In this document: piece by piece, positions 1 to 64,000 of the stretch | Numbering within the stretch: position 1 is the stretch's first letter | Layout of the letters: each line of letters begins with the position of its first letter | Origin: Thauera sp. K11 | Lineage (GTDB): Bacteria; Pseudomonadota; Gammaproteobacteria; Burkholderiales; Rhodocyclaceae | Length of the DNA stretch: 64,000 nt | NCBI RefSeq assembly: GCF_002354895.1 | Contig: NZ_CP023439.1 | Location: forward strand, 2,790,001 to 2,854,000 | Reading direction: 5' to 3' | The notes under the pieces: model-generated | Databases searched by the model: none | Told to the model about the DNA's origin: nothing | Seen by the model: the letters and a program-made list of their open reading frames with translations, nothing else | Program-made: the position numbers and the translations under genes

Positions 1-1
1 C

Positions 2-901
2 TTCCGCATCGGCATGCACCACCGCAACGAACGCAATGCGCTGATCCAGCACGGCACCATGACGCTGGTGCGCCGGCTGGCGCTCGAAGAAGTCGGCGGC
101 TGGTCGGAATGGTGCATCTGCGAGGACACCGAACTCGGCCTGCGGCTGATCGAAAAGGGCTACGACACCCGCTATGTCGACCACATCCTGGGCCGCGGCC
201 TCACGCCGTCGGACTTCGCCTCGATCAAGAGCCAGCGCTTCCGCTGGGCCTTCGGCGCAATGCAGATCCTAAAGGCGCACCTGCCGCAGATGCTGGGCAG
301 GAGCAACCTGACCATGGCGCAGCGCTACCACTTCCTGACCGGCTGGTTCGCCTGGCTGGGCGATGCGCTGCAACTGGTGTTCGCCTTCGGCAGCCTGTTC
401 TGGACGCTGGGCATCCTGCTGTTCCCGAAAGCCTTCGGCCTGCCGGTGGTCGCGCTCGCGCTGCCCATCCTCGGCTTCATGGCGTTCAAGGCGGCGCTCG
501 GCCCCATCCTCTACCGGCGCACGATGGAGTGCCCGTGGAAGGACATCCTGGGCGCCTCCATCCTCTCGGTGGGCCTGGCGCATGCCATCGCGCGCGGCGT
601 GTTCACCGGCATCGTGAAGAAGAAAGGGGTCTTCGTGCGCACGCCGAAGGGCTGGCGGGCGCAGGGCGCCCTGGCCTTCTTCGGGCCGATCCGCGAGGAG
701 ATCGGCATGCTGATCGCACTCGTTCTAGGCGCCGTCGCGCTGATCGTGATGCGCGGTGCGGACAACATCGAAACCCAGTTGTGGGTGGGCATCCTCGGCC
801 TGCAGTGCATTCCGTACCTCGCGGCGATCGCCTGCCAGGTGGCGGCGTACATGCCGGACAAGGCGGCGCAGCCAGGCACGCCGCACGCGGCGCCGGCCTG
901 A
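2..901 (+). CDS. Family-2 glycosyltransferase, C-terminal part (partial)
   Basis: The reading frame is open from base 2, so the gene begins before the window. What remains is the second half of a processive GT2 enzyme. An acidic EDTELGLRL motif (catalytic-base region) is followed by a QRFRW motif, the Q(Q/R)xRW signature of cellulose-synthase-like transferases that bind the growing chain. Three or more hydrophobic segments then follow (around codons 105-180 and 230-275), consistent with a membrane-embedded enzyme using a nucleotide sugar at the cytoplasmic face. The product cannot be named without the N-terminus: a beta-glucan or another exopolysaccharide is possible. It converges on the gamma-glutamyltransferase gene, with a hairpin between them. 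The family call is firm; the substrate is unknown. Confidence 0.85.
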   Translation, partial: FRIGMHHRNERNALIQHGTMTLVRRLALEEVGGWSEWCICEDTELGLRLIEKGYDTRYVDHILGRGLTPSDFASIKSQRFRWAFGAMQILKAHLPQMLGRSNLTMAQRYHFLTGWFAWLGDALQLVFAFGSLFWTLGILLFPKAFGLPVVALALPILGFMAFKAALGPILYRRTMECPWKDILGASILSVGLAHAIARGVFTGIVKKKGVFVRTPKGWRAQGALAFFGPIREEIGMLIALVLGAVALIVMRGADNIETQLWVGILGLQCIPYLAAIACQVAAYMPDKAAQPGTPHAAPA

Positions 902-952
902 GCGCCGGAAGGCGCGGGTCCCCGCGCCGTCCGGATCACCCATCCCCCTCAA

Positions 953-984
953 ACGCCATGCCCGCACCCCGTGCGGCATGGCGT
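953..984. terminator. Hairpin between convergent genes
   Basis: Arms ACGCCATGC and GCATGGCGT enclose a further short GC stem. The hairpin lies between the 3' ends of the plus-strand glycosyltransferase and the minus-strand gamma-glutamyltransferase. It has only short T runs beyond it, so it is a likely but not textbook bidirectional terminator. Confidence 0.6.
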
Positions 985-1035
985 CGTCCTTTCAGGCGCA
1001 GTTGCCGGGCGTGCCGCCCCGCGGGCCGAGCCACA

Positions 1036-2811
1036 TCAGAATCCCGCCGCACTCCCCTCGCGCCGCGGGTCGGCCGCCCCGATCCATCCGCCGTCGCCGG
1101 CACGGACGATCACGCTGCTGCCGCTGGTCAGATCGCGCAGGACCACCTGATGGCCGAAGAGACGCAGCCGCCCGGCCAGTTGCCGCCCTTCCGGCCTGTT
1201 CTCCACCTCGGTGGGGCCATTGCGGCTGCCGACGTGGGGCCGCTGCAGCACCGCATCGGGCGGCAGGCGCCAGTCGGTCAGCCCGACCACCGCCGCCGCC
1301 ACGTAGTTGATGATGGAGCTGCCACCGGCCGAACCCAGCACGGCATGCAACCCGCCATCGGCAGCCAGGACGAGGGTCGGCGCCATCGAGCTGCGGGGAC
1401 GCCGACCCGGCGCGACGCGGTTGGGATGTGCGCCGCGCGCGTCCCTGGGCAGGAAGCTGAAATCAGTGAGCTGATTGTTGAGCAGGAAACCGGCAGCCAT
1501 GCGCCGGCTGCCGAAGGCATCCTCGATGGATGCGGTGAGCGCCACGGCATTGCCCTGCGCATCGACGACGGAAAGATGCGAAGTCGCCGGGCGCTCGGCT
1601 TCGACCGCCCTGGCCGGACGAAGGCCGGCGGCGGGCTCGCCGGGCGCGGCGCGTCCGAGACTGGCATCCAGCCCGATCTGCGCCGCGCGCCCGCCGAGAT
1701 AGCGGCGGTCGAGCAGTTGCGCGGGCGATACCGCCATCGTGGCCGGATCGCCATACCAGGCATCGCGGTCGGCATAGGCGAGGCGGCCCGCTTCGGCGAA
1801 CAGGTGCAGGGGAAAGGCCGAATCCGGATCGAGCCGGTCGAGCGGAAAGCGTTCGAGCATGCCGAGCATCGCCAGCAGCGTGCCGCCGCCCGAACTGGGC
1901 GGCGGCATTCCGCACACGCGCCAGTTGCGATAGGGCGCGCACAGCGCCTGGCGGCGCACGACCCGGTAGCGGCGCATGTCGTCGACGCCGAGCCTGCCCG
2001 GGTTCGGCCCGGCCTGCGCGGCCGCTGCCACAGCCACCGCAATTTCGCCGCCGTAGAAGGCGCCGGCGCCGTCCCGCGCAAGCACGCGCAGCGTCCGGGC
2101 GAGCGCGGAATTCACCAGGCGCTCGCCGACGGCCAGCGGCCGCCCCGACCCGTCGAAGAACAGCGCACGGGCTGCCGCGTCGCGATGCAGATGGGGATCG
2201 GCGGCGACGAGCGCGTGCAGCCGCGGCGACACCTCGAAACCTTGCTCCGCGAGCCGGATCGCGGAGTCGAACAGCCGCGCCCACGGCAGCCGGCCATGGC
2301 GCGCATGCAATTCCGCGAGCAGGCGGGGCACGCCGGGCACGCCCACCGCCCGGCCGCCGATCACCGCATCGTGGAACGCCATCGGCGCGCCGCCCGGCTC
2401 GAGGAACAACGATGCGTCGACCGCCTGCGGCGCCGTCTCGCGTCCGTCCCACGCCTCGACGCGCCCGGCCACCCTGTCGAAGTACAGTGCGAAGCCGCCG
2501 CCGCCGAGGCCGGACGACTGGGGCTCGACCACGCCCAGCACCAGCGCCGCGGCGATCGCCGCGTCGGCGGCCGAGCCGCCCGCCTCCAGTATCGAGCGCG
2601 CGGCCTCGGTGGCATGCGGATTGGCGGTGACGGCCATCGCCCGCGGCGCATGCACGGCCGGCTTCGGGACGAAACCGGATGCGCGCTCGGGCTCGTCCGG
2701 CACCTGGGCCGGCGCCTGCGCCGCGCCCAGCCACAGCGCGACGAACAGCAACCGTGCTGCCCGGCTCGTCCGGGCAGGGCGTCCGGCGGACCGCAGGTCG
2801 CCGCCGCTCAT
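1036..2811 (-). CDS. ggt: Gamma-glutamyltransferase (glutathione hydrolase)
   Basis: This is a 591-residue member of the Ntn-hydrolase GGT family, which cleaves or transfers the gamma-glutamyl group of glutathione, usually in the periplasm. The N-terminus has a basic stretch and a hydrophobic segment (LLFVALWLGAA) ending in AQA, a likely signal peptide. The self-cleavage and nucleophile threonine is in TSHLSVVDAQGNAVALT. The acceptor-site NNQLTDFS and the oxyanion GSAGGSS motifs are also present. The ATG at 2811 overlaps the stop codon of the upstream phosphofructokinase (ATGA), so the two are probably translationally coupled; a GTG three codons upstream is an alternative. Length fits the precursor before autocleavage into large and small subunits. 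Confidence 0.9.
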   Translation of the reverse strand: MSGGDLRSAGRPARTSRAARLLFVALWLGAAQAPAQVPDEPERASGFVPKPAVHAPRAMAVTANPHATEAARSILEAGGSAADAAIAAALVLGVVEPQSSGLGGGGFALYFDRVAGRVEAWDGRETAPQAVDASLFLEPGGAPMAFHDAVIGGRAVGVPGVPRLLAELHARHGRLPWARLFDSAIRLAEQGFEVSPRLHALVAADPHLHRDAAARALFFDGSGRPLAVGERLVNSALARTLRVLARDGAGAFYGGEIAVAVAAAAQAGPNPGRLGVDDMRRYRVVRRQALCAPYRNWRVCGMPPPSSGGGTLLAMLGMLERFPLDRLDPDSAFPLHLFAEAGRLAYADRDAWYGDPATMAVSPAQLLDRRYLGGRAAQIGLDASLGRAAPGEPAAGLRPARAVEAERPATSHLSVVDAQGNAVALTASIEDAFGSRRMAAGFLLNNQLTDFSFLPRDARGAHPNRVAPGRRPRSSMAPTLVLAADGGLHAVLGSAGGSSIINYVAAAVVGLTDWRLPPDAVLQRPHVGSRNGPTEVENRPEGRQLAGRLRLFGHQVVLRDLTSGSSVIVRAGDGGWIGAADPRREGSAAGF

Positions 2812-4058
2812 GCCTCCCACGGCGGCAGGCGCTTCCCGGTCAGCGGCACGCGCAGGGGGCGGTGGTCCGGCAGGCCGCCGACGGTCGCGACCGGCAGCTC
2901 GCCTTCGATCAGCGGCTGCAGATAATGGCGTGCCGCGGCGGTGACGTGCAGTCCGTCCGCGGCGATGAAACCGGCCGGCAGGCTGCGTTCGAGATTGGCG
3001 ATCGCCGCCGCGCCGACCGGCACCACGTCCCAGGAATACGGTTCGTCCGCCAGGCGGCGCACGGCGGGCATCATGCCGTCCCGTCCGTCGAGCACATAGG
3101 CCACCGCGGCCCGCCCCAGCGCCATCGCCTGCGCATGGTCGGTCGCCGACACCCAGTGCGCGGCGGCCCGCTGCAGGTAGTCCGGGATCGCCCAGTGGAA
3201 CTTGTAGCCGAGCCGGCCGTTGATCATCCGTGCGACGGCCAGCCCTGCCCCGCCAAGCTGCACGTGCCCCGCCTCGTCGTGGGACTTCTCCATCAGGATG
3301 ATGCCGTCGGGGCCGCGGATGCCCTCGGAAACGGTGACGGTGCAGTAGCCCAGGCGCTCCACCACGTCACGCACGCGCGCGAGGAAATCCTCTTCGATGA
3401 AGGGCACCTCGGGTACCAGCACGATGTGCGGCGGCATGTCGGGATCGTCCCCGGCGGCCAGCGCGGTCGCGGCCGCCAGCCAGCCGGTGTTGCGCCCCAT
3501 GACTTCGAGCACGAAGACGCTGCCCTTGCGGCCCGCCATCGACGCGATGTCGAGCCCCGCCTCGCGCATCGAGGTCGCCAGGTACTTGGCTGCCGAACCG
3601 AAGCCCGGGCAGCAGTCGGTGCCGACGATGTCGTTGTCGACGGTCTTGGGCACGCCGACGGTCACCAGCGCGTAGCCGCGCCTGCGGGCGGCGGCCGACA
3701 GCCGCACGACGAGATCCATCGATCCATTGCCGCCGTTGTACAGCACGCCGCCGATGCCGTGTGCCGCCAGGACCGCGAACAGGCGATCGTACAGGCGCGG
3801 ATTCGCGGCCTCGTCCGGCAGGTCGAAGCGGCAGGAGCCGAAGGCGCCGCCCGGCGTGCGCGCGAGCCGCGCCAGGTCTTCCTCGTCGAGCGCGCGGGTA
3901 TCGATGAGGTCTTCGGCCAGCGCCCCGAGAATCCCGCCCCGCGCGGCGAACACCGTGCCGATCCGCTCCGGATGCTCGCGGGCGGCGGCGATCACCGCCG
4001 ACGCCGTCGCGTTGATGACGGCGGTGACCCCGCCGGACTGTGCATAGAGCAGATTCAT
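2808..4058 (-). CDS. Pyrophosphate-type 6-phosphofructokinase
   Basis: This is a 416-residue PFK-family enzyme converting fructose 6-phosphate to fructose 1,6-bisphosphate, probably reversibly with pyrophosphate. Family motifs are visible: the N-terminal GGVTAVINA loop, GVPKTVDND and EVMGRNTGWLA. The lysine in PKT (equivalent to Gly124 of E. coli PfkA) is the classical marker of PPi use. The phosphoryl-donor motif reads GGNGS rather than GGDDS (PPi type) or GGDGS (ATP type), so the donor assignment is less clean than usual. It is the first of a two-gene unit with ggt, and adk lies just upstream on the same strand, a common neighbourhood in Rhodocyclales. Confidence 0.85.
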   Translation of the reverse strand: MNLLYAQSGGVTAVINATASAVIAAAREHPERIGTVFAARGGILGALAEDLIDTRALDEEDLARLARTPGGAFGSCRFDLPDEAANPRLYDRLFAVLAAHGIGGVLYNGGNGSMDLVVRLSAAARRRGYALVTVGVPKTVDNDIVGTDCCPGFGSAAKYLATSMREAGLDIASMAGRKGSVFVLEVMGRNTGWLAAATALAAGDDPDMPPHIVLVPEVPFIEEDFLARVRDVVERLGYCTVTVSEGIRGPDGIILMEKSHDEAGHVQLGGAGLAVARMINGRLGYKFHWAIPDYLQRAAAHWVSATDHAQAMALGRAAVAYVLDGRDGMMPAVRRLADEPYSWDVVPVGAAAIANLERSLPAGFIAADGLHVTAAARHYLQPLIEGELPVATVGGLPDHRPLRVPLTGKRLPPWEA

Positions 4059-4181
4059 CGCACTCCCCGCGCTGCGGAAGGCCGTTTCGCGCGCTGCGGG
4101 CGAAACGGCTTGCCGCCGCCAAAAACGAACGCGGCCGGCCCCTCGTACGGGTGCCGGCCGCGCCGATCCGCCCGAGCTGGC

Positions 4182-4838
<657 letters not shown>

Positions 4839-4895
4839 CTACCCCCTCACGGATCATCGGCCACTTTCGTGGTCCACATTGTCATCTGCAGCAAC

Positions 4896-4924
4896 GGCCG
4901 AAACTTAACTGACAAGTTTCGGCC
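4896..4924 (-). terminator. Hairpin downstream of kdsB
   Basis: A perfect 11-bp stem (GGCCGAAACTT with its complement) has a 7-nt loop. It lies between the kdsB stop codon and the adk start. No strong U-tract follows on the minus strand, so it may be an attenuating or RNA-stabilising hairpin rather than a full terminator. Confidence 0.5.
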
Positions 4925-4948
4925 GGTAAACCCCTCGTCAGCGCACCG

Positions 4949-5728
4949 TCACGCGCCACCCGTGGCGAATGCGGCCCTCACGCGTTCGAGATCTTCGGCG
5001 GTATCCACGCCGGCGGCCGGCGCATGCGCAAGCTCCAGCACGCGGATGCGATGGCCATGCCACAAGGCGCGCAACTGCTCCAGCGCTTCCCAGCGTTCCA
5101 GCGGCGACGGCGCGAGGCCGGCGTAGCGGCGCAGGAAGGCGACCCTGTAGGCATAGAGGCCGACATGGCGCAGCATCGGCAGCCCGGCGGGCAGCGCGTC
5201 GCGCGCCTGTGCCCAGGCATCGCGCGCCCAGGGAATGGGCGCACGGGAAAAGTACAGCGCGCGCTGCGCGGCATCGCACACCACCTTGACCACGTTGGGA
5301 TTGAAGGCATCGGCGGCGTCCCGCAGCGGATGCGCGGCAGTCGCGATCGCGGCCTCGCCGTCGGCGGCGAGCGCCTGCGCAACCTCGCGCACGACGCCAG
5401 GGTCGATCAGGGGTTCGTCGCCCTGCACATTCACGACGATGTCGTCGTCCCGCCATCCCAGCGCGCCGGCGACCTCGGCCAGGCGGTCGGTGCCGCTCGG
5501 ATGGTCGGCGCGCGTCATCACCGCACTGCCGCCCGCGGCCTCCACCGCCGCGCGGACCGCCTCGTGATCGGTCGCCACCCAGACCTCATCGGCGCCGGCA
5601 GCGCGCACCCTTTCGAGCACGCGCACGATCATCGGCTTGCCGCCGATGTCGGCGAGCGGCTTGGCCGGCAGGCGGGTCGATGCGTAACGGGCGGGGATGA
5701 CGATGCGAAACGGCGCCGGGCTCGACAT
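4949..5728 (-). CDS. kdsB: 3-deoxy-manno-octulosonate cytidylyltransferase
   Basis: CMP-KDO synthetase activates KDO with CTP for lipid A/inner-core synthesis. The 259-residue product opens with [19 protein letters not shown], the nucleotide-binding N-terminus of the family. It also shows [14 protein letters not shown] and NVQGDEPLI. The ATG at 5728 is chosen because homology begins eight residues later; a GTG at 5734 overlapping the previous stop codon is possible. It sits directly downstream of the Trm112-like gene and lpxK, so three genes here serve lipopolysaccharide or closely linked functions in one minus-strand run. Confidence 0.95.
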
Positions 5729-5730
5729 CG

Positions 5731-5925
5731 TCACGCCTTGCGCAGCGCGTCGACTTCCTCTGCGCTCATCGCGCGTGCATCGTCCTCCAGCATGACGGGG
5801 ATGCCGTCGCGGATCGGGAACGCGAGGCGGTCGGCCTTGCACACCAGTTCCTGCTTGTCCTTCAGGTGTTCCAGCGGGCCCTTGCACAGCGGGCAGACGA
5901 GGATTTCAAGCAGCCTGGGATCCAT
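5731..5925 (-). CDS. Trm112/YcaR-like small zinc-binding protein
   Basis: This 64-residue protein begins [19 protein letters not shown], the conserved start of the bacterial UPF0434/Trm112 family. One CxxC pair is visible at residues 11-14, and a further cysteine follows in ELVCK. Eukaryotic Trm112 activates methyltransferases; the bacterial role is poorly defined. The gene overlaps the lpxK 3' end by 20 bp and runs directly into kdsB, the usual lpxK-ycaR-kdsB order. Confidence 0.9.
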
Positions 5926-6919
5926 TCTTGAGCTTCTCCACGATGCGTTCGGCGGCGCCCGAACCGATGCGCGCGCGTACCGGGAATTCCCAGCAGTCGT
6001 CGGGCGCGAAAGGCGCGCATTTTACCGCATCCTTGCTCGTCATCACGATGGGTCCGCCCGGCGTGAAGTCGAGATCGGAGGCGACGTAGCGATGATGGTC
6101 GGGGAAGGGATGCGGAATCACGTCGAGCCCGAGCGCCGCCATCTGGTCGAAGAAGCGCTGCGGCCGGCCGATGCCCGCCACCGCATGCACCGGGCGGCCG
6201 CGCAGTCCGGCGGGCTCCCGTTCGCACGACGGGTCGCGCAGCGCGCGCAGGCTGTCGCCCTCGAGCCGCATCGAGAACAGCGGCAGGCCGCGCAGGGCCT
6301 CCTGCAGCGGCGCGGAAAACGCCCCGTGGGCGATGACGAGATCCACCGTCTTCAGGCGGGACAGGGGTTCGCGCAGCGGACCGGCGGGCAGCAGGCAGCG
6401 GTTGCCGAGGACCGCCTCGTCGACCACCGCCACTTCCACGTCGCGGCCGAGGCGGTAGTGCTGCATGCCGTCGTCGGCGATGATGACGTCGCACTCGGGA
6501 TGGACCCGCAGCAGTTCCCGCGCCGCCGCTGGCCGGTCGCGCCCGACCGCGACCGGGCATCCCGTCAGCCGCGCCAGCAGTACCGGCTCGTCGCCGTAGG
6601 TGTCCGGATCGCCCTGCTGCGGCAGCACGGCGACGCCGGCGATGCTGCCACCGTAGCCGCGGCTGACGATGCCGGGACGATGCCCGGCGGCGCGCAGCCG
6701 CTCCGCCAGCCACGCCACCACCGGCGTCTTGCCGCTGCCGCCCACCGCGATGTTGCCGACCACCACCACCGCCGCCGGCAGGCGCTCGACCCGCAGCAGG
6801 CCGGCGCGATAGAGGCGGCGGCGCAGCCAGGCGACGGCGCCGAACAACAGGGAGAGGGGGGACAGCAGGACGGCGGCCGGGCCGCGGCCCTGCCAGAAGG
6901 CGGGAGCCCGGGAGCCCAT
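5906..6919 (-). CDS. lpxK: Tetraacyldisaccharide 4'-kinase
   Basis: LpxK phosphorylates the 4' position of the lipid A precursor at the inner-membrane surface using ATP. The 337-residue protein has an N-terminal hydrophobic segment (residues 15-32) and the Walker A motif [12 protein letters not shown] near residues 55-66. Conserved SRGYGG and ADDGMQHY motifs follow. Length is normal. It overlaps the following Trm112-like gene by 20 bp, and its start is 10 bp after the ExbD-like stop codon, so it is likely co-transcribed with the transport pair upstream. Confidence 0.95.
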
Positions 6920-6929
6920 GCGCGGCGCC

Positions 6930-7358
6930 TCAGCGGGCCGGTGTCTGGGTGGCGAAGGTGATGTGCCCCAGGCCCGCGCGCTGCGCCGCCTGCATCACGT
7001 TCACCACGCTCTGGTGCGCGGCCTTCGCGTCGGCGCTGATGACGATCACCGGATCGCTGCTGCCGGCCGGCACCGCCTTGCCGAGCGCGGCGGCGATCGC
7101 CTCGATGCTGCGGTCGCCCACCGCCTGGCGGGCGACGAGCACGTCGCCGGCGGCGTTGATCACGACGTCGATCTCGTTGGCCACCGTTTCGGTTTCGGCG
7201 GCCTCTCCGGTCGGCAGGTTGATCTCGAGCCCCGCTACCTTGGAGAAGGTCGTCGTCAGCATCAGGAAGATGATGATCACCAGCACCACGTCGATGAGCG
7301 GGATCAGGTTGATCTCCGGTTCCTCGCTGCGGGCCCCGCGGCGAAAGTTCATCTCCAT
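6930..7358 (-). CDS. exbD: ExbD/TolR-family biopolymer transporter subunit
   Basis: The 142-residue protein has a short basic cytoplasmic N-terminus, one membrane helix (LIPLIDVVLVIIIFLMLTTT) with the essential aspartate in the LIDV motif, and a periplasmic domain. With the ExbB-like partner just upstream it should form a proton-driven motor that energises outer-membrane transport. The ATG at 7358 lies 5 nt after the upstream stop codon; a second ATG two codons later is possible. Its place before lpxK is typical of beta- and gammaproteobacteria. Whether it works with TonB or in lipid export cannot be told from sequence. Confidence 0.92.
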   Translation of the reverse strand: MEMNFRRGARSEEPEINLIPLIDVVLVIIIFLMLTTTFSKVAGLEINLPTGEAAETETVANEIDVVINAAGDVLVARQAVGDRSIEAIAAALGKAVPAGSSDPVIVISADAKAAHQSVVNVMQAAQRAGLGHITFATQTPAR

Positions 7359-7363
7359 CGCCC

Positions 7364-7972
7364 TCAGCCGCGGCGGTCGCCGTGGGCGACTTCGACGAGC
7401 TTGATCGCCTGCTGCTCCATGTCGATCACGAAGCCGTCGATCAGGGCGCGGAAATGGCGCCAGAAGATCATCGACGGAATGGCGATGATGAGCCCCAGGC
7501 CCGTCGTATACAGCGCGGTGGAAATCCCCTGCGCGAGCTGCACCGCGTTGGTGCCGGCGGCGCTCTGCGAACCGAAGATGTCGATCATGCCGACGATGGT
7601 GCCGAAGAGGCCCAGCAGCGGACTGATCGACGCGATCGTGCCGAGCGTCGTGAGATAGCGCTCGAGTTCGTGCACCACGGCGCGGCCCGTTTCCTCGATG
7701 GCTTCCTTCATCACCTCGCGCGTACTGCTCACATTGCGCAGGCCCGCGGCGAGCACGCGGCCGAGCGGTGAATGCGCATCGACCCGCTCGGTCATCGCGG
7801 CGGACGCGCCCTGCGTGCGCAGGTCGTTGAGTACGTTCTCCAGCAGCCCGTCCGGCACCACCCGCGAGCGGCGCAGGGAGGCGGAACGTTCGATGATCAG
7901 CGCGACGGCGATGACCGATGCCAGCAGCAGTGGCCAGATGGGCCAGCCGACGGTCTGAATGATCGCGAACAC
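7364..7972 (-). CDS. exbB: ExbB/TolQ/MotA-family proton channel
   Basis: A 202-residue inner-membrane protein with three hydrophobic segments (about residues 10-28, 105-130 and 150-175). The family core reads LTTLGTIASISPLLGLFGTIVGMID. It pairs with the ExbD-like protein encoded 5 nt downstream to form a proton-conducting motor. The gene is divergent from xseA across a 281-bp intergenic stretch. Confidence 0.92.
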   Translation of the reverse strand: MFAIIQTVGWPIWPLLLASVIAVALIIERSASLRRSRVVPDGLLENVLNDLRTQGASAAMTERVDAHSPLGRVLAAGLRNVSSTREVMKEAIEETGRAVVHELERYLTTLGTIASISPLLGLFGTIVGMIDIFGSQSAAGTNAVQLAQGISTALYTTGLGLIIAIPSMIFWRHFRALIDGFVIDMEQQAIKLVEVAHGDRRG

Positions 7973-8041
7973 GCCGGTGAACCTCCTTCGGGGAAAGGCG
8001 GAACTCTAGCGCCGGCGTGCGTCGGGAGCAAGGGCGCGGCA

Positions 8042-8062
8042 ATCCACAAAACCTGTGGATAA
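8042..8062. promoter_or_regulatory. Consensus DnaA box within an inverted repeat
   Basis: TGTGGATAA at 8054-8062 is a perfect consensus DnaA box read on the minus strand (TTATCCACA). With ATCCACA at 8042-8048 it makes a 7-bp inverted repeat with 5-nt spacing, in the exbB-xseA intergenic region. A single box does not make an origin; DnaA-linked regulation of the flanking genes is only a possibility. Confidence 0.45.
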
Positions 8063-8239
8063 GTTTGTGGGCTTTTTCGGAATGTCCGGAGAAAACCCGG
8101 TGGCGACGGGCAATCCGACACTCCGATGCAAAATTGTGCAATATTTTTCTTGTTCAAAAACAATGGATTACAAAACACTCCTGATTCATCAAGGACTTGC
8201 AGCCAGGGCTTGACAGGCGGCCGGCGCTGTGGATTCCGC

Positions 8240-8245
8240 TACAAT
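8240..8245 (+). promoter_or_regulatory. Probable -10 box of xseA
   Basis: TACAAT lies 8 bp before the xseA ATG, so transcription would begin at or near the start codon. A TTGACA at 8210-8215 is 24 bp upstream, too far for a normal -35, so the partner element is unclear. Confidence 0.4.
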
Positions 8246-8253
8246 CCCGCCCC

Positions 8254-9636
8254 ATGCCAGCCAACCATCGGAACCCCCATGGCACCCCGTCCGCGGAGTT
8301 GCCCGCCCCAGCGTTCGCGGTCCTCACCGTCTCGGCGCTGAACCGCCTGGCGCGCGAGGCGCTGGAATCGGCGCTGCCGCTTCTGTGGGTCGGCGGCGAG
8401 ATCTCCAACCTCGTGCGCGCGCCCTCGGGCCATGTCTATTTCACGCTCAAGGACGCCGGCGCCCAGGTGCGCTGCGCGATGTGGCGCAACCGCGCGCAAC
8501 TGCTGGCGTTCCGTCCGGAAAACGGGATGCGGGTGGAGGCGCGTGCGCTGGTGACGCTCTACGAGGCGCGGGGGGACTATCAGCTCAACATCGAAGCGCT
8601 GCGCCCCGCGGGCATCGGCAACCTGTTCGAGGCTTTCAACCGCCTCAAGGAAAGGCTCGCCGCCGAAGGGCTGTTCGATCCGGCCGCGCGCCGGCCGCTG
8701 CCGCGCTTTCCGCGCGGCGTGGGCATCGTCACCTCGCCCTCGGCCGCGGCGCTGCGCGACGTGCTGAGTGCCCTGAAGCGGCGCGCGTCCCATCTGCCGG
8801 TCGTCCTGTACCCGACCCCGGTGCAGGGCGGCGATGCGCCCGCCCGCCTGGCGGAAGCCCTGCGCCATGCCGGACGGCGCGCCGACGGCGACGGCATCGA
8901 CGTCGTGCTGCTCGTCCGTGGCGGCGGCAGCATCGAGGATCTGTGGGCCTTCAACGACGAAGCGCTCGCACGTGCGATCCGCGCCTGCCCGCTGCCCGTC
9001 GTCAGCGGCGTCGGCCACGAGACCGATTTCACCATCGCCGACTTTGCCGCCGACCTGCGCGCCGCCACGCCGACGGGGGCCGCCGAACTCGCCAGCGCCG
9101 GCTTCCACGCGGCCCATCTCGAACTCGCCGGTCTTGCCCCGCGGCTGCAGCGCGCCCTGCAGCGGCGGCTCGACGCCGCCGGCCAGCGCGTGGACCGCGC
9201 TGCGCTGCGCCTAGTGCATCCGCGCGAACGGCTGCGGCAGGCCGCGATGCAGGTGGAAACTCAGCAGGAAAGGCTGCGCGGCGCGCTCTCGCGGCGCCTG
9301 GAGCGGGCCGGCCATGGCGTGGCCCGGCTGGCGCTGCGGCTGCGCGGCGGCCGCCCGCCCATCGCGCGCGCGGAAGAGAATGTGTCGGCGCTCGCCAGAC
9401 GTCTCGAGCGCGCCGCCGCCGAGCGGCTGCAGCGCGAACATCTGCGCCTCGCCCGCCTGTCGTCGCACCTGCAGCATCTGGCACCGCAGGCGGTGCTGGC
9501 GCGCGGCTATGCGATCGCGCGCGATGCCGACGGCCGCATCCTGCACAGCACCGCCGGGGTCGAGGAAGGCGACGCAGTCAGCGTGCAACTGGCCGACGGC
9601 CGCCTGGACACGCGGGTCGCCACGATCACGCGCTGA
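8254..9636 (+). CDS. xseA: Exodeoxyribonuclease VII large subunit
   Basis: XseA with XseB degrades single-stranded DNA to oligonucleotides. The 460-residue protein has the N-terminal OB fold (LWVGGEISN, GHVYFTLKD, VRCAMWR), then the catalytic domain with GVGIVTSP, LVRGGGSIEDLWAFNDE and SGVGHETDFTIADFAAD. A long helical C-terminal region follows and ends in VLARGYAI. The ATG at 8254 is the best start; no clear Shine-Dalgarno is visible and a -10-like hexamer lies only 8 bp upstream, so a leaderless message is possible. Confidence 0.95.
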   Translation: MPANHRNPHGTPSAELPAPAFAVLTVSALNRLAREALESALPLLWVGGEISNLVRAPSGHVYFTLKDAGAQVRCAMWRNRAQLLAFRPENGMRVEARALVTLYEARGDYQLNIEALRPAGIGNLFEAFNRLKERLAAEGLFDPAARRPLPRFPRGVGIVTSPSAAALRDVLSALKRRASHLPVVLYPTPVQGGDAPARLAEALRHAGRRADGDGIDVVLLVRGGGSIEDLWAFNDEALARAIRACPLPVVSGVGHETDFTIADFAADLRAATPTGAAELASAGFHAAHLELAGLAPRLQRALQRRLDAAGQRVDRAALRLVHPRERLRQAAMQVETQQERLRGALSRRLERAGHGVARLALRLRGGRPPIARAEENVSALARRLERAAAERLQREHLRLARLSSHLQHLAPQAVLARGYAIARDADGRILHSTAGVEEGDAVSVQLADGRLDTRVATITR

Positions 9637-9715
9637 CCCACTTGCCGGACGCGCCGGAGCACGGCCGGCCGGGCCGCGCAAGCGGGATTGGCGAATCAGG
9701 CATATCGGTTCAGAA

Positions 9716-9745
9716 TTGTCACCCGCGAGCATTCCCGACTAGAAT
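9716..9745 (+). promoter_or_regulatory. Candidate sigma-70 promoter of sodB
   Basis: TTGTCA (9716-9721) and TAGAAT (9740-9745) are separated by 18 bp, about 50 bp before the sodB start codon. The -10 sits inside a small inverted repeat (CCGAC/GTCGG) that might be an operator. Confidence 0.5.
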
Positions 9746-9795
9746 CGTCGGGCTTTCCCCACGAACCCGACGACCCTGCACAAGGAGAGACAAGC

Positions 9796-10380
9796 ATGGA
9801 ACACACCCTTCCGCCCCTGCCCTACGCCAAGGATGCCCTGGCGCCGCACATTTCCGCCGAAACGCTCGAGTTCCACTACGGCAAGCACCATCAAGCCTAC
9901 ATCACCAACCTGAACAACCTGATCAAGGGCACCGAGTACGAGAACCTCGACCTCGAAGCCATCATCAAGAAGGCCCCGGCCGGCGGCGTCTACAACAACT
10001 CCGCCCAGGTCTGGAACCACACCTTCTTCTGGAACAGCCTGACGCCGAACGGCGGCGGCGAGCCCGGCGGCGCGCTGGCCGATGCGATCAAGGCCAAGTG
10101 GGGCTCGTTCGACGACTTCAAGAAGGCTTTCCAGGCTTCGGCCGTGGGCAACTTCGGTTCCGGCTGGACGTGGCTGGTCAAGAAGGCCGACGGCTCGGTC
10201 GATATCGTCAACATGGGCGCCGCCGGCACCCCGCTGACGACCGGCGACAAGGCCCTGCTCTGTATCGACGTGTGGGAACACGCCTACTACATCGACTACC
10301 GCAACCGCCGTCCGGACTTCGTCGCGACCTTCCTCGACAAGCTGGCCAACTGGGATTTCGCCGCGAAGAACTTCGCCTGA
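9796..10380 (+). CDS. sodB: Iron-type superoxide dismutase
   Basis: The 194-residue cytoplasmic enzyme dismutates superoxide. Metal ligands are recognisable: His27 in EFHYGKHH, the histidine in [10 protein letters not shown], and the aspartate and histidine in [18 protein letters not shown] is also conserved. The AQVWNHT environment favours Fe over Mn. AAGGAGA precedes the ATG at 9796. A Tn7-like transposon end begins 12 nt after its stop codon, so the sodB 3' end may serve as that element's attachment site; the gene itself is intact. Confidence 0.96.
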
Positions 10381-10392
10381 TCCCCGCGCGAT

Positions 10393-10470
10393 TGTTTCTG
10401 GACAATATATTCGTAACATGGACAATATATTCGTAACTTTTCCAGAAGCGTTGGCAATATATTCGTAAAA
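10393..10470. repeat. Tn7-like transposon end with three TnsB-type repeats
   Basis: The 14-mer CAATATATTCGTAA occurs three times in direct orientation, at 10403-10416, 10423-10436 and 10455-10468. Copies 1 and 2 share a longer match (TGGACAATATATTCGTAAC for copy 1 extended). The terminus TGTTTCTGGAC at 10393 starts with the TGT typical of Tn7-family ends. This AT-rich array sits between sodB and the tns genes. Repeats of this size and spacing are what TnsB binds in Tn7 relatives. A 5-nt GCGAT at 10388-10392 would be the target duplication, but the far end is not in view to confirm it. Confidence 0.75.
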
Positions 10471-10501
10471 CAAGCGGGCGTCATAGACGCCCGCTTGTTT
10501 T
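10467..10501. terminator. Strong bidirectional hairpin terminator inside the element end
   Basis: A perfect 16-bp stem (AAAACAAGCGGGCGTC with its complement) closes on a 3-nt loop and ends in TTTT on both strands. It overlaps the last TnsB-type repeat. It would stop sodB transcription entering the element, and also minus-strand transcripts leaving it. Confidence 0.85.
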
Positions 10502-10844
10502 ACTACTGCATTCGACACCGCTGTATGTGGCTTAGCTGATAGGGATTGGCTCCGTACTCGACCCGGACATAGCGGCTTCAGACAAGGCTGTGGTGGCAGC
10601 ACTCGCGAACAAGTCCTCGTTGAAAGGGTGGTGCTCTGCGGTGATCACCCATCTCGATTGACGCTGAAAGTACTGCCGTCCGTGGCGCGCGGGAGCAAGA
10701 CTAGTCTGCATTTGGTGGCTGGGAGCGAGTCTTTTCCTTCCGCCAGAAATCGGCAAGTGCGCTCTCGCCAATCAAAGACTTTGAGCAGAGCAAGCGCGGC
10801 GCTTCTCCGTCGACTTTCCTCCCAAGAAGCTGCCCTGTGGTCAA
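10502..10844. other. Stretch without a convincing gene
   Basis: This 343-bp stretch lies between the terminator and the 3' end of the membrane-protein gene. Short open frames occur on both strands, but none has a good start or a recognisable product. It may include the 3' leader of the minus-strand pair or decayed sequence. Confidence 0.5.
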
Positions 10845-11444
10845 TCACTCAGCCCTTAGGACCAGCCAGGGATAGCGCGACGCCAGAACCTTTGCAACCC
10901 GTGCCCTACCCCAGGCCGAGTCATAGATTTCGCGCGCAATCCACCCCAGCAGGGATCCCAGGGTCGAGCTAATCGCGATCCCAACGACGCTGGTCGAAAA
11001 AACGTCCCACGCGAGCCAGAGGGCAACCAATGACGTTGCGGACAATACCGTCATCATTACCTTTGCTCGACGATACGCGGTCCATGAGGGCAGAGCGACC
11101 TCGGTTCTTCCGTCGTTAGCAAAACGTACGACACGGAAGACATTGATCACCCGCTGCTCCTGCTTGGTGATCTCGCCACGAGCGAACAGGGCATCAACAA
11201 AGGTGGAACAAAGCGCAACACGGGCGTCTGGGACTGGCTCACGGCGAAGCACACCCCAAAGCCGCTGCTTCCAGTTTCGACGCGCGAAAATTTCGACGAC
11301 CCGCTCGGCGGCAATCCGATCTTCGTAGCCCGCGGCCAGACGGTCGATCATCGCGGCCCCCAAGTTCTCGGGGCCTTTAGCTCCGCGAGAGAGCTTCGCC
11401 AGTTCCGACCTGATCCACCGGAGATCCTCATCTTCGGCGCTCAT
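10845..11444 (-). CDS. Hypothetical two-helix membrane protein paired with an Xre regulator
   Basis: I do not recognise this 199-residue protein. Residues 1-120 are soluble and charged. Two hydrophobic segments follow (about 128-148 and 152-170, including VLSATSLVALWLAW), then a short C-terminal tail. Its start overlaps the stop codon of the upstream Xre-type gene by 4 bp (ATGA), so the two are translationally coupled. A regulator followed by a small membrane protein, next to a transposon end, resembles toxin- or effector-type modules, but nothing in the sequence proves that. Confidence 0.7.
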   Translation of the reverse strand: MSAEDEDLRWIRSELAKLSRGAKGPENLGAAMIDRLAAGYEDRIAAERVVEIFARRNWKQRLWGVLRREPVPDARVALCSTFVDALFARGEITKQEQRVINVFRVVRFANDGRTEVALPSWTAYRRAKVMMTVLSATSLVALWLAWDVFSTSVVGIAISSTLGSLLGWIAREIYDSAWGRARVAKVLASRYPWLVLRAE

Positions 11445-11878
11445 CGCCCCCCTCCCTGAGTGACTTCTGTCCCCGATGCGGCATTACGGTCCCCGAGGTC
11501 GGGACGCGTGACGCCGCTGGCAGCCTCGATTACCGCCAGAAAGACGCTAACGAGTTGCTCATCAGAGAAACTCCTGCCTTCCTGCCGGGCGAGCTTGAGC
11601 ACGAAGCCGAGCGCGTGGCGCAGTGTTTCCGTGTCTTGCCTGATGCCGGTAGCCAAGTATCCAACGTCGACCCGGTGCTGCCGCAGGGACTCCAGATACT
11701 CAGTGGTTGGCCAGTGACGTCCTTGTTCATACATCCACTGGGAGGCCTTGCTGACGCCACCCAGCATGCCAAAGGCCTCTTGTGACATCCCGAGCCGCTC
11801 ACGCTCGACGCGAAGCCGTTCTTGAAACGTCGGGCGGCCATCGCTCGGGTTGCCGGCTTGTTCGATTGGTTGGTTCAT
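11441..11878 (-). CDS. Xre-family helix-turn-helix regulator
   Basis: The 145-residue protein has an N-terminal Cro/C1-type HTH at about residues 18-70: FQERLRVERERLGMSQEAFG, then VSKASQWMYEQG. A less conserved C-terminal region may bind a ligand or dimerise. It is divergent from the tns genes, with a 108-bp intergenic region containing a palindrome (11963-11978). It probably represses its own operon or the transposition genes or both. It overlaps the downstream membrane-protein gene by 4 bp. Confidence 0.85.
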   Translation of the reverse strand: MNQPIEQAGNPSDGRPTFQERLRVERERLGMSQEAFGMLGGVSKASQWMYEQGRHWPTTEYLESLRQHRVDVGYLATGIRQDTETLRHALGFVLKLARQEGRSFSDEQLVSVFLAVIEAASGVTRPDLGDRNAASGTEVTQGGGR

Positions 11879-11962
11879 TTAAGCCTCATCCGTCCCTCTC
11901 GAAAAAATTCTACCGGACCGCCGAGAAAGAACTTCAACTTTCTGCTACCTGAGCCATAATCG

Positions 11963-11978
11963 TATTAACTTGTTAATA
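11963..11978. promoter_or_regulatory. Palindromic operator upstream of the tns genes
   Basis: TATTAAC and GTTAATA are perfect 7-bp arms around TT, 8 bp before the first plus-strand gene of the tns cluster. A second inverted repeat, AGAAAG/CTTTCT (11924-11943), lies nearer the divergent Xre gene. Both suit binding by the adjacent Xre protein. Confidence 0.6.
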
Positions 11979-11986
11979 CTTCTCGC

Positions 11987-12199
11987 ATGACTCACGCAGC
12001 CGCGGGAAGGATGGCAGCCAAAGAAGAAGCCGCACGGCGATGTGCTGAACGACTCTTTACGGGTCGCACGGCCCCCCGCCTCGACTGCCTGCTAGTCGTT
12101 CGGGATTGCCATCACGTAGAGGAGATGACTGATGACCTGCTCAACGAGGAATCAAGTCTGCGTGCCGATGCGCTGCGACAAGCGTCAGCGCCAACATGA
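11987..12199 (+). CDS. Small hypothetical protein preceding tnsA
   Basis: A 70-residue charged protein with no recognised domain (starts MTHAAAGRMAAKEEAA). It begins 8 bp after a perfect palindrome and ends 19 bp before tnsA, in the same direction, so it may be co-transcribed with the transposition genes. There is no clear Shine-Dalgarno, so it could be leader sequence rather than a gene. Confidence 0.4.
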   Translation: MTHAAAGRMAAKEEAARRCAERLFTGRTAPRLDCLLVVRDCHHVEEMTDDLLNEESSLRADALRQASAPT

Positions 12200-12218
12200 C
12201 CGTCACTGGGCCACTTAA

Positions 12219-13151
12219 ATGGCTCGCGCGCCGAAGGTAACTTGGGATCGTGTCGCAACCCTGATCGCCGCCGGCCACGGAAGCGGTTTGGACGAGTTCT
12301 ACCAGCCAATCCTGCAGATCAAGCGCTGGAACACCTCACCGGTGTCGGTGCAGGTGGTAGAAACGCTCCCCCCGTTCCGACGCCGCTGCCACTTCTTTTC
12401 TTACTCCGAATACCACATGGCCCTGCTGTTTAGCTGGGCCGGTGCCTTGATTCGTGAGCAGTTCCCAGCCTGGCCCTGGCCGCATTTTCACCCTGAACAC
12501 GGGCGTAACTTCGAGGATGACGCGTTGCTTGCACGGTCACCTGGAATGATCAAGATTTGCCGCGACGCGGGCATCGGCCATGGGACTTTTGTTGGTACTG
12601 ACATCCCCTACATATGGTCAATTGACCTCTGCCTCACCCTACCTTGGATCGAGGTGCCGGCCCAACGTACGGTGCTGGCCAGCATCAAGCCACTAGATTC
12701 CGATAGATACCAGCACGTTGACCCGCTGGACCGTGGCCCGGAAAAACTTGAAGGGGAGCGCCGTTACGCGCGACAACTCGGCGTCGGCTACATCGTTGCC
12801 GATAGAACTCAGTATGTCGGGCAGTTGTTCGCGAACCTAGATCTTTACCGGCGCGCGGCAACGCTGCCCCCCAACGGTCCCCTCGCATTGGCACGGGACA
12901 ACCTACTGGCTCGGCATGCACAAGACCTACAAGCACAGCCCGTTGCCGACAGCATCAGGTTGGCCGCCGATGCGTGCCGCATAAGCCATGCAGACGCAAC
13001 CGCCCTAGTCCATCACTGCCTTTGGAATCAGGCCATCGACTGCGACTTGTCGCGCGATATCCATCCCGCGAAGCCACCACCTCAGGGCGGCCGACGCCTG
13101 CGCCAAGCTGTCCGGGACGTCCTCACCCGACACGCTCTTGGGAGGTCATGA
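12219..13151 (+). CDS. tnsA: TnsA-like transposon endonuclease
   Basis: TnsA cuts the 5' ends of Tn7-type elements, so that with TnsB they move by cut-and-paste rather than by cointegrates. The 310-residue protein has a nuclease pattern matching Tn7 TnsA: Glu64 (SYSEYHMALL), Asp136 (WSIDLCL) and Lys157 (ASIKPLD). Then comes KLEGERRYARQLGVGYIVAD, typical of the TnsA N-terminal domain. A helical C-terminal half likely contacts TnsC/TnsB. The stop codon overlaps the tnsB start region (ATGATGA). Assignment rests on motifs and on operon position. Confidence 0.88.
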   Translation: MARAPKVTWDRVATLIAAGHGSGLDEFYQPILQIKRWNTSPVSVQVVETLPPFRRRCHFFSYSEYHMALLFSWAGALIREQFPAWPWPHFHPEHGRNFEDDALLARSPGMIKICRDAGIGHGTFVGTDIPYIWSIDLCLTLPWIEVPAQRTVLASIKPLDSDRYQHVDPLDRGPEKLEGERRYARQLGVGYIVADRTQYVGQLFANLDLYRRAATLPPNGPLALARDNLLARHAQDLQAQPVADSIRLAADACRISHADATALVHHCLWNQAIDCDLSRDIHPAKPPPQGGRRLRQAVRDVLTRHALGRS

Positions 13152-15586
13152 TGACAGAAACATCTCAACGAGTTCCCATTCCCGGCGAGATCCTCACGCC
13201 CACCCAGCCCAAGGTGCTGATCGCAAAGACCATGCGGGTACTGCTGGTAGAACAAGGGGAACGTGACCGAATCGTTCTAATTGCACTGGAACCGATCACC
13301 TCGCGGGGCAGGAAGTATTTTCAAGGCCCGATCACTTTGCGGCTTTCAGATGTTGAAATGGACCTCGCTCGAAAGCGTTGCCGAATCGTCGAAGGTGGAG
13401 TAGCACCCCGTCCAGACTCGACTGCAAGTGATGAAGAGCTTGATCGAAAGTACTGCAGGGCTGGGCAGGAAAAGTCAGGAACCCGCCGAAAGCGCGAGCA
13501 GCGCTGGGCCCTGATCGAGCCGCTGGTCCGTGACTTTGACAGCCGCACTCGGCTACTCGACCGACAGTTCCGCGTGGCGACAATCGCAGCCCGTGCCGCC
13601 GAGTTGTCAAAGAAAAACGATCTACCTGCTAAGAGGCTGACCCGTCAGATCAACGACCTACTGAATCAGTACTGGGCCGGAGGGAGCACTAGGGGTGCGC
13701 TAACGCCGTTCGATGATGCCCGCGGGGCACGCGGAGAAGAGCGTACGCAACGAAAAAAACTTGGGCGCCGCAACGCGCCGACGAAAGCCGGAAATAGTGG
13801 GCAGGAAGGCTTCCTGCTATCCGAGCACGACAAAGACATCTGCGGGTTCGGCTGGCGCAACTACTACATCCGCGGCAAGACCGTCGCCAAGGCACTGCGC
13901 CGTACCTGGCGGGAATTTTATTCAGATATCACGACCAACAAGCGCGGCCAGGCTGTCCACACGCTTTACCCGGCAAATCAGCGGCCAACCCGAAAGCAAT
14001 TTTGTACATGGGGACGCCAGCGCTCGCCCGGCCACGAGTCCTGGAAAACCCAGCTCACCAAATTCACAATGGCGCGAATCGATCGCGCGCTGCTGGGTTC
14101 CGCAAATGACAACGTCACCGCGGTCGGCCAGCGCGGCGCCATGGACTCCACGGGCGTCGACATCAACTTTGTGAGCGTCCTCAACCGCATCAAGCGAATT
14201 GGCGGCGCACATCGCATCCTGATCATTGACTCCAAATATGGCTACATCCCGGGATTTTATCTGGGCCTCGATGCACCCAGCGCCACAACAGTGCGGCTTG
14301 CAATGCTACATGCAATCTCTGACAAGACTGAGTGGCTCGCGTGGCTTGGGCTGGAGGAACAGAACCCTGATGACTGGTTGAAGATACAGTTTGCCTGCCT
14401 GGTTGCAGACAACACCGACCTGCGCTGCACGGCCGTAGAGGAATGCCTCGAGGCAATCAGCTGTGGTGTCCAATTCGTCCCGGTTGCTCGATCAGACATG
14501 AACTCCACTGTCGAGAGCGCTCACCACACTGTCCATCGCGCGTCCGACCACAACATGCATGGAACGACGCACGGAAAGAAAAAAGAGCGCGGGGAAGCAT
14601 CACCCGACGAGGACGCCTGCCACACGATCATTGAAGCGATTCGCGAAACAGCGCGCGCCATCCACGCCCACAACACGATGCCGCTCGACATGATTCCGAC
14701 GCTTGCTGAACATCGCGAGCTGGTCACCCAGGGTATCCCACTCACCCGCCTGAATCTAACGCGATGGGATATCTCTCGCGGCAAAGTGGCAATCAGCTTG
14801 ATCGGCATCCAAGAGGCGCGCATGAAGTTGCTTATGCCCATTCGCGGAACATTCACCAAGAATGGCGTCAAGTTGCTACGCCCGGACCGCGGCGACAGGC
14901 GCGAATTCGTCGAACCCGTACGTTACATTGCCCGCGATAAGGATTTCGTGCAGCGCACCATCCGCGCGAGGGTCATGCGCGGCCGCGTCACCCCCGAGAG
15001 TTGGGACGACGATTTCCTGCACGACCCGTACCACCCCTCTCACATTTACTACCGGGACCCAGTCAGCGGCCAACTGATGGAGTTGGACGCCAAAGTAAAC
15101 AGCGACGACTCGGAGCGCCTCGTTGAGTGTTCCCTGCCCGACATGTTGGACCTGATAGACACCTGCAGCCTCGACCGCTTCAACGCTCGCGTCGGCCGCG
15201 ATGATGCCATGAGCGCCCTGGAGGACGCCCAGGACCATACCAATCAAGAATCCAAGGCAGCCTACCAGCGGGACCTCGACGAAGCGCCGAAGAAGCCCTC
15301 CAAGGCGGGGATGAAGCGTGACAAGAGAGCTAACCGGGAAACTGAGAAGGCGGCATTAGTCTTTGGAATGCCCGTACTGCCAGCTACTGACCCTATCCAG
15401 GCTGACTCCCAGCCAACCGACGAGCCCGCCCAACCTCCTTCGGCTGATGACACCGAAGGCCGCGCTCCTGAGGCCGAACCTCCGAGCGTCGCGACTCAGG
15501 CGCTGCCGCCGAGCCCGACGACCAGCGCATCGCCTCTGGTCCAGAGCATCTTGAGACGTATCGCAGAAAGGAGCCGCAATGCCTGA
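13151..15586 (+). CDS. tnsB: TnsB-like DDE transposase
   Basis: This 811-residue transposase joins the 3' transposon ends to target DNA and binds the end repeats. The catalytic triad is clear: Asp332 (MDSTGVD), Asp420 (VADNTD) and Glu455 (TVESAHH). The last two are spaced 35 residues apart, the D,D(35)E pattern of the retroviral-integrase fold. The region before it holds helix-turn-helix DNA-binding segments. The C-terminal ~150 residues are charged and Pro-rich, as expected for TnsC contact. GGAGGT precedes two ATGs (13148 and 13151); the second has the better spacing. Confidence 0.93.
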   Translation: MTETSQRVPIPGEILTPTQPKVLIAKTMRVLLVEQGERDRIVLIALEPITSRGRKYFQGPITLRLSDVEMDLARKRCRIVEGGVAPRPDSTASDEELDRKYCRAGQEKSGTRRKREQRWALIEPLVRDFDSRTRLLDRQFRVATIAARAAELSKKNDLPAKRLTRQINDLLNQYWAGGSTRGALTPFDDARGARGEERTQRKKLGRRNAPTKAGNSGQEGFLLSEHDKDICGFGWRNYYIRGKTVAKALRRTWREFYSDITTNKRGQAVHTLYPANQRPTRKQFCTWGRQRSPGHESWKTQLTKFTMARIDRALLGSANDNVTAVGQRGAMDSTGVDINFVSVLNRIKRIGGAHRILIIDSKYGYIPGFYLGLDAPSATTVRLAMLHAISDKTEWLAWLGLEEQNPDDWLKIQFACLVADNTDLRCTAVEECLEAISCGVQFVPVARSDMNSTVESAHHTVHRASDHNMHGTTHGKKKERGEASPDEDACHTIIEAIRETARAIHAHNTMPLDMIPTLAEHRELVTQGIPLTRLNLTRWDISRGKVAISLIGIQEARMKLLMPIRGTFTKNGVKLLRPDRGDRREFVEPVRYIARDKDFVQRTIRARVMRGRVTPESWDDDFLHDPYHPSHIYYRDPVSGQLMELDAKVNSDDSERLVECSLPDMLDLIDTCSLDRFNARVGRDDAMSALEDAQDHTNQESKAAYQRDLDEAPKKPSKAGMKRDKRANRETEKAALVFGMPVLPATDPIQADSQPTDEPAQPPSADDTEGRAPEAEPPSVATQALPPSPTTSASPLVQSILRRIAERSRNA

Positions 15587-17102
15587 CAGTACCGAAGCTA
15601 GCAGCACTTGGATAAGGCAAAGAAATCCCCTTACCGACGGTCTCCCGCGTTTCCCCGACCTCGACAGCATCGCGGCGGCACTCGCCTTCGATCCACTTGC
15701 CGGAATCGACGTCAAGTCACTTGATATAGCAACTCGAATTGGTCTTCTCAATTCGGAGAAGTCTCCTCTCCAACCTACATCTGTCAGTGTCCAGTGCGCG
15801 CTCGCCTGGCAAGGCATGCTGCTGACCGGGCTTGATCGGCGAAATCCACTCAATAACGCCGCACGCCTCGATTATTGGCAGACGTTAATGAATCCGGGAC
15901 GTTCGGTTTCCCAGCCACCCAAGCTGCCGAGCAAGGGCATGGCCATCCACGTTGTCAAGGGCCCCACCGGGACCGGAAAATCCGTCACAGCGGATCGGTT
16001 TTGCGCACTTTATCCGCAGCAGGCTGTTGAGCGTGCCGGGTGCGAAGCTGCTGGCTTCAAACACTTGCTACAATTGATCTACCTGCAAGTCGACATGAGC
16101 GCGGACGGCACGCGCGGCGGATTTATTACTGGAACCCTGCTGCAAATGGACCGCGCCTTGGGAACAAACTACGCGGCGTCCCTTAAGAAACAATTTCGCA
16201 CCGTTGAACAGCTGACGGTTGCACTGATTGCGAGACTCATAGCGCACCACACGGGCATCCTATTTATAGACGAGGGGCAACTGAGAAACCTCGTGCAATG
16301 CGGGCACGCCGACCTTATCCAACTGTTCCTGCTGCAACTGATGAATAGTGGAATCCCGACCGTCTTCGTGGGCAATGAGCGAGCATTTGACTGGGTCGAG
16401 TACAGTCAGGACCTTTCGCGCCTGAAGTTGATTCCAGGTGCACGGTTTTCGCCCCCGGGGTCGCTGATTCCCGGTGACCCCCGATCACCGAGTACCCAGC
16501 ACGCCAAGCTTCTTGCCGATGCCGATGCGCAGACGCTTGTCGACGGGATCATGTCTTACTACCTCCTGAAGGAGTCACCGCAGCGGCCTGAGGAGTGCAT
16601 CCAGACTTTGCTTCAGCGCAGTGGCAGCATCGCGCGCCTCGGCCTTACGCTCTGGACAAGCGCCCAGTTGCAGGCACTTCTCCTGCACGGTCGCGAATAT
16701 GTGACCCCCGAGGATATTAAATCGGCTTACAACTCGACGGACTTCGACGCTCTGCGGCCGTTAGCCGACGGCTTCAATTACCGCAAACCCGAGTTGTTTG
16801 CGCATTATCCGGATGTCGCATCAGCGTTTTACAGAAAGATCTGGGGCTTCCCGGCCGACGAGAGCGCTTCCGCTACCGCTTCGGCGCGGCAACCGACGCA
16901 CCCCCCGAAGCAACCGAGGCCTCGCAAGAAATCAGGCAAGTCGAAGTTTGCTGCAGAAGAGACCCGCGAAGCCAACACTGCCAAGGAGCGCGAACGCCTC
17001 GAAAAGACGCTCAAGGAAGAAGACATGCGCAAGAATGGACTGGTCCAGCACGCGCTTGAAGGCCTCGCAGAGCTTCGTGAGAGCTCTGAAAAAACGTCGT
17101 GA
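15579..17102 (+). CDS. tnsC: TnsC-like AAA+ ATPase
   Basis: TnsC links target-site selection to the transposase through an ATP-dependent filament on DNA. The 507-residue protein has Walker A GPTGTGKS at residues 128-135, Walker B ILFIDEGQ with Asp231-Glu232, and a sensor-like TVFVGNERAF. After about residue 410 it becomes highly charged (KKSGKSKFAAEETREANT and after), a probable interaction tail. It overlaps the tnsB 3' end by 8 bp, and the next gene starts 1 nt after its stop codon. Confidence 0.92.
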   Translation: MPDSTEASSTWIRQRNPLTDGLPRFPDLDSIAAALAFDPLAGIDVKSLDIATRIGLLNSEKSPLQPTSVSVQCALAWQGMLLTGLDRRNPLNNAARLDYWQTLMNPGRSVSQPPKLPSKGMAIHVVKGPTGTGKSVTADRFCALYPQQAVERAGCEAAGFKHLLQLIYLQVDMSADGTRGGFITGTLLQMDRALGTNYAASLKKQFRTVEQLTVALIARLIAHHTGILFIDEGQLRNLVQCGHADLIQLFLLQLMNSGIPTVFVGNERAFDWVEYSQDLSRLKLIPGARFSPPGSLIPGDPRSPSTQHAKLLADADAQTLVDGIMSYYLLKESPQRPEECIQTLLQRSGSIARLGLTLWTSAQLQALLLHGREYVTPEDIKSAYNSTDFDALRPLADGFNYRKPELFAHYPDVASAFYRKIWGFPADESASATASARQPTHPPKQPRPRKKSGKSKFAAEETREANTAKERERLEKTLKEEDMRKNGLVQHALEGLAELRESSEKTS

Positions 17103-17103
17103 C

Positions 17104-18828
17104 ATGCTTCCAGCACTGTACGAGGGAGAGACACTATATTCGCTGCTCACCGCCACGCAGCGCTTGCGCGCCGATTCAAGGGCCGAAGTAACCTGCGCCA
17201 CCTTGTTTGGAAGTCCAGTCGCCGGACTGCGGCATGACTTCCCGAGCCATCTGGACGAGTTCTCCCGACGAACTCGCGGCGTTTTCGGGACACCTGAGGT
17301 GCTCGCGATGCAGCACTCCGTGCTTCCCTACTTCACGGCATTTCGCAATCAGGACGTTGTTGATCGCGCGATCATTGCAATGGCAGGAAACACGGTAAAT
17401 CGCCTTAAATTCATACTCGGTTTACCGGCAAGTCCGGCTGGCGCCAATTACCCACTTAGTTTCTGCAAGACCTGCACTGACGTAGATATCAATCGCGATG
17501 GTCGCGCCCATTGGCATCGCATTCATCAACTTCCTGCATCTTATCTGTGTCCGATTCATCACGAACTCCTCCTCACCTCAGAAGTGAGGCTCAATGGCCT
17601 CGGCCGGAGCCAGCTTTTCTTGCCCGGTGATCAGGATCTGAATGTGCGGGCAACGGCATTGGAGCTGACACCTGATGCCTTACCCATCCTTCGCCGCTTC
17701 TCTGCTCTCAGCGCCGCGACACTCACCAAGTCGCTGCCGGGCGGATTTAACGAGGCTTCACTGCAGGCATGCTATCGATTTGGCCTCACGCAACTGGGAT
17801 TGCTGACTCCAGCAGGTTTCATCCGTGCCAACGACTTCGTTAGCGCAGTGACTGCACACTTCCGGCCAATCTCGTCGCTCTCACCCTTCCATCGGGTCGT
17901 CTCCACGTCCTGTTCAAGCAGTTTGTTAAGGCTCATCAGGAAGCCACGAAACGGCATACCGACGTTGACCCACTTGGTGCTAATTGAATTCCTGTTCGGG
18001 GACTGGGAAAGATTTGTCTCGGCTTATCGGTGGGAGAGTCAGTTGTCGCTCTCCTTCAACTGCACCGACCTCCTTACGTCGCGCGACGACGAATTACCCC
18101 CAACTGACTTCGCTTCAGCGCTGAATCGTATAGCCGACGGCTACCGGACGAACCAAGGTTCCCTTCGGGCGTTGTGCACCGCTGAGGGTGTCGACATCAA
18201 CACCGCGATGCGCTGGATCGGGCGCCTGGGTCTGGCCGATATCTCACGCCGGCCGCGAGTGGTAACCAATACGGTTAGGAGATTGGTAGTCTCCTTACTG
18301 GAGGCAGGACACCCACTGCGTGACGTTTGCGCCCAGACCTCCCTGTCGAAGTCGACCGTCGACCGAATTCTCAACGACAACAGCACGCTGCGTGCAACCT
18401 GGAAGGCAAGCGCTTTGGAACGTCGTCGAAAGATCGAGCGAGATCGCCTCGATGACTTTCTCGCGCTGAACCCCGAGGCAACGATGCCAGTCGTCCGGGC
18501 GACCACTGGAATCGGATACAGTTGGCTCCTTCGCCATGACCGACTATGGCTGCGCAGTCGAGTTCGAAAATCCGTACGCACTGGCATGGCTGAACACAAG
18601 CGTGTCCCTCGGGTCGATTGGTCCGGACGCGACGCACAATGCCTGGCGGCCTTGCAGATCGTCGCCGAGAGCCTGGAATTGTCCGCCAATGAGATTCTAA
18701 AGGCGCCTGCAATCCTCCGGCGACTGCCCAAGCTGCCATTTAAGCCACGCCTTGAGCGCCTCCCCGAATCCCGGAAATACATCGAAAGCCTTCTAGACGA
18801 CCTACGCGACCTCAGAGCCGCTAACTGA
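17104..18828 (+). CDS. tnsD: TnsD-like TniQ target-selector protein
   Basis: This 574-residue TniQ-family protein probably recognises the chromosomal attachment site and recruits TnsC. It opens with ALYEGETLYSLLTATQRL, as TniQ domains do. Zinc ligands are visible as Cys121/Cys124 (CKTC) and Cys149/His152 (CPIHH). A long C-terminal half with HTH-like segments (residues ~330-570) resembles TnsD rather than a short TniQ, fitting sequence-specific DNA binding. The ATG at 17104 lies 1 nt after the tnsC stop codon, much shorter than the open frame that extends upstream inside tnsC. The insertion beside sodB suggests that the sodB end is its target. Confidence 0.88.
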   Translation: MLPALYEGETLYSLLTATQRLRADSRAEVTCATLFGSPVAGLRHDFPSHLDEFSRRTRGVFGTPEVLAMQHSVLPYFTAFRNQDVVDRAIIAMAGNTVNRLKFILGLPASPAGANYPLSFCKTCTDVDINRDGRAHWHRIHQLPASYLCPIHHELLLTSEVRLNGLGRSQLFLPGDQDLNVRATALELTPDALPILRRFSALSAATLTKSLPGGFNEASLQACYRFGLTQLGLLTPAGFIRANDFVSAVTAHFRPISSLSPFHRVVSTSCSSSLLRLIRKPRNGIPTLTHLVLIEFLFGDWERFVSAYRWESQLSLSFNCTDLLTSRDDELPPTDFASALNRIADGYRTNQGSLRALCTAEGVDINTAMRWIGRLGLADISRRPRVVTNTVRRLVVSLLEAGHPLRDVCAQTSLSKSTVDRILNDNSTLRATWKASALERRRKIERDRLDDFLALNPEATMPVVRATTGIGYSWLLRHDRLWLRSRVRKSVRTGMAEHKRVPRVDWSGRDAQCLAALQIVAESLELSANEILKAPAILRRLPKLPFKPRLERLPESRKYIESLLDDLRDLRAAN

Positions 18829-19226
18829 AGAGCGCGCGTCGGCGTGCATTATCGTTCTCGTAGCCCAAGTCAGCGTCTGTGGAAACCACCGGTACCGGGA
18901 AGGCCCTCCCCCGCTTCGCCAAACGTCAGGCTCTGAAGGTCGGCAGCCAAAATACAATCGCGGGCCCAACCGGAACCCCACTCCTTGAGTGGTCCAGGCA
19001 ATGTTGGCTAACCGATTCCTTGCGAAGGATGCCCGAATCCGAAATTCGCCCAGAGCGCCACGGCTCAGTTGATCCGTATCGCTCTCCGATCGCCCGACCA
19101 AAGCATAACCATGTCCATGCTCTATACGCGGTTCTTGGAATGGATCGATCCTTGGTGATCGATAGCAGGCTCACGGAGAGATAGATTCCCCTTGCATCCG
19201 CATATACTTTTATGTATTTTGTGGTC
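18829..19226 (+). other. Intergenic stretch with candidate promoter for the Xre-tniQ pair
   Basis: No convincing gene lies in this 398-bp stretch. Near its end a TATACT (19203-19208) sits in an inverted repeat ATAC/GTAT (19204-19217), just upstream of the Xre gene, a plausible -10 with an overlapping autoregulatory operator. Two ATCGAT palindromes lie around 19144-19163. I see no CRISPR repeat or guide-RNA-like array. Confidence 0.45.
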
Positions 19227-19577
19227 ATGCACGGGACTGAATCTACCTTGCCCATCGAGGAACTCTCTCGACTCGTCAGGTCAATGGGCATACATCAGGA
19301 CGAGATCGCCTTGGCGACGGGCGTGACACAACCTCATGTCAGCCGCGTGTTGTCGGGAGGGGTTTCTCCGACCGCAAAAGCTTATCGGCGTATATGCGCA
19401 TATGTGGTCAGCCGGAAGAGCCCCATCTCGACACTCCGAGTGGCACAGAACCAGGAGCTGGTCAGCGCGATCGCATCTATCTGGGATGGTTCGGAAGAAC
19501 AGGCGCGGGCGCTTGGGGCCGTCATCCGATCATTGGCGCCGTTGCTTACGCTCTACAAGACTGGCGATCCGAAATGA
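19227..19577 (+). CDS. Xre-family DNA-binding protein coupled to a second TniQ
   Basis: A 116-residue Cro/C1-type protein. The HTH core is EELSRLVRSMGIHQDEIALA then VTQPHVSRVLSGG, at about residues 8-50. ATG 19227 is preferred because the earlier in-frame ATG (19212) lies inside the putative operator. Its stop codon overlaps the start of the following tniQ gene by 4 bp (ATGA), implying equimolar, linked production. It could be a repressor of that gene, or the DNA-reading partner of that TniQ. The sequence does not decide between these. Confidence 0.85.
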   Translation: MHGTESTLPIEELSRLVRSMGIHQDEIALATGVTQPHVSRVLSGGVSPTAKAYRRICAYVVSRKSPISTLRVAQNQELVSAIASIWDGSEEQARALGAVIRSLAPLLTLYKTGDPK

Positions 19578-20872
19578 TTGTCGAGGATGCCGTCCGCCTC
19601 GTCGGGAGGACCTTACATCCGCGATGGCTGCAGCGTCCAACCATCCTGCCCGACGAACTGGCACACAGCTACGCACTGCGCGTCCTGGTGCTGAATGAAG
19701 CCGACTCTCTCGAGTCGTTGATCGCTGCCGTATCCGCCGATGGTGTAGTTGATCCCAAAGTCCCCAAGGCGCAGTTTCTCGCATGGGTCGCCGATGTGGA
19801 CGTTTCGGAGTTTTTACGGTTTCACACACTCGCCCCCTTTCAGCAGGCCTTCACGTGCGGCGCGACACCCCATTCCCATGGCGAAAATCGGGAGAGCCAT
19901 CTACGTTATGAAGCACTCCGGGTCAAAGTGCCATCCTTCAGGATCTGCGATGCTTGCAAGCAAGAAGACCTGGCATATTGGGGATTTCCGATCATACGGG
20001 TAAGTCACCACATCCCTGGGGTCGAATGGTGCGAGAAGCATGCGCAACCACTGATCTCCACGGGTTTCGACACACGCCACATCTCCCGAATCCAGAGATT
20101 CTCTTGGACGGCTGCTCCATCAGATTCAACGGAATGGCCTGGCCCGCAGAACGAGGTCGTAGAACGGTACGCTGCCATCTCAACGGCCCTGATGGCGAGA
20201 TGCGAGAGTATGCCCGTGAGACAAGCCAGCGGCATAATTGCGGCCCGTGCGAAACAGCAAGGGCTGCGGAGGGCGTTAACAGGAAAACGGAAGATTCTTT
20301 CTGACTTGGTACTCGAGACAGCGCCGAGGGACTGGATCGCTCGCCTTCTCCCGTCCTTTCTCAGCCAGAAAACAAGGCCAGGAGTCTTTGCCGCGTCCCT
20401 GGACGGCGTGATGAAGCCTGCGACCATCTGCCGACCCGAGGCCTACGCCGTCGCACTGGCGGCTCTTTACAGTGACGCGGACGAGGCGCTCTCGGACTTG
20501 ACCAACGCGCAGGAGGCACCAGAGTCGCTGAAAGTTCGCGCAAAGCGCTCGCGTCCCAGTGGGAGCAAACCGGCCGGGGCTCACACGGCCACTGAAGTCG
20601 CCGAGGCCTATTTCCGTTCGAATTTCAGTAACGCGGCGATGGCAAAGCTACTGGGGGGCTCGTGCACCTGGATAAGATCACTCTTGGTGCGGCTGAATCT
20701 TCCACCGGCGAGCCTCATTGGAAAGGCACGCAACCGAGCGGCTTTAATGTCTTTCAAAGCTGGCGCGAACATCGACTCGGCTTGCACTTCGGCTGGCGCG
20801 TCGGTCACAGACCTCGTAGATCTGCTCCGGTTTGACCTTGACCTCCTCGTGCCCTTGATTCGCCGGGGCTAA
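19574..20872 (+). CDS. tniQ: Second TniQ-family protein
   Basis: A 432-residue protein with the TniQ fold near the N-terminus (RPTILPDELAHSYALRVL). Zinc ligands are Cys125/Cys128 (CDACKQED) and Cys153/His156 (WCEKH), spaced as in the first TniQ. The C-terminal half ends with HTH-like segments (FSNAAMAKLLGGSCTWIRSLL). It is distinct in sequence from the 17104 protein. Tn7-like elements with two TniQ proteins usually use one for the fixed chromosomal site and the other for an alternative route. No Cas genes are present here, so the second route would have to be protein-guided. Confidence 0.85.
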   Translation: MIVEDAVRLVGRTLHPRWLQRPTILPDELAHSYALRVLVLNEADSLESLIAAVSADGVVDPKVPKAQFLAWVADVDVSEFLRFHTLAPFQQAFTCGATPHSHGENRESHLRYEALRVKVPSFRICDACKQEDLAYWGFPIIRVSHHIPGVEWCEKHAQPLISTGFDTRHISRIQRFSWTAAPSDSTEWPGPQNEVVERYAAISTALMARCESMPVRQASGIIAARAKQQGLRRALTGKRKILSDLVLETAPRDWIARLLPSFLSQKTRPGVFAASLDGVMKPATICRPEAYAVALAALYSDADEALSDLTNAQEAPESLKVRAKRSRPSGSKPAGAHTATEVAEAYFRSNFSNAAMAKLLGGSCTWIRSLLVRLNLPPASLIGKARNRAALMSFKAGANIDSACTSAGASVTDLVDLLRFDLDLLVPLIRRG

Positions 20873-21115
20873 GCTAACCGTTCGCATATCGCTGCCACTC
20901 GAACTTCTGTGGAGTTCTACACCGGACCGCAGGTCGTTCAACAGCATGCAGGCGGCGCTCATCGACCCCTGGCGCCCACGAACCTGCAGGTCACACATCG
21001 CCCATGCAGCCATCCAGACGCTGCATTTGATGAGCATTCAGCACGCCGTCTGCCTGCTCAATCAGGGTTGCGCACCTCGCAAAGCGCCGAGCCCACCCGT
21101 CCTTGGTCACCACGT

Positions 21116-22312
21116 CTACCCCTTCACGCACACCACCTGCTTCAAGGTATGCAGGATCTCGGTCAGGTCGCGCTGGTTGGCCATCACTTCATCGATGTCC
21201 TTGTACGCCCCGGGAATCTCGTCGACCACGCCCTTGTCCTTGCGGCAGATCACCCCTTTGGTCTGGCGTGCGAGATCGGCTTCGGTGAAGCGCTTGGTCG
21301 CGGCCGTGCGGCTCATGCGCCGGCCGGCACCGTGCGCGCTGGAACAGAAACTCTCCGGGTTGCCCTTCCCGCGCACGATGTAGCTGCGCGCGCCCATGCT
21401 GCCAGGGACGATGCCGAACTCGCCCTGCCCCGCACGGATCGCGCCCTTGCGCGTCACCCACACGTCGGCGCCGTAGTGGTGCTCGCGGGCGACGTAGTTG
21501 TGGTGGCAGTTCACCGCCTCGGTAGTGACCGTAAACGGCGGCAGGTGGCGCGCCAGCCCCAAGAGCACGAGATCGAGCATCGCCTGGCGGTTGGCCATCG
21601 CGTATTCCTGCGCCCAATGCACCGCCTCGACGTAATCGGCGAAGTGTGCGCTGCCCTCGGCGAAGTAGGCCAGGTCACGGTCGGGCAGGTGGATCATGTG
21701 GCGCGCCATGTCCTTTCTCGCAAGCTCGATGAAGTACGTCGCGATCGCGTTGCCGATGCCCCGGCTGCCCGAGTGCAGCATCACCCAGACGCGCTCGTGC
21801 TCGTCCAGGCAGACCTCGATGAAGTGGTTGCCGCCCCCGAGCGTGCCCATCTGGTTCGCCCACTTGGAGAACTTGCCGAAGGCCTTGAGTAGTTGCGGGT
21901 GGCGCTCGGTCAGGGCCTTGAGGCCTGGCTCGAAGGGGCGCACTGCGTCGACCAGTACCCGGCCGTCCGCATGCTGGTCGCGGCCGACCGGCACATCGCG
22001 GCTGATCTGATCGAACACCTTTTTCAGCCGCCTCTCGTCGATGTCGTTGGCGGTGAGCGACAGCCGCGCGGCGACCATGCCACAGCCGATATCGACACCC
22101 ACCGCCGCCGGGATGATGGCCTGGTGGGTTGCGATGACCGAGCCGATGGTCGCGCCGATGCCCAGATGCACGTCGGGCATCGCGGCGACATGGTGGTGGA
22201 TGAACGGCAGGCTCGCGATGTTGGCGAGTTGCGCCTTCGAGCCTTCGTCGATGTCGTCGGTCCAGATCCTGACCGGTACGGCGCTGCCGTCGAGGACGGT
22301 CTTCACAGGCAT
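21116..22312 (-). CDS. rtcB: RtcB-family RNA ligase
   Basis: RtcB joins RNA 2',3'-cyclic phosphate and 5'-OH ends with GTP and Mn2+, in tRNA splicing or RNA repair. The 398-residue protein has the metal-binding AAVGVDIGCGM, GTLGGGNHFIEV, GSMGARSYIVRGKGN and the HGAGRRMSR motif carrying the guanylated histidine. It is on the shorter side for the family. The gene follows the VIT/VWA gene by 48 bp on the same strand, so it is probably the last gene of a MerR-controlled operon, unlike the RtcR-controlled arrangement in enterics. Confidence 0.93.
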   Translation of the reverse strand: MPVKTVLDGSAVPVRIWTDDIDEGSKAQLANIASLPFIHHHVAAMPDVHLGIGATIGSVIATHQAIIPAAVGVDIGCGMVAARLSLTANDIDERRLKKVFDQISRDVPVGRDQHADGRVLVDAVRPFEPGLKALTERHPQLLKAFGKFSKWANQMGTLGGGNHFIEVCLDEHERVWVMLHSGSRGIGNAIATYFIELARKDMARHMIHLPDRDLAYFAEGSAHFADYVEAVHWAQEYAMANRQAMLDLVLLGLARHLPPFTVTTEAVNCHHNYVAREHHYGADVWVTRKGAIRAGQGEFGIVPGSMGARSYIVRGKGNPESFCSSAHGAGRRMSRTAATKRFTEADLARQTKGVICRKDKGVVDEIPGAYKDIDEVMANQRDLTEILHTLKQVVCVKG

Positions 22313-22360
22313 GGGGGCGTTCCTCGCAATTCCTTTTCTACGCGTGACACCTGCAATCGG

Positions 22361-24841
22361 CTAACCAAGCGCCGTCACCTCGTCCCGAAGGTCAAACACG
22401 CAGTTGGGCCAGCGCTCTGCCCGGAGCGTGCTTACAAACACCTGCAGGCGAGCGACGATCGGCTCGGCTGCAGGATCGTCCTGCATGACCTTCAGCGTCG
22501 CGCCCGGTGCCACGCGTTTCGCCAAGGCCTTGAGCCGACCCAGCGTACCGGTGTCCGACAGCAGCGCTTCGTGCAGATCGCGCTGCGCCATCGCCTGGAT
22601 GAAGCTCGCGACCACCAAGGCCTCGCCCTCCCCTTCAGCGAGCACGAACTTGAGCCAGTCGAGCACCGCCGGACCGACACCGATTCGGCTCAGCTCAGCA
22701 TAACTTTGCGGCCATTCGGCCTGCGGGTGACTGTGCAGCCACTGTGTCAGGCCCAGCGGGGTAAGACCTGTGTAATGCGGTTCGGCACGCCAGTAACGCG
22801 GATCGTCCCGGGGTGGCTGCCTAGCGTCCTGGTTCGAGCCTCGGCGCAGGAACGCCGGGATGTCATAGTTCCCTGCTTTCTTGAGCGTATCGCGGCGATC
22901 CGACCGTCGTCCCGAGCGCAGCACCACGGGCGCATCGAAGGCATCTTCGAAGTCGAAATACGCACCGCTTACCGTAGCCGGTGAGCCATAGTGCTGCGGC
23001 GCCTCATTCACGGTGAGCGGCGCCATGCAGGGGTCGATGCAGAAGTCGAGACTGCCGAGCCCGCCAAAGCCGGCGGGCAGCATCGAGGGCACCTTCACGA
23101 GATCGGGCATGTCCGCCGGCTTGTCGGCTCCGGCACGCGTCTCGACGAGCAAGAGATGCGTCAGCGGGCTGACCAACTGATAGGCGACGGCCAGTTCGAG
23201 CGCCTCACGCGAGTGGGCGCCCTCGGCGGTGAGCAGGCCTTCGATCTGCGCGGCCACTGCCATGCGGCTGAGCGTCGCATCATGCTCCGCAGCAATCAGG
23301 CTGGCCTCGCCCAGTGACTCGGGCGCCACGGCGTGCGGGCGCGTCCCGACCAGACGCACCGTCCCATCCGGCACCTGTGCAAAGCGTGCCCACACGGTCA
23401 CCGCGTCACCATCGAACACCGAGCCGGGTAGCGCGCTCATCCACATGGGCTTCGCACCGGCCGGCCACACAAGCTCCAGGGACGCCATGCGCTGCGAGCG
23501 CAGGCGCGCAAACATGCGCAGCACGGCCGGTTCCACAGCCTCTCCGGATGCGACGAAGTCACAGGCCCCGCCGGTCTCCTCGGCCAGGCGACGCAGCACG
23601 CCCTCGGCCGGTGCGCTGCCGATACCGACGACGAACACCCGGTGACCCAGCGCGCGCGCCTTCGCCACCGTTCGGTCGATGGCGTGGATCTGGCCATCGG
23701 TGATGAGCAGCAGATCGATCGGCGCAGCCCCCTCCTCAGCACCGAGGTTTGCCGCTGCAGCGCCGGCCAGGGCCAGCGTGGAATCCAGCGCCTTCTCCAT
23801 CTCGGTGCCGCCGAGGTCAGCTTGCAACTGTGCCGCCCAGCGCTGCCCGGCCAACCGGGTCGCGGGGCTCGTTCGCCACAAGGCACGCGAGCGGTGCTCG
23901 ACGGTGCTGCCGAAGCGTGACAGCGAGAACCGCTCACCCTCGCGCAGGCCGGCGAGGATGGCCTGCAGCGCACGTCGCGCGGCGGCGATGCTGTCGCCCT
24001 GCATCGAGCCCGAGCAGTCCACCAGGATCTTCACTGCGAGCGGATGGGCCGACGCCGGCACACGCGGGCAGAAGCTCGCCAGCACGCTGACCGCGCCCGC
24101 GTGCTGCGTGTCCTGCGCGCACAGGGCGAGCGAATCCTGCACGACCTCATCGAGTACGAGGATGAAGTCACGATCAAGACAGCCACCGCGTGCAAGCGAC
24201 ACGACCATCGCCGTCGTCTCGCCCTCACCTTCCAGGCGCATCGACAGCGGATGGCTCGGCGAGCCGATGCGGGCGCGTGCGAGGGCGCCCTCGACGCGCA
24301 GGCTGAGCTCGAACGGATGCACGACCATCAGATCATGCTCGACCACCTGGTGCGGCTTCAAGCCGGCATCGGCCACCGGATCGCCATAACGCGGGGCGAT
24401 TACCGTGGGCACCACCAGGCGCAGGCCATGTTGCTCGAACTGGAGCACCTGGGCGTAGCGTAGCCGCACCACACAGGTCTCCCCGGGTGCGAGGTTGCCC
24501 AGGTTCAGCGTGTAGCTGTCATCGAAATTCTGCTCGAGCAGGATGGCGGTGTTGCCTTCGGCAATTGCGTCCTCGTAGCCCTGCTCAGCCTGCTTCTTCT
24601 CGACCACCGCGCCGGACAGGCGGCGATCGCCGATCTGGACCTCGACCCCGAGCAAAACGGCCGCCCAGGGTAGCGGGAAGGTGTACACGAGCTCGACATG
24701 ACGGTCGAACGGGTTGGCAAAGCGCTGCTCGAGGTTCGCTTCAAAAAGCGTGCCGCGCAGCGTGCCCTCGAAGCGCACGCCCTTGAGCGTCATTGCCTCA
24801 CCCGCGCGCGTCTCAAGCCGTGCCGATTGCTGCTTCATCAT
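22361..24841 (-). CDS. VIT and von Willebrand A domain protein
   Basis: This 826-residue protein has an N-terminal VIT (inter-alpha-trypsin inhibitor) domain (about residues 5-135; MTLKGVRFEGTLRG, VELVYTFPLP). A VWA domain with an intact metal-ion-dependent adhesion site follows: VKILVDCSGSM (DxSxS) and LLITDGQIHAID. There is no signal peptide, so it is likely cytoplasmic, which is unusual for VIT/VWA proteins. The start overlaps the MerR gene by 4 bp, and rtcB lies 48 bp downstream. Cytoplasmic VWA-fold proteins such as Ro60/Rsr accompany RtcB in other bacteria. A comparable RNA-repair scaffold role is inference only. Confidence 0.88.
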   Translation of the reverse strand: MMKQQSARLETRAGEAMTLKGVRFEGTLRGTLFEANLEQRFANPFDRHVELVYTFPLPWAAVLLGVEVQIGDRRLSGAVVEKKQAEQGYEDAIAEGNTAILLEQNFDDSYTLNLGNLAPGETCVVRLRYAQVLQFEQHGLRLVVPTVIAPRYGDPVADAGLKPHQVVEHDLMVVHPFELSLRVEGALARARIGSPSHPLSMRLEGEGETTAMVVSLARGGCLDRDFILVLDEVVQDSLALCAQDTQHAGAVSVLASFCPRVPASAHPLAVKILVDCSGSMQGDSIAAARRALQAILAGLREGERFSLSRFGSTVEHRSRALWRTSPATRLAGQRWAAQLQADLGGTEMEKALDSTLALAGAAAANLGAEEGAAPIDLLLITDGQIHAIDRTVAKARALGHRVFVVGIGSAPAEGVLRRLAEETGGACDFVASGEAVEPAVLRMFARLRSQRMASLELVWPAGAKPMWMSALPGSVFDGDAVTVWARFAQVPDGTVRLVGTRPHAVAPESLGEASLIAAEHDATLSRMAVAAQIEGLLTAEGAHSREALELAVAYQLVSPLTHLLLVETRAGADKPADMPDLVKVPSMLPAGFGGLGSLDFCIDPCMAPLTVNEAPQHYGSPATVSGAYFDFEDAFDAPVVLRSGRRSDRRDTLKKAGNYDIPAFLRRGSNQDARQPPRDDPRYWRAEPHYTGLTPLGLTQWLHSHPQAEWPQSYAELSRIGVGPAVLDWLKFVLAEGEGEALVVASFIQAMAQRDLHEALLSDTGTLGRLKALAKRVAPGATLKVMQDDPAAEPIVARLQVFVSTLRAERWPNCVFDLRDEVTALG

Positions 24842-25335
24842 GATTCTCTCGCCTGTCGTTCGCTTTTGTTCGTGTTCGCCGGATCCGCCGGCGAAGCACC
24901 GTCTTCTTCACCCTGCGCCGCCTTGAAGGCAGTCATCACGCCCTGGATGAACTGCCTCACCGCCTCGGGACTCAGCCCAGCCCGCTGCGGATCGATGACC
25001 ACCTCGATGCCCTCGGCGACGGTGAGATGGCTGCACACCGACACGCTGCCGATGGCGCGTTCGCGAGCGGGAACCGGCGGCGGGCCACCGTGCAGCAACT
25101 CGCGGACGCGCTCGAGGGACACCCCTGCCGCCGTCCACTTCTTGATCAGCAGCAGTTGCTCGAGATGCTTGCTCCCGTAACGGGCCGCCCGGGTCTCGCC
25201 CTGCGGGCGGTCGACCAGGCCGATCTGCACGTAGTAACGCACCGTGCGGGGCGGCAAGTCGGCCAGGACGCAGAGATCGGCGAGCGGGTAGCTCGGCGCG
25301 GGGTTGTCGGGCATCACTGTGCGAGCCGTATTCAT
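24838..25335 (-). CDS. MerR-family regulator
   Basis: A 165-residue protein with the MerR winged-helix N-terminus (YPLADLCVLADLPPRTVRYYVQIGLV, residues 16-45) and a coiled dimerisation region. A C-terminal effector part lacks obvious metal-binding cysteines. It overlaps the VIT/VWA gene by 4 bp and so heads a three-gene operon with rtcB. The palindrome lies between its own -35 and -10, as in MerR-activated promoters. The ATG at 25335 is very near the predicted transcription start; ATG 25314 is an alternative. Confidence 0.88.
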   Translation of the reverse strand: MNTARTVMPDNPAPSYPLADLCVLADLPPRTVRYYVQIGLVDRPQGETRAARYGSKHLEQLLLIKKWTAAGVSLERVRELLHGGPPPVPARERAIGSVSVCSHLTVAEGIEVVIDPQRAGLSPEAVRQFIQGVMTAFKAAQGEEDGASPADPANTNKSERQARES

Positions 25336-25343
25336 GCAGTCAG

Positions 25344-25371
25344 TTTATACACCATCGGTGTTCCTATACAA
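25344..25371 (-). promoter_or_regulatory. MerR-type promoter and operator
   Basis: On the minus strand, TTGTAT (25371-25366) and TATAAA (25349-25344) are separated by 16 bp. The spacer region carries the inverted repeat ACACC-ATC-GGTGT (25349-25361). An operator between -35 and -10 is the hallmark of MerR regulation, and the first downstream gene encodes a MerR protein. Confidence 0.7.
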
Positions 25372-25509
25372 CTGCGATAATAGACCCCGTGCGAGGACGA
25401 ACCGACGGACGCTTGCTATCCTGTCGTCCGGATCGAGGCGCGGAACATTTCGAACGTCCCGACGAACGAAGGCGAGTGAACGACACTCGAGTATCCCTGA
25501 CGAAGAACG

Positions 25510-26028
25510 ATGAGCAATCCTGATCAAGCCACCCGCAGACTCGGACGGCGCATGGGCTTCCTGGCGACCCTGGCTTTCCTCGGATTCGGCTGGGTGACGT
25601 TCGATGGCGCGATCATGAAGCGCGAGGACCCCAACCACGCGCTGACCGTCGCGCCCGGCGTCGACGAGTGGGTGCTCCGCCGCAATCGCAGCGGACATTA
25701 CTTCTCCCCCGGCCTCATCAACGGTCAGCCGGTGCGCTTCCTGCTCGACACGGGCGCGACGCACACCTCCGTGCCGGCGCACCTGGCCCAACGCCTCGGC
25801 CTGCGCCCAGGCGCCCCGTCGACGGTCTCGACGGCCAACGGAGCGGTGACGGTTCGCGCAACCAGAATTGACGCCCTGGATATCGGGCCATTTCGCTTCG
25901 CGGGTGCGCCGGCGCATTTGAACCCCGGGATGCGCGATGATGATGTGCTGCTCGGCATGAGCGTCCTCAAGCACCTCGAGTTCACCCAGCGCGGCGATGT
26001 GCTCGTGCTCAGAAAACCCGCTGGATAG
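25510..26028 (+). CDS. Membrane-anchored retropepsin-like aspartic protease
   Basis: A 172-residue clan AA protein. It has one N-terminal membrane segment (residues 16-33) and then a single retropepsin fold with the catalytic motif FLLDTGATHTSVP near residue 78 and the second conserved element DDVLLGMSVLKHLEF. Such single-domain proteins act as dimers and match the bacterial TIGR02281 family. The anchor would place the protease domain in the periplasm. It stands alone on the plus strand, divergent from the MerR operon. Substrates are unknown. Confidence 0.85.
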   Translation: MSNPDQATRRLGRRMGFLATLAFLGFGWVTFDGAIMKREDPNHALTVAPGVDEWVLRRNRSGHYFSPGLINGQPVRFLLDTGATHTSVPAHLAQRLGLRPGAPSTVSTANGAVTVRATRIDALDIGPFRFAGAPAHLNPGMRDDDVLLGMSVLKHLEFTQRGDVLVLRKPAG

Positions 26029-26145
26029 TCATTCCAGGTGTGTCGATGCCGCCCCTGCTATGTTCATCGGCCCGGGGGCGTGGTTGTACGTTGATGGCCC
26101 ACAGCACGAAGACGAAGCACTGGATCCCGCCGATCCACCCCTGGG

Positions 26146-26175
26146 TTGACAGCCCACGCCCGCCTCCGTTTTAAT
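26146..26175 (+). promoter_or_regulatory. Promoter of the tandem riboswitch transcript
   Basis: A perfect TTGACA (26146-26151) is followed, after 17-18 bp, by TTTTAA/TTTAAT (26169-26175). Transcription would start around 26181-26183, exactly at the first base of the SAM-II-like aptamer. Confidence 0.7.
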
Positions 26176-26183
26176 CAATCCAT

Positions 26184-26238
26184 CGCGCCGATTTGAGAAC
26201 ACAGCTTGCGGGCGCCTAATAAATGCAGCTAAAGCGGC
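26184..26238 (+). promoter_or_regulatory. SAM-II-like riboswitch aptamer (copy A)
   Basis: P1 is GCGCC (26185-26189) with GGCGC (26211-26215). The loop begins GATTTG and ends GCTTGC. Downstream, AATAAATGCAGCTAAAGCGG carries the conserved SAM-II 3' segment (AUAAAUGNAGCUAAA). The loop GCTT (26204-26207) can pair with AAGC (26232-26235), giving the H-type pseudoknot that defines the class. I matched it from memory of the SAM-II metX aptamer, not by a covariance search. SAM-II normally turns down methionine/SAM genes when SAM binds. An intrinsic terminator follows, so transcriptional control is likely. Confidence 0.72.
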
Positions 26239-26243
26239 CACAC

Positions 26244-26285
26244 AAGACCCGCTGAGCCTGCATGGCCATCGGGTCTTTTGCTTTT
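26244..26285 (+). terminator. Intrinsic terminator after aptamer A
   Basis: AAGACCCG (26244-26251) pairs with CGGGTCTT (26270-26277), with a possible inner GCC/GGC stem, followed by TTGCTTTTT. Lying 6 nt after the SAM-II-like aptamer, it is the likely expression platform of copy A. Confidence 0.75.
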
Positions 26286-26315
26286 TGCAGCACCTCACGG
26301 GCGCCCAGCGCCCAA

Positions 26316-26426
26316 CCGCCGGCATTAACGACAACTTGCCGGGGCGGATGAAAAATACCGGCTAAAGCGTCACCGCCTCTTCGCCCCCGCGAGGCCGGTC
26401 ACGCCGGCTCAACAGGGGGCGAGGAG
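26316..26426 (+). promoter_or_regulatory. Second SAM-II/SAM-V-like aptamer (copy B) with Shine-Dalgarno-masking hairpin
   Basis: CCGCC (26316-26320) pairs with GGCGG (26343-26347). The loop ends in ACTTGCC, and the 3' segment ATGAAAAATACCGGCTAAAGCG repeats the GCTAAAGCG of copy A (26361-26369). A second CCGCC (26373-26377) can compete for the same GGCGG. Just after it, CTCTTCGCCCCC (26377-26388) pairs over 12 bp, with one G-U, to GGGGGCGAGGAG (26415-26426), burying the ribosome site of the next gene. This implies translational control downstream of a transcriptionally controlled copy A. Confidence 0.6.
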
Positions 26427-26433
26427 CATCACC

Positions 26434-26601
26434 ATGATCAGCACGCAATCCACGGGCGACCGGCGCCTGACCCCCAGCCAGCGCGAGGCACTGGGCAAGT
26501 TCGTCCCCCATCCCTTTCCGCTCGCGCATGCGAGCACGCCGGTGCGCCAGCCGTCGAGCGAGCCCCTGCCGATCCGCCCAAGTTGGCTGGGCTGGCGTTG
26601 A
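26434..26601 (+). CDS. 55-residue protein under riboswitch control
   Basis: A short gene with a good ribosome site (GAGGAG at 26421-26426, 7 nt before the ATG). The product starts MISTQSTGDRRLTPSQREA, is Pro-rich toward the C-terminus and ends PSWLGWR. I do not recognise it, and it is not a known methionine enzyme. It is too short for the track of longer frames, but everything upstream (promoter, two aptamers, terminator, masked Shine-Dalgarno) points at this start codon. It could be a genuine small protein or the preserved start of a longer gene lost to rearrangement; an integrase remnant lies 140 bp downstream. Confidence 0.55.
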   Translation: MISTQSTGDRRLTPSQREALGKFVPHPFPLAHASTPVRQPSSEPLPIRPSWLGWR

Positions 26602-26743
26602 GCCGGGGAACACGAGAGCCTTCATGTACTTGACGAACTGATCGTGGAGTCGGAGCCCTACCGTCGGGAGTGTGGATTGACACCCTAACCTATCTGGCCA
26701 GGCGACTCGCTTCCTCCCTCCAGTAGGCGGGTAGCGTCGAGCC

Positions 26744-26983
26744 TTGACGCGCAGGGCGGTGCATAAAATCGTGCAAGAGGTCTTCGAGCGTGTTGCGAAG
26801 CGAGGGGAGGCTCTTGATGACGAACTCAGATCGCGCACAAACATCCTTAGCACTGCCTCCGCGCACTGGCTTCGTCACACGGCCGGTTCGAACATGCCCG
26901 GCGCCGAGGTCGATCCTCGGTTCGTCAGCGACAACTTGGGGCACGAGTTCATCTTGGCCACGAGCTTGTACTTGCAAAGTTGA
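26744..26983 (+). pseudogene. Tyrosine recombinase C-terminal remnant
   Basis: This 79-codon frame contains the C-terminal catalytic signature of phage-type integrases: HWLRHTAGS (the His-x-x-Arg pair), LGH, and a tyrosine near the end (LYLQS). The N-terminal two thirds and most of the catalytic domain are missing, so it cannot be active. It marks a past integration or deletion next to the riboswitch unit. Confidence 0.75.
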
Positions 26984-27066
26984 TGATGACGAGCGACACA
27001 AGGCCACAGAACGCGGCCCCCCGTACCGACTGGTCTTGACTCGGAGCGCGGTGAGTTGACCGACTT

Positions 27067-27321
27067 CTAGCTCGCGACCGACTCAGCAGCCACGGCGTTC
27101 CGATCGTCGAACTCGAGCAATTTTGAAGGAGGGAGTCCCAGCGCCTGCGCCAGCCGAACGATGTTCAGAAGCGCGACGTTTCTTTGCCCGCGCTCGACGC
27201 CCCCGAGGTAACTTCGCGCGAGACCGCTCTCAAGCGCGAGGTATTCCTGCGACCAACCGCGGCTTCGGCGAAGCTCGGCAAGGCGCTTACCGAAGAGAAC
27301 CCTGGGGTCTGAGGTAGCCAC
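27067..27321 (-). CDS. Xre-family helix-turn-helix regulator
   Basis: An 84-residue protein that is almost entirely a Cro/C1-type HTH: FGKRLAELRRSRGWSQEYLALESGLARSYLGGVERGQRN, at residues 10-48. The start is GTG at 27321. It is divergent from the DUF2726 gene, and a 24-bp near-palindrome (27325-27348) lies directly upstream of its start, so autoregulation and control of the divergent gene are likely. Small HTH proteins of this kind often control restriction or toxin genes. Confidence 0.85.
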   Translation of the reverse strand: MATSDPRVLFGKRLAELRRSRGWSQEYLALESGLARSYLGGVERGQRNVALLNIVRLAQALGLPPSKLLEFDDRNAVAAESVAS

Positions 27322-27324
27322 ACG

Positions 27325-27348
27325 CAGTCGGAAATGAATTTTCGACTG
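27325..27348. promoter_or_regulatory. Palindromic operator between Xre and DUF2726 genes
   Basis: CAGTCGGAAAT and ATTTTCGACTG form an almost perfect palindrome starting 4 bp upstream of the Xre start codon, placed to control the divergent pair. Confidence 0.6.
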
Positions 27349-27453
27349 ATGCTAGGGGTGAGGCCACTATGAGGCGACGCTCTATGAGTGACAATGGGCG
27401 CGCCGACACGTACCATTGCCACTCGATTCTGACGACTTAGACGACGAGACTTC

Positions 27454-28380
27454 GTGCAGTTAAGGGATAAGGCAAGCGTCATTCGGACGTTGCGTGGGCA
27501 TCTGCATCGGCGCGAGCACGCCGCCTTTGTCACTGTGTTTCTCGACGGTGAGGTTCAGGCTTTCCGGGAGAACGACGACTACTTGAAGGCCCTTGCCGGC
27601 GAGGCCTTGTGTCTCCTCCTGGAAGCACCGCAAGCCGCCGAAGAGCTGCTGAGGGAGTACGAACGGCTCCTTCTCGGGACAGAGATATCCGCTCCTTACT
27701 CGACGGTCCTCAGCCTGGCAGAGCGTTTGAGTTCAAACTCGCTGCACGCTATCGCGAGGACACTTCGCGATGAGGATCGACGTTGGCCCGCACGACGCCA
27801 ACATCGCAATCGAAAGCAGCAGGAACCAGCCAAGGCCCTTTCCGAGCCCGTTATCGAGGTGCGACGCGTCGTCAGTAGCACGCTCATGCGCTTCGGTGAT
27901 CCGAACGCGTCCGACGCAATGGGAATCCGACGATCGGTTTTCAGGAGTAGCCAGGAGAGGTCGTTTCTCAAGGCCTTGTCATTGAGATTTCCCGCGCTAC
28001 TTGCGCTGCCGAATTATCCACTTGACCAGATGATCGAGTTCAGTCGTCTGCGCGAACTCGTCGGCAAGTCGACCTGGGCCTACGCTAAGAACTGCAGAGT
28101 CGATGCAGTGCTGGTCGTGCCGGATGAAGGAGACCCCGTTGCCGCGTTCGAACTCGATAGTTCATATCACGATCGGCCCGAGATCAAGTCCCGTGATGAG
28201 ATGAAGAACGCGATTTTCGGTCTCGTTGGGCTCCCCTTTTTTCGTCTGCGCGCCGAATCCCCAGAGACGATGACAGCGGATGACTGGTACGCATTCCTGA
28301 CTGACGAAGTGGCTCCAAACATCGATGTCGGACGGCGCTTGCGAACGCGATCCAGCGCAACCAAGTTTGTCCCTGTCTGA
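27454..28380 (+). CDS. DUF2726-domain protein (candidate nuclease)
   Basis: A 308-residue protein beginning with GTG. The N-terminal half is helical and unrecognised. The C-terminal half (about residues 165-285) is a DUF2726 domain: SSQERSFLKAL, CRVDAVLVV, AFELDSSYHD, RDEMKNAIFGLVGLPFFRLR. This order of acidic residue, then E-x-D, then K resembles the PD-(D/E)XK nuclease fold to which DUF2726 has been related. Its Xre neighbour and its place in a defence-rich region suggest restriction or DNA repair. Activity is inferred, not shown. Confidence 0.75.
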   Translation: MQLRDKASVIRTLRGHLHRREHAAFVTVFLDGEVQAFRENDDYLKALAGEALCLLLEAPQAAEELLREYERLLLGTEISAPYSTVLSLAERLSSNSLHAIARTLRDEDRRWPARRQHRNRKQQEPAKALSEPVIEVRRVVSSTLMRFGDPNASDAMGIRRSVFRSSQERSFLKALSLRFPALLALPNYPLDQMIEFSRLRELVGKSTWAYAKNCRVDAVLVVPDEGDPVAAFELDSSYHDRPEIKSRDEMKNAIFGLVGLPFFRLRAESPETMTADDWYAFLTDEVAPNIDVGRRLRTRSSATKFVPV

Positions 28381-28420
28381 GGCGTAACCGCTGCCCTTCA
28401 CAGTCATCACCTGACCAGCC

Positions 28421-29005
28421 TCACCCCCACCGATTCCAGGCCATCCGCAGCAAGGCCGCATTGGCAGCATGCCGGTCAAAGCGCGCCGGGTCGAAATCCT
28501 CACCAGCCCATCGAAGCAGCCGACGACCTTCATCATCCACCGGCCGCTGTGAAATCTGCTCCATGAAGTCCATGTAAGCCGCTACACCGCCCACATCCTC
28601 AGGCGGACAGGCTCTCTCGCCCGCCGACACATAGGCGTAGCCCCGCTGCTCGCCGTCAAGCGACTCAACACGCTCGACCACAACGCGATGCTGCCAGCTA
28701 TCGCCAAAATCGTAGAGATAGGAGAAATGGTCTCCGACTGTCACTACGCGGTCCAGTCTGACTCGGCGCTCATCGAGGATTTCCCGCTCCGGGTCGTCTT
28801 CGGGATGCGGAGTTGCATAGGTCTTGCCGCCAATCTCGAACTCATGCAGATGCGCGTCCGTCCAGCCCATTGCGGCTTGAACGTAGTGATGAAGCTTGCC
28901 CAGCGTCGTATCGCCATCGACAAGCAGTCGCCGCCAGATAAGCGGTTCAACCTCCTGGAGCTCGATGCGAAGGGTGTAGGCCTTCACGACGGATTTTCGC
29001 GACAT
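28421..29005 (-). CDS. pRiA4b ORF-3-like protein
   Basis: A 194-residue protein matching the plasmid pRiA4b ORF-3/IS1096 passenger family: YTLRIELQEVEPLIWRRLLV, LHHYVQAAMGW, HLHEFEIGG, FSYLYDFGDSWQHRV, CPPEDVGG. Function is unknown; family members accompany transposons and mobile loci. GGGAGG precedes ATG 29005. It is the last gene of the long minus-strand BREX run, 65 bp after the preceding gene. Confidence 0.85.
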   Translation of the reverse strand: MSRKSVVKAYTLRIELQEVEPLIWRRLLVDGDTTLGKLHHYVQAAMGWTDAHLHEFEIGGKTYATPHPEDDPEREILDERRVRLDRVVTVGDHFSYLYDFGDSWQHRVVVERVESLDGEQRGYAYVSAGERACPPEDVGGVAAYMDFMEQISQRPVDDEGRRLLRWAGEDFDPARFDRHAANAALLRMAWNRWG

Positions 29006-29070
29006 CCAACCTCCCTGTTTCCTCACTACCAGCAATTACAACGGCAGGCGCAACTCGAGCAGTTCGGGGG

Positions 29071-30513
29071 TCACAGCGCGTCCAGCAGCTTCATGAAGTT
29101 CCGCTTGCGCTTCCACTCCAGCCGGATTTCCGCCAGTTCGTCGCCGAACATGCCCAACTGCTGGTGCGCCACCCGCAGTGCGCGGATCTTCTTGACGATT
29201 GCAAAGGCCTCCCCGTAGTGGGAACCGCGCGAGCCGCCTTCAACCCGATGCGGCAGCAGGCGCTTGTAGAGCGCGATTGCCTCCTCGTGGTGCGTCGTGC
29301 CCCGCGCTTCGGCCACCGACTCCCACAGGCCAACATCGACCTTGCCCCCGCTGAATGCATCCCACATGGTCTCGGCCTCACCCTCGCGCAGAAAGATGGA
29401 CACGATGTCGCCCCGGCAGGGTTTGTCCCATGGACTGCGGCGAACGCGGCTATCGGCGGCTTCTTCCTCCGCGACCTTCTGCCACAGGAAATCGAGCGCC
29501 CGCTTGCGCAGCGCGGCCTCGCAGCCAATCAGACCGGCGACTTCCATCAACTTGAAGAATGAACCGCAGCCAGGGGCCTGCTCGAAGCGCTGCCAGGCGA
29601 GTCGCTCTACCTCCGCATGCCGCCCAAGCGCCAGCTGCAGCTCGATGGCAAGGCTCAGCAGGTCGTCATTGCGCTCATTCGGAAACGCCGCAATCCCCTG
29701 CTCCACCCAGCACAGCGCCTCCTCCTTACGGCCTCGGTCACGAAACAATCCGACCAGCGTCAGGAAGCACGACGGGGACGACAGATTCTTCGCCTGGATG
29801 GCGACCAGCAACTCGAAGTCATCCGTGCAGCGAGCAATATCCTTCATCGCCGACTCCACCTGGAAGCGTCGCGTGCTCCAGTCGCTACGATAGTGCTCGG
29901 GACCCAGGGTCGGCAGGGCCAGCCAGTCGCGCTCGACCCGCTGCCGATATGCGGCCAGCCCTTCCTCGCCCAGCGCCTCGGCGTAGTCGGGGAGCACCTC
30001 ATGAAAGGTGTCCCATTGACCATTCATCTGGAAACCGTACAGGCGCTCGGCCAGCGCAACGGGGTCGGGATGCAGGGCGTTACAGGCCGCCAGATGCACT
30101 CTTCGCAGTTCAACAACCGCCGGCATCACCTCGCCGCCGGAATCGTCGATGTGCTGCAAGGCCTCTTCCGCGAGCGCGATGGCTTCCTCGATGACCTCGA
30201 TGAGTTCCTCCTGGCCGTCCGCAATGCGCTGTGACAGCAGTTCCCCGAGGTCTTCCAATCGGATTGCGTAAGCTCCAGCTTCCCGATACTCAATGAAGCC
30301 GTTCGTGCGGGTGGCCTGCTTGACCACCTTACGCAAGTCGGAAAGACCGGTGCTATCCGCCACGGTCGCTGCCATCAACAACTTTTGGCGCAGGGCGTCA
30401 TCACGCCAGGATGCTTCGACGATGAGCTTGCGCAGTGCTGCAACATCCAACCCCTGCAGGTAGGCCTCTATGCGCCCTTCGTCGGACTGCCAGTCATTTT
30501 TCGCTGCCATCAA
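29071..30513 (-). CDS. Helical repeat protein of unknown function at the end of the BREX operon
   Basis: This 480-residue protein is all-helical by composition, with TPR-like stretches (around 255-320 and 410-450) and an ending RKRNFMKLLDAL. It resembles the helical C-terminal part of SWIM-zinc-finger-associated proteins (DUF6880-like); that family name is a recollection, not a search result. There are no catalytic motifs. Its start overlaps the brxL stop codon by 4 bp, so it is translationally coupled to brxL. This is the strongest reason to think it belongs to the defence system. Confidence 0.65.
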   Translation of the reverse strand: MMAAKNDWQSDEGRIEAYLQGLDVAALRKLIVEASWRDDALRQKLLMAATVADSTGLSDLRKVVKQATRTNGFIEYREAGAYAIRLEDLGELLSQRIADGQEELIEVIEEAIALAEEALQHIDDSGGEVMPAVVELRRVHLAACNALHPDPVALAERLYGFQMNGQWDTFHEVLPDYAEALGEEGLAAYRQRVERDWLALPTLGPEHYRSDWSTRRFQVESAMKDIARCTDDFELLVAIQAKNLSSPSCFLTLVGLFRDRGRKEEALCWVEQGIAAFPNERNDDLLSLAIELQLALGRHAEVERLAWQRFEQAPGCGSFFKLMEVAGLIGCEAALRKRALDFLWQKVAEEEAADSRVRRSPWDKPCRGDIVSIFLREGEAETMWDAFSGGKVDVGLWESVAEARGTTHHEEAIALYKRLLPHRVEGGSRGSHYGEAFAIVKKIRALRVAHQQLGMFGDELAEIRLEWKRKRNFMKLLDAL

Positions 30514-32555
30514 TCCACCAGTGCCTTCAACAGCGCATCCCGCGCATCCTGGTAGAACTCGATGTCCAGCTTGGTCGCCATATCATCCGACAGGTCGAAC
30601 AACTGCCGCCGGCAGCTAACTGGCATGAGCAGCGATTTGGCGCCCTTCTCGACCGCCATCTCGGCGATGGTCACAGCGTTGTGAACGGGCTCGATGGTGC
30701 CCCCGATGGTCACCTCACCAACCACAATCAATCCACCGCGGACCGACTTCCTCAGCAAGGCGCTCGACAAGGCAATCAGGCAGGCGACTCCGGTCTTGGC
30801 CCCACTCTTGGCTGCGTCGAACCCCCGAAGCTGCACCGAGAACTCGTGCGAGCGCGGGTCACGGTCGCCGACCAACTGCGCTGCGCGGGTGTAGAGGTTC
30901 TGCTCCGCGCAGCGCACGGACTCCTGAAACGCTGGCGGCACGGGCTTATTCAGCACGCGAACACCGCTTCCAGGGCCCTCGGTCACCTCCAGCCGGAACA
31001 GGCCCGGGTGCTCGTCCGCACCACCGGGACTGAGCGTCCAGATTTGGCCCGACTCCAGCGGTTCATCGCCGATGCCCTCCTGGCTGCGCAGCTCCGGTGT
31101 GGTCACGAACTTCTCCACCCCTTCTGCGCCCAGGGTGTAGCTAAAGTGGGTGTTGCGGAATTCGGCCGCGCCGATGCGCTTTTGCTGCTCCTTCACCCGT
31201 CGACGTACCTCGAGCGCCAGTCGCACCGCCCACTCGAGGTCCTCATCGCTGACCGCTTCCTCTGCGTCCGGATGCAGCAGCTTCAGCAAGCCGCTCACAG
31301 TCTTGTTTACCGCATTGATGTCCCGGCCGGACAAGGCGCCACCGAGGAACACCCTGCCCTGCATCGTCGACACCCGGCTCTGGTTGCGCAGTTGCGTGAA
31401 GCACTCGGACAGAAAGTCGCTCACCAAGCCAAAGTGCTGGGTAAACAACGCCGGGTTCATCTTCGGCACGTCCCACCCAGGCAGGAAGCCGTGAATCCGG
31501 TCCATGAAGGCGGTGTCGTCACGCATCTCGGGAGGCAGCGGGCCGAGCAGATGACCGATGCGCTGTTGATGCTCGACGTCTACGTCGAAGTTGCCGACCA
31601 GCACGATGGAGCCATCGGCACGGATGCTCTCCTTACCGCGCGAGAATTCGCCCGACTCCATGTAGCCCTTCATGATGTTGACGCCATCCTTCTGGTCGAA
31701 GGACACGCCTGACACCTCATCGAAGCAGACCACGTCGTACTGGCAGACCAAGCCGCGCTGCCCGTTCGAGTTATTCACGAACATCCGCGCCACAGTCGCC
31801 TTGCCGCCGGAAATCAGGTGGGCATAAGGCGACACCTGCTGGAATAGGTGCGACTTGCCGGTGCCGCGCGGCCCGAGTTCCACCAGGTTGTAGTTGCGCT
31901 CGACGAAAGGAACCATGCGCAGCAGCAACGCATCCTTCGCACGGTCGTTCAGCCCATCGGGCTCGAAGCCAACGCTGCGTAGCAGGAAGTCGCGCCACTC
32001 GGCCGTGGTCAGCTCTTTGCGTCCCTCGGCAAGAGAGGTCAGCACATCCCGCTTGGAGAGTTGAATCGCACGCAGCGCGTCGATGCCGAACGGTCGCCCG
32101 CCCTTTTCCTGGGCAATTGCCGCATCGTAGCCGAGCGTGATTTCGGCGTAGAAGCCACCAGTGAGCATGCGCTCGTGCTCCTTGATGAGCTCGGGCGAGA
32201 TACGCACGTCGTTCAGCCTCAAGCTGGGCAAGGACGCAACATACGAGTCGCTCTTCGCATCAAGTCGCGCAGTGATGATGTCGATGATTTTCACCGCACC
32301 CGTCTCGCGCGCGCGCGCCTTGAAGAGCTCCTCTTCGCCGGCCTTCACCGTGCGCGACTGGAGCTGTCGCTGAACGATTTCCAGGCCTTCCTGAATCTCA
32401 GCCTCGTCGGTTGTCGCGCAGTAGCGGCCGAGTAGAAACTCGACGACATAGGTCGGCACGGGAAACTGGCGGCTGAAGGTTCGCACCAGGTCCTTACGGA
32501 CGATAAAGCCATCGAAGGCGGAAGCCGCCTTGCGGTCGAGGTCATCGAGATTCAT
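30510..32555 (-). CDS. brxL: BREX AAA+/Lon-like protein BrxL
   Basis: The 681-residue protein carries a P-loop LGPRGTGKSHLFQQ (about residues 210-223) and a Walker B-like VVCFDEVSGV. A C-terminal Lon-protease-like domain follows (VGEVTIGGTIEPVHNA). BrxL forms DNA-binding AAA+ rings in type 1 BREX. The Lon catalytic dyad looks absent: the PSAG serine position reads AKTG, and the GGLKEK lysine position is not lysine. ATG 32555 is favoured over a GTG four codons upstream. Its neighbours are pglZ upstream and an overlapping helical protein downstream. Confidence 0.92.
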   Translation of the reverse strand: MNLDDLDRKAASAFDGFIVRKDLVRTFSRQFPVPTYVVEFLLGRYCATTDEAEIQEGLEIVQRQLQSRTVKAGEEELFKARARETGAVKIIDIITARLDAKSDSYVASLPSLRLNDVRISPELIKEHERMLTGGFYAEITLGYDAAIAQEKGGRPFGIDALRAIQLSKRDVLTSLAEGRKELTTAEWRDFLLRSVGFEPDGLNDRAKDALLLRMVPFVERNYNLVELGPRGTGKSHLFQQVSPYAHLISGGKATVARMFVNNSNGQRGLVCQYDVVCFDEVSGVSFDQKDGVNIMKGYMESGEFSRGKESIRADGSIVLVGNFDVDVEHQQRIGHLLGPLPPEMRDDTAFMDRIHGFLPGWDVPKMNPALFTQHFGLVSDFLSECFTQLRNQSRVSTMQGRVFLGGALSGRDINAVNKTVSGLLKLLHPDAEEAVSDEDLEWAVRLALEVRRRVKEQQKRIGAAEFRNTHFSYTLGAEGVEKFVTTPELRSQEGIGDEPLESGQIWTLSPGGADEHPGLFRLEVTEGPGSGVRVLNKPVPPAFQESVRCAEQNLYTRAAQLVGDRDPRSHEFSVQLRGFDAAKSGAKTGVACLIALSSALLRKSVRGGLIVVGEVTIGGTIEPVHNAVTIAEMAVEKGAKSLLMPVSCRRQLFDLSDDMATKLDIEFYQDARDALLKALVD

Positions 32556-32612
32556 CGTGTTCTGCACGCTCTGTTCTTGTTCCGCTCTGTACGTGTTCGT
32601 CTCGCGGGCGAC

Positions 32613-34922
32613 CTACTCGCCGACCGTCGTGTTCATCTTGGCCAGCAACTTACCCTGGCTGTCGAGCACCACCAGCACCGCCGCGGCCCCCTCATTCGAG
32701 TCGTCCGCCACCGCCAGCGAAGCCTTCCCCTCAACCAGGTCCTTGACCGCCGCAGCGATGGAGGAATCTTCCGCTGCAGCCTTTGTGCGGATGTCCACCT
32801 TCAATCCGGGTAACGGCGGTAACACCTCGACGTTGCAGCGCAGTCCGCGCCAGGCGAGCTTGGAGATAGAGACGTTGGTCTCCGGCGCCCCGCCCTCCAG
32901 TTCGAGCGTCAACTCGGGCACCAGGCATTCCTGCAAGCTCAGTCCGCCATGGGCGTACTCGGCGCCGGCCACAAAGCTCGCAATGCCGGGCGCAAAGGCA
33001 ATCTGCACCTGCGGGCACCAATCCCAGCCAAAGGTCAGCGGCGTCGCCGTCGCACTGTCCTTCAACACCGCGCAGCGCCCCCAGCGGGTCTCGGCCTGCG
33101 ACTTGGCCAACTCCGCCTTGGGCATGCCCCCTGGCACCAGCAGCCAGCCGTGGTCGGTCACGATGCGAAACCGCCGCCAGCCTGCATCGGCCAGCGCCTG
33201 CATGCGTTCGACAATCTCGGCCAGTTGGCCGTCGATGTCGCGAGCTAGGCGCAGGCCATGCTCATGCCCGAAGTGGTCGAGGTCGCCGCACTCCACCCAA
33301 GCCTTGCCCGTCGGGTCGCCTGTCGCGCTACCGGACAGCGGCTCGTATCCCGCGTCTGCCAGCAGCTTGCGGAAGTTGTACGTGTTCAGCGGCTTCATGG
33401 TTGCGGCAACGTTGGGCTCGAAATCCGCATCGTCCGCCTTACCTGCAATCAGACTCGCAACGGGGGACACCCAGGCCTTGCCCGATGCGGTGACCGAGGG
33501 CAGCGAAGTCCAGCCCGAATTCAGCGTGACCTGCCCCAGCGCCCCCAAACGACTCGCCAGCATCTGTGCAACGTCGAAGCGCAAACCGTCAACAAACACC
33601 ACGCACGTGCCCCCGGGGTCACTCACTTTCGAGACGCCGCCCGGATTGAGCCCACCAGACTCGACCACTGCCTTCTGGAACGCGACACTCGAGGCTTCCA
33701 ACCAAGGCAGATATACCGCGCGCAATGCGGCCGTTACAGCATCCTGGTCCGCCTTGGTATGCGCTTGAGCCAAAGCCTGCAGCGCTTCAGCATCGACCCG
33801 CCAAGCCTCTTCTCGGTAGCGCTCCGCCAGCACCTCCAGCGAATTTCCGAACGCAGCCGCCTGGGAGTGTTGCGCTACGAACGCGAGATGCCCGAGCGCG
33901 CGCGCGAGCGGTGCCTTCCCCATCTGAGCCCATAGCCATGAACGGCGCTCGCCATGCTGCTTCTCCGCATCCAGAATCGCAGCGCGCGCCTGAACCGCCG
34001 TCATCGCGCTCAATGCATTGAGCCGGTAGCGCAGGTCAGACTCACCTTCGTCGTTCGCCTTGGGGTAGGCCGAGGTGTCAGCGAACAGGTCGCCCATGCT
34101 GTACTGAACTCTCGAGAGCAGCTCGACGACCGCTGGGAAGCTCGAATAGGCGTCCTTGTAGAACTCCCAGACCGCACCCCACGAGCCCGCCCTGGCTGCC
34201 AGCTTCTCTGCCGCGGTCAGCTCGCCATCCTTGGCCGGGTCGAAGCCGAAGTCCTTGCGGCAACGGCTGACGAACACCTCCCAGCGCCCCCCCTTCCAGG
34301 CATCTTCGGTGGCCTTGGCATCGTTCATCCAGACAAGGATGTCCCGCGTCGGATTCGGTGCCAGCAAGCTGTCCAGCCAGGCCGCGTCAATCAGTCGACC
34401 TCGCAGTTCCTCGACCGCCTTGCCCATGAGCTCGCCCGACGACAGGGCGCGTAGCAAAGCCTTCTGTGTCGCTTGGTCTTGAGCGACGTCTAATCCCAAA
34501 CTACCGTTCTTCGACGTCAGGAAAGCGTTCAGCGTCCAGTCCTTGGCATTGACCTGGGTCCAGAACACACCGCGATATTGCAACTCAGCGAGGGGTTGGA
34601 GGTGTCGTGGGCAGGACTCAATAGCACGGAGGTCGGCCCGCGAGACGCCCGGCAGGTACACCACCGGCACGCCATCCAGCGCCACACCATCGAGCTTGCC
34701 GGCCAAAGCACATTTCAGCCAGATGGCCGGACCTTGAAGCACCTCGGGCGCATAATCTCCAAGCCTCAGAACCGACCGCCCCGAAGCCTGCAAAGCCCTA
34801 ACTACAGGCTCCCATTGACGCTCGGCATCCGTCCAAAGAATCGCCTCAGGCTGAGCCTGAACCGACCTATTGAACTTGCCAGCTTCCTTCAGTGCCCGTG
34901 AAACCGCTTCGCGAAGATTCAT
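32613..34922 (-). CDS. pglZ: BREX alkaline-phosphatase-like protein PglZ
   Basis: A 769-residue PglZ-domain protein, essential in BREX phage restriction. The alkaline-phosphatase-type metal motifs are visible in the C-terminal half: VVFVDGLRFDVAQ (near residue 450), GDLDHFGHEHG and IVTDHGWLLVPGG. The N-terminal half is helical. AAAGGG precedes ATG 34922, which is better than an upstream TTG. The gene lies 57 bp upstream of brxL in the same direction. The sequence resembles the type B PglZ of BREX-1 systems. Confidence 0.92.
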   Translation of the reverse strand: MNLREAVSRALKEAGKFNRSVQAQPEAILWTDAERQWEPVVRALQASGRSVLRLGDYAPEVLQGPAIWLKCALAGKLDGVALDGVPVVYLPGVSRADLRAIESCPRHLQPLAELQYRGVFWTQVNAKDWTLNAFLTSKNGSLGLDVAQDQATQKALLRALSSGELMGKAVEELRGRLIDAAWLDSLLAPNPTRDILVWMNDAKATEDAWKGGRWEVFVSRCRKDFGFDPAKDGELTAAEKLAARAGSWGAVWEFYKDAYSSFPAVVELLSRVQYSMGDLFADTSAYPKANDEGESDLRYRLNALSAMTAVQARAAILDAEKQHGERRSWLWAQMGKAPLARALGHLAFVAQHSQAAAFGNSLEVLAERYREEAWRVDAEALQALAQAHTKADQDAVTAALRAVYLPWLEASSVAFQKAVVESGGLNPGGVSKVSDPGGTCVVFVDGLRFDVAQMLASRLGALGQVTLNSGWTSLPSVTASGKAWVSPVASLIAGKADDADFEPNVAATMKPLNTYNFRKLLADAGYEPLSGSATGDPTGKAWVECGDLDHFGHEHGLRLARDIDGQLAEIVERMQALADAGWRRFRIVTDHGWLLVPGGMPKAELAKSQAETRWGRCAVLKDSATATPLTFGWDWCPQVQIAFAPGIASFVAGAEYAHGGLSLQECLVPELTLELEGGAPETNVSISKLAWRGLRCNVEVLPPLPGLKVDIRTKAAAEDSSIAAAVKDLVEGKASLAVADDSNEGAAAVLVVLDSQGKLLAKMNTTVGE

Positions 34923-35070
34923 CAACCCTTTCCCGCAAGCCAATGCAGTTGGAACTCGGCTCTAACGTGGTCCCAACGTGCCAAAGTGTGAAAGTTAACG
35001 TGGCGTAGACGGCAAATTCAGCACGTATTGAATTTTCTAAGCGTCATCCGCACGGCGCACGGTCACTGCA

Positions 35071-36756
35071 TCAACAAAGCGCCCACTTGTCCTGCAACAG
35101 CGCCAGCAATGCTTGCTGCCGCCGCTTCACGTCCTCGGGCCGCCAAGTCGATTGATGAAGAACCTGTGTCGTGAGCGCAAAAGACGACACTCCGCTGCGT
35201 CCCGCAAAATACGCGACCTTCTTGCGCTCGAAGTCATAGTTCTGGGCGGCCGAATTTCGCCTTTGGTTCAGCGGCACGAGGTTAGCCAGGCGATGCACCC
35301 ACTCCACACGCTCTTCGCCGTCCCCCCACCATCCGGCCCACTGCGAATTCGCTGCTACCGTTTGTGGCAAGACGTGCTCGATGGTGAGAAGGCGGTCGTC
35401 GTACCGAGCCGCATTGTCTGATACGAAGGAATCCAAACGCAGGATGAGATAGTTGCGGCGCCGTGCGCTCATCTCATAGACCGGGCCGTCGAGGACAGAA
35501 ATCATGCGCCTGCACTCACTATCCTTCAATTCGAGACTCGTCACTGGTGCGGCCAACGAGTGCTCACCCTCCAGTTCCCTCAGCACTTCGGCATAGCGTT
35601 CGATACGCTGATTCACATCCAACCCGCACACATGCATGTAGGCCGCCAAGCGTTCGAGCTTGCGGAAGAACCACAACACATACCCAGCGTCGCTTCCCTT
35701 GTCGGCAAGAAAGCGCATCGCGGGCGGCAACCAATCTGAGTTGTCGATACGGTTCAACCAGCCCAGCAGCACATTGACGTCCTCCGCATTCGACGTCGAG
35801 GTGTATCGCATGTGCTTGGCGATGAGGTAGGCATCTGTGTAGGGCTCGATGATGCTGGAAATGAGAACCTCAGCCGTCTCTGCCTTCGGCAGCACCTTGT
35901 CGCGGAACTCGTCGAGTAACGCTTTGCGAGCCTTCTCCTTGGCGTAAATCATTCGGATGTGGGCAAACACCTCGGCGAAACCGTCGCGGCCAGTCTCGAC
36001 CTCCAGCTCCTCCCAGATGTCGTTGAACTCATCCTGCTTCGAGGAAGGAATTTTGCCGATAACGTCCGACTTGATAATGTCGGTTGGCAACAAATCCAGG
36101 CCCCGGCTGTTGAGAACCGAGAACACCCGAAACGCGGACTGCTGGCTGGGAGTGGAAACAGCGACCAGAAAGCAGCGCTGAACCAGGAAGGCACCGAACG
36201 CGCACAGCCGCTGTTCATCACTACCGAAGGCTGCATCCAGCCGCTCGAGCATCGTCAGCGCGTTTCGGCGGATGTTTCGCTTCGACTCGTTGTCTAGTTG
36301 AGCGGGGTCGAGTGCAACCAGATCGGATAGCTTCAGGCCCTGGACGTAATCCGCAAAAAACTGGCGGTCACGCTCACGCAAAGCCAGGCGGGGCTTAGGC
36401 ATCAAGCCCTGCGACGCCCGCCCCGGCTCGCGCAAGTAGCTTTCAAAATCGCTTCGCAGCTCGCCTGAGAACTGCGAGGTCAGCGCCGCTAACAAAATGG
36501 TTAGGGTGGTCAGCCGCTGCTGCCCATCAATCACCTCTGAATGTGGGCGTCCCTCCTCCTTGATGAGGACGATGCTGCCGAGAAAGTAGGTGTCGTCTGG
36601 CTCGTTGAGGAAGAAGTCGTGCAGGTCCGAAAACAGTTCCCCTGCCTGAACATGCGTCCAAGCATAGGGCCGTTGGTACGTGGGAATCGCATAGTCGAAA
36701 TCTGAACTGAATATCTTTGAAAGGGGATACTCAGCCCCGGTAATTTTCTTGCTCAT
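35071..36756 (-). CDS. DUF262/DUF1524 (GmrSD-like) protein
   Basis: A 561-residue protein. The N-terminal DUF262 domain shows IPTYQRPYAW and EVIDGQQRLTTLTILLAA (ParB-like nucleotide-binding fold). The C-terminal DUF1524 region carries the His-Me/HNH-type TIEHVLPQT motif. This architecture is shared by modification-dependent nucleases (GmrSD, BrxU), where NTP-regulated cleavage targets modified phage DNA. It sits between trlF and pglZ on the same strand. It probably adds restriction of hypermodified phages that escape BREX. Confidence 0.88.
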   Translation of the reverse strand: MSKKITGAEYPLSKIFSSDFDYAIPTYQRPYAWTHVQAGELFSDLHDFFLNEPDDTYFLGSIVLIKEEGRPHSEVIDGQQRLTTLTILLAALTSQFSGELRSDFESYLREPGRASQGLMPKPRLALRERDRQFFADYVQGLKLSDLVALDPAQLDNESKRNIRRNALTMLERLDAAFGSDEQRLCAFGAFLVQRCFLVAVSTPSQQSAFRVFSVLNSRGLDLLPTDIIKSDVIGKIPSSKQDEFNDIWEELEVETGRDGFAEVFAHIRMIYAKEKARKALLDEFRDKVLPKAETAEVLISSIIEPYTDAYLIAKHMRYTSTSNAEDVNVLLGWLNRIDNSDWLPPAMRFLADKGSDAGYVLWFFRKLERLAAYMHVCGLDVNQRIERYAEVLRELEGEHSLAAPVTSLELKDSECRRMISVLDGPVYEMSARRRNYLILRLDSFVSDNAARYDDRLLTIEHVLPQTVAANSQWAGWWGDGEERVEWVHRLANLVPLNQRRNSAAQNYDFERKKVAYFAGRSGVSSFALTTQVLHQSTWRPEDVKRRQQALLALLQDKWALC

Positions 36757-36790
36757 TTCTGTCTTCGATTTCCTTTCTTCGACGCAACCG

Positions 36791-39661
36791 TTAGAAGTGA
36801 TATTTCTCGCTGCGCCGCTTGAAGGCCTGCTCAGAGCCCTCCATGATATCTAGCACTGCCTGAGCTACGTCACCGCGGTCCAGCCCACCTTTTGCGCGTG
36901 GCTTGCCACGACCATCGCGTGCTTCGAGCGCAAGAATTTGCTCGGCATCTGCATTTACCGGTAGGTTCGCGTTATGTGTCGCGACAATCAGTTGGCGCTT
37001 GGTCTTTGCGGCCCGAAGGTCCCGGACCAACGTCCGATAGATGAAGCTCGAGTCCAACTCGTCCTCGGGTTGGTCAATCACAATGGGGCCCTCACCACGT
37101 GCGAGCATCATGTTCAGCAAGACCGTGTTGCGTTGGCCTTCTGACAGCGCACCACTCATCGCACCGGCCACGGACCCATCCTCACGCAGCAGTTCGACGT
37201 CGATGCCATCACTCACACGTGAGACGCGTACGTCCTCCCATATCGGACGCACGTCTTCGCTGCCAAGGTGAGCCAGCAGCGGCACATGGAGATTTTCGCG
37301 AAAGGCCGTATCGAGCAGCGTAGGCTCCAATCGAGCAAGCTCAATGGTCTCCCATGCAGAAGCATCTGCCCGCTGTTGCCACCTGCGGAAGAGGTCTTCT
37401 CCGATGTCGTCCCAGCGCTTAGCGAGCTTCCCACGTTTGTCGGGCGGTGCGAGACGTCCCCAAGCAGCCCTAAAAGAAGACTCGTCTCCCATGTATGCGG
37501 TTGTTAACCGCACTGTTTGCGATGCTACAGACGCCTGAATGTCGGAGGCTGTCGTGCACCGGGCATCGAACTGTGCCCTCCAAACTTGGTGCAGTTCACC
37601 GAGAACCACAGGAAACTTATTAGCCTCCTTCTGCACGTCCGCCAGACGCTTCTGAAGCTCTTCGACCAAGCGAAGCTTCGCCTGTCGTTTTTCCTCAAGC
37701 TCCTGCATACGCGCAATATCATCTTCACGAATACCCCGTGCAGTGCAGGCCTCCCTGAAACGTTCTTGGACTGCGTTGATTGCGATAAGAGTCGCTCTCG
37801 CGCCATCTCCGCACAAAACGCTTGCCTTGGCTTGCCGATAGTCACTCAAGGCCTGTCCGATTAATGCGGCGAGTTGCGCTCGTCCTTCCTCTAACTGAGA
37901 TGCTGTTGTCTGAAACCACTCAGCATTCGGCCATTGACTCGCCGTGGCAGGCAACGCGACTGGCGCGTCAGCTAGGTCAGCCAATACTTGCTCTATGGTT
38001 CCAACAATAGGCGCATCATCTTCCTGCAACCGCGTCAAATGCCTTCGCGCCTCAAGAGCAAGCTGGCTCTGCGCAGAGTCATCTTTGACCGCCTCGCGAG
38101 CCTTTAGCTGGCGCTCCAATTCGACGGATTCCTGTTTCGCCTCATCCAGTTCCGACTGAATGCGGGCGGCGTCCCGCATGCTCTGAAACAGGGTCTTCAA
38201 CCTCGCCTTGAGTTCGCGCTCACGCGCATTTAGCTGCAGCAGGGGGGCGCCCACCGCCGCATCGATCAGCGAAAGCACCTGAGCTTGCCCCTGCGAACCG
38301 CTAGTCATCCGGCTGAGTTCCCCCTGGCTGAAGAACTGCAGTTGCAGCTGCCGCAAGACTGTCTTTAGGTCTGCCACTTCGCGACCGTCGAGCCAGCGCT
38401 CTGGCCCCACTGCGCGCCCGGGTTCATACACAAGAGTGTCCGACACACCATTGCCAACTTCGAAGGTCACCCGAACCTGGGAGCCGACTGTCAGCGATTC
38501 CCTCAGCACCTTTCGCTTGCGCTGCAATGCATGGTCGTCTTCGTCCGACTTTGCTGCGGGGTCCTCATAACCAATCGCAAAGCGGATGTATTCCAACAGT
38601 GACGACTTGCCGCTACCCCGTCCCCCGATGACACAATTGAAGCTCTCAGAGAAGTACACCTCCTGGTCGTCGAGGAATCTGGCACCCTTGACCTCTACCT
38701 TGGTGATGCGGGGATGCGTGAGGGCATCGCTCGGGCATTCGCCCATGAGCCGAATACGAGATTGCGGGTCCAGAAACGCTTGGCGAAGGGCCTCGACAGA
38801 TGGCTTAGACATCTTCAGCCACGTGTGGCGGTAGCCAATCGCATTCGGGCCTGGAGCGCCGTTTTTGTCGCACCTAAGGGACTTGGCGTCCGACGACATC
38901 ACATAAGCTGGGTGGCATGCCGACCGCGCCCACGCCTTATCGCGCCCTTCTAAGATGTCGAGGATGCGCTTCGACGGCGGGTTTGAGGTGACCTCCAGCG
39001 CCAACAACTTCTGATTCTTGTAGTCCTCAATATGGCGCGAGTCACTGAGGATGCCATCGTTTTGATCCGCGTGAGCAGCGATGACTATTCCGTTGTGCTC
39101 GCCCTGCACCAATTCAATCAGCTCCTTTAAGCTGACATTGGCACCATTTCTCCGCAAGGGCATTGGACGTCCCTGGCGAAATCTCTCGTTTTCATCCAGC
39201 CCCAGCTTGCACAGCAGCTTGTTAACCCGCCAGACGTGACTCACCTTCTTCGCCGGCTCGAATAGACACAGCACGTGGTAGCCGACATCAACTTCGAAGC
39301 CCGGCAAGATGTACAGAGGCTCACGTCCTAGCTCGGCTGCAACCGACTTGTTCTGTTCCACCAAATGCGTGAGGAACCAGTCTCGCGGGTCAGTTTTCTG
39401 AGAAAAATTGTGGTCGGTGACACCAATCAGCTCCAGGCCAACTTCGTGGCAACGTCTCAAATATGCACGAGCCACCTCCTGCAATCTCTGCTCGTCAGGT
39501 CTCGCTGGCCCTACCACGCCATTTGCATCTGGCGCTGGTGTGCGCAAGGGGCGCCGTGGGTCCCCTAGTCGAGTATCCCCATCACCCCAGTGCGCACCGT
39601 CCTCAGGGGTTTGAACCTGAAAGTCACACTTGACCCAACGCATCCCTTCATAGTCAGCCAC
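36791..39661 (-). CDS. TrlF-like protein: PHP domain fused to an SMC/ABC-type ATPase
   Basis: A 956-residue protein. Its N-terminal ~280 residues form a PHP-like phosphoesterase domain (GVTDHNF, PGFEVDVG, IAAHADQND), although the first HxH pair reads DFQ. It continues as an ABC/SMC ATPase: Walker A GGRGSGKSSLLEY, a ~350-residue coiled coil, signature LSEGQRNTVLLN, Walker B PIVIDQPEDELD and switch VATHNANLP. The GTG at 39661 has a good GGGAGG and overlaps the pglX1 stop codon. Proteins of this type occur in defence islands, including BREX loci. The nucleic-acid substrate is unknown. Confidence 0.88.
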   Translation of the reverse strand: MADYEGMRWVKCDFQVQTPEDGAHWGDGDTRLGDPRRPLRTPAPDANGVVGPARPDEQRLQEVARAYLRRCHEVGLELIGVTDHNFSQKTDPRDWFLTHLVEQNKSVAAELGREPLYILPGFEVDVGYHVLCLFEPAKKVSHVWRVNKLLCKLGLDENERFRQGRPMPLRRNGANVSLKELIELVQGEHNGIVIAAHADQNDGILSDSRHIEDYKNQKLLALEVTSNPPSKRILDILEGRDKAWARSACHPAYVMSSDAKSLRCDKNGAPGPNAIGYRHTWLKMSKPSVEALRQAFLDPQSRIRLMGECPSDALTHPRITKVEVKGARFLDDQEVYFSESFNCVIGGRGSGKSSLLEYIRFAIGYEDPAAKSDEDDHALQRKRKVLRESLTVGSQVRVTFEVGNGVSDTLVYEPGRAVGPERWLDGREVADLKTVLRQLQLQFFSQGELSRMTSGSQGQAQVLSLIDAAVGAPLLQLNARERELKARLKTLFQSMRDAARIQSELDEAKQESVELERQLKAREAVKDDSAQSQLALEARRHLTRLQEDDAPIVGTIEQVLADLADAPVALPATASQWPNAEWFQTTASQLEEGRAQLAALIGQALSDYRQAKASVLCGDGARATLIAINAVQERFREACTARGIREDDIARMQELEEKRQAKLRLVEELQKRLADVQKEANKFPVVLGELHQVWRAQFDARCTTASDIQASVASQTVRLTTAYMGDESSFRAAWGRLAPPDKRGKLAKRWDDIGEDLFRRWQQRADASAWETIELARLEPTLLDTAFRENLHVPLLAHLGSEDVRPIWEDVRVSRVSDGIDVELLREDGSVAGAMSGALSEGQRNTVLLNMMLARGEGPIVIDQPEDELDSSFIYRTLVRDLRAAKTKRQLIVATHNANLPVNADAEQILALEARDGRGKPRAKGGLDRGDVAQAVLDIMEGSEQAFKRRSEKYHF

Positions 39662-40569
39662 CGTATGCCTCCCGTGCTGCTTTCTTCTCGGCAACCGTCA
39701 GATGATGGTCATTGATGCGGTCACCCTTGAACACCGCGAACCGCGGCGCGCTCTCCACGTCCTTGCCGCGGTCTTTGTCCCACTTGATGTTGAGCTTCGG
39801 GCCCTTGTTGTGGCGCAGCACGCTGGCGGTCATCCAGGGGCGGATGTTGAGGCGCACGCCGTCTTTGAGGTCGGGGTTCCAGCCGATGGGCTGCTCGGCA
39901 AGCAGTTTCCAGCGCACGAAAATGTCGTAGGGCGCTTCGCCTTCGAGGATGGCTTCGAGCTTTTTCTTCAGCGCCTGCGCGGCGGCCAGCCGCTGCGGGG
40001 CCCCGTCGAGGCCGCTGGCCACACCCGCCTCCTGGATGCGAATCCAGTCGCCCAGGTAGGTATGGATGAGGCGCTCCAGGTTGCGGGCGTCGAGCTTGTG
40101 GTAATTGACCAGCGCGCCGAAGCCGTCCTTGAGGCCGTCCCACACATGCCAGATGAAGGGGCGGTGTTGGAAGCGCTTGGCGTGCTGTTCGAAGAACTTC
40201 TCGCGCAACCACACCTCCAGACTCTTGCCGGCGCAGTCAGCCTCGGCCAGCAGGCGGTCGAGGGTGGAGGCTTTCCAACTGCCGGGGGTGACGGTTTCCC
40301 AGGCGTCGATGAGGAGTGCCAGCAGGCGCTCGTGGGCGGGCTTTTCACCGCGCACAGCGGGCAGGCAGACAAGGCCGTCGTCGTCGGCGTGACCCACAAG
40401 GTGCCTGCACCTCTCCGTCCAGTTCCGCGTGGCATCGCTCAGCTCAAGACTGTCATCGCGTTCAGTAGGCCACCGATAGCCGAGGAGGCGTGCCACTGCG
40501 ACCTGAAGCGGGTCTGACGAGGCGGCCGGGTGACCATGGAACAGCCACTGCGTCGGGTCTTCGGTATAA
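39654..40569 (-). pseudogene. pglX: pglX1 3' fragment, separated by an IS5-family insertion
   Basis: This frame encodes the last ~300 residues of a PglX methyltransferase, starting SYTEDPTQWLFHGHP. It continues exactly where the 5' fragment (41480-43806) stops; removing the element and one TAA duplication restores ...GLPATYTEDPTQ. From 39696 to 40391 it is nearly identical in DNA to the 3' end of pglX2, while the 5' fragment is much more diverged. Without its methylase core it is unlikely to function. Confidence 0.88.
39696..40391. repeat. 696-bp near-identical direct repeat (pglX1 3' end)
   Basis: Partner of the repeat at 48120-48815. The similarity ends sharply just inside the coding sequence on both sides, beyond which the two pglX genes are clearly diverged. 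Recombination between copies would remove about 8.4 kb. Confidence 0.88.
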
Positions 40570-41479
40570 GAAGCGCTAACAAAATGCATGCTATGCCTTT
40601 CGCAATTGCCGCCAGCAGATGATGCAGCAGGCTATCTCGAGAAAGGCTTCGTGGATGATGGCCAGCCGCTCGAAACGGATGCGCAATCGCCGAAAGTTGT
40701 GCAGCCAACCCAAGGTGCGTTCCACAACCCAACGGGTCTTGCCCAGACCGCTGCCATGCGGTTGGCCCCGGCGGGCGATCTGGGTGGTGATGCCTGCAGC
40801 GTGGAGCGGTCGGCGGTACTTGTCGTGGTCGTAGCCGCGATCGGCCTGCACGAGTCGGGGTTTCGACAGCGGTCGGCCGCGCTTGCCACGGATCGGCGGG
40901 ATCGCCTCGACCAAAGGGAGAAGCTGGGTGACGTCGTTGCGGTTGGCACCGGTGAGGATCACCGCCAGCGGGATGCCTTGCGCTTCGGTGATGAGATGGT
41001 GCTTGGAGCCTGGACGAGCGCGATCGGTGGGGTTCGGTCCTGTTTTTGACCGGCCCCCACAGCGCGTATGGACGAGGAATCGACGATGGCGCGAGACCAA
41101 TCGAGGCGGCCGGCAGCGCGCAACCGTGCAAGCAGCACTTCGTGCAGGCGGTCCCACACGCCGGCCTCCTGCCACTTCCGTAGTCGTCGCCAGCAGCTCA
41201 TCCCTGAGCCGCAGCCCATCTCCTTGGGGAGCATCTCCCAAGGAATGCCCGACTGCAGCACGAAGAGGATGCCGGTGAGCACCTTGCGGTCGTCCAGTGG
41301 CTTGCGTCCGGGATACCGTTCCCGGCGCGGCTTCGGTGGCGGCAACAGCGGCTCGATCAACGCCCACAATTCGTCATCCAGTATCGGTTTCGCCATCTCC
41401 TCTGCCTCGACAAACAAGGCAGAGGTTAACAAATGAAATCAAGGGTGAACAGCCCATTTCATCATTTTGTTAGAGCTTC
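40570..41479 (-). mobile_element. IS5-family insertion sequence inside pglX1
   Basis: This 910-bp element has terminal inverted repeats GAAGCKCTAACAAAATG (left end 40570, right end 41479, one mismatch). It is flanked by TAA direct repeats (40567-40569 and 41480-41482), a TNA-type target duplication of IS5 relatives. Near-perfect ends and an undecayed target duplication indicate recent insertion. It carries a single transposase gene read through a -1 frameshift. Confidence 0.9.
40591..41396 (-). CDS. IS5-family transposase (two frames joined by -1 frameshift)
   Basis: The first frame (41396 to about 41050) starts MAKPILDDELWALIEPLLPP, includes the DUF4096-type N-terminus, and reaches the first catalytic aspartate in AIVDSSSIRAVGAG. 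The second frame continues SKTGPNPTDRARPGSKHHLI, with the second aspartate in VQADRGYD and a glutamate in VVERTLGWLHNFRRL. The frames meet at an A5 run (about 41042-41050). A ribosomal -1 slip there is typical for this IS5 subgroup, so the transposase is probably functional rather than broken. Confidence 0.85.
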
Positions 41480-43806
41480 TAAGTGGCTGGCAAACCGTTC
41501 GGGAATTGACGTTCGGCCTCAGCCTGCCAGCGCGGCAGGTCAAAGCCCACCCGTCCCAGCGCTGCATTGGCCACGCAGATTCGCCTGTCGATTTCGTGCA
41601 CCGCCTCGGTGTATTCGTCCGAAGAGCAAAACGCCATCACTGCGGGCAGTAGCGACTCATCGCGGGGAATGATGGCAGCCGTGGTCTGGTTATAGAAGTT
41701 ACCGAGATACGGGCCGGCTTCCAACTGCCGCATCCGGCTCACCGCCACACCCTTCTTACCCCACGCTGCCTGGCCACGGATGTAGGCGAGGCCGCTGCTC
41801 ATCAGGTCTCCGCTGCCCTGCTGCCAGTAGAACAGCGAACTCAAACCCGTAAGCTTGCCGGTCTCTTCCGGAGACTCCTGCATGTACTCCCAATCCGGCG
41901 TTCGCAACGGAAGTTCCCAGAAGAAGCGGCAGTAACGAGGGTAGTCGCTCGTCTGCAAGCCCACATAGGGCGTGGCGAACTCGGAGAGCGGCGGCAGGCT
42001 TCCACCCTGGGTCAGGGCAATCAGATAGTCGGGGCTTCCGCTGACCTGCGCGAAAGCAAGCGCATCGGGCACGGCTGCCCCCAGGGCCGCAGCCTTCTCC
42101 TCCGCTGTGCGATGTATCGCGACATCGACAACGGCGATGTGGCTATCCACTTCCGGTACGAGACGCTCGAACACCAGCAGCGACGGGAACGCCCCTGCCG
42201 CGTCCACGCTACGGAATGCCCCCTCGCCTAGATTGGCGACACTCCGCAGTGCCGCCTGCTGGAGGATGGCGCGACGGTGCGCCCCATAGCTGCCAGCGAA
42301 CAGCCAGGACTGCTGCAGCACACAACCGACTCGGCCTTCTGGTTTGGCGAGTTTGAGGCAATACTCCAGAAACACCGCTCCCAGGTCGTGCCGCGCGTCG
42401 TAGAACTGCGCCTCGACAAACTCACGCAGCGCGTCACACATCCGCCCGCGGCCCAAGAAGGGCGGATTAGTCACCACGACGTCGTAACGTTCCCGGAGCA
42501 AGGCGACGGCACGCGCAAACCCCTGCGCGGCGATGAACTGCTCCTCGCCCTCTGCATCCCCTGCGCCCCTCGAGTCCTCTTTCGCCAGGGCCTCTTCCCA
42601 TTGCGCAGAGTCGAACTGCACTGGCAGCAGACTGCCACGCAAGGGCGCCGAACCCGAACGACGCCGGCTCGGCGCACGTCCGGCACAGGCCAGGTTCAGT
42701 TCAGGCAGAGGGCGAAACCCTAGGGGGCACCCCTCTTCATCGGGATACGACCACGCCGCGAGCGCCAACGCAAAGGCGGCAATCTCCACACAGCGCGCGT
42801 CCAGTTCCACGCCGAAAAGGTTCTGAGCCAACACCGAGTCGACGGCATTACGAACACTCAGCCCCTCTGCCAACACCCGCATGGGCACCAACAAATGCAG
42901 CGCAGCCACCAGGAAATGCCCCGACCCGCAGCACGGATCCATCAGCTTCAGGCTCCCGAACCGCCCAATCGTCGACTTCGAAGGCTGCGCGCTACCGCCC
43001 GCATTCGGGGTAACGAGGTAGCGCAGCGCCAAACGCTTGGCCAGCTCAGGATGACTCGCGCGCCACAAAGCGCCGACGGTGTTGTGAAGCAGGTATTCCA
43101 CCATGTAGGGCTCGGTGAAGAGCTGGGTCACTGCCGGCAATTCGTCAGCACCCACCTTCATCTGTGAGGCATTCACCTCTTCCTTGCGCTTACCCTGCCA
43201 GAATTGGTAGGCCCAGCCAAGGCTGTCGGATGCCAGGAACACGGTTCGCGGAAGACCTGCCAGCAAGCGTTCGAGAGCCTGCTGGTATTCCGGTGCAAAT
43301 CGCAGAGCAAGCACTGGCGAATCGGCGCGGAAGAGCTGCGGCAGCATTCGCTCAGCCAAGCGACCTGCGAGTTCCCACCCACTTCCGACCCTGAGCGCCG
43401 AGCCAGACGAGCCAGCCAGCTCGTGGCACTCGTCCAAGGTCACCGAAACCTCGCCTTCCCAAATCAGCAGGTGCCGCTCGGCGAGAAAACGGGCAAACAG
43501 CATCCGGTGCCAATGCTCGTAAGCCGTCTCCCAAACCAGCCGTTGCACTCCCTGGATGCCATCCGCCCCCAAGGCGTCACCCAGCACCCTCGCATGCGCA
43601 CGTAACCTACGGCGAAGCGCTCGCTGCGGCTCGTCCAAATGCGCGGGCGCCTCATCCTCCGCAACGCCCAGTTGGAACAGGGCGGATTGCGCCCCCGCTT
43701 CTGCCGCCTCCCTGGCAGCGCGCACAGCCGCCTCTAGCTGGCCACGCAAATCGCTCGGCAACGTATGGCCGATGGTGCCGCGCAGGCCGGGAGACGGGTC
43801 AGTCAT
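41480..43806 (-). pseudogene. pglX: pglX1 5' fragment: BREX adenine methyltransferase core
   Basis: This fragment encodes ~775 residues of a PglX-type N6-adenine methylase. The SAM-binding motif is LMDPCCGSGHFLVAA and the catalytic motif IV is VVTNPPFLGRG. Upstream lies the conserved TAYEHWHRMLFARFLAE. Translation ends at a TAG created by the IS5 junction (41481-41479). The methylase motifs are intact, so a truncated protein could be made, but it lacks the conserved C-terminal ~300 residues. It is a paralogue of pglX2, with roughly half or more of the positions similar in the N-terminal part. Confidence 0.88.
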
Positions 43807-43841
43807 ATTCTTCCTCGATACTCAATTGCTAAGCGAAAACG

Positions 43842-45674
43842 CTACCGCTCCGCACCATGACGCGCGTACCCACCGCTGGCGCACCGGCAAAGGGGGTCGT
43901 TCGAGCGGCGACCGCACAAAGCGCACGGCTGGTAATAAAGCTTTTCGGCTACCTGCACCGGCGGAGGGTTATGGCGAACGTCGAAGTAATAGGGGTTCAA
44001 CTTAGCCATTACTTCGCCAGGCACAAGCTTTTCGTCCTTTCGGGAGGACACGTTTGATCTGAGCACGATATCTCCGGGACCACGCAAACTGGCCACACGG
44101 ATGTTCTCCGCGACATCACGCTCCGCCCCCTCGACGCCTCGCTCAGCGCTCACCCGCCGTGCGGAGTCTTTTTTTTTAGGCACTTCGAGGGCGAACTCAA
44201 GATGGTGGACCTCGCAGCGCGCGGCATCACGCTGATTCAGCGACTGAACCACGCCGGTAAGGATGAGGTTCTCATCCACTTCCACCTTCAGGCTGAGTCG
44301 CTCCATGAACGGCTGAGCCTTCGAGTCAACCTTGACTTGCATCGTGCTCAAGACGGTCCGCGGGTCGTCCCGGTGGACATCCCGCCCAACACGCAGAGGC
44401 GTAACAATCTGGAAGCGTGCATGCCCATCGCTCGGGTCAACGCAATACAGGCTGAACTCGTCAGTTCGGCGCTCACCCTCGACAGGCATCTCAACGCCGG
44501 CATCAAGCAGCCCCATGTAGGAGTTGCGTGCCAACGAAAGCTCTACGTTCTTGGAGAGTCGAAGTCGTGCCTGGTCGTGTGCAACCCACGCAGCACCTTC
44601 GGAGATGAGCGACGCGCTGCGCTCGGATAGAAAGACCCGTGCCGGCCCAAAAATCTCATGCAAGCGCGACTTGATGAGTGGCATGTTCGCCATGCCGCCA
44701 GTCGCGAGGCATAGCGAAATCGCTGCGGGCGAAACCTCGTACTTTTCGAGGAGCTCCGTGATTCTGGCAACACCTTTCTTGACCAGGCTCCCGACGATGG
44801 CCTCAAGGTCATCTCGGGTAAGACGAAGGTCAAGCGCCGCATCGTCGACACCGCTGAAGAAATGTTCAACGTATATCGTCCAACTGCTGACCGCGGGGTC
44901 GCTTAGGGCAATTTTGGCTTCCTCACATTCATGAAGCAGACGTACGTCCGCCCCTGGCAGTCGCTCGACCTCGCTTCCTAGTCCCCGTGATTCGCGAACA
45001 CGCCGTTCGACCTCATGACGAACCGACTGGTCGAAGTGGTCACCCCCCACATCGTCCGTACCGTAGTTTTCGAGCTGGACGAAGACCCCATCGACGAGCC
45101 GGCACAGCGTCAAGTCCAGCGTTCCACCGCCCCAATCGAAGACCAGCATGAGCTGCCGGTCATAACGGCGCAGCTCGTTCTCCAGCGTATCCAGTGCGCG
45201 AAAGTGTCCGTATAGCGCAGCCAGCGGCTCATGTACAAACTGCACAATACTGATGCCCGCCATCCTGAAGGCATCGCGCAGCAAAGCTCGCCTGCGCCCC
45301 TCCATGTTGACCGGAATGGTGACAACCGCCCTGTCGAAGTTCAGATTTCGGACGATGTCCGATTCGATGGCCTCATTTCTGAGATATGCGACGACATCGC
45401 GAACGATATCAACAGGGCTGCGGGCCACCCCCTCGACATCAACACTCTCTCGACCCAGCATCGTCTTGGGGGACCGAACGACGCTCCCATGCACCCCCAG
45501 ACCTGCCACGCCGAGCCGCTTGCGAGCCTCACGACCCACAATCGTCTGCCCGCCCTCGTATGAGACCACCGAGGGAATAGGCTGCCCTTCATCCTCAAAG
45601 CGAATCACCCGGTCGCCGACCACCACCGATACCAAGCTGTTGGTCGTACCGAAATCGAAACCGACTACCGTCAT
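43842..45674 (-). CDS. Hsp70-like ATPase with C-terminal zinc ribbon, in BREX operon
   Basis: A 610-residue DnaK-family protein. The actin-fold ATPase motifs are in place: VVGFDFGTTNSLVSV, LMLVFDWGGGTLDLTLCRL and LCLATGGMANMPLI. A beta-rich substrate-binding-like region follows to about residue 540. Instead of the helical lid and EEVD tail it ends with CALCGRR...CRCASGG, a likely zinc ribbon. It is not the housekeeping DnaK. It follows the coiled-coil gene by 3 bp and precedes pglX1 by 35 bp, so it belongs to the BREX transcript. A client in the BREX machinery is plausible but unproven. Confidence 0.88.
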   Translation of the reverse strand: MTVVGFDFGTTNSLVSVVVGDRVIRFEDEGQPIPSVVSYEGGQTIVGREARKRLGVAGLGVHGSVVRSPKTMLGRESVDVEGVARSPVDIVRDVVAYLRNEAIESDIVRNLNFDRAVVTIPVNMEGRRRALLRDAFRMAGISIVQFVHEPLAALYGHFRALDTLENELRRYDRQLMLVFDWGGGTLDLTLCRLVDGVFVQLENYGTDDVGGDHFDQSVRHEVERRVRESRGLGSEVERLPGADVRLLHECEEAKIALSDPAVSSWTIYVEHFFSGVDDAALDLRLTRDDLEAIVGSLVKKGVARITELLEKYEVSPAAISLCLATGGMANMPLIKSRLHEIFGPARVFLSERSASLISEGAAWVAHDQARLRLSKNVELSLARNSYMGLLDAGVEMPVEGERRTDEFSLYCVDPSDGHARFQIVTPLRVGRDVHRDDPRTVLSTMQVKVDSKAQPFMERLSLKVEVDENLILTGVVQSLNQRDAARCEVHHLEFALEVPKKKDSARRVSAERGVEGAERDVAENIRVASLRGPGDIVLRSNVSSRKDEKLVPGEVMAKLNPYYFDVRHNPPPVQVAEKLYYQPCALCGRRSNDPLCRCASGGYARHGAER

Positions 45675-45677
45675 CGC

Positions 45678-46949
45678 TTACTCCTCCCTCAGCTTCGCTA
45701 TCTCGGCACGCAGTGCGTCGACCACTCTCTCGGCACGCTGAATCATCACTTCGACCCGTGGATTCGGGTTGCGCAATGCGCTCAAGCCAATCTCGAGTTG
45801 CTCAACATCAGAGACCAGGCGCTTCACCAAGCGATGGCGCACCTGCTGGTTGTCGTCACGAAGGTGGGTGACCTTCACATCCTGGCTGCTCTCCAGCTTT
45901 GCCAGCCGCTCCTGAGTCTCGCTTCTTTCCTTCTCACGCAGCGCCTTCAGCGCACTGAGTTCGGCACTCAGGCTCTCCTTCTCGGCTAGCAAACCGTCGC
46001 GTTCCTGACGCAACTGATGAGTTTCAGCAGCACTTTGATGTGCTCGCTTTGTCTGCTCTTCGGCCTGTTGCTGAAATACAGCGCATGCAGTCGCAACCGG
46101 TGCAAGCTCCGAGACATCGGTTATCGCGCGCAGCTTGTCGGTATCGTCCCCGATTGAAGCTGCCGCCTTCTTCCACACCCCCTGGAACAGCATCTCCGCA
46201 ACGTCATGCAGGCTGCGCCCACGCATCTCCCTCAGCCACACCGCAACCAGATACGAGGCATTCCGGTGTAGCGCGTCGAGGTCGGCACGACTCAGGTCGG
46301 AATCCTGTGCCTCCTTTGTCGTCCCGAACTCCTGTATCAATCGCATGGCCTCAAGAGCAGATGGACTGAAATCCCCTTGGTTGATGAACAGCGCCAATGC
46401 AGGCTGCTCACGGAAGAGCGGGTGCTGCAATATTGCCTTCTTCACAAACCCCAGCAGTTCGTTCCGAAGCGACGGATAGCCCTGAAACTCCCGACTGACA
46501 AACACGAGTTGCCTCGGTACGGCCAACGTCACATCTTTCTCAGCAACTCCAAGGAGCTCAGGTTCCCGCTCACCAAGCCTGAAGTTAGTCGCCAGATTCC
46601 GAATGAAACCAGCCTTCTCCTTTAAGTCCGCCAGCTTCTGCCCTTTCCTTCCATAGGCATACTCGATGTAATCGGCGAGTGATTCGGGCTTGTCTTGCTT
46701 CGTCCCCGTCTTTTCACCTCGCTTGGCCTTCGCTGGCGCGGAATCATTCTCGTCAGCGCCCTGTTCGCGGGCGCTACTCGGCTCACCGGTCAGTTCCGCA
46801 AGTGTCGATGTCGAAGTTGGCTCCGCGTTGCTTGCCCCGTCAGGCTTCGCAGAGTCTTGCCGCCACGACTTGCGGCCCGGGACGGGCTCGGAGAGTCGAA
46901 CCTCCCCCGTCGCCTTGCTGGTAATCGGGATTCGTTTTTGCTTAGTCAT
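45678..46949 (-). CDS. Coiled-coil protein of unknown function between zinc-finger and Hsp70 genes
   Basis: A 423-residue protein with a disordered, charged N-terminus (residues 1-90). A globular helical middle follows (about 90-290; LADYIEYAYGRKGQKLADLKEKAG). A long coiled coil (about 295-375, rich in Q, E, K and L heptads) precedes a short helical end. I do not recognise the family. Its start overlaps the zinc-finger gene by 8 bp and the Hsp70 start lies 3 bp after its stop codon, so the three are tightly coupled. A co-chaperone or nucleotide-exchange (GrpE-like) role is a guess from layout only. Confidence 0.75.
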   Translation of the reverse strand: MTKQKRIPITSKATGEVRLSEPVPGRKSWRQDSAKPDGASNAEPTSTSTLAELTGEPSSAREQGADENDSAPAKAKRGEKTGTKQDKPESLADYIEYAYGRKGQKLADLKEKAGFIRNLATNFRLGEREPELLGVAEKDVTLAVPRQLVFVSREFQGYPSLRNELLGFVKKAILQHPLFREQPALALFINQGDFSPSALEAMRLIQEFGTTKEAQDSDLSRADLDALHRNASYLVAVWLREMRGRSLHDVAEMLFQGVWKKAAASIGDDTDKLRAITDVSELAPVATACAVFQQQAEEQTKRAHQSAAETHQLRQERDGLLAEKESLSAELSALKALREKERSETQERLAKLESSQDVKVTHLRDDNQQVRHRLVKRLVSDVEQLEIGLSALRNPNPRVEVMIQRAERVVDALRAEIAKLREE

Positions 46950-48072
46950 TGTTCACGTCCTTCGCCTGCAGCCTGCCGAGCAGTCCTTCTGCCCAGGTCT
47001 CGGTTTCCGGCAACCCAATCAGCTCGCGCGCAATCTGCCGCGCACGCTGGTCATCGCCTCTGACGAGACAGCTCTCAGCCAGCATCAGCCTGATTTTCAG
47101 CTTGTCGTACTCGGCCCATGGATGTTCGAGGGCCGCTTCCAGGTTGCCCAAAGCCCCAGCCATTCCGTCGAGCCCACTCGCCAGCCAAGCCAGTATTGAT
47201 TCCGAATGGATGTCAGTGAGGAGCGCTTCGATGGCACTGTCAGTCTTGCTTGAAAACGGCGCGCCAAAAGCCCCTGAGCCCCCCTGCTTTGCCGCCAGCA
47301 GACTCTCGAATGCACCCGCCGCCGTCCGTAGGCGTTTGGTCGGCGCGAGACGGCGTGCATCAGCGAAGCGGTTGAAGTGAAACGCCACCAACGCGCGAAT
47401 CAAGCGAGCAACCGGGCGGTCGAAACCCGCCAGCGTCTGTTCGGCTTCGTTGAAATATCTGAGGTACTCGTCAAAGTGAAGACTCGAGCTTGGCGCCCGC
47501 TCCTTAGCCAGTACGCCGTATAGGTAGCGCGTCAGACCTTGGACGAAGTCCTTCGCGCTCTCGAACGCCTCGCACTCCCGAATCAGGATCTGGATAGTCT
47601 CGACGGTCAAGCGGCGCAACCCGGCAATTCGAAGAAGGGCCGCCTCAACGCCTTTCAAGTCTTCATCACGGGCAATGCGTATATCCACCCTGTGGGAAAC
47701 CGTGACCCCCGTCCCAATCAAGTCGAGATTGACGAATTCGTCACGAAGCAACGCGAGGTGGGGTGCAACACGGCTGACGGGCATGGCGCGCCCATTGACA
47801 CGCACCTCTTGAGCCAACGCGAACTCGAAGTCACCAGATGCAAACGGCGACCGAATCCTGACGGTTTGCGCGCCAAGCTCAAATCCTTGGAAGAATGCCC
47901 GTGGCTGCCGAAGCGGATGAGCCTCGAATCGATGCTTCCGAAGCACCTCAAGGCTGTTGAAGCTTGCACTGCAGCGTTCGCAATCGAACCGCATCGTCAG
48001 GTCGGGCCCAGTCCAGTCACCAAACCCCGTCGGTTCGTGGAACTCGCTGTAACCGGTATGCCAAAAACCCAT
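46942..48072 (-). CDS. C2H2 zinc-finger protein of unknown function in BREX operon
   Basis: The 376-residue protein carries a classic C2H2 finger near its N-terminus: Cys-x2-Cys-x12-His-x4-His, from FDCERCSASF to KHRFEAH (about residues 30-52). Such single fingers are rare in bacteria. The rest is soluble and mostly helical, with a TPR-like end (LAESCLVRGDDQRARQIAREL). GGGAG precedes ATG 48072, 2 nt after the pglX2 stop codon. It overlaps the coiled-coil gene by 8 bp. Together with the next two genes it forms a triad lying between the two pglX copies. Function unknown; DNA or protein recognition is plausible. Confidence 0.8.
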   Translation of the reverse strand: MGFWHTGYSEFHEPTGFGDWTGPDLTMRFDCERCSASFNSLEVLRKHRFEAHPLRQPRAFFQGFELGAQTVRIRSPFASGDFEFALAQEVRVNGRAMPVSRVAPHLALLRDEFVNLDLIGTGVTVSHRVDIRIARDEDLKGVEAALLRIAGLRRLTVETIQILIRECEAFESAKDFVQGLTRYLYGVLAKERAPSSSLHFDEYLRYFNEAEQTLAGFDRPVARLIRALVAFHFNRFADARRLAPTKRLRTAAGAFESLLAAKQGGSGAFGAPFSSKTDSAIEALLTDIHSESILAWLASGLDGMAGALGNLEAALEHPWAEYDKLKIRLMLAESCLVRGDDQRARQIARELIGLPETETWAEGLLGRLQAKDVNND

Positions 48073-48074
48073 TC

Positions 48075-51000
48075 TTAGCTCCCTCTCGCGGCATCCCGCG
48101 GGGCCCACTTCTGCGCCAGCGTCAGATGATGGTCATTGATGCGGTCGCCCTTGAACACAGCGAACCACGGTGCGCTTTCCACGTCCTTGCCGCGGTCCTT
48201 GTCCCACTTGATGTTGAGCTTCGGGCCCTTGTTGTGGCGCAGCACGCCGGCGGCCATCCAGGGGCGGATGTTGAGGCGCACGCCGTCGTTGAGGTCGGGG
48301 TTCCACCCGATGGGTTGCGCGGCGAGCGGTTTCCAGCGCACGAAAATGTCGAAGGGCGCTTCGCCTTCGAGGATGGCTTCGAGCTTTTTCTTCAGCGCCT
48401 GCGCGGCGGCCAGCCGCTGCGGGGCGCCGTCGAGGCCGCTGGTGACACCCGCTTCCTGAATGCGAATCCAGTCGCCCAGGTAGGTGTGGATGAGGCGCTC
48501 CAGGTTGCGGGCGTTGAGCTTGTGGTAATTGACTAGCGCGCCGAAGCCGTCCTTGAGGCCGTCCCACACATGCCAGATGAAGGGGCGGTGGTGAAAGCGC
48601 TTGGCGTGCTGTTCGAAGAACTTCTCGCGCAGCCACACTTCCAGACTCTTTCCGGCGCAGTCGGCCTCGGCCAGCAGGCGGTCGAGGGTGGAGGCTTTCC
48701 AACTGCCGGGGGTGACGGTTTCCCAGGCGTCGATGAGCAGTGCCAGCAATCGCTCGTGGGCGGGCTTTTCGCCGCGCACGGCAGGCAGGCAGACGAGGCC
48801 GTCGTCGTCGGCGTGGGTGGCGAGCTTGTCGGTGTGCGCAATCCACGCACGGGCCTCGTCGGCGAGGTCCATGCCGGCGTCGGTCTCGGCTGGCCAGCGG
48901 TAGCCGAGCAGGCGGGCGACGGCGACCTGCAGCGGGTCGGTGGCGGGCTGCGGGTGACCGTGGAACAACCACTGGGTGGGGTCGTCGGAATAGGGTTTGG
49001 GCAGGCCGTTGGGGTAGCGCTCGGCAGCGACTTGTTGCCAATGGGCTAAGTCGAAAGGGACTTTGAGCAGAGTTGCATTAGTTACCTTGAGTGATTGGTC
49101 GATTTCCCGCACGACTGAATTGAACCCATCGTCGTCGCAGAAGCACCAAACAGCAGGCAGATGCGCTGGGTCTTTAGGGATGATGCTTGCGCAGTTTCCA
49201 TCAAAAATATTTCCGCAATAACGGGTTACGCGCAACTCTCCTGTAAGAGTTACAGACACTCCGTGCTTTGACCATGCCTCTGCACCTCGGTAGTGAATGT
49301 TCTTCAGGCGATGCCTCAGTGCCTCGGCAAGCGCGATGAGCTCGCCTTTTCCTTTCTGCCAATACACTAGGTGAATACGCCCGCCGAAATCGACGTTGGC
49401 GTCTACCGTCGTTTGTCCGTATTCCCAGTCGTCGCCAGACTCTGCAATTTCCCAAAAAACACGACCAAATCGAACAAAATCGCCAGTGCCTTGACCCCAA
49501 TACGCATCAGCATGCACAGACAACAAGCTACCGGAACTGAGCTGCTCAAATGACACTCGCGCGTCGGGATTGAACAGCTGACTCTTCTGGCTTACGGCCA
49601 CCACCCGGCCGCCGCGCAGCATGGCGGCCTTTTCCTGCGCTGCCCTCGGCCCGCTGGCATCCACGCCGCGCAGGTCAAACGCCACGTCCGCCTGCGCATG
49701 GGTCTGGGTGAGCAGGACGGCCTGTACGACCTCGCCGCTGATGGTCTCGAAGGCGCCCGGCCCCAGCCGCGCCAGCAGATTCCACTGCACCCGCTTCAGC
49801 AGGCTTTCGCGCTGCTTCTTGTAGCTGGTGAGGAACAGCCAGTTCTGCGGCATCACAATCTGCACCACACCGGCCGCGCCACGCTGCGACAGTTCCAGGC
49901 AGCGCTCAAGAAACACGTTGGCGAGGTCGTTCTTGGCGTCCGCGTAATGGTTTTCGCAGAACGCCTTCAGCGCATCGGACTGCTTGCCGCGCGCGAGATA
50001 GGGCACGTTGGTCACCACCAGGTGGTAACGCGCATCCAGCAGCCGCGCCGCCTCGAGCAGGCCGCGGGCGGTCAGGGCGTGGTCCCACGCCTCATCCTGC
50101 ACCTCGTTGCCCTCGCCCCACAGCGTGGCCGGGCGCTCGGTGGACAGCGCCCGCTCCAGCAGCGCGCGCAACGTGTCGAAACTGGTGGTGGCGAGGTCGT
50201 TCTTCAGGCTGCGTGCCGGGTCGAGCAGGCTACCCAGCAGCGGCGCCTGCGAGAAGCTGTCGTGTAGCAGGCGCAGTTCCTGGCGCAGGTAGGCGGCGTT
50301 GGGCAAGTCATCCGGGACCAGCGCCATCCAGTCCGCCGCCCGCGCAGCGACCTTCAGCCCGCAGCAGGCGATGTTGGGCGCCGGCATGTCCGCGCGCACG
50401 CCCAGCGGCTGGCCGACCTCGTCCGGGAAGCGCCAGGCGGCGAGCGCCAGCACGAACACTGCGATTTCCACGCAGCGCGGGTCCAGCTCCAGGCCGTGCA
50501 GGTTGTCGCGCAGCACCGCATCCACCGCCTCGCGGGCGGAGAGGCGTTCCGCCGTCATGCGCATCGGCACCAGCATCAGGAAGGCCGCCACCAGAAAGTG
50601 TCCCGAGCCGCAGCAGGGGTCGAGCAGCTTGAAGTCGGCGAGCGTGTCGGGCCAGCCTTCGAACTTGCCGGCGGCAGGGGTGCCGTCCTCCAGCGTGCGC
50701 AGATAGGTGAGCGGCACCGGGCCGGGCGTGTCCGGGTGGCGGGTGAGCCACCAGGCGCCGAGCGAGTTGTGGAGCAGGAAGTCCACCATGTAGGGCTCGG
50801 TGAACAGCTGGGTGACGGCGGGCAGCTCGTCCGCGCCAATCTTCACCTCGGAGGCGTTGACCTCGTCCTTGCGCCGCGCCTGCCAGAACTGATACACCCA
50901 ACCCAGGCTGTCGCTGGCCTGGAAGACCTCGGGCGGCAGGCCGCTAAGCAGTCGTTCCAGCTCGCGCTGATGCTCGGGCGCGAACACCAGCTCGAACACC

Positions 51001-51458
51001 GGATGCTGCGGCTTGAACACCTGCGGCAGCATCCGCGCCGCGAGCTTGCCGGCCAACTCCCATTCGCTGCGCGCGCCCATCGCCATCTCGGGGTGGTGGT
51101 CGACCATCTCGCGGCAGTCCTGCAGCGACACCGCAGCGCCCGGCTCCCACAGCAGCAGGCCGTTTTCGGCGAGGAAGCGGGCGAACAGCATGCGGTGCCA
51201 GTGCTCGTAGGCCACCTCCCACACCAGCCGGCGCAGCTCCTGGGTGTCGTCGCCGTGCTTGGCATCGCCCAGGCTGCGGCCGTGGGCGCGCAGGCGGCGG
51301 CGCAAGGCGCGCTGGGCGTCGTTCAGGTAGTCCGGCAGCCTGCCCTCGCCCACCGCGAGCTGCTGGAGAGCGGCACGGGCGGCGGTCTCGGCGATGTCGC
51401 GGGCGGACTTGACGGTGTTTTCGAGTTGGGTACGCAGCGATTTGGCGAGAGCTGACAT
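48075..51458 (-). CDS. pglX: BREX adenine-specific methyltransferase PglX (intact copy)
   Basis: This 1127-residue N6-adenine methylase is expected to mark host DNA at the BREX motif and is also needed for phage restriction. The SAM motif is LLDPCCGSGHFLVAAF. Motif IV reads VVTNVPYLARGK, with Val where the consensus is NPPY; the disrupted paralogue has NPPF. ATG 51458 is chosen over an upstream GTG because the family N-terminus starts MSALAKSLRTQLEN. The last ~230 residues are nearly identical to the pglX1 3' fragment at DNA level. It is probably the only functional methylase of the locus. Confidence 0.92.
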   Translation of the reverse strand: MSALAKSLRTQLENTVKSARDIAETAARAALQQLAVGEGRLPDYLNDAQRALRRRLRAHGRSLGDAKHGDDTQELRRLVWEVAYEHWHRMLFARFLAENGLLLWEPGAAVSLQDCREMVDHHPEMAMGARSEWELAGKLAARMLPQVFKPQHPVFELVFAPEHQRELERLLSGLPPEVFQASDSLGWVYQFWQARRKDEVNASEVKIGADELPAVTQLFTEPYMVDFLLHNSLGAWWLTRHPDTPGPVPLTYLRTLEDGTPAAGKFEGWPDTLADFKLLDPCCGSGHFLVAAFLMLVPMRMTAERLSAREAVDAVLRDNLHGLELDPRCVEIAVFVLALAAWRFPDEVGQPLGVRADMPAPNIACCGLKVAARAADWMALVPDDLPNAAYLRQELRLLHDSFSQAPLLGSLLDPARSLKNDLATTSFDTLRALLERALSTERPATLWGEGNEVQDEAWDHALTARGLLEAARLLDARYHLVVTNVPYLARGKQSDALKAFCENHYADAKNDLANVFLERCLELSQRGAAGVVQIVMPQNWLFLTSYKKQRESLLKRVQWNLLARLGPGAFETISGEVVQAVLLTQTHAQADVAFDLRGVDASGPRAAQEKAAMLRGGRVVAVSQKSQLFNPDARVSFEQLSSGSLLSVHADAYWGQGTGDFVRFGRVFWEIAESGDDWEYGQTTVDANVDFGGRIHLVYWQKGKGELIALAEALRHRLKNIHYRGAEAWSKHGVSVTLTGELRVTRYCGNIFDGNCASIIPKDPAHLPAVWCFCDDDGFNSVVREIDQSLKVTNATLLKVPFDLAHWQQVAAERYPNGLPKPYSDDPTQWLFHGHPQPATDPLQVAVARLLGYRWPAETDAGMDLADEARAWIAHTDKLATHADDDGLVCLPAVRGEKPAHERLLALLIDAWETVTPGSWKASTLDRLLAEADCAGKSLEVWLREKFFEQHAKRFHHRPFIWHVWDGLKDGFGALVNYHKLNARNLERLIHTYLGDWIRIQEAGVTSGLDGAPQRLAAAQALKKKLEAILEGEAPFDIFVRWKPLAAQPIGWNPDLNDGVRLNIRPWMAAGVLRHNKGPKLNIKWDKDRGKDVESAPWFAVFKGDRINDHHLTLAQKWAPRDAARGS
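48120..48815. repeat. 696-bp near-identical direct repeat (pglX2 3' end)
   Basis: Aligns without gaps to 39696-40391 at an offset of 8424 bp, with only scattered differences (about 95% identical by eye). Both copies have the same orientation and lie in the 3' parts of the two pglX genes. Confidence 0.88.
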
Positions 51459-51460
51459 GG

Positions 51461-52156
51461 TTATCCCAGAAAAGCGACCGCAAAGGCCTTGCGGTGAAAC
51501 TGCTGACACAGGTCCCAAAAATCACGGAACTGGTTATGCGTCATCGCTTCCAGGAGGCCGGACGAGGCTCCTTCGCGTGAAATGACGTAAACGAGCTTCT
51601 CCCCATTGATGACATCAACGTCTACCGGGTCCGAATGAAAAGTGGCGACCCCTGGTTTGCTTGAATCCAAGGGAGCGACTCCCGGCGAAACCTTGACGTA
51701 ATGATTTCCGTCTTGCCGCAGACTCCCTCTGGCAGTGGTTGGAGCTCCCAGTGACGGAATGTCTGCGACATCGCACAACCAAGTATTGGCCAAAACACTC
51801 GTGTGCTTGGACAGCTCGGCCGGTGTGCCAATGACGGGGAATGAATAATAGATGCAGCCCTTTGGTATTACCCCTCCGCCTTTGACTGTAAGCTTGCGAA
51901 GGTTCTCTAGCTGCTCATGCGGAGCCTTGAACTGGCGCTCACCTGATTTCAGCACATGCGTCGAAGCCTTCATCTGTACGATGAAAAGCCCCTTTCCAAT
52001 ACGAGTGGCGATGTCAAAGCCCTGCTCTGCCTCTTGCATTTGAGTGAGGCCGAACCACAGAAGCCTGCCACCACAAGCGTGATTGAGTTGGCTGGCGAAA
52101 TTGAGCTCAAGGGTCTTTTCGGAGAGTTTCGCTTTATCCCACGGCATCGCCGTCAT
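51461..52156 (-). CDS. Hypothetical protein with PD-(D/E)XK-like pattern between brxC and pglX2
   Basis: A 231-residue protein without a family I can name. An early helix with Glu (SEKTLELNFASQL) precedes GFDIATRIGKGLFIVQMKAS, in which Asp, then Gln-x-Lys after a short hairpin, matches the D...QxK variant of the PD-(D/E)XK nuclease core used by Mrr-type enzymes. The start overlaps the brxC stop codon by 4 bp (ATGA), and its stop codon is 2 bp before the pglX2 start, so it is a full member of the operon. Nuclease activity is a hypothesis from the pattern alone. Confidence 0.65.
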   Translation of the reverse strand: MTAMPWDKAKLSEKTLELNFASQLNHACGGRLLWFGLTQMQEAEQGFDIATRIGKGLFIVQMKASTHVLKSGERQFKAPHEQLENLRKLTVKGGGVIPKGCIYYSFPVIGTPAELSKHTSVLANTWLCDVADIPSLGAPTTARGSLRQDGNHYVKVSPGVAPLDSSKPGVATFHSDPVDVDVINGEKLVYVISREGASSGLLEAMTHNQFRDFWDLCQQFHRKAFAVAFLG

Positions 52157-55100
52157 AGTGCGACAGGCCCCTTCTCAATCGCCTTGAGTAGCAGTCGCTC
52201 TACCTCCATCAACCACGCCGTCACCTCGCCCGCGTCATTCAGGGTCCGCTGCGGTAGCTTCACCTGAACCACATTCGGCTTGAGCAGCTTGGCCGCATCC
52301 ATACGGACGGCCCCGAAGCGGGTCGTGAGTGCCTGTGCGCGTTCAATCCAGCGCTGCAGGTCGCAGCCATCCAGCGCGTCGGCAAGCTTTTCGGCATTGG
52401 AGAGGTCGAGGCTTGCGGGTGCGTCGATGTGACGTGTGCGAATCAGCTCGGAACGCTGAGCGTCGTCAAGCTTTTGCCAATTGCTGTCGGCGTCCAGTTG
52501 GGCCATCTGCTGCTCATACTCGGCGCGATAGGCGTCGAGCTTGGCGTTGAGTGCTTGGCGCAGAAGGTCGGTGGTGCGCTCCAGCAGCGGACGGACCGGG
52601 TCAGGCTCGGCGAGCAGGCTACGCTGCGCGGTGATGGCCGCAACCTCGGCCTTGAGTTCGAGGTAGGGGCCGAGCGCGCGGGCATGCTCCAGCAGCGCGT
52701 CGAGTTGGTGCCACAGCGGCAGGCGCTGTTTGATGAGCTTGGCGGTCTGTTCCCACTGTTTGGCGAGCGCGATCAGCGCCTCTGCCCGTGAGAACAGCTC
52801 CAGGAGCAAACCATTACCCAAAGCCTGTTCCAGCGCCACAATGGCATCAGACTTGGGGGGCTCGGGTTGAGGTGCAGGACCACCAGCACAAAGCGCCAGC
52901 TCCTTGAGCTTGGCAATCAGGATTGGGGCCTTGAGCAGCTCTTCGTTGGGCTGGCAGCCGACTCCCAGGCTCTGGAACAGACCTCGAATCCTGATCTTCT
53001 GGACCGGCGAGATATTGACCGATTCAGGCTCGAAGAATGCTTGGGTGAGCTTGCTGCGTTCGAGCGACTTGGCATCGACCGGGCGGTGGGCCATGTCGCG
53101 CGCCTTGAGCTCGCCCGTGGTGAGCAGGATGTAGAGCGCGCCGTCGATGGTGTCGCGCGGCCAACCGTAGGGCGGCGACTCGAAGTTGTCGCGAATCTCT
53201 GCGCCCTTCTTGCCCGCACCGAGGAAGCTCACAATCTTCTGGCACACCGCGTGTGATTTTGGCTCCTGGAGGTGCCCGATTGCCCGCATGGCCTCGGCGT
53301 TGCCCTTGCGCGCCTCGTCCAGCACTTTGTCCCAGCCCTTCTGGTCGGCGACATCGAACTCGCGATACAGCCGAATGACCGAGGACTTGACGGCGGTGTT
53401 GAGGCGATCGGCCAAGTCGTTGCCCTGGGTGACTTCCTGCCCGCCAGCCTGAAACACGCGGACACCCGCGAACAGGGTGTTGAGCAGCGTCTCGATTTCC
53501 TTCTCGGCATTGCGCTGACGGCTTTCCATCGAGCGCTGCGCGTTACGCCCCTCCTCCGTATTCGGCGTGCCTTTGCGGCTTAGCGTGGCTTTTGCTGCCT
53601 CGAGGGTGACGATCGCGTTGGCGAGGTCCGTTTTGCTCTGGGCCGGCATGAAGGCAAAGAGCGTCGGGTTCTCGGCACTCTTCGCGCGGGCTTCGGCAAT
53701 TACCGATTTCTCATCTGTCTGCCAGCCGTCCTGAATCCACAGGTAAAGCGCCTTGTCGTTGTCCTTCGGCAGCGACTCGTCGAAGCATGCGGCCAGCGTT
53801 CGTACCTCGGGGGCTAAGCCCTGGACGGCACGGACCTTGGTCAACACCGAGCGGAAACGCGCTTTGAACAAGTCTGCCCGCTTGACCTCGATGTTCTGGG
53901 GGGAGGCCTTGAGCTGGGACTCCTGCGCACGAAACTCCTCGTACCATGCGCTCGATTCGCGGGTCTGCAGGTGGTACTCAGCGCCATTGGGGCCGTCGAG
54001 CGCCATCACCAGGTGGTCTTTCTCCTGGAGCGCGTCAAGCAAGGTTGGGATGGTCTTACGAAGCTCAGACGATCCGCTCTTGAGGTCGGTGACCAGCAAG
54101 TCGGCCAGGACGTCCTCGGTGGGCTTGAGGCCAATTGCAATCGCCTTTTCGGGCGGCAGCTTGTTGATGAGGTAGATGAGCTTGAGCAGTCGGGCCTTGA
54201 GCTGAGACGGGCCATCGCCGGCAGCGAACCGCTGCACGCTATCGAAGATCTCGCGAGAGAGCTGGGCGGTGGAGACCAGGTTGGCGGCAATCTGGTCGTA
54301 GAGAAAGTCGCCGGAGACGACATGACCAAGCGGCAGTTCGGCGGTTTCGAGCGCAGCCTCATGGACGACCCGGAGTTGGCTGCGCAACTGGGCGACGGTG
54401 CCGGTGGCGTCGATGGTGCGAAGGACGTTTTCCCAGAAGCGGCGGCGCACGGGCAGGATGGGGTAGTCCGCAGTGATGAACGCCTCGTCGTCGGTGACGT
54501 GCTCGAGCTTGGTGCCACGCAGGTGGCGGGAAATTTCACCCAGGTTGTCGCGCCAGACACGGTCAACCTCCGGTACTGCAGTCGACTTTTTGGCGAGGAT
54601 GATTTTGCGGGTGACGTTCTCGACGTCCCAATCCCCCAGGGTGACCTGCACGGGGAAGCGTCCCATCAAACGCTGCAGGTTGGGCATGCCGGACAATGCG
54701 GATTGGCCGGTGCCCACGAACAGAAGCTGACCGTTGAAATGCTTGGAGAGGGACTCGGTGACTTCCTGAACCTTGTAGGCTTTCTCGGCATCCGAACCGA
54801 TGTATTGCTGGACCTCGTCTAGCACGACCAGGGTGAGAGGGAACTTACCGCCTTCCGAAAGGGCGCTCTGGATGGCGGCGACCATCTCGTCGTTAGTGAC
54901 GTCGCCCACCTGCGGGAATTGCGCCTTGATGAGTTGGCGAACTGCTGCCTCACTGTCTGCAAGGCCGCGATTGGCCTGCAACAGTGCGTTCGACAGGTGA
55001 TTCGATACATATAGATGGGGCAACTCTTGCGCGAGACTGCGGCCCGCGGCCTTCAAGTTGGACTGAACCGCTTCGAGCAGCCCCTCATGCTTGAGCCACA

Positions 55101-55614
55101 TCACGAAGCGCGCCTGTGCGAACTGCTCCGGCAGCCCCTTGGACTTGAAGATGATGCCGAGCAATGCCAGGCGAACGTTGTCCCCTGCCCCGGCGCCCAA
55201 CTTTCCGGCCGCGGCGTGCAGGCCACCATTGCGCTTGCCCTCGGTGCTCAACTCCTTGAACTGGTCGGCAACTCCATCCGGCAGATCGGCAAGCCCGCGC
55301 GCAGAGGCGCCGCCCGGAAGCTGCTGATCGGTCCACAGCGCACGCAGCATTTTCGCCAGGTGCGACTTACCTGAACCGTAGAAGCCGGAAATCCACACAC
55401 CAGGCTGCTCGGACTTTGCGCCGAGGTTGCGCAGGAACGTCTCGAGAATGGTCTCCGTGCCCTTCGCATACTGGCCGTCGCAGACGAAGGACTCCAGTTC
55501 GTAGCGCAGCACTTCGAGCGCGGCATCAGAGTGGTCCTCGGAGACTTCAGCGACACCATTGTTGGCCAGCCGGTTCTGTTCGGGGGGTTTGACGTAAATG
55601 TCGCGGTTCAGCAC
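52153..55614 (-). CDS. brxC: BREX P-loop ATPase BrxC
   Basis: The 1153-residue ATPase is the largest core BREX component. Walker A GFYGSGKS is at residues 77-84, and Walker B is LTLVVLDEVQQYI at about residue 260. The N-terminus MLNRDIYVKPPEQNRLANNG is characteristic of BrxC/PglY, and a long helical C-terminal half follows. Translation begins at GTG 55614, with GGAA upstream. It lies 42 bp after brxB. BrxC is required for both methylation and restriction in studied systems; how it uses ATP is unresolved. Confidence 0.94.
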   Translation of the reverse strand: MLNRDIYVKPPEQNRLANNGVAEVSEDHSDAALEVLRYELESFVCDGQYAKGTETILETFLRNLGAKSEQPGVWISGFYGSGKSHLAKMLRALWTDQQLPGGASARGLADLPDGVADQFKELSTEGKRNGGLHAAAGKLGAGAGDNVRLALLGIIFKSKGLPEQFAQARFVMWLKHEGLLEAVQSNLKAAGRSLAQELPHLYVSNHLSNALLQANRGLADSEAAVRQLIKAQFPQVGDVTNDEMVAAIQSALSEGGKFPLTLVVLDEVQQYIGSDAEKAYKVQEVTESLSKHFNGQLLFVGTGQSALSGMPNLQRLMGRFPVQVTLGDWDVENVTRKIILAKKSTAVPEVDRVWRDNLGEISRHLRGTKLEHVTDDEAFITADYPILPVRRRFWENVLRTIDATGTVAQLRSQLRVVHEAALETAELPLGHVVSGDFLYDQIAANLVSTAQLSREIFDSVQRFAAGDGPSQLKARLLKLIYLINKLPPEKAIAIGLKPTEDVLADLLVTDLKSGSSELRKTIPTLLDALQEKDHLVMALDGPNGAEYHLQTRESSAWYEEFRAQESQLKASPQNIEVKRADLFKARFRSVLTKVRAVQGLAPEVRTLAACFDESLPKDNDKALYLWIQDGWQTDEKSVIAEARAKSAENPTLFAFMPAQSKTDLANAIVTLEAAKATLSRKGTPNTEEGRNAQRSMESRQRNAEKEIETLLNTLFAGVRVFQAGGQEVTQGNDLADRLNTAVKSSVIRLYREFDVADQKGWDKVLDEARKGNAEAMRAIGHLQEPKSHAVCQKIVSFLGAGKKGAEIRDNFESPPYGWPRDTIDGALYILLTTGELKARDMAHRPVDAKSLERSKLTQAFFEPESVNISPVQKIRIRGLFQSLGVGCQPNEELLKAPILIAKLKELALCAGGPAPQPEPPKSDAIVALEQALGNGLLLELFSRAEALIALAKQWEQTAKLIKQRLPLWHQLDALLEHARALGPYLELKAEVAAITAQRSLLAEPDPVRPLLERTTDLLRQALNAKLDAYRAEYEQQMAQLDADSNWQKLDDAQRSELIRTRHIDAPASLDLSNAEKLADALDGCDLQRWIERAQALTTRFGAVRMDAAKLLKPNVVQVKLPQRTLNDAGEVTAWLMEVERLLLKAIEKGPVAL

Positions 55615-55656
55615 AGCGTGTTTCCTTGTTCTTGTTGGTTCTGCAACTGCGTTTGC

Positions 55657-56223
55657 TCAGGCTTCCTTGGCCAGCAGCGGGACTGCGAGGTAGTTCCAGC
55701 CGTCTCGGGCGTCGAGCAAGCGGTACGCGTGGTTCTCAGGGTGGTATTCGCCGGGGAAGAACACCACCAGGCGCCCACCCACCGTGTCCTTGATACCTTC
55801 CACAATCGAAGAAACGCGGGCCAGGCCGAAAAGGCTACCCACGCCCATCAGGGCCACAACCGTGTTGGGCGTGGCCTCGGTAACAATCGTCGTCTTGATG
55901 CGCTCGACCAGGCCATGGACGAACTCGACGATCTCTCCGGCCTGATAGCCGGTGAGGTCCTCTGGGCACTCGAAGTAGGCGTCGCGATACTCCTGAGCAG
56001 CCATCCATTCGGGAAAGGCGTTGGTGACGTCCACAAGCAGCCACTGATGACCTGCCTCCAGCGTGGCCAGGCGAAACTCGTCGATGTGCGCCCGCAGACG
56101 CAGTTCGTCGGTCTTGTCGTACACCGCGAAGATGACGCGTTGAATGGCCGCCAGGCCTCCTGCCCACGGTACCGAGATGTGCTCCCGGTAGGCACCGACC
56201 AGCTTCGCGACTTTGCTACTCAT
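55657..56223 (-). CDS. brxB: BREX protein BrxB (DUF1788)
   Basis: A 188-residue DUF1788 protein. Recognisable features are VIFAVYDKTDELRLRAHIDEF, WLLVDVTNAFPEWMA and the C-terminal GGRLVVFFPGEYHPENHAYRLLD. BrxB is a small core BREX protein, thought to be structural in the BrxC/PglZ/PglX complex. ATG 56223 overlaps the brxA 3' end by 8 bp. Length is typical. Confidence 0.92.
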   Translation of the reverse strand: MSSKVAKLVGAYREHISVPWAGGLAAIQRVIFAVYDKTDELRLRAHIDEFRLATLEAGHQWLLVDVTNAFPEWMAAQEYRDAYFECPEDLTGYQAGEIVEFVHGLVERIKTTIVTEATPNTVVALMGVGSLFGLARVSSIVEGIKDTVGGRLVVFFPGEYHPENHAYRLLDARDGWNYLAVPLLAKEA

Positions 56224-56995
56224 GCAACCATTGCTCCTCATCCGGAGTTAGAAAGCCCGGGAAACGGACTTCTTTGACGCCGCCGGCGTTCAGAAAAACG
56301 ATTTGCCCCCGATGCGAGGCAGAGTTTGCCAAGGCTTCTAGCTCATCAGGCGAGCTACATAACAACGTCATCCAGTGGGATGAGAACAGCCGTTGCCCTG
56401 AGAGCCCCTCAAGATGCCCCAAGAATAATGCATAGGTGATGTTGCTCGGCGTGACTTTTGGCGCGGCGCGAACCTTTCGCCGACGCCCCACCATGAAGCC
56501 CGCCTGGGTCCAGCTTCCGTTGATGTTTTGGGCGATGGATTTGAGCGACGCCGGACTGAAGCGGTCCGGTTCGTTTGCGGCAATGAGTTCCTCGACCTCT
56601 TCGCGCTGCACGGCGTCGCCTTCGCCCTTGGCGAGCACGAAGGCCTCCGAGAGCCGAAGAACCGGGTCGCGCACCATTGCAAGCGTCAGGGCGAGCAACG
56701 GCCTGGCAGCCTCATCAAGCGCCCACAGCTTGCGAAAGATGCGGAAAACCGGAATGGCAGGGTCCAAGCCGTAGAGTTCGACGAGGTGGCCGAACGTGAG
56801 CAGACGCGATTTCTGTGTCGGCTTGCCTAGAACGTTGAGACCCACCACCTCGTCACGGTAGCCGTCTCGCGTCGTTTCCGACGTGGTGTGTTCAAAAAGG
56901 AGCATCAGCTCGTCGAACATCATGGTGCGGGCGGCATGCGTGCCGCTGCGACCAAGTCGGTAGCCCAGCTTGATGAGGGATTCGCTTGAAGTCAC
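56216..56995 (-). CDS. brxA: BREX protein BrxA (DUF1819-like)
   Basis: A 259-residue protein in the brxA position, directly before brxB. It contains RKVRAAPKVTPSNITYALFLGHLEGLSGQRLFSS and a C-terminal beta region, as in the DUF1819/NusB-like DNA-binding BrxA proteins. BrxA is a small core component of type 1 BREX. It overlaps the upstream ribbon-helix-helix gene by 4 bp and brxB by 8 bp. The assignment relies partly on synteny. Confidence 0.85.
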   Translation of the reverse strand: MTSSESLIKLGYRLGRSGTHAARTMMFDELMLLFEHTTSETTRDGYRDEVVGLNVLGKPTQKSRLLTFGHLVELYGLDPAIPVFRIFRKLWALDEAARPLLALTLAMVRDPVLRLSEAFVLAKGEGDAVQREEVEELIAANEPDRFSPASLKSIAQNINGSWTQAGFMVGRRRKVRAAPKVTPSNITYALFLGHLEGLSGQRLFSSHWMTLLCSSPDELEALANSASHRGQIVFLNAGGVKEVRFPGFLTPDEEQWLHE

Positions 56996-57204
56996 GGGGT
57001 CTTGACGGGCTTGCGACGGCTGGAGGCCGGCTTCTCTTCGGTTTGAGCGGGGGGCGAGATGGCATGACGCTCGCAGTAGTCGATGAGCAGATACTCAATC
57101 ATGTTGCTGAGCGTGCGATGCTCGCGGTCTGCAGCGAAGCGTAGCAACTCCTTAATCTCGGCAGACATCCTGAGATTGATTGCCTCGGTCTTGCGTCGAG
57201 CCAT
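56992..57204 (-). CDS. Ribbon-helix-helix protein heading the BREX operon
   Basis: A 70-residue protein starting MARRKTEAINLRMSAEIKEL. The N-terminal strand (TEAINLRM) and following two helices (LLRFAADREHRTLSNMIEYLL) fit the Arc/MetJ-type ribbon-helix-helix fold. The C-terminal tail is basic and Pro-rich. The gene is translationally coupled to brxA (4-bp overlap). A palindrome just upstream (57227-57245) lies at the predicted transcription start, so it likely autoregulates the whole operon. Confidence 0.82.
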   Translation of the reverse strand: MARRKTEAINLRMSAEIKELLRFAADREHRTLSNMIEYLLIDYCERHAISPPAQTEEKPASSRRKPVKTP

Positions 57205-57226
57205 CGGTTTGCGCCCCACACGCCTT

Positions 57227-57272
57227 GTCTTTACATTGTGTAGACTTTATAGGCCTTGCTCTTGGATGTAAA
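57227..57272 (-). promoter_or_regulatory. BREX operon promoter and operator
   Basis: On the minus strand a TATAAA (57251-57246) has a TTTACA 15 bp upstream (57272-57267). Directly downstream of the -10 is a 19-bp palindrome, GTCTnnACA-n-TGTnnAGAC (57245-57227), covering the expected start of transcription, 23 bp before the ribbon-helix-helix gene. Confidence 0.6.
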
Positions 57273-57436
57273 ACTAACAAGCCGACCGGATCAGCCAGTG
57301 AGCTGAACGTCACGCAATCCAGTCGAGTTCTCCAGGAAAACCGTTCTTGGAGGGCTTGCGTCTGAGCAAGCGGCCCGCACATCGTCGGACGACGAGTGGC
57401 TACGATCGTGTCGTGCGCCGAGGTGAGCGACAAGAC

Positions 57437-58117
57437 TCAGAGCGGCTGGATCAGGTTCGCCCCCTCGTTGCGAACGTTGCCGACCGCTTTCCCAACTGGA
57501 TGCACCGCGAGCTCCGCCTCGGGGCACGGCCGCACCAGCGCCTGCACGCGCTCGACCGGCGTCGCCCCGTTCAACCACGCCCAGTAATCCCCCGGCGCCA
57601 GGATCACCGGCATCCGATCGTGCAGCGGCCGCATCGCCGCGTTGGCCTCGGTGGTGACGATCGTGAACGTGTCGAGCACCTCGCCGTCGGCCGGACGCGT
57701 CCAGCGCTCCCATAGCCCGGCGAAGCCGAAGAATTCGCCCCCGACCGGATGGATGTAGAACGGCTGCTTGCCGCCGCCCTGCTGGTCACTGAGCTGCTGC
57801 CACTCGTAGAAGCCGTTGGCCGGCACGATGCAGCGCCGGCGGCGGAACGCCGCCCGGAACGAAGGTTTCTCGGCGACCGACTCGCCGCGCGCGTTGATCA
57901 GCTTCGTGGCGATCGCCTCGTCCTTCGACCACGACGGCACCAGCCCCCAGCGCAGGCGATGGATCACCCGCTCACCGTTCGGCCGCTGCCGCACCACGGG
58001 CAGCCACTGCATCGGCGCCGCATTCCAGCGCGGCTCGAAGTCGAAGCCTTCGGGCGCCGCGTCGAAGGCCTCGCGCAGGCGCGAGACCGGACCGTAGAGC
58101 GCATAGCGTCCGCACAT
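57437..58117 (-). CDS. yedK: SRAP-domain protein (YedK/HMCES family)
   Basis: A 226-residue protein starting MCGRYAL. After Met removal, Cys2 would become the N-terminal residue that crosslinks to abasic sites in single-stranded DNA. Other active-site elements are LINARGES, NGFYEW and MRPLHDRMPV. ATG 58117 is fixed by the need for Cys at position 2. It protects DNA at stalled forks and is often found near mobile or defence genes. It reads in the BREX direction, but a 230-bp gap separates them. Confidence 0.94.
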   Translation of the reverse strand: MCGRYALYGPVSRLREAFDAAPEGFDFEPRWNAAPMQWLPVVRQRPNGERVIHRLRWGLVPSWSKDEAIATKLINARGESVAEKPSFRAAFRRRRCIVPANGFYEWQQLSDQQGGGKQPFYIHPVGGEFFGFAGLWERWTRPADGEVLDTFTIVTTEANAAMRPLHDRMPVILAPGDYWAWLNGATPVERVQALVRPCPEAELAVHPVGKAVGNVRNEGANLIQPL

Positions 58118-58437
58118 TGGCGTTTGCCTCAAGACCTTGGAGCGACCACCGCCCCAAACAGGGCACCCTGAGGGTCGATGGGCTGCATTTCTTCACAATA
58201 GTTCCATCATGCACATCCGTGTCACCACGTGGACGGTGTCCGAGATGCGGCGATCGCACGAGGCCTGCTTGGCGGAACCTGGCATGAGTTAACCGTGAGT
58301 GCCGGCGACATCCCGAACGAAGCCGCCAGGCAACGGCGCGCCACACCATGTGGACCGGTTGCGCTTGCTGTGCGCTCTCCTTGCCCCGACTCACCTCCAC
58401 TGCTATACCGCAAGCATCCCTGTCCGGAGGGCACGCG
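58118..58437. other. Intergenic stretch, no gene seen
   Basis: A 320-bp divergent region between the SRAP gene and the small secreted-protein gene. It presumably holds both promoters. I see no convincing RNA structure or conserved frame. Confidence 0.5.
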
Positions 58438-58842
58438 ATGAATAGGCCAGCACTCGCTCTCTTAGCCGCCCTGGCCGGCCCCTCCGTCGATCAGACTGCC
58501 TTTGCACAGAACGCGCGCTGCGATGCGAATGGTGTCTGTTCGAAGGAGCTCCCATCAGAGTCACCTGTGATCCCTGCACCGGCCATAGTGTCACCACGCC
58601 CGGCTGACCTTGGTCACCCGATGGGTCGCCAAGCGCCCATGATTCTTACGCCGGCGAACGTGCCGCCGGTGCCTTTGCCGACTCCGCCCTTTCCATCGCG
58701 AGTCGTAATCTGCCACACGACAATCGGATACTGCGACTGGACTGCCCAAGTGGGTCGCTATGGTGGCCCGTGTGCCTGCCAGGACGCTGGTGGCCAGATC
58801 CACGGTGGCACGATCCAAGCGGGGCCAAGGAGGACTCGGTGA
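58438..58842 (+). CDS. Small secreted cysteine- and proline-rich protein
   Basis: A 134-residue protein with a likely signal peptide (MNRPALALLAALAGPS... cleavage after AFA). The mature part is Pro-rich and has about six cysteines (RCDANGVCSKE, VICHTTIGYCDW, CACQDAGG). No family recognised. GGAGGG precedes ATG 58438. The stop codon overlaps the GTG of the next gene, so both may act together at the envelope. Confidence 0.7.
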   Translation: MNRPALALLAALAGPSVDQTAFAQNARCDANGVCSKELPSESPVIPAPAIVSPRPADLGHPMGRQAPMILTPANVPPVPLPTPPFPSRVVICHTTIGYCDWTAQVGRYGGPCACQDAGGQIHGGTIQAGPRRTR

Positions 58843-59438
58843 GTTGGCTTGCAATCCGACTGCTCGGACTGTTGATGTTCGCGCTCGCTTGGCCGTGTGT
58901 CGCTCAAGTGGCAGTACCCGAGCCCTTGCCACCGGCGGATGTACCGGAAATTAGATCCTCACCACGGGAGCCGAGCAGTCAGCCGCTTGTGCCGTACGTC
59001 GAAGGGCAAAACGGGTCACCGGGAGCGGAGTCGCATCTGGTGCCCCCTGAAGTACAAGCGGCCTTCGACAAGTACCAAGTGCAGTACTACGCCTTTCTGG
59101 GGCAGCAGATCGAAGTGGCGATCGAGAATTTCAGGTGGCAGCAACGCGCGTCCGAGGTGCTGATGTGGACCGTCCTAGCCGTCGTCTTCTGCGGCTTGGG
59201 CTTTTCGGGCTACCAGCTCTACCACGCAACGAGGCTTGGCAAGGATCCGGCAGCAAACGAGATTGAAATCAGCACAAACAAAGTACGGGTCACTTCGTCG
59301 ATCGTTGGACTGGTGGTGCTCTTCATGTCGATTGCCTTCCTGTACCTCTTCCTCATCGAGGTCTACCGCATCAAGCCGGTGAACTTGCTTCAGCAATCGC
59401 CGTCCGCGCAACAAGTCGGCTCCGGTGCGACTCGATAG
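58839..59438 (+). CDS. Hypothetical membrane protein coupled to the secreted protein
   Basis: A 199-residue protein starting at GTG (AAGGAGGAC upstream; GTGA overlap with the previous stop codon). An N-terminal signal or anchor helix (LLGLLMFALAW) and a Pro-rich periplasmic linker are followed by two membrane helices (about residues 107-127 and 153-175) and a short tail. No family recognised. Paired with the upstream secreted protein. Confidence 0.7.
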   Translation: MSWLAIRLLGLLMFALAWPCVAQVAVPEPLPPADVPEIRSSPREPSSQPLVPYVEGQNGSPGAESHLVPPEVQAAFDKYQVQYYAFLGQQIEVAIENFRWQQRASEVLMWTVLAVVFCGLGFSGYQLYHATRLGKDPAANEIEISTNKVRVTSSIVGLVVLFMSIAFLYLFLIEVYRIKPVNLLQQSPSAQQVGSGATR

Positions 59439-59584
59439 TTGGGGTAAAGCAAGCGATCGTGCTAACGATCACGGTTGAGCTACGCGAGATCAAGGTCACC
59501 TCAAATGCAAAGCTGAAGCGTAGCATTCCGGTGCCGGGGGTTTTCCCTGTGCCCCCGAACATGGAAAGAATTGTGCGCTCAAGC

Positions 59585-60115
59585 TCAGTGCAGCGTACCG
59601 GAAGGCCCGCCCTCGCCTTCCTTCACCGGCAGCAGATCCGTGAACCGCCCCTGCACGTCGGTGTAATGCCGGAACTCCGGCGCCCCGATCGTGCGCTTCT
59701 TCTTGCTGATCCCCTTGGGCCTGACCGGCACCTGGGCGACCCACACGCCGTGGCGGGTCTCGAGCGACAGGCTCACCACGTCGATCCGCCAGCTCGCCGG
59801 GCAGTCGGCCAGCGAGCCGTACTCGTCGAGGATCTCCTCGTAGCGGGCGACCTTGTCGGCGCGCAGGCTGTAGGCCTCCATCAGCACGAAGACGAAGTCG
59901 GCGTCGAGCTGCTCGGCGAGCAGCTTCACCGCGCGCGCCGCTGCGTCCTTGTCGGCAGGCGAGCGCATAACGAGCGCCGTGGGGATCGTGGCCCCGGTGG
60001 CGAAGTTGCCGACGAAGGCCATCGGCACGAGTTCCTCGCCCTGCTCGAGGAGTTCGCGCGCCTTGTCGATCAGCGGCGCGATCGCCGTCCGGTAGCGTTC
60101 GGGGAGCTGGCTCAT
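59585..60115 (-). CDS. Conserved-looking hypothetical protein
   Basis: A 176-residue soluble alpha/beta protein (MSQLPERYRTAIAPLIDKARELL...; FVFVLMEAYSLRADKVARYEE). There are no motifs I can assign. It is followed on the same strand by nothing close, and it is preceded at 20 bp by another small gene. The two, together with the TPR gene beyond the IS1634-type element, may once have formed one operon. Confidence 0.65.
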   Translation of the reverse strand: MSQLPERYRTAIAPLIDKARELLEQGEELVPMAFVGNFATGATIPTALVMRSPADKDAAARAVKLLAEQLDADFVFVLMEAYSLRADKVARYEEILDEYGSLADCPASWRIDVVSLSLETRHGVWVAQVPVRPKGISKKKRTIGAPEFRHYTDVQGRFTDLLPVKEGEGGPSGTLH

Positions 60116-60134
60116 GTCGGGGTCCTCGCCGGGT

Positions 60135-60404
60135 TCAGCGCTCGCGGCGCATCTTCACCGCCGCCTCGTACTCGCGATCGAGCCCGGTCCCGGCGTCGCC
60201 CTTGGGGTCGAACATCCGAAAACCCACGTGCATGTACGCCAGGAGCGCCAGGCCGGCGAACTCGCCCTCGAGGTTCTTGAGCGTGTAGCGGACCACCGGC
60301 TTGTTGATTTCCAGCCCGTTGCGACCGAGCAGCGCGATCTCCATCACGATCTGCCCGACCTTCGCCTGGTCGAGCTTGGCCCGAGTTTGACAGTTCCGAG
60401 ACAC
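60135..60404 (-). CDS. Small hypothetical protein
   Basis: An 89-residue protein (starts MSRNCQTRAKLDQAK; contains LLGRNGLEINKPVVRYTLKNLEGEF). GGAGGTGG precedes the ATG with good spacing, so the start seems real and the gene intact. An IS1634-family element is inserted about 60 bp upstream of its start codon, which may cut it off from its promoter. Function unknown. Confidence 0.65.
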   Translation of the reverse strand: MSRNCQTRAKLDQAKVGQIVMEIALLGRNGLEINKPVVRYTLKNLEGEFAGLALLAYMHVGFRMFDPKGDAGTGLDREYEAAVKMRRER

Positions 60405-60462
60405 ATTTCCGCCCCACCTCCAGTAACGGCGCGGGTTTCAGGGCGATGATCCGCCAGAATCC

Positions 60463-62222
60463 TAGATACATGGATTGTTGATTTATCGCCCTCGATGCCG
60501 CTACTGTGCTGCACATGTACTTGAGACAGAGCAAACAGAAGCGGGCGGACGGCCGGGAGGTCACCTACCTGCAGCTGGCCGAGAACGTGTGGGACGCGAC
60601 GAAGGGGCGCTCACAGGCGCAGATCGTGTTCAACTGCGGCCGTGCCGACGACCCGGAAGTCATCGAACGGCTTCGCCGTCTGGCCAAGAGCATCCTGCGT
60701 CGCTGCTCGCCCGAGGCCATCGTGGCCGACGATCCGGGCTGGCGCCTGGTGTGCGCCTGGCCCTACGGCGACGTGCACGCGCTCGAGGCGGTATGGCAGC
60801 GACTCGGGATCGATGCCATCGTGCGTGCGCAGGCGCACGGCCGGCGCTTCGGCTTCGAGATGGAGCGGGCGCTGTTCGCACTGGTGGCCAATCGTGCGTG
60901 CGCGCCTGCCTCCAAGCTTTACTGTCACGAGCAGTGGCTCAAGGAGGACGTGCACATCGAAGGCACGCAAGCCCTGGCGCTGCACCAGCTCTACCGCGCG
61001 ATGGACTTTCTCGAGGCAAACAAGGCCGCGATCGAACAGGCGATCTTCCTCCAGGTCGCCGACCTGTTGAGTCTGGACGTGGAGATCGTCTTCTACGACA
61101 CCACCTCGTTGCACTTCGAGATCGACGACGAGGACAACGGCGACGCCGACGGCCTGATGCGCGGCAGCGTGGCCGCTGGCGCCAAGCGCTACGTGGCGCC
61201 CAGGAAGCGCGGCTACAGCAAGAACGGCCGGGGCGATGCGCCGCAGATCGTGGTGGGCCTGGCGGTCACCCGCGACGGCTTCCCGGTGCGCCACTGGGTG
61301 TTTCCGGGCAACACGGTCGATGTCACCACGGTGGCCCAGGTCAAGGAAGACCTCAAGGGCTGGCAGCTCACCCGCTGTTTGTTCGTCGGGGACGCCGGCA
61401 TGGTCTCGCAGGCCAACTTCCAGGCGCTCGCCAAAGGCGGTGGCAAGTACCTGATGGCGATGCCGATGCGCCGTGGCGACGAGGTGACCGAAGCAGTGCT
61501 CTCGCGCCCGGGGCGCTACCGCAAGATCGCCGACAACCTCGAGGTCAAGGAGGTCGTCGTCGGCGACGGCGAGCGCCGCCGCCGCTATGCGGTGTGCTTC
61601 AACCCGCAGGAGGCACACCGCCAGCGTGCCTATCGTGACGAGCGCATCCGCGAACTCGAGGCCGAGCTTGCATGCCTGGCCGATCAGGACGAGGGAGGGC
61701 ACAGCAAGCGCGTGTGCGCGCTGCGCAGCAGCGCCCGCTACGGGCGGTTCCTGAAGGAGACCAAGCGGGGCCTGGCGATCGATCGGCAGGCCATCGCCGA
61801 ACTCGAACGTTTCGACGGCAAGTTCGTCGTCCACAGTAACGATGACACCCTTACCGCCGAGGACATGGCGCTCGGCTACAAGCAGCAGCAGCGCGTCGAA
61901 GAAGCCTGGCGCACGATGAAGGGCGGCCTGCGCATGCGCCCCGTGTTCCACTGGGCGCCCCACCGCATCCACGCCCACATCGCGATTACCGTGCTGTCTC
62001 TGTTACTGGAACGCGTGATCGAGCACGCCTGCCAAGATACTTGGCGCAACGTGCGCGATGACCTCAAGCGCATTCAGCTTGCGCAATTGTCCAGCCCCAA
62101 CGGCACCGTCTGGCAGGTCACCGAACCCACGGCGGAAGCGGCCAACCGACTGAAAGCATTGAAGATCAAGCCGCCGCCGGCTGTCCTCAGGCTCGACTGA
62201 CACCTATCCCCACATAGATACA
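60463..62222 (+). mobile_element. IS1634-family insertion sequence
   Basis: This single-transposase element is bounded by TAGATACA at 60463-60470 and 62215-62222, a possible 8-bp target duplication. Terminal inverted repeats are weak by eye, so the exact ends are uncertain. It lies between the small gene at 60135 and the TPR gene, in an otherwise minus-strand group. Confidence 0.7.
60515..62200 (+). CDS. IS1634-family transposase
   Basis: A 561-residue IS4-superfamily DDE enzyme. MYLRQSKQKRADGREVTYLQL is the typical opening. Catalytic positions fit YDTTSLHFE, FVGDAGMVS and the late glutamate in EEAWRTMKGGLRMRPVFHW, with the Y-(2)-R-(3)-E-(6)-K-like C-terminal region. ATG 60515 is preferred to a GTG three codons upstream. 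The gene is complete. Confidence 0.92.
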   Translation: MYLRQSKQKRADGREVTYLQLAENVWDATKGRSQAQIVFNCGRADDPEVIERLRRLAKSILRRCSPEAIVADDPGWRLVCAWPYGDVHALEAVWQRLGIDAIVRAQAHGRRFGFEMERALFALVANRACAPASKLYCHEQWLKEDVHIEGTQALALHQLYRAMDFLEANKAAIEQAIFLQVADLLSLDVEIVFYDTTSLHFEIDDEDNGDADGLMRGSVAAGAKRYVAPRKRGYSKNGRGDAPQIVVGLAVTRDGFPVRHWVFPGNTVDVTTVAQVKEDLKGWQLTRCLFVGDAGMVSQANFQALAKGGGKYLMAMPMRRGDEVTEAVLSRPGRYRKIADNLEVKEVVVGDGERRRRYAVCFNPQEAHRQRAYRDERIRELEAELACLADQDEGGHSKRVCALRSSARYGRFLKETKRGLAIDRQAIAELERFDGKFVVHSNDDTLTAEDMALGYKQQQRVEEAWRTMKGGLRMRPVFHWAPHRIHAHIAITVLSLLLERVIEHACQDTWRNVRDDLKRIQLAQLSSPNGTVWQVTEPTAEAANRLKALKIKPPPAVLRLD

Positions 62223-62280
62223 CGGCCGTTTCCGGCGCTCGGCCGGAGGCCATGCGCCGTGCGCCTTGCGACGGGGCGTG

Positions 62281-63144
62281 TTACTCGCTGGTGTCAAAGT
62301 CGGGCTTGGCGAAGCGATCGAACGCCGCCTGCATGTACATCACCACGTCCATGCGCAGGCTGCCGTCGACCGCCGCGCGCAGCTCGTCGTGACCGATGCG
62401 CGTGACCGCCTACTCGGCCATCTCGCCCGCCTGGTAATCGGGGAAGCGCTTGAGCACCGCCTTGTACTGCTCGGCCGCCTCCTTCACGTGCGACGGCCCG
62501 AGCGCTTCCAGGCACTGCGCGAGCCCGAGCTGCGCCCCGGGATCGGCCGGCGCCAGACACGCCGCCTGGCGGAAGAACGGCAGCGCCTCGGCCGCCCGGC
62601 CGGACCGCATCAGCACCGCCGCCAGGTTGCGCTTGGCGAAGGCGTTCTCGGGTTCGAGCTTGACCGCGTCGCGCAGCGCGTTAGCCGCCTCATCGGCGCG
62701 CCCGGTGCGCGCGAACGCTACTCCGAGCGCGATGAACGCGTTTGCGTGCGTGGGGTCGAGCTCGACCGCCCGCTGCAGCGGGGCGACCGCCTCTGCCGGT
62801 CGCCCCAGTTCGGACAAACACAGCCCGTGGCTGTAGGCAATCTCGGCGTCGTCCAGCATGCCGTCGAGCGCCTCGAGCACCGGCAGCGCATCCTCCAGGA
62901 AGCCGTTTTGCAGCAGCCCCAGCACGTAGGCCTTGGGTTCGACCCCACGCTCGGGGACCGCGACCACGCGCACGAACGCGTCATCGACCGCCACCACGGC
63001 CTGCCAGCCGCGCGCCGCGTAGTCGAGCGCGTAGCGCCCGATTACCGCCTGCTCGAACTCGGCCGTGCCGCGCGGCGGCAGGCCCGCCGGGTCGAGGTCG
63101 TCGAGCGGGATCTGGAAGATTTCGGGGGCTTGGCGGGTGGTCAT
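62281..63144 (-). pseudogene. TPR-repeat protein with an in-frame amber codon
   Basis: The frame encodes a tetratricopeptide-repeat protein (LDPTHANAFIALGVAFARTGRADEAA; LEPENAFAKRNLAAVLMRSGR) with about four repeats between residues 95 and 235. A TAG at codon 245 (62412-62410) interrupts it. The same frame then continues for 42 sensible codons (AVTRIGHDEL... KPDFDTSE) to a TAA at 62281. One base change or a sequencing error would explain this. The truncated 244-residue form keeps all the repeats and might still work. Confidence 0.7.
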
Positions 63145-63834
63145 GACGATTCAATCAACAGGCGACGGGAACTCGGTGGCGGATTGTCGCACAGGAGGGC
63201 CAAGCCTTCCGGCCCGACCGGCCTTCTGCAATCCCTGCCCTCCATCTACAGGGTAACTGCCTCAGGAATAGGCAAGCATGTAGATCTGGCTTGCCACTTG
63301 GGCTGCCATCGCTTATCCACAGGATCTCCCACATCCCTTTCCCCAGCGACTGGGGACAAGCAGGCCATCAAGAAGTCGGTGCCTGGCGCCCGGTGCGGTC
63401 AGGGTGCAGGCTTCTGAACCGAGGTCAGCTACTCATGGGGTGGGTGCCTGTAGTCACCCTCCTGATCGCCAAATGCAGATCGTCCGTGTCGAGGCCCTGA
63501 GCCTTGGCGCGATGGATCGTCAGGCTCCCAGATCAGTTCCTCCGTTCAGTAGTTCTGTCTGACCCCAGATTTGGATGGACGGCACCTCGTCGGCCTGAAC
63601 GGTCGCCCAGGGCGACCTCCGCCTGATCGCCAACGACAGCTCTGGGACACTCAGCCCGACCTCACACATTCGGCCAGGAGCGGAAACTCACCACGTACAG
63701 ATAGCTTCCATTGAAACGGCGGCTGCACTCCGAAACCTGCCGTAGGGGCAATTCACACAACGCGGTCTGAACTGCCGATGATGCTGGTTCAATTGAATGA
63801 TGGGTGCCGCGCAGATTGCAGACGCTGAAACACT
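63145..63834. other. Long stretch without a convincing gene
   Basis: About 690 bp with only short, low-quality frames. It holds a consensus DnaA box (TTATCCACA, 63313-63321) and fragments such as TCTGTCTGACCCCAGATTT that look like decayed mobile sequence. I see no RNA gene or clear promoter. Confidence 0.45.
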
Positions 63835-64000
63835 CTAAGGAGATCGGTTAACCGAAGCGCCTTTGAGTTTGGGCGTCGCTGAAGGAAAAAGCCAAGGCCT
63901 GAGCAAGCGGGTCAACTGTGGCGCAACCCCCCAAGTCATGATGATCACGACCAGCACCGTCAAGAGAAAAATTCGGGCGAATAGAGACCAGGGCGCGAGC
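63835..64000 (-). CDS. C-terminal end of a membrane protein (partial)
   Basis: A minus-strand frame open to the window edge encodes about 54 residues. It contains one membrane helix (IFLLTVLVVIIMTWGVAPQ) followed by LTRLLRPWLFPSATPK. This ending resembles the C-terminus of membrane-bound antibiotic-biosynthesis-monooxygenase-domain proteins (VMPxLTRLLRxWLYP). The identification is tentative because only the tail is visible. Confidence 0.5.
   Translation of the reverse strand, partial: LAPWSLFARIFLLTVLVVIIMTWGVAPQLTRLLRPWLFPSATPKLKGASVNRSP

Follow-up and report, generated by a model that had tools for sequence, protein, structure and literature searches.

The leader at positions 26146 to 26601 of the window, the 64,000-nucleotide stretch of Thauera sp. 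K11 analysed here, is by its sequence a genuine tandem of SAM-II-type elements, an architecture that is already known. We consider it likely that the leader joins the metX-type and the metK-type SAM-II switches of the genus in series before p55, a conserved 55-residue protein, which would be made mainly at low SAM. The sequence establishes the structures and their relatives, and shows that p55 is under selection and that leader and gene are constantly linked. In order, the region comprises a promoter, the copy A pseudoknot, a terminator, the copy B pseudoknot, a helix covering the Shine-Dalgarno (SD) sequence and the p55 gene. In its anatomy, one transcript with one gene thus carries an aptamer with a terminator, followed by an aptamer with a masked ribosome binding site. 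These features had been described in a first-pass annotation from the sequence, and re-reading and folding located them as follows.

26146 to 26174, + strand: sigma-70-like promoter TTGACA-17-TTTTAA, from the sequence
26185 to 26237, + strand: copy A, SAM-II-like aptamer of the metX type; P1 26185-26189/26211-26215, P2 26204-26209/26228-26235
26223 to 26263, + strand: predicted antiterminator AUGCAGCU..AGCGG / CCGCU.AG.CUGCAU, from folding; mutually exclusive with the pseudoknot and with the terminator
26244 to 26286, + strand: intrinsic terminator, AAGACCCG at 26244-26251 / CGGGTCTT at 26270-26277 plus T tract, from sequence and folding
26315 to 26373, + strand: copy B, SAM-II-like element of the metK type; P1 26316-26320/26343-26347, P2 26335-26342/26358-26367, P2a 26330-26332/26369-26371
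26377 to 26426, + strand: SD-masking helix of 12 bp with an inner hairpin, 26377-26388/26415-26426, from folding
26434 to 26601, + strand: p55, conserved 55-residue protein, from selection and homologues

The promoter was found as proposed, and its TTGACA is conserved in 8/8 cassettes aligned (L009 and L024, two of the ten cassettes, lie outside that alignment). The second, related pseudoknot was likewise where it had been placed: GCTAAAGCG of copy B starts at 26361, 133 bases after its counterpart in copy A. The 12-bp helix over GAGGAG is formed by CTCTTCGCCCCC and GGGGGCGAGGAG, and the gene of 55 codons follows downstream of it.

Copy A contains the P1 helix GCGCC/GGCGC and the pseudoknot strand GCUAAAGCGG at 26228-26237. 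The covariance scan suggested in the first-pass annotation gave a divided answer: in a 0.9-kb search the Rfam model RF00521 (SAM_alpha) matches copy A at 26175-26253 with an E-value of 8.8e-5, but the score of 30.4 bits stays under the gathering score of 36, and at gathering thresholds Rfam yields zero matches in the 64-kb window. Since the metX leader of the window's own genome scores 31 bits with the same model and L024, a paralogue of the cassette, scores 42.8 bits and hence over the cut-off, the low value probably reflects a betaproteobacterial version of SAM-II and not a doubtful match. In the relatives read, A-type elements with terminators were observed upstream of metX, metZ and metH (genes named by eye), and in 21 of 22 Thauera genomes such an element precedes metX. 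The names metX, metZ, metH and metK were assigned from sequence motifs, by eye or by script and not by family search. A further weak match of RF00521 in L009 (739-818, 26.9 bits) was dropped, as R2, a second model described below, does not recover it in that genome.

With SAM-II (RF00521) the leader shares the H-type pseudoknot of P1 and P2, the motifs CUUGC and GCUAAAG, the terminator platform and the position before metX, metZ or metH; it differs in that copy A falls under the cut-off, copy B is unmatched by Rfam and the target is not a methionine gene. SAM-II had been noted earlier in beta-proteobacteria (PMC2258182), and a metXZ RNA element, a pseudoknot with a terminator before metX and metZ, has been described in this group (Leyn et al. 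2014, PMC4239095); judging from that description, this element evidently corresponds to our A type.

The terminator announced behind the first pseudoknot is present as a stem with a T tract, and the L024 paralogue keeps the stem as AGAACCCG/CGGGTTCT. In folding, the antiterminator forms in transcripts ending at 26263 and 26269, and the terminator replaces it from 26275 onwards. Across 38 A-type leaders, a downstream complement of GCUAAAGCG pairs at -11.4 kcal/mol as compared to -8.9 kcal/mol in shuffles, with p<=0.05 in 13 of the 38, several of which are closely related. The window's own copy A (L002) is not significant in this short antiterminator test (p 0.31). In 45 B-type leaders the same complement reaches -7.6 versus -7.9 kcal/mol in shuffles, with p<=0.05 in 3/45. 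The anatomy suggests the following course of events. When SAM is plentiful, the copy A pseudoknot would tie up GCUAAAGCGG, the terminator would form and transcription would stop; when SAM is scarce, the GCUAAAGCGG strand would pair with the 5' part of the terminator (26223-26263) and transcription would go on. Copy B may add translational control through the SD helix, as its metK relatives are positioned to do, although this step is less well founded than the first. The output would be p55 made mainly at low SAM.

The first-pass annotation had compared this two-tier logic with the SAM-II/SAM-V tandem of Pelagibacter, in which two SAM aptamers stand in series and act on transcription and then on translation (PMC11508383, PMC6061858). 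What holds is that a member of the Rhodocyclales carries a SAM-II-type tandem with the terminator in front and the masked SD behind; what fails is a SAM-V aptamer in second position, as a genome-wide search with the SAM-V model RF01826 returned nothing at E<=10, which rules out this identity for copy B. The order of transcription and then translation is common to both systems. Here, however, a helix of its own, 12 bp long, masks the SD sequence in place of the short P2a described for Pelagibacter. The platform order also agrees with published SAM-II tandems: 44 tandem SAM-II riboswitches are known, some with the terminator first and the ribosome binding site second (PMC9481103). The main text of that article contains no mention of betaproteobacterial, hypothetical or small-protein targets on a word search in the spellings used, and its 44 cases may include such leaders.

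Copy B is a SAM-II-like element that is related to copy A yet of a distinct type, and it is not a Rfam-defined member of the class. The pseudoknot core is common to both copies, while the third strand (GCAUUAA versus GAUUUGA in copy A) and P2 differ. With RF00521, copy B stays unmatched at E<=10, as do, at E<=1, the leaders of metK in L025-L027 and the B elements of ten further loci (nine metK leaders and L053). A model built from eight aligned elements (R1) was used to scan 399 genomes of the order and matches at E<=0.001 in 298 of them, A and B types not being separated in this count. Among the best 30 R1 loci, 23 lie directly upstream of metK, four upstream of an ATPase-like gene (L051-L054) and three are small-gene tandems including that of the window (genes assigned by eye). 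A second model, R2, was trained solely on 13 leaders of metK taken from other genomes, and cassette sequence was excluded from it to avoid circularity. In the 64-kb window R2 recovers copy B with 49.6 bits (E 2.8e-13) and copy A with 44.4 bits (E 1.1e-11), these E-values being rough owing to a short calibration, and nothing besides the two copies up to E 10.

A B-type element likewise precedes metK of the window's own genome (L110), where an additional segment, probably a hairpin, is inserted between P1 and the A-rich strand. According to a published survey, no methionine regulator is known for metK of beta-proteobacteria (PMC4239095). For this vacant place the B-type element, which occurs upstream of metK across the order, is a direct candidate.

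The B-type elements ahead of the ATPase-like gene occur in four genomes of one genus (at 1501-1557 in L051, L053 and L054; gene read by eye). In L053, the only one of these loci tested in this respect, a SAM-I/IV riboswitch scoring 44.5 bits (Rfam cut-off 41.1) is located just upstream of the B-type element. This tandem of unlike SAM classes resembles the two cases of SAM-II after SAM-I/IV counted in PMC9481103, and it provides an independent hint that B-type elements may work with SAM. The ligand of copy B bears on a rival reading, which we regard as improbable, namely that copy B senses another compound of the methyl cycle, such as SAH, or switches expression on, so that the tandem would be a two-input gate. 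The differences in third strand and P2 are consistent with it, and folding leaves the sign of regulation by copy B unfixed. The shared pseudoknot core, the position before metK and, in tandem, before metZ, which fits repression by SAM, and the L053 tandem argue against it.

The SD helix is far more stable than shuffles of its region. The region folds at -38.1 kcal/mol, a value reached by none of 60 shuffles, whose mean is -25.3 kcal/mol. In six p55 leaders the mean pairing of the SD sequence is 0.94 versus 0.71 in shuffles; the excess is only weak in 21 metK leaders (0.77 versus 0.68) and in seven leaders of the MYDC family introduced below (0.70 versus 0.60). In static folds the SD sequence is masked both with and without the copy B aptamer, and the best fold with an open SD is about 18 kcal/mol worse; therefore, a simple competing-structure switch is unsupported for copy B. 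A pairing of 26341-26348 with 26381-26388, picked by eye as a possible copy B switch, is not favoured by folding either. The masking in both states would suit a leader in which only copy A switches, copy B is a bound or vestigial element, and the SD helix acts as a constant brake on translation, as would the lack in B-type leaders of the P2 complement found behind A-type leaders. We nevertheless hold this to be unlikely, because copy B is nearly invariant in the ten Thauera cassettes, its P1 and P2 pairing is kept across families, and its type stands alone ahead of metK.

The first-pass annotation had named an absence of compensatory base changes in P1 and the pseudoknot as grounds for abandoning its reading. 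With A- and B-type rows taken together, such changes were seen in both P1 and P2. The set comprised 56 elements, 52 of them distinct, aligned to R1; as P2 is not part of this model, the P2 counts are unforced. Double changes occur in 8 of 17 pairs, including the P1 pair 2-35 (GC, UA, CG and AU) and the P2 pairs 29-65 and 30-64 (GC to AU). Kinship among the sequences inflates the shuffle statistics, which were as follows. Cells changed on both sides number 76 versus 33.6 in shuffles, a value reached by 0/500, and the proportion of paired cells is 91.2% as compared to 34.5-46.4% when the partners are slid. All 500 shuffles stay below the observed values for paired cells, for double-change cells and for the covariation score. 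The count of doubly changed pairs (8 versus 6.0) is reached by 16/500, and one of the five measures, further pair types, is without excess (23 versus 22.9, reached by 299/500).

A scan with R2 at E<=1e-4 covered 22 of the 29 Thauera genomes; those omitted (G004, G009, G010, G015, G019, G023 and G027) are mostly less complete. It returned 64 elements, two each in 13 genomes, four in eight and six in G008. Twenty of the 64 belong to the ten p55 cassettes, and the other 44 lie before metK (22) or metX (21), bar one in G026 that runs off the contig. Thus, apart from metX and metK, such elements were found before no unit other than p55 in these 22 genomes, and the p55 leader combines both types, the metX type and the metK type.

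The p55 gene is real and under purifying selection: over nine full ORFs the pooled pN/pS is 0.24, and the 13 pairs listed give dN/dS values of 0.15-0.22. The conserved blocks are EALGKF and, at the end of the protein, P-x-W-x-GWR. In agreement with the first-pass annotation, the target does not belong to the recognised methionine genes: neither Pfam, PADLOC nor NCBIfam has a family that matches p55. By DNA search the leader is present in 9 of 29 Thauera genomes, in ten copies, the ORF of the G021 copy being cut by the contig end. By protein search the same 29 genomes contain nine strong p55 ORFs, all complete, in eight genomes, and a weak match in G022. A profile search over 199 genomes of the family revealed a second genus with homologues of 54 residues that share 42-47% identity with p55, one copy in G458 and two in G577, all three behind a leader with copy A, terminator, copy B and mask. 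The search for the protein behind such leaders in relatives, as the first-pass annotation had proposed, therefore yielded the leader before 12/12 strong ORFs (nine from Thauera, three from the second genus). Once the second-genus members had been added, the profile turned up no convincing new homologue in the 399 genomes of the order, only three weak matches with stops inside (G148, G189 and G250). Weak p55-like matches in G022, G463, G509, G147 and G495 have no riboswitch nearby and were set aside as chance; those three and two more (G530 and G597) were left out of the count, four of these five having internal stops. Given its inferred output at low SAM, p55 is most likely a small effector of the response to SAM or methionine shortage and not a pathway enzyme.

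A gene whose product weakly matches the ribbon-helix-helix family (RHH_1, 18.7 bits, under the cut-off of 20.5) stands behind p55 in G025 and G012, and in part also in G008 and G026 (loci L009, at 1983-2558 in reverse orientation, L040 and L041); the two genes possibly form one operon.

A pattern search for tandems hit 9 of the 399 genomes; as the reversed control pattern gave six matches, this count by itself proves little, and the loci were then read singly. Tandems of copy A type, terminator and copy B type were observed before metZ (L084, by eye), before genes for 154 (L091) and 167 amino acids (L090), and before proteins of about 100 amino acids that start with M-[YF]-D-C (L083, L085-L088, L055 and L017), here termed MYDC; the reading of L089 was ambiguous. 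The MYDC proteins tested have no convincing match in Pfam or NCBIfam; they are unrelated to p55 and were seen in four other families of the order. A profile of six members, picked for lying behind tandems, matches at E<=0.001 in 38/399 genomes, one of them weakly. At the best 30 MYDC loci (L143-L172), R2 detects an upstream element on the same strand in 30/30 and two in 28/30, two of the second matches spanning only part of the model. Without the six seeds, at least one element is present in 24/24 and two in 22/24.

Such elements, for the most part in tandem with the metX type, hence precede two unrelated orphan families of small proteins, and this gives the functions of these proteins a low-SAM setting that can be tested. 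More tentatively, p55 and MYDC could both be betaproteobacterial SAM-shortage proteins silenced by a double lock of metX-type and metK-type elements, a generalisation that appears possible but somewhat doubtful. If it is true, the tight two-stage repression would suggest small effectors with a direct action on methyl metabolism when SAM collapses, for example by restraining SAM-consuming enzymes. As far as searched, the metK-type element and the orphan small-protein targets are new. In the literature covered, main texts with few subscription journals among them, we found neither a SAM-II-like RNA linked to metK in beta-proteobacteria nor a SAM-II tandem ahead of p55 or MYDC genes.

The surroundings of the cassettes bear on a further proposal of the first-pass annotation, the capture of the leader by a mobile or defence region, with p55 having no role in SAM physiology. 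The DNA downstream is variable, brxL-like genes occur within the stretches read in G000, G028, G003 and G005, a cytosine-methyltransferase-like ORF (by eye) lies downstream in G008, and the second G008 cassette sits elsewhere, near tRNA genes. Nonetheless, we judge capture to be very unlikely, as the leader precedes 12/12 strong p55 ORFs in two genera and 7 of the 10 Thauera cassettes adjoin the same MerR-VIT/VWA genes on one chromosomal side. Moreover, viral contigs contain no p55 relative, phage records give no DNA match, and plasmids give a single match of 53 bases inside copy A. A defence role suggested by BREX-like neighbours was not adopted, since brxL-like genes lie by only 4/10 cassettes, at distances of 0.1 to 4 kb; in this count the L093 stretch would add a weak partial match (E 2e-7), and the other stretches read are short.

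In the window itself, a fragment of a phage-type integrase (26744-26983, Pfam 31.3 bits) is located just 3' of p55. Further downstream, a BREX-like island extends from 30510 to 51518, comprising BrxL (30510-32567, PADLOC 1006.6 bits), a transposase-like ORF (40591-41367) and methyltransferase-like ORFs (41479-43806 and 48075-51518), the latter two labels having been assigned by eye.
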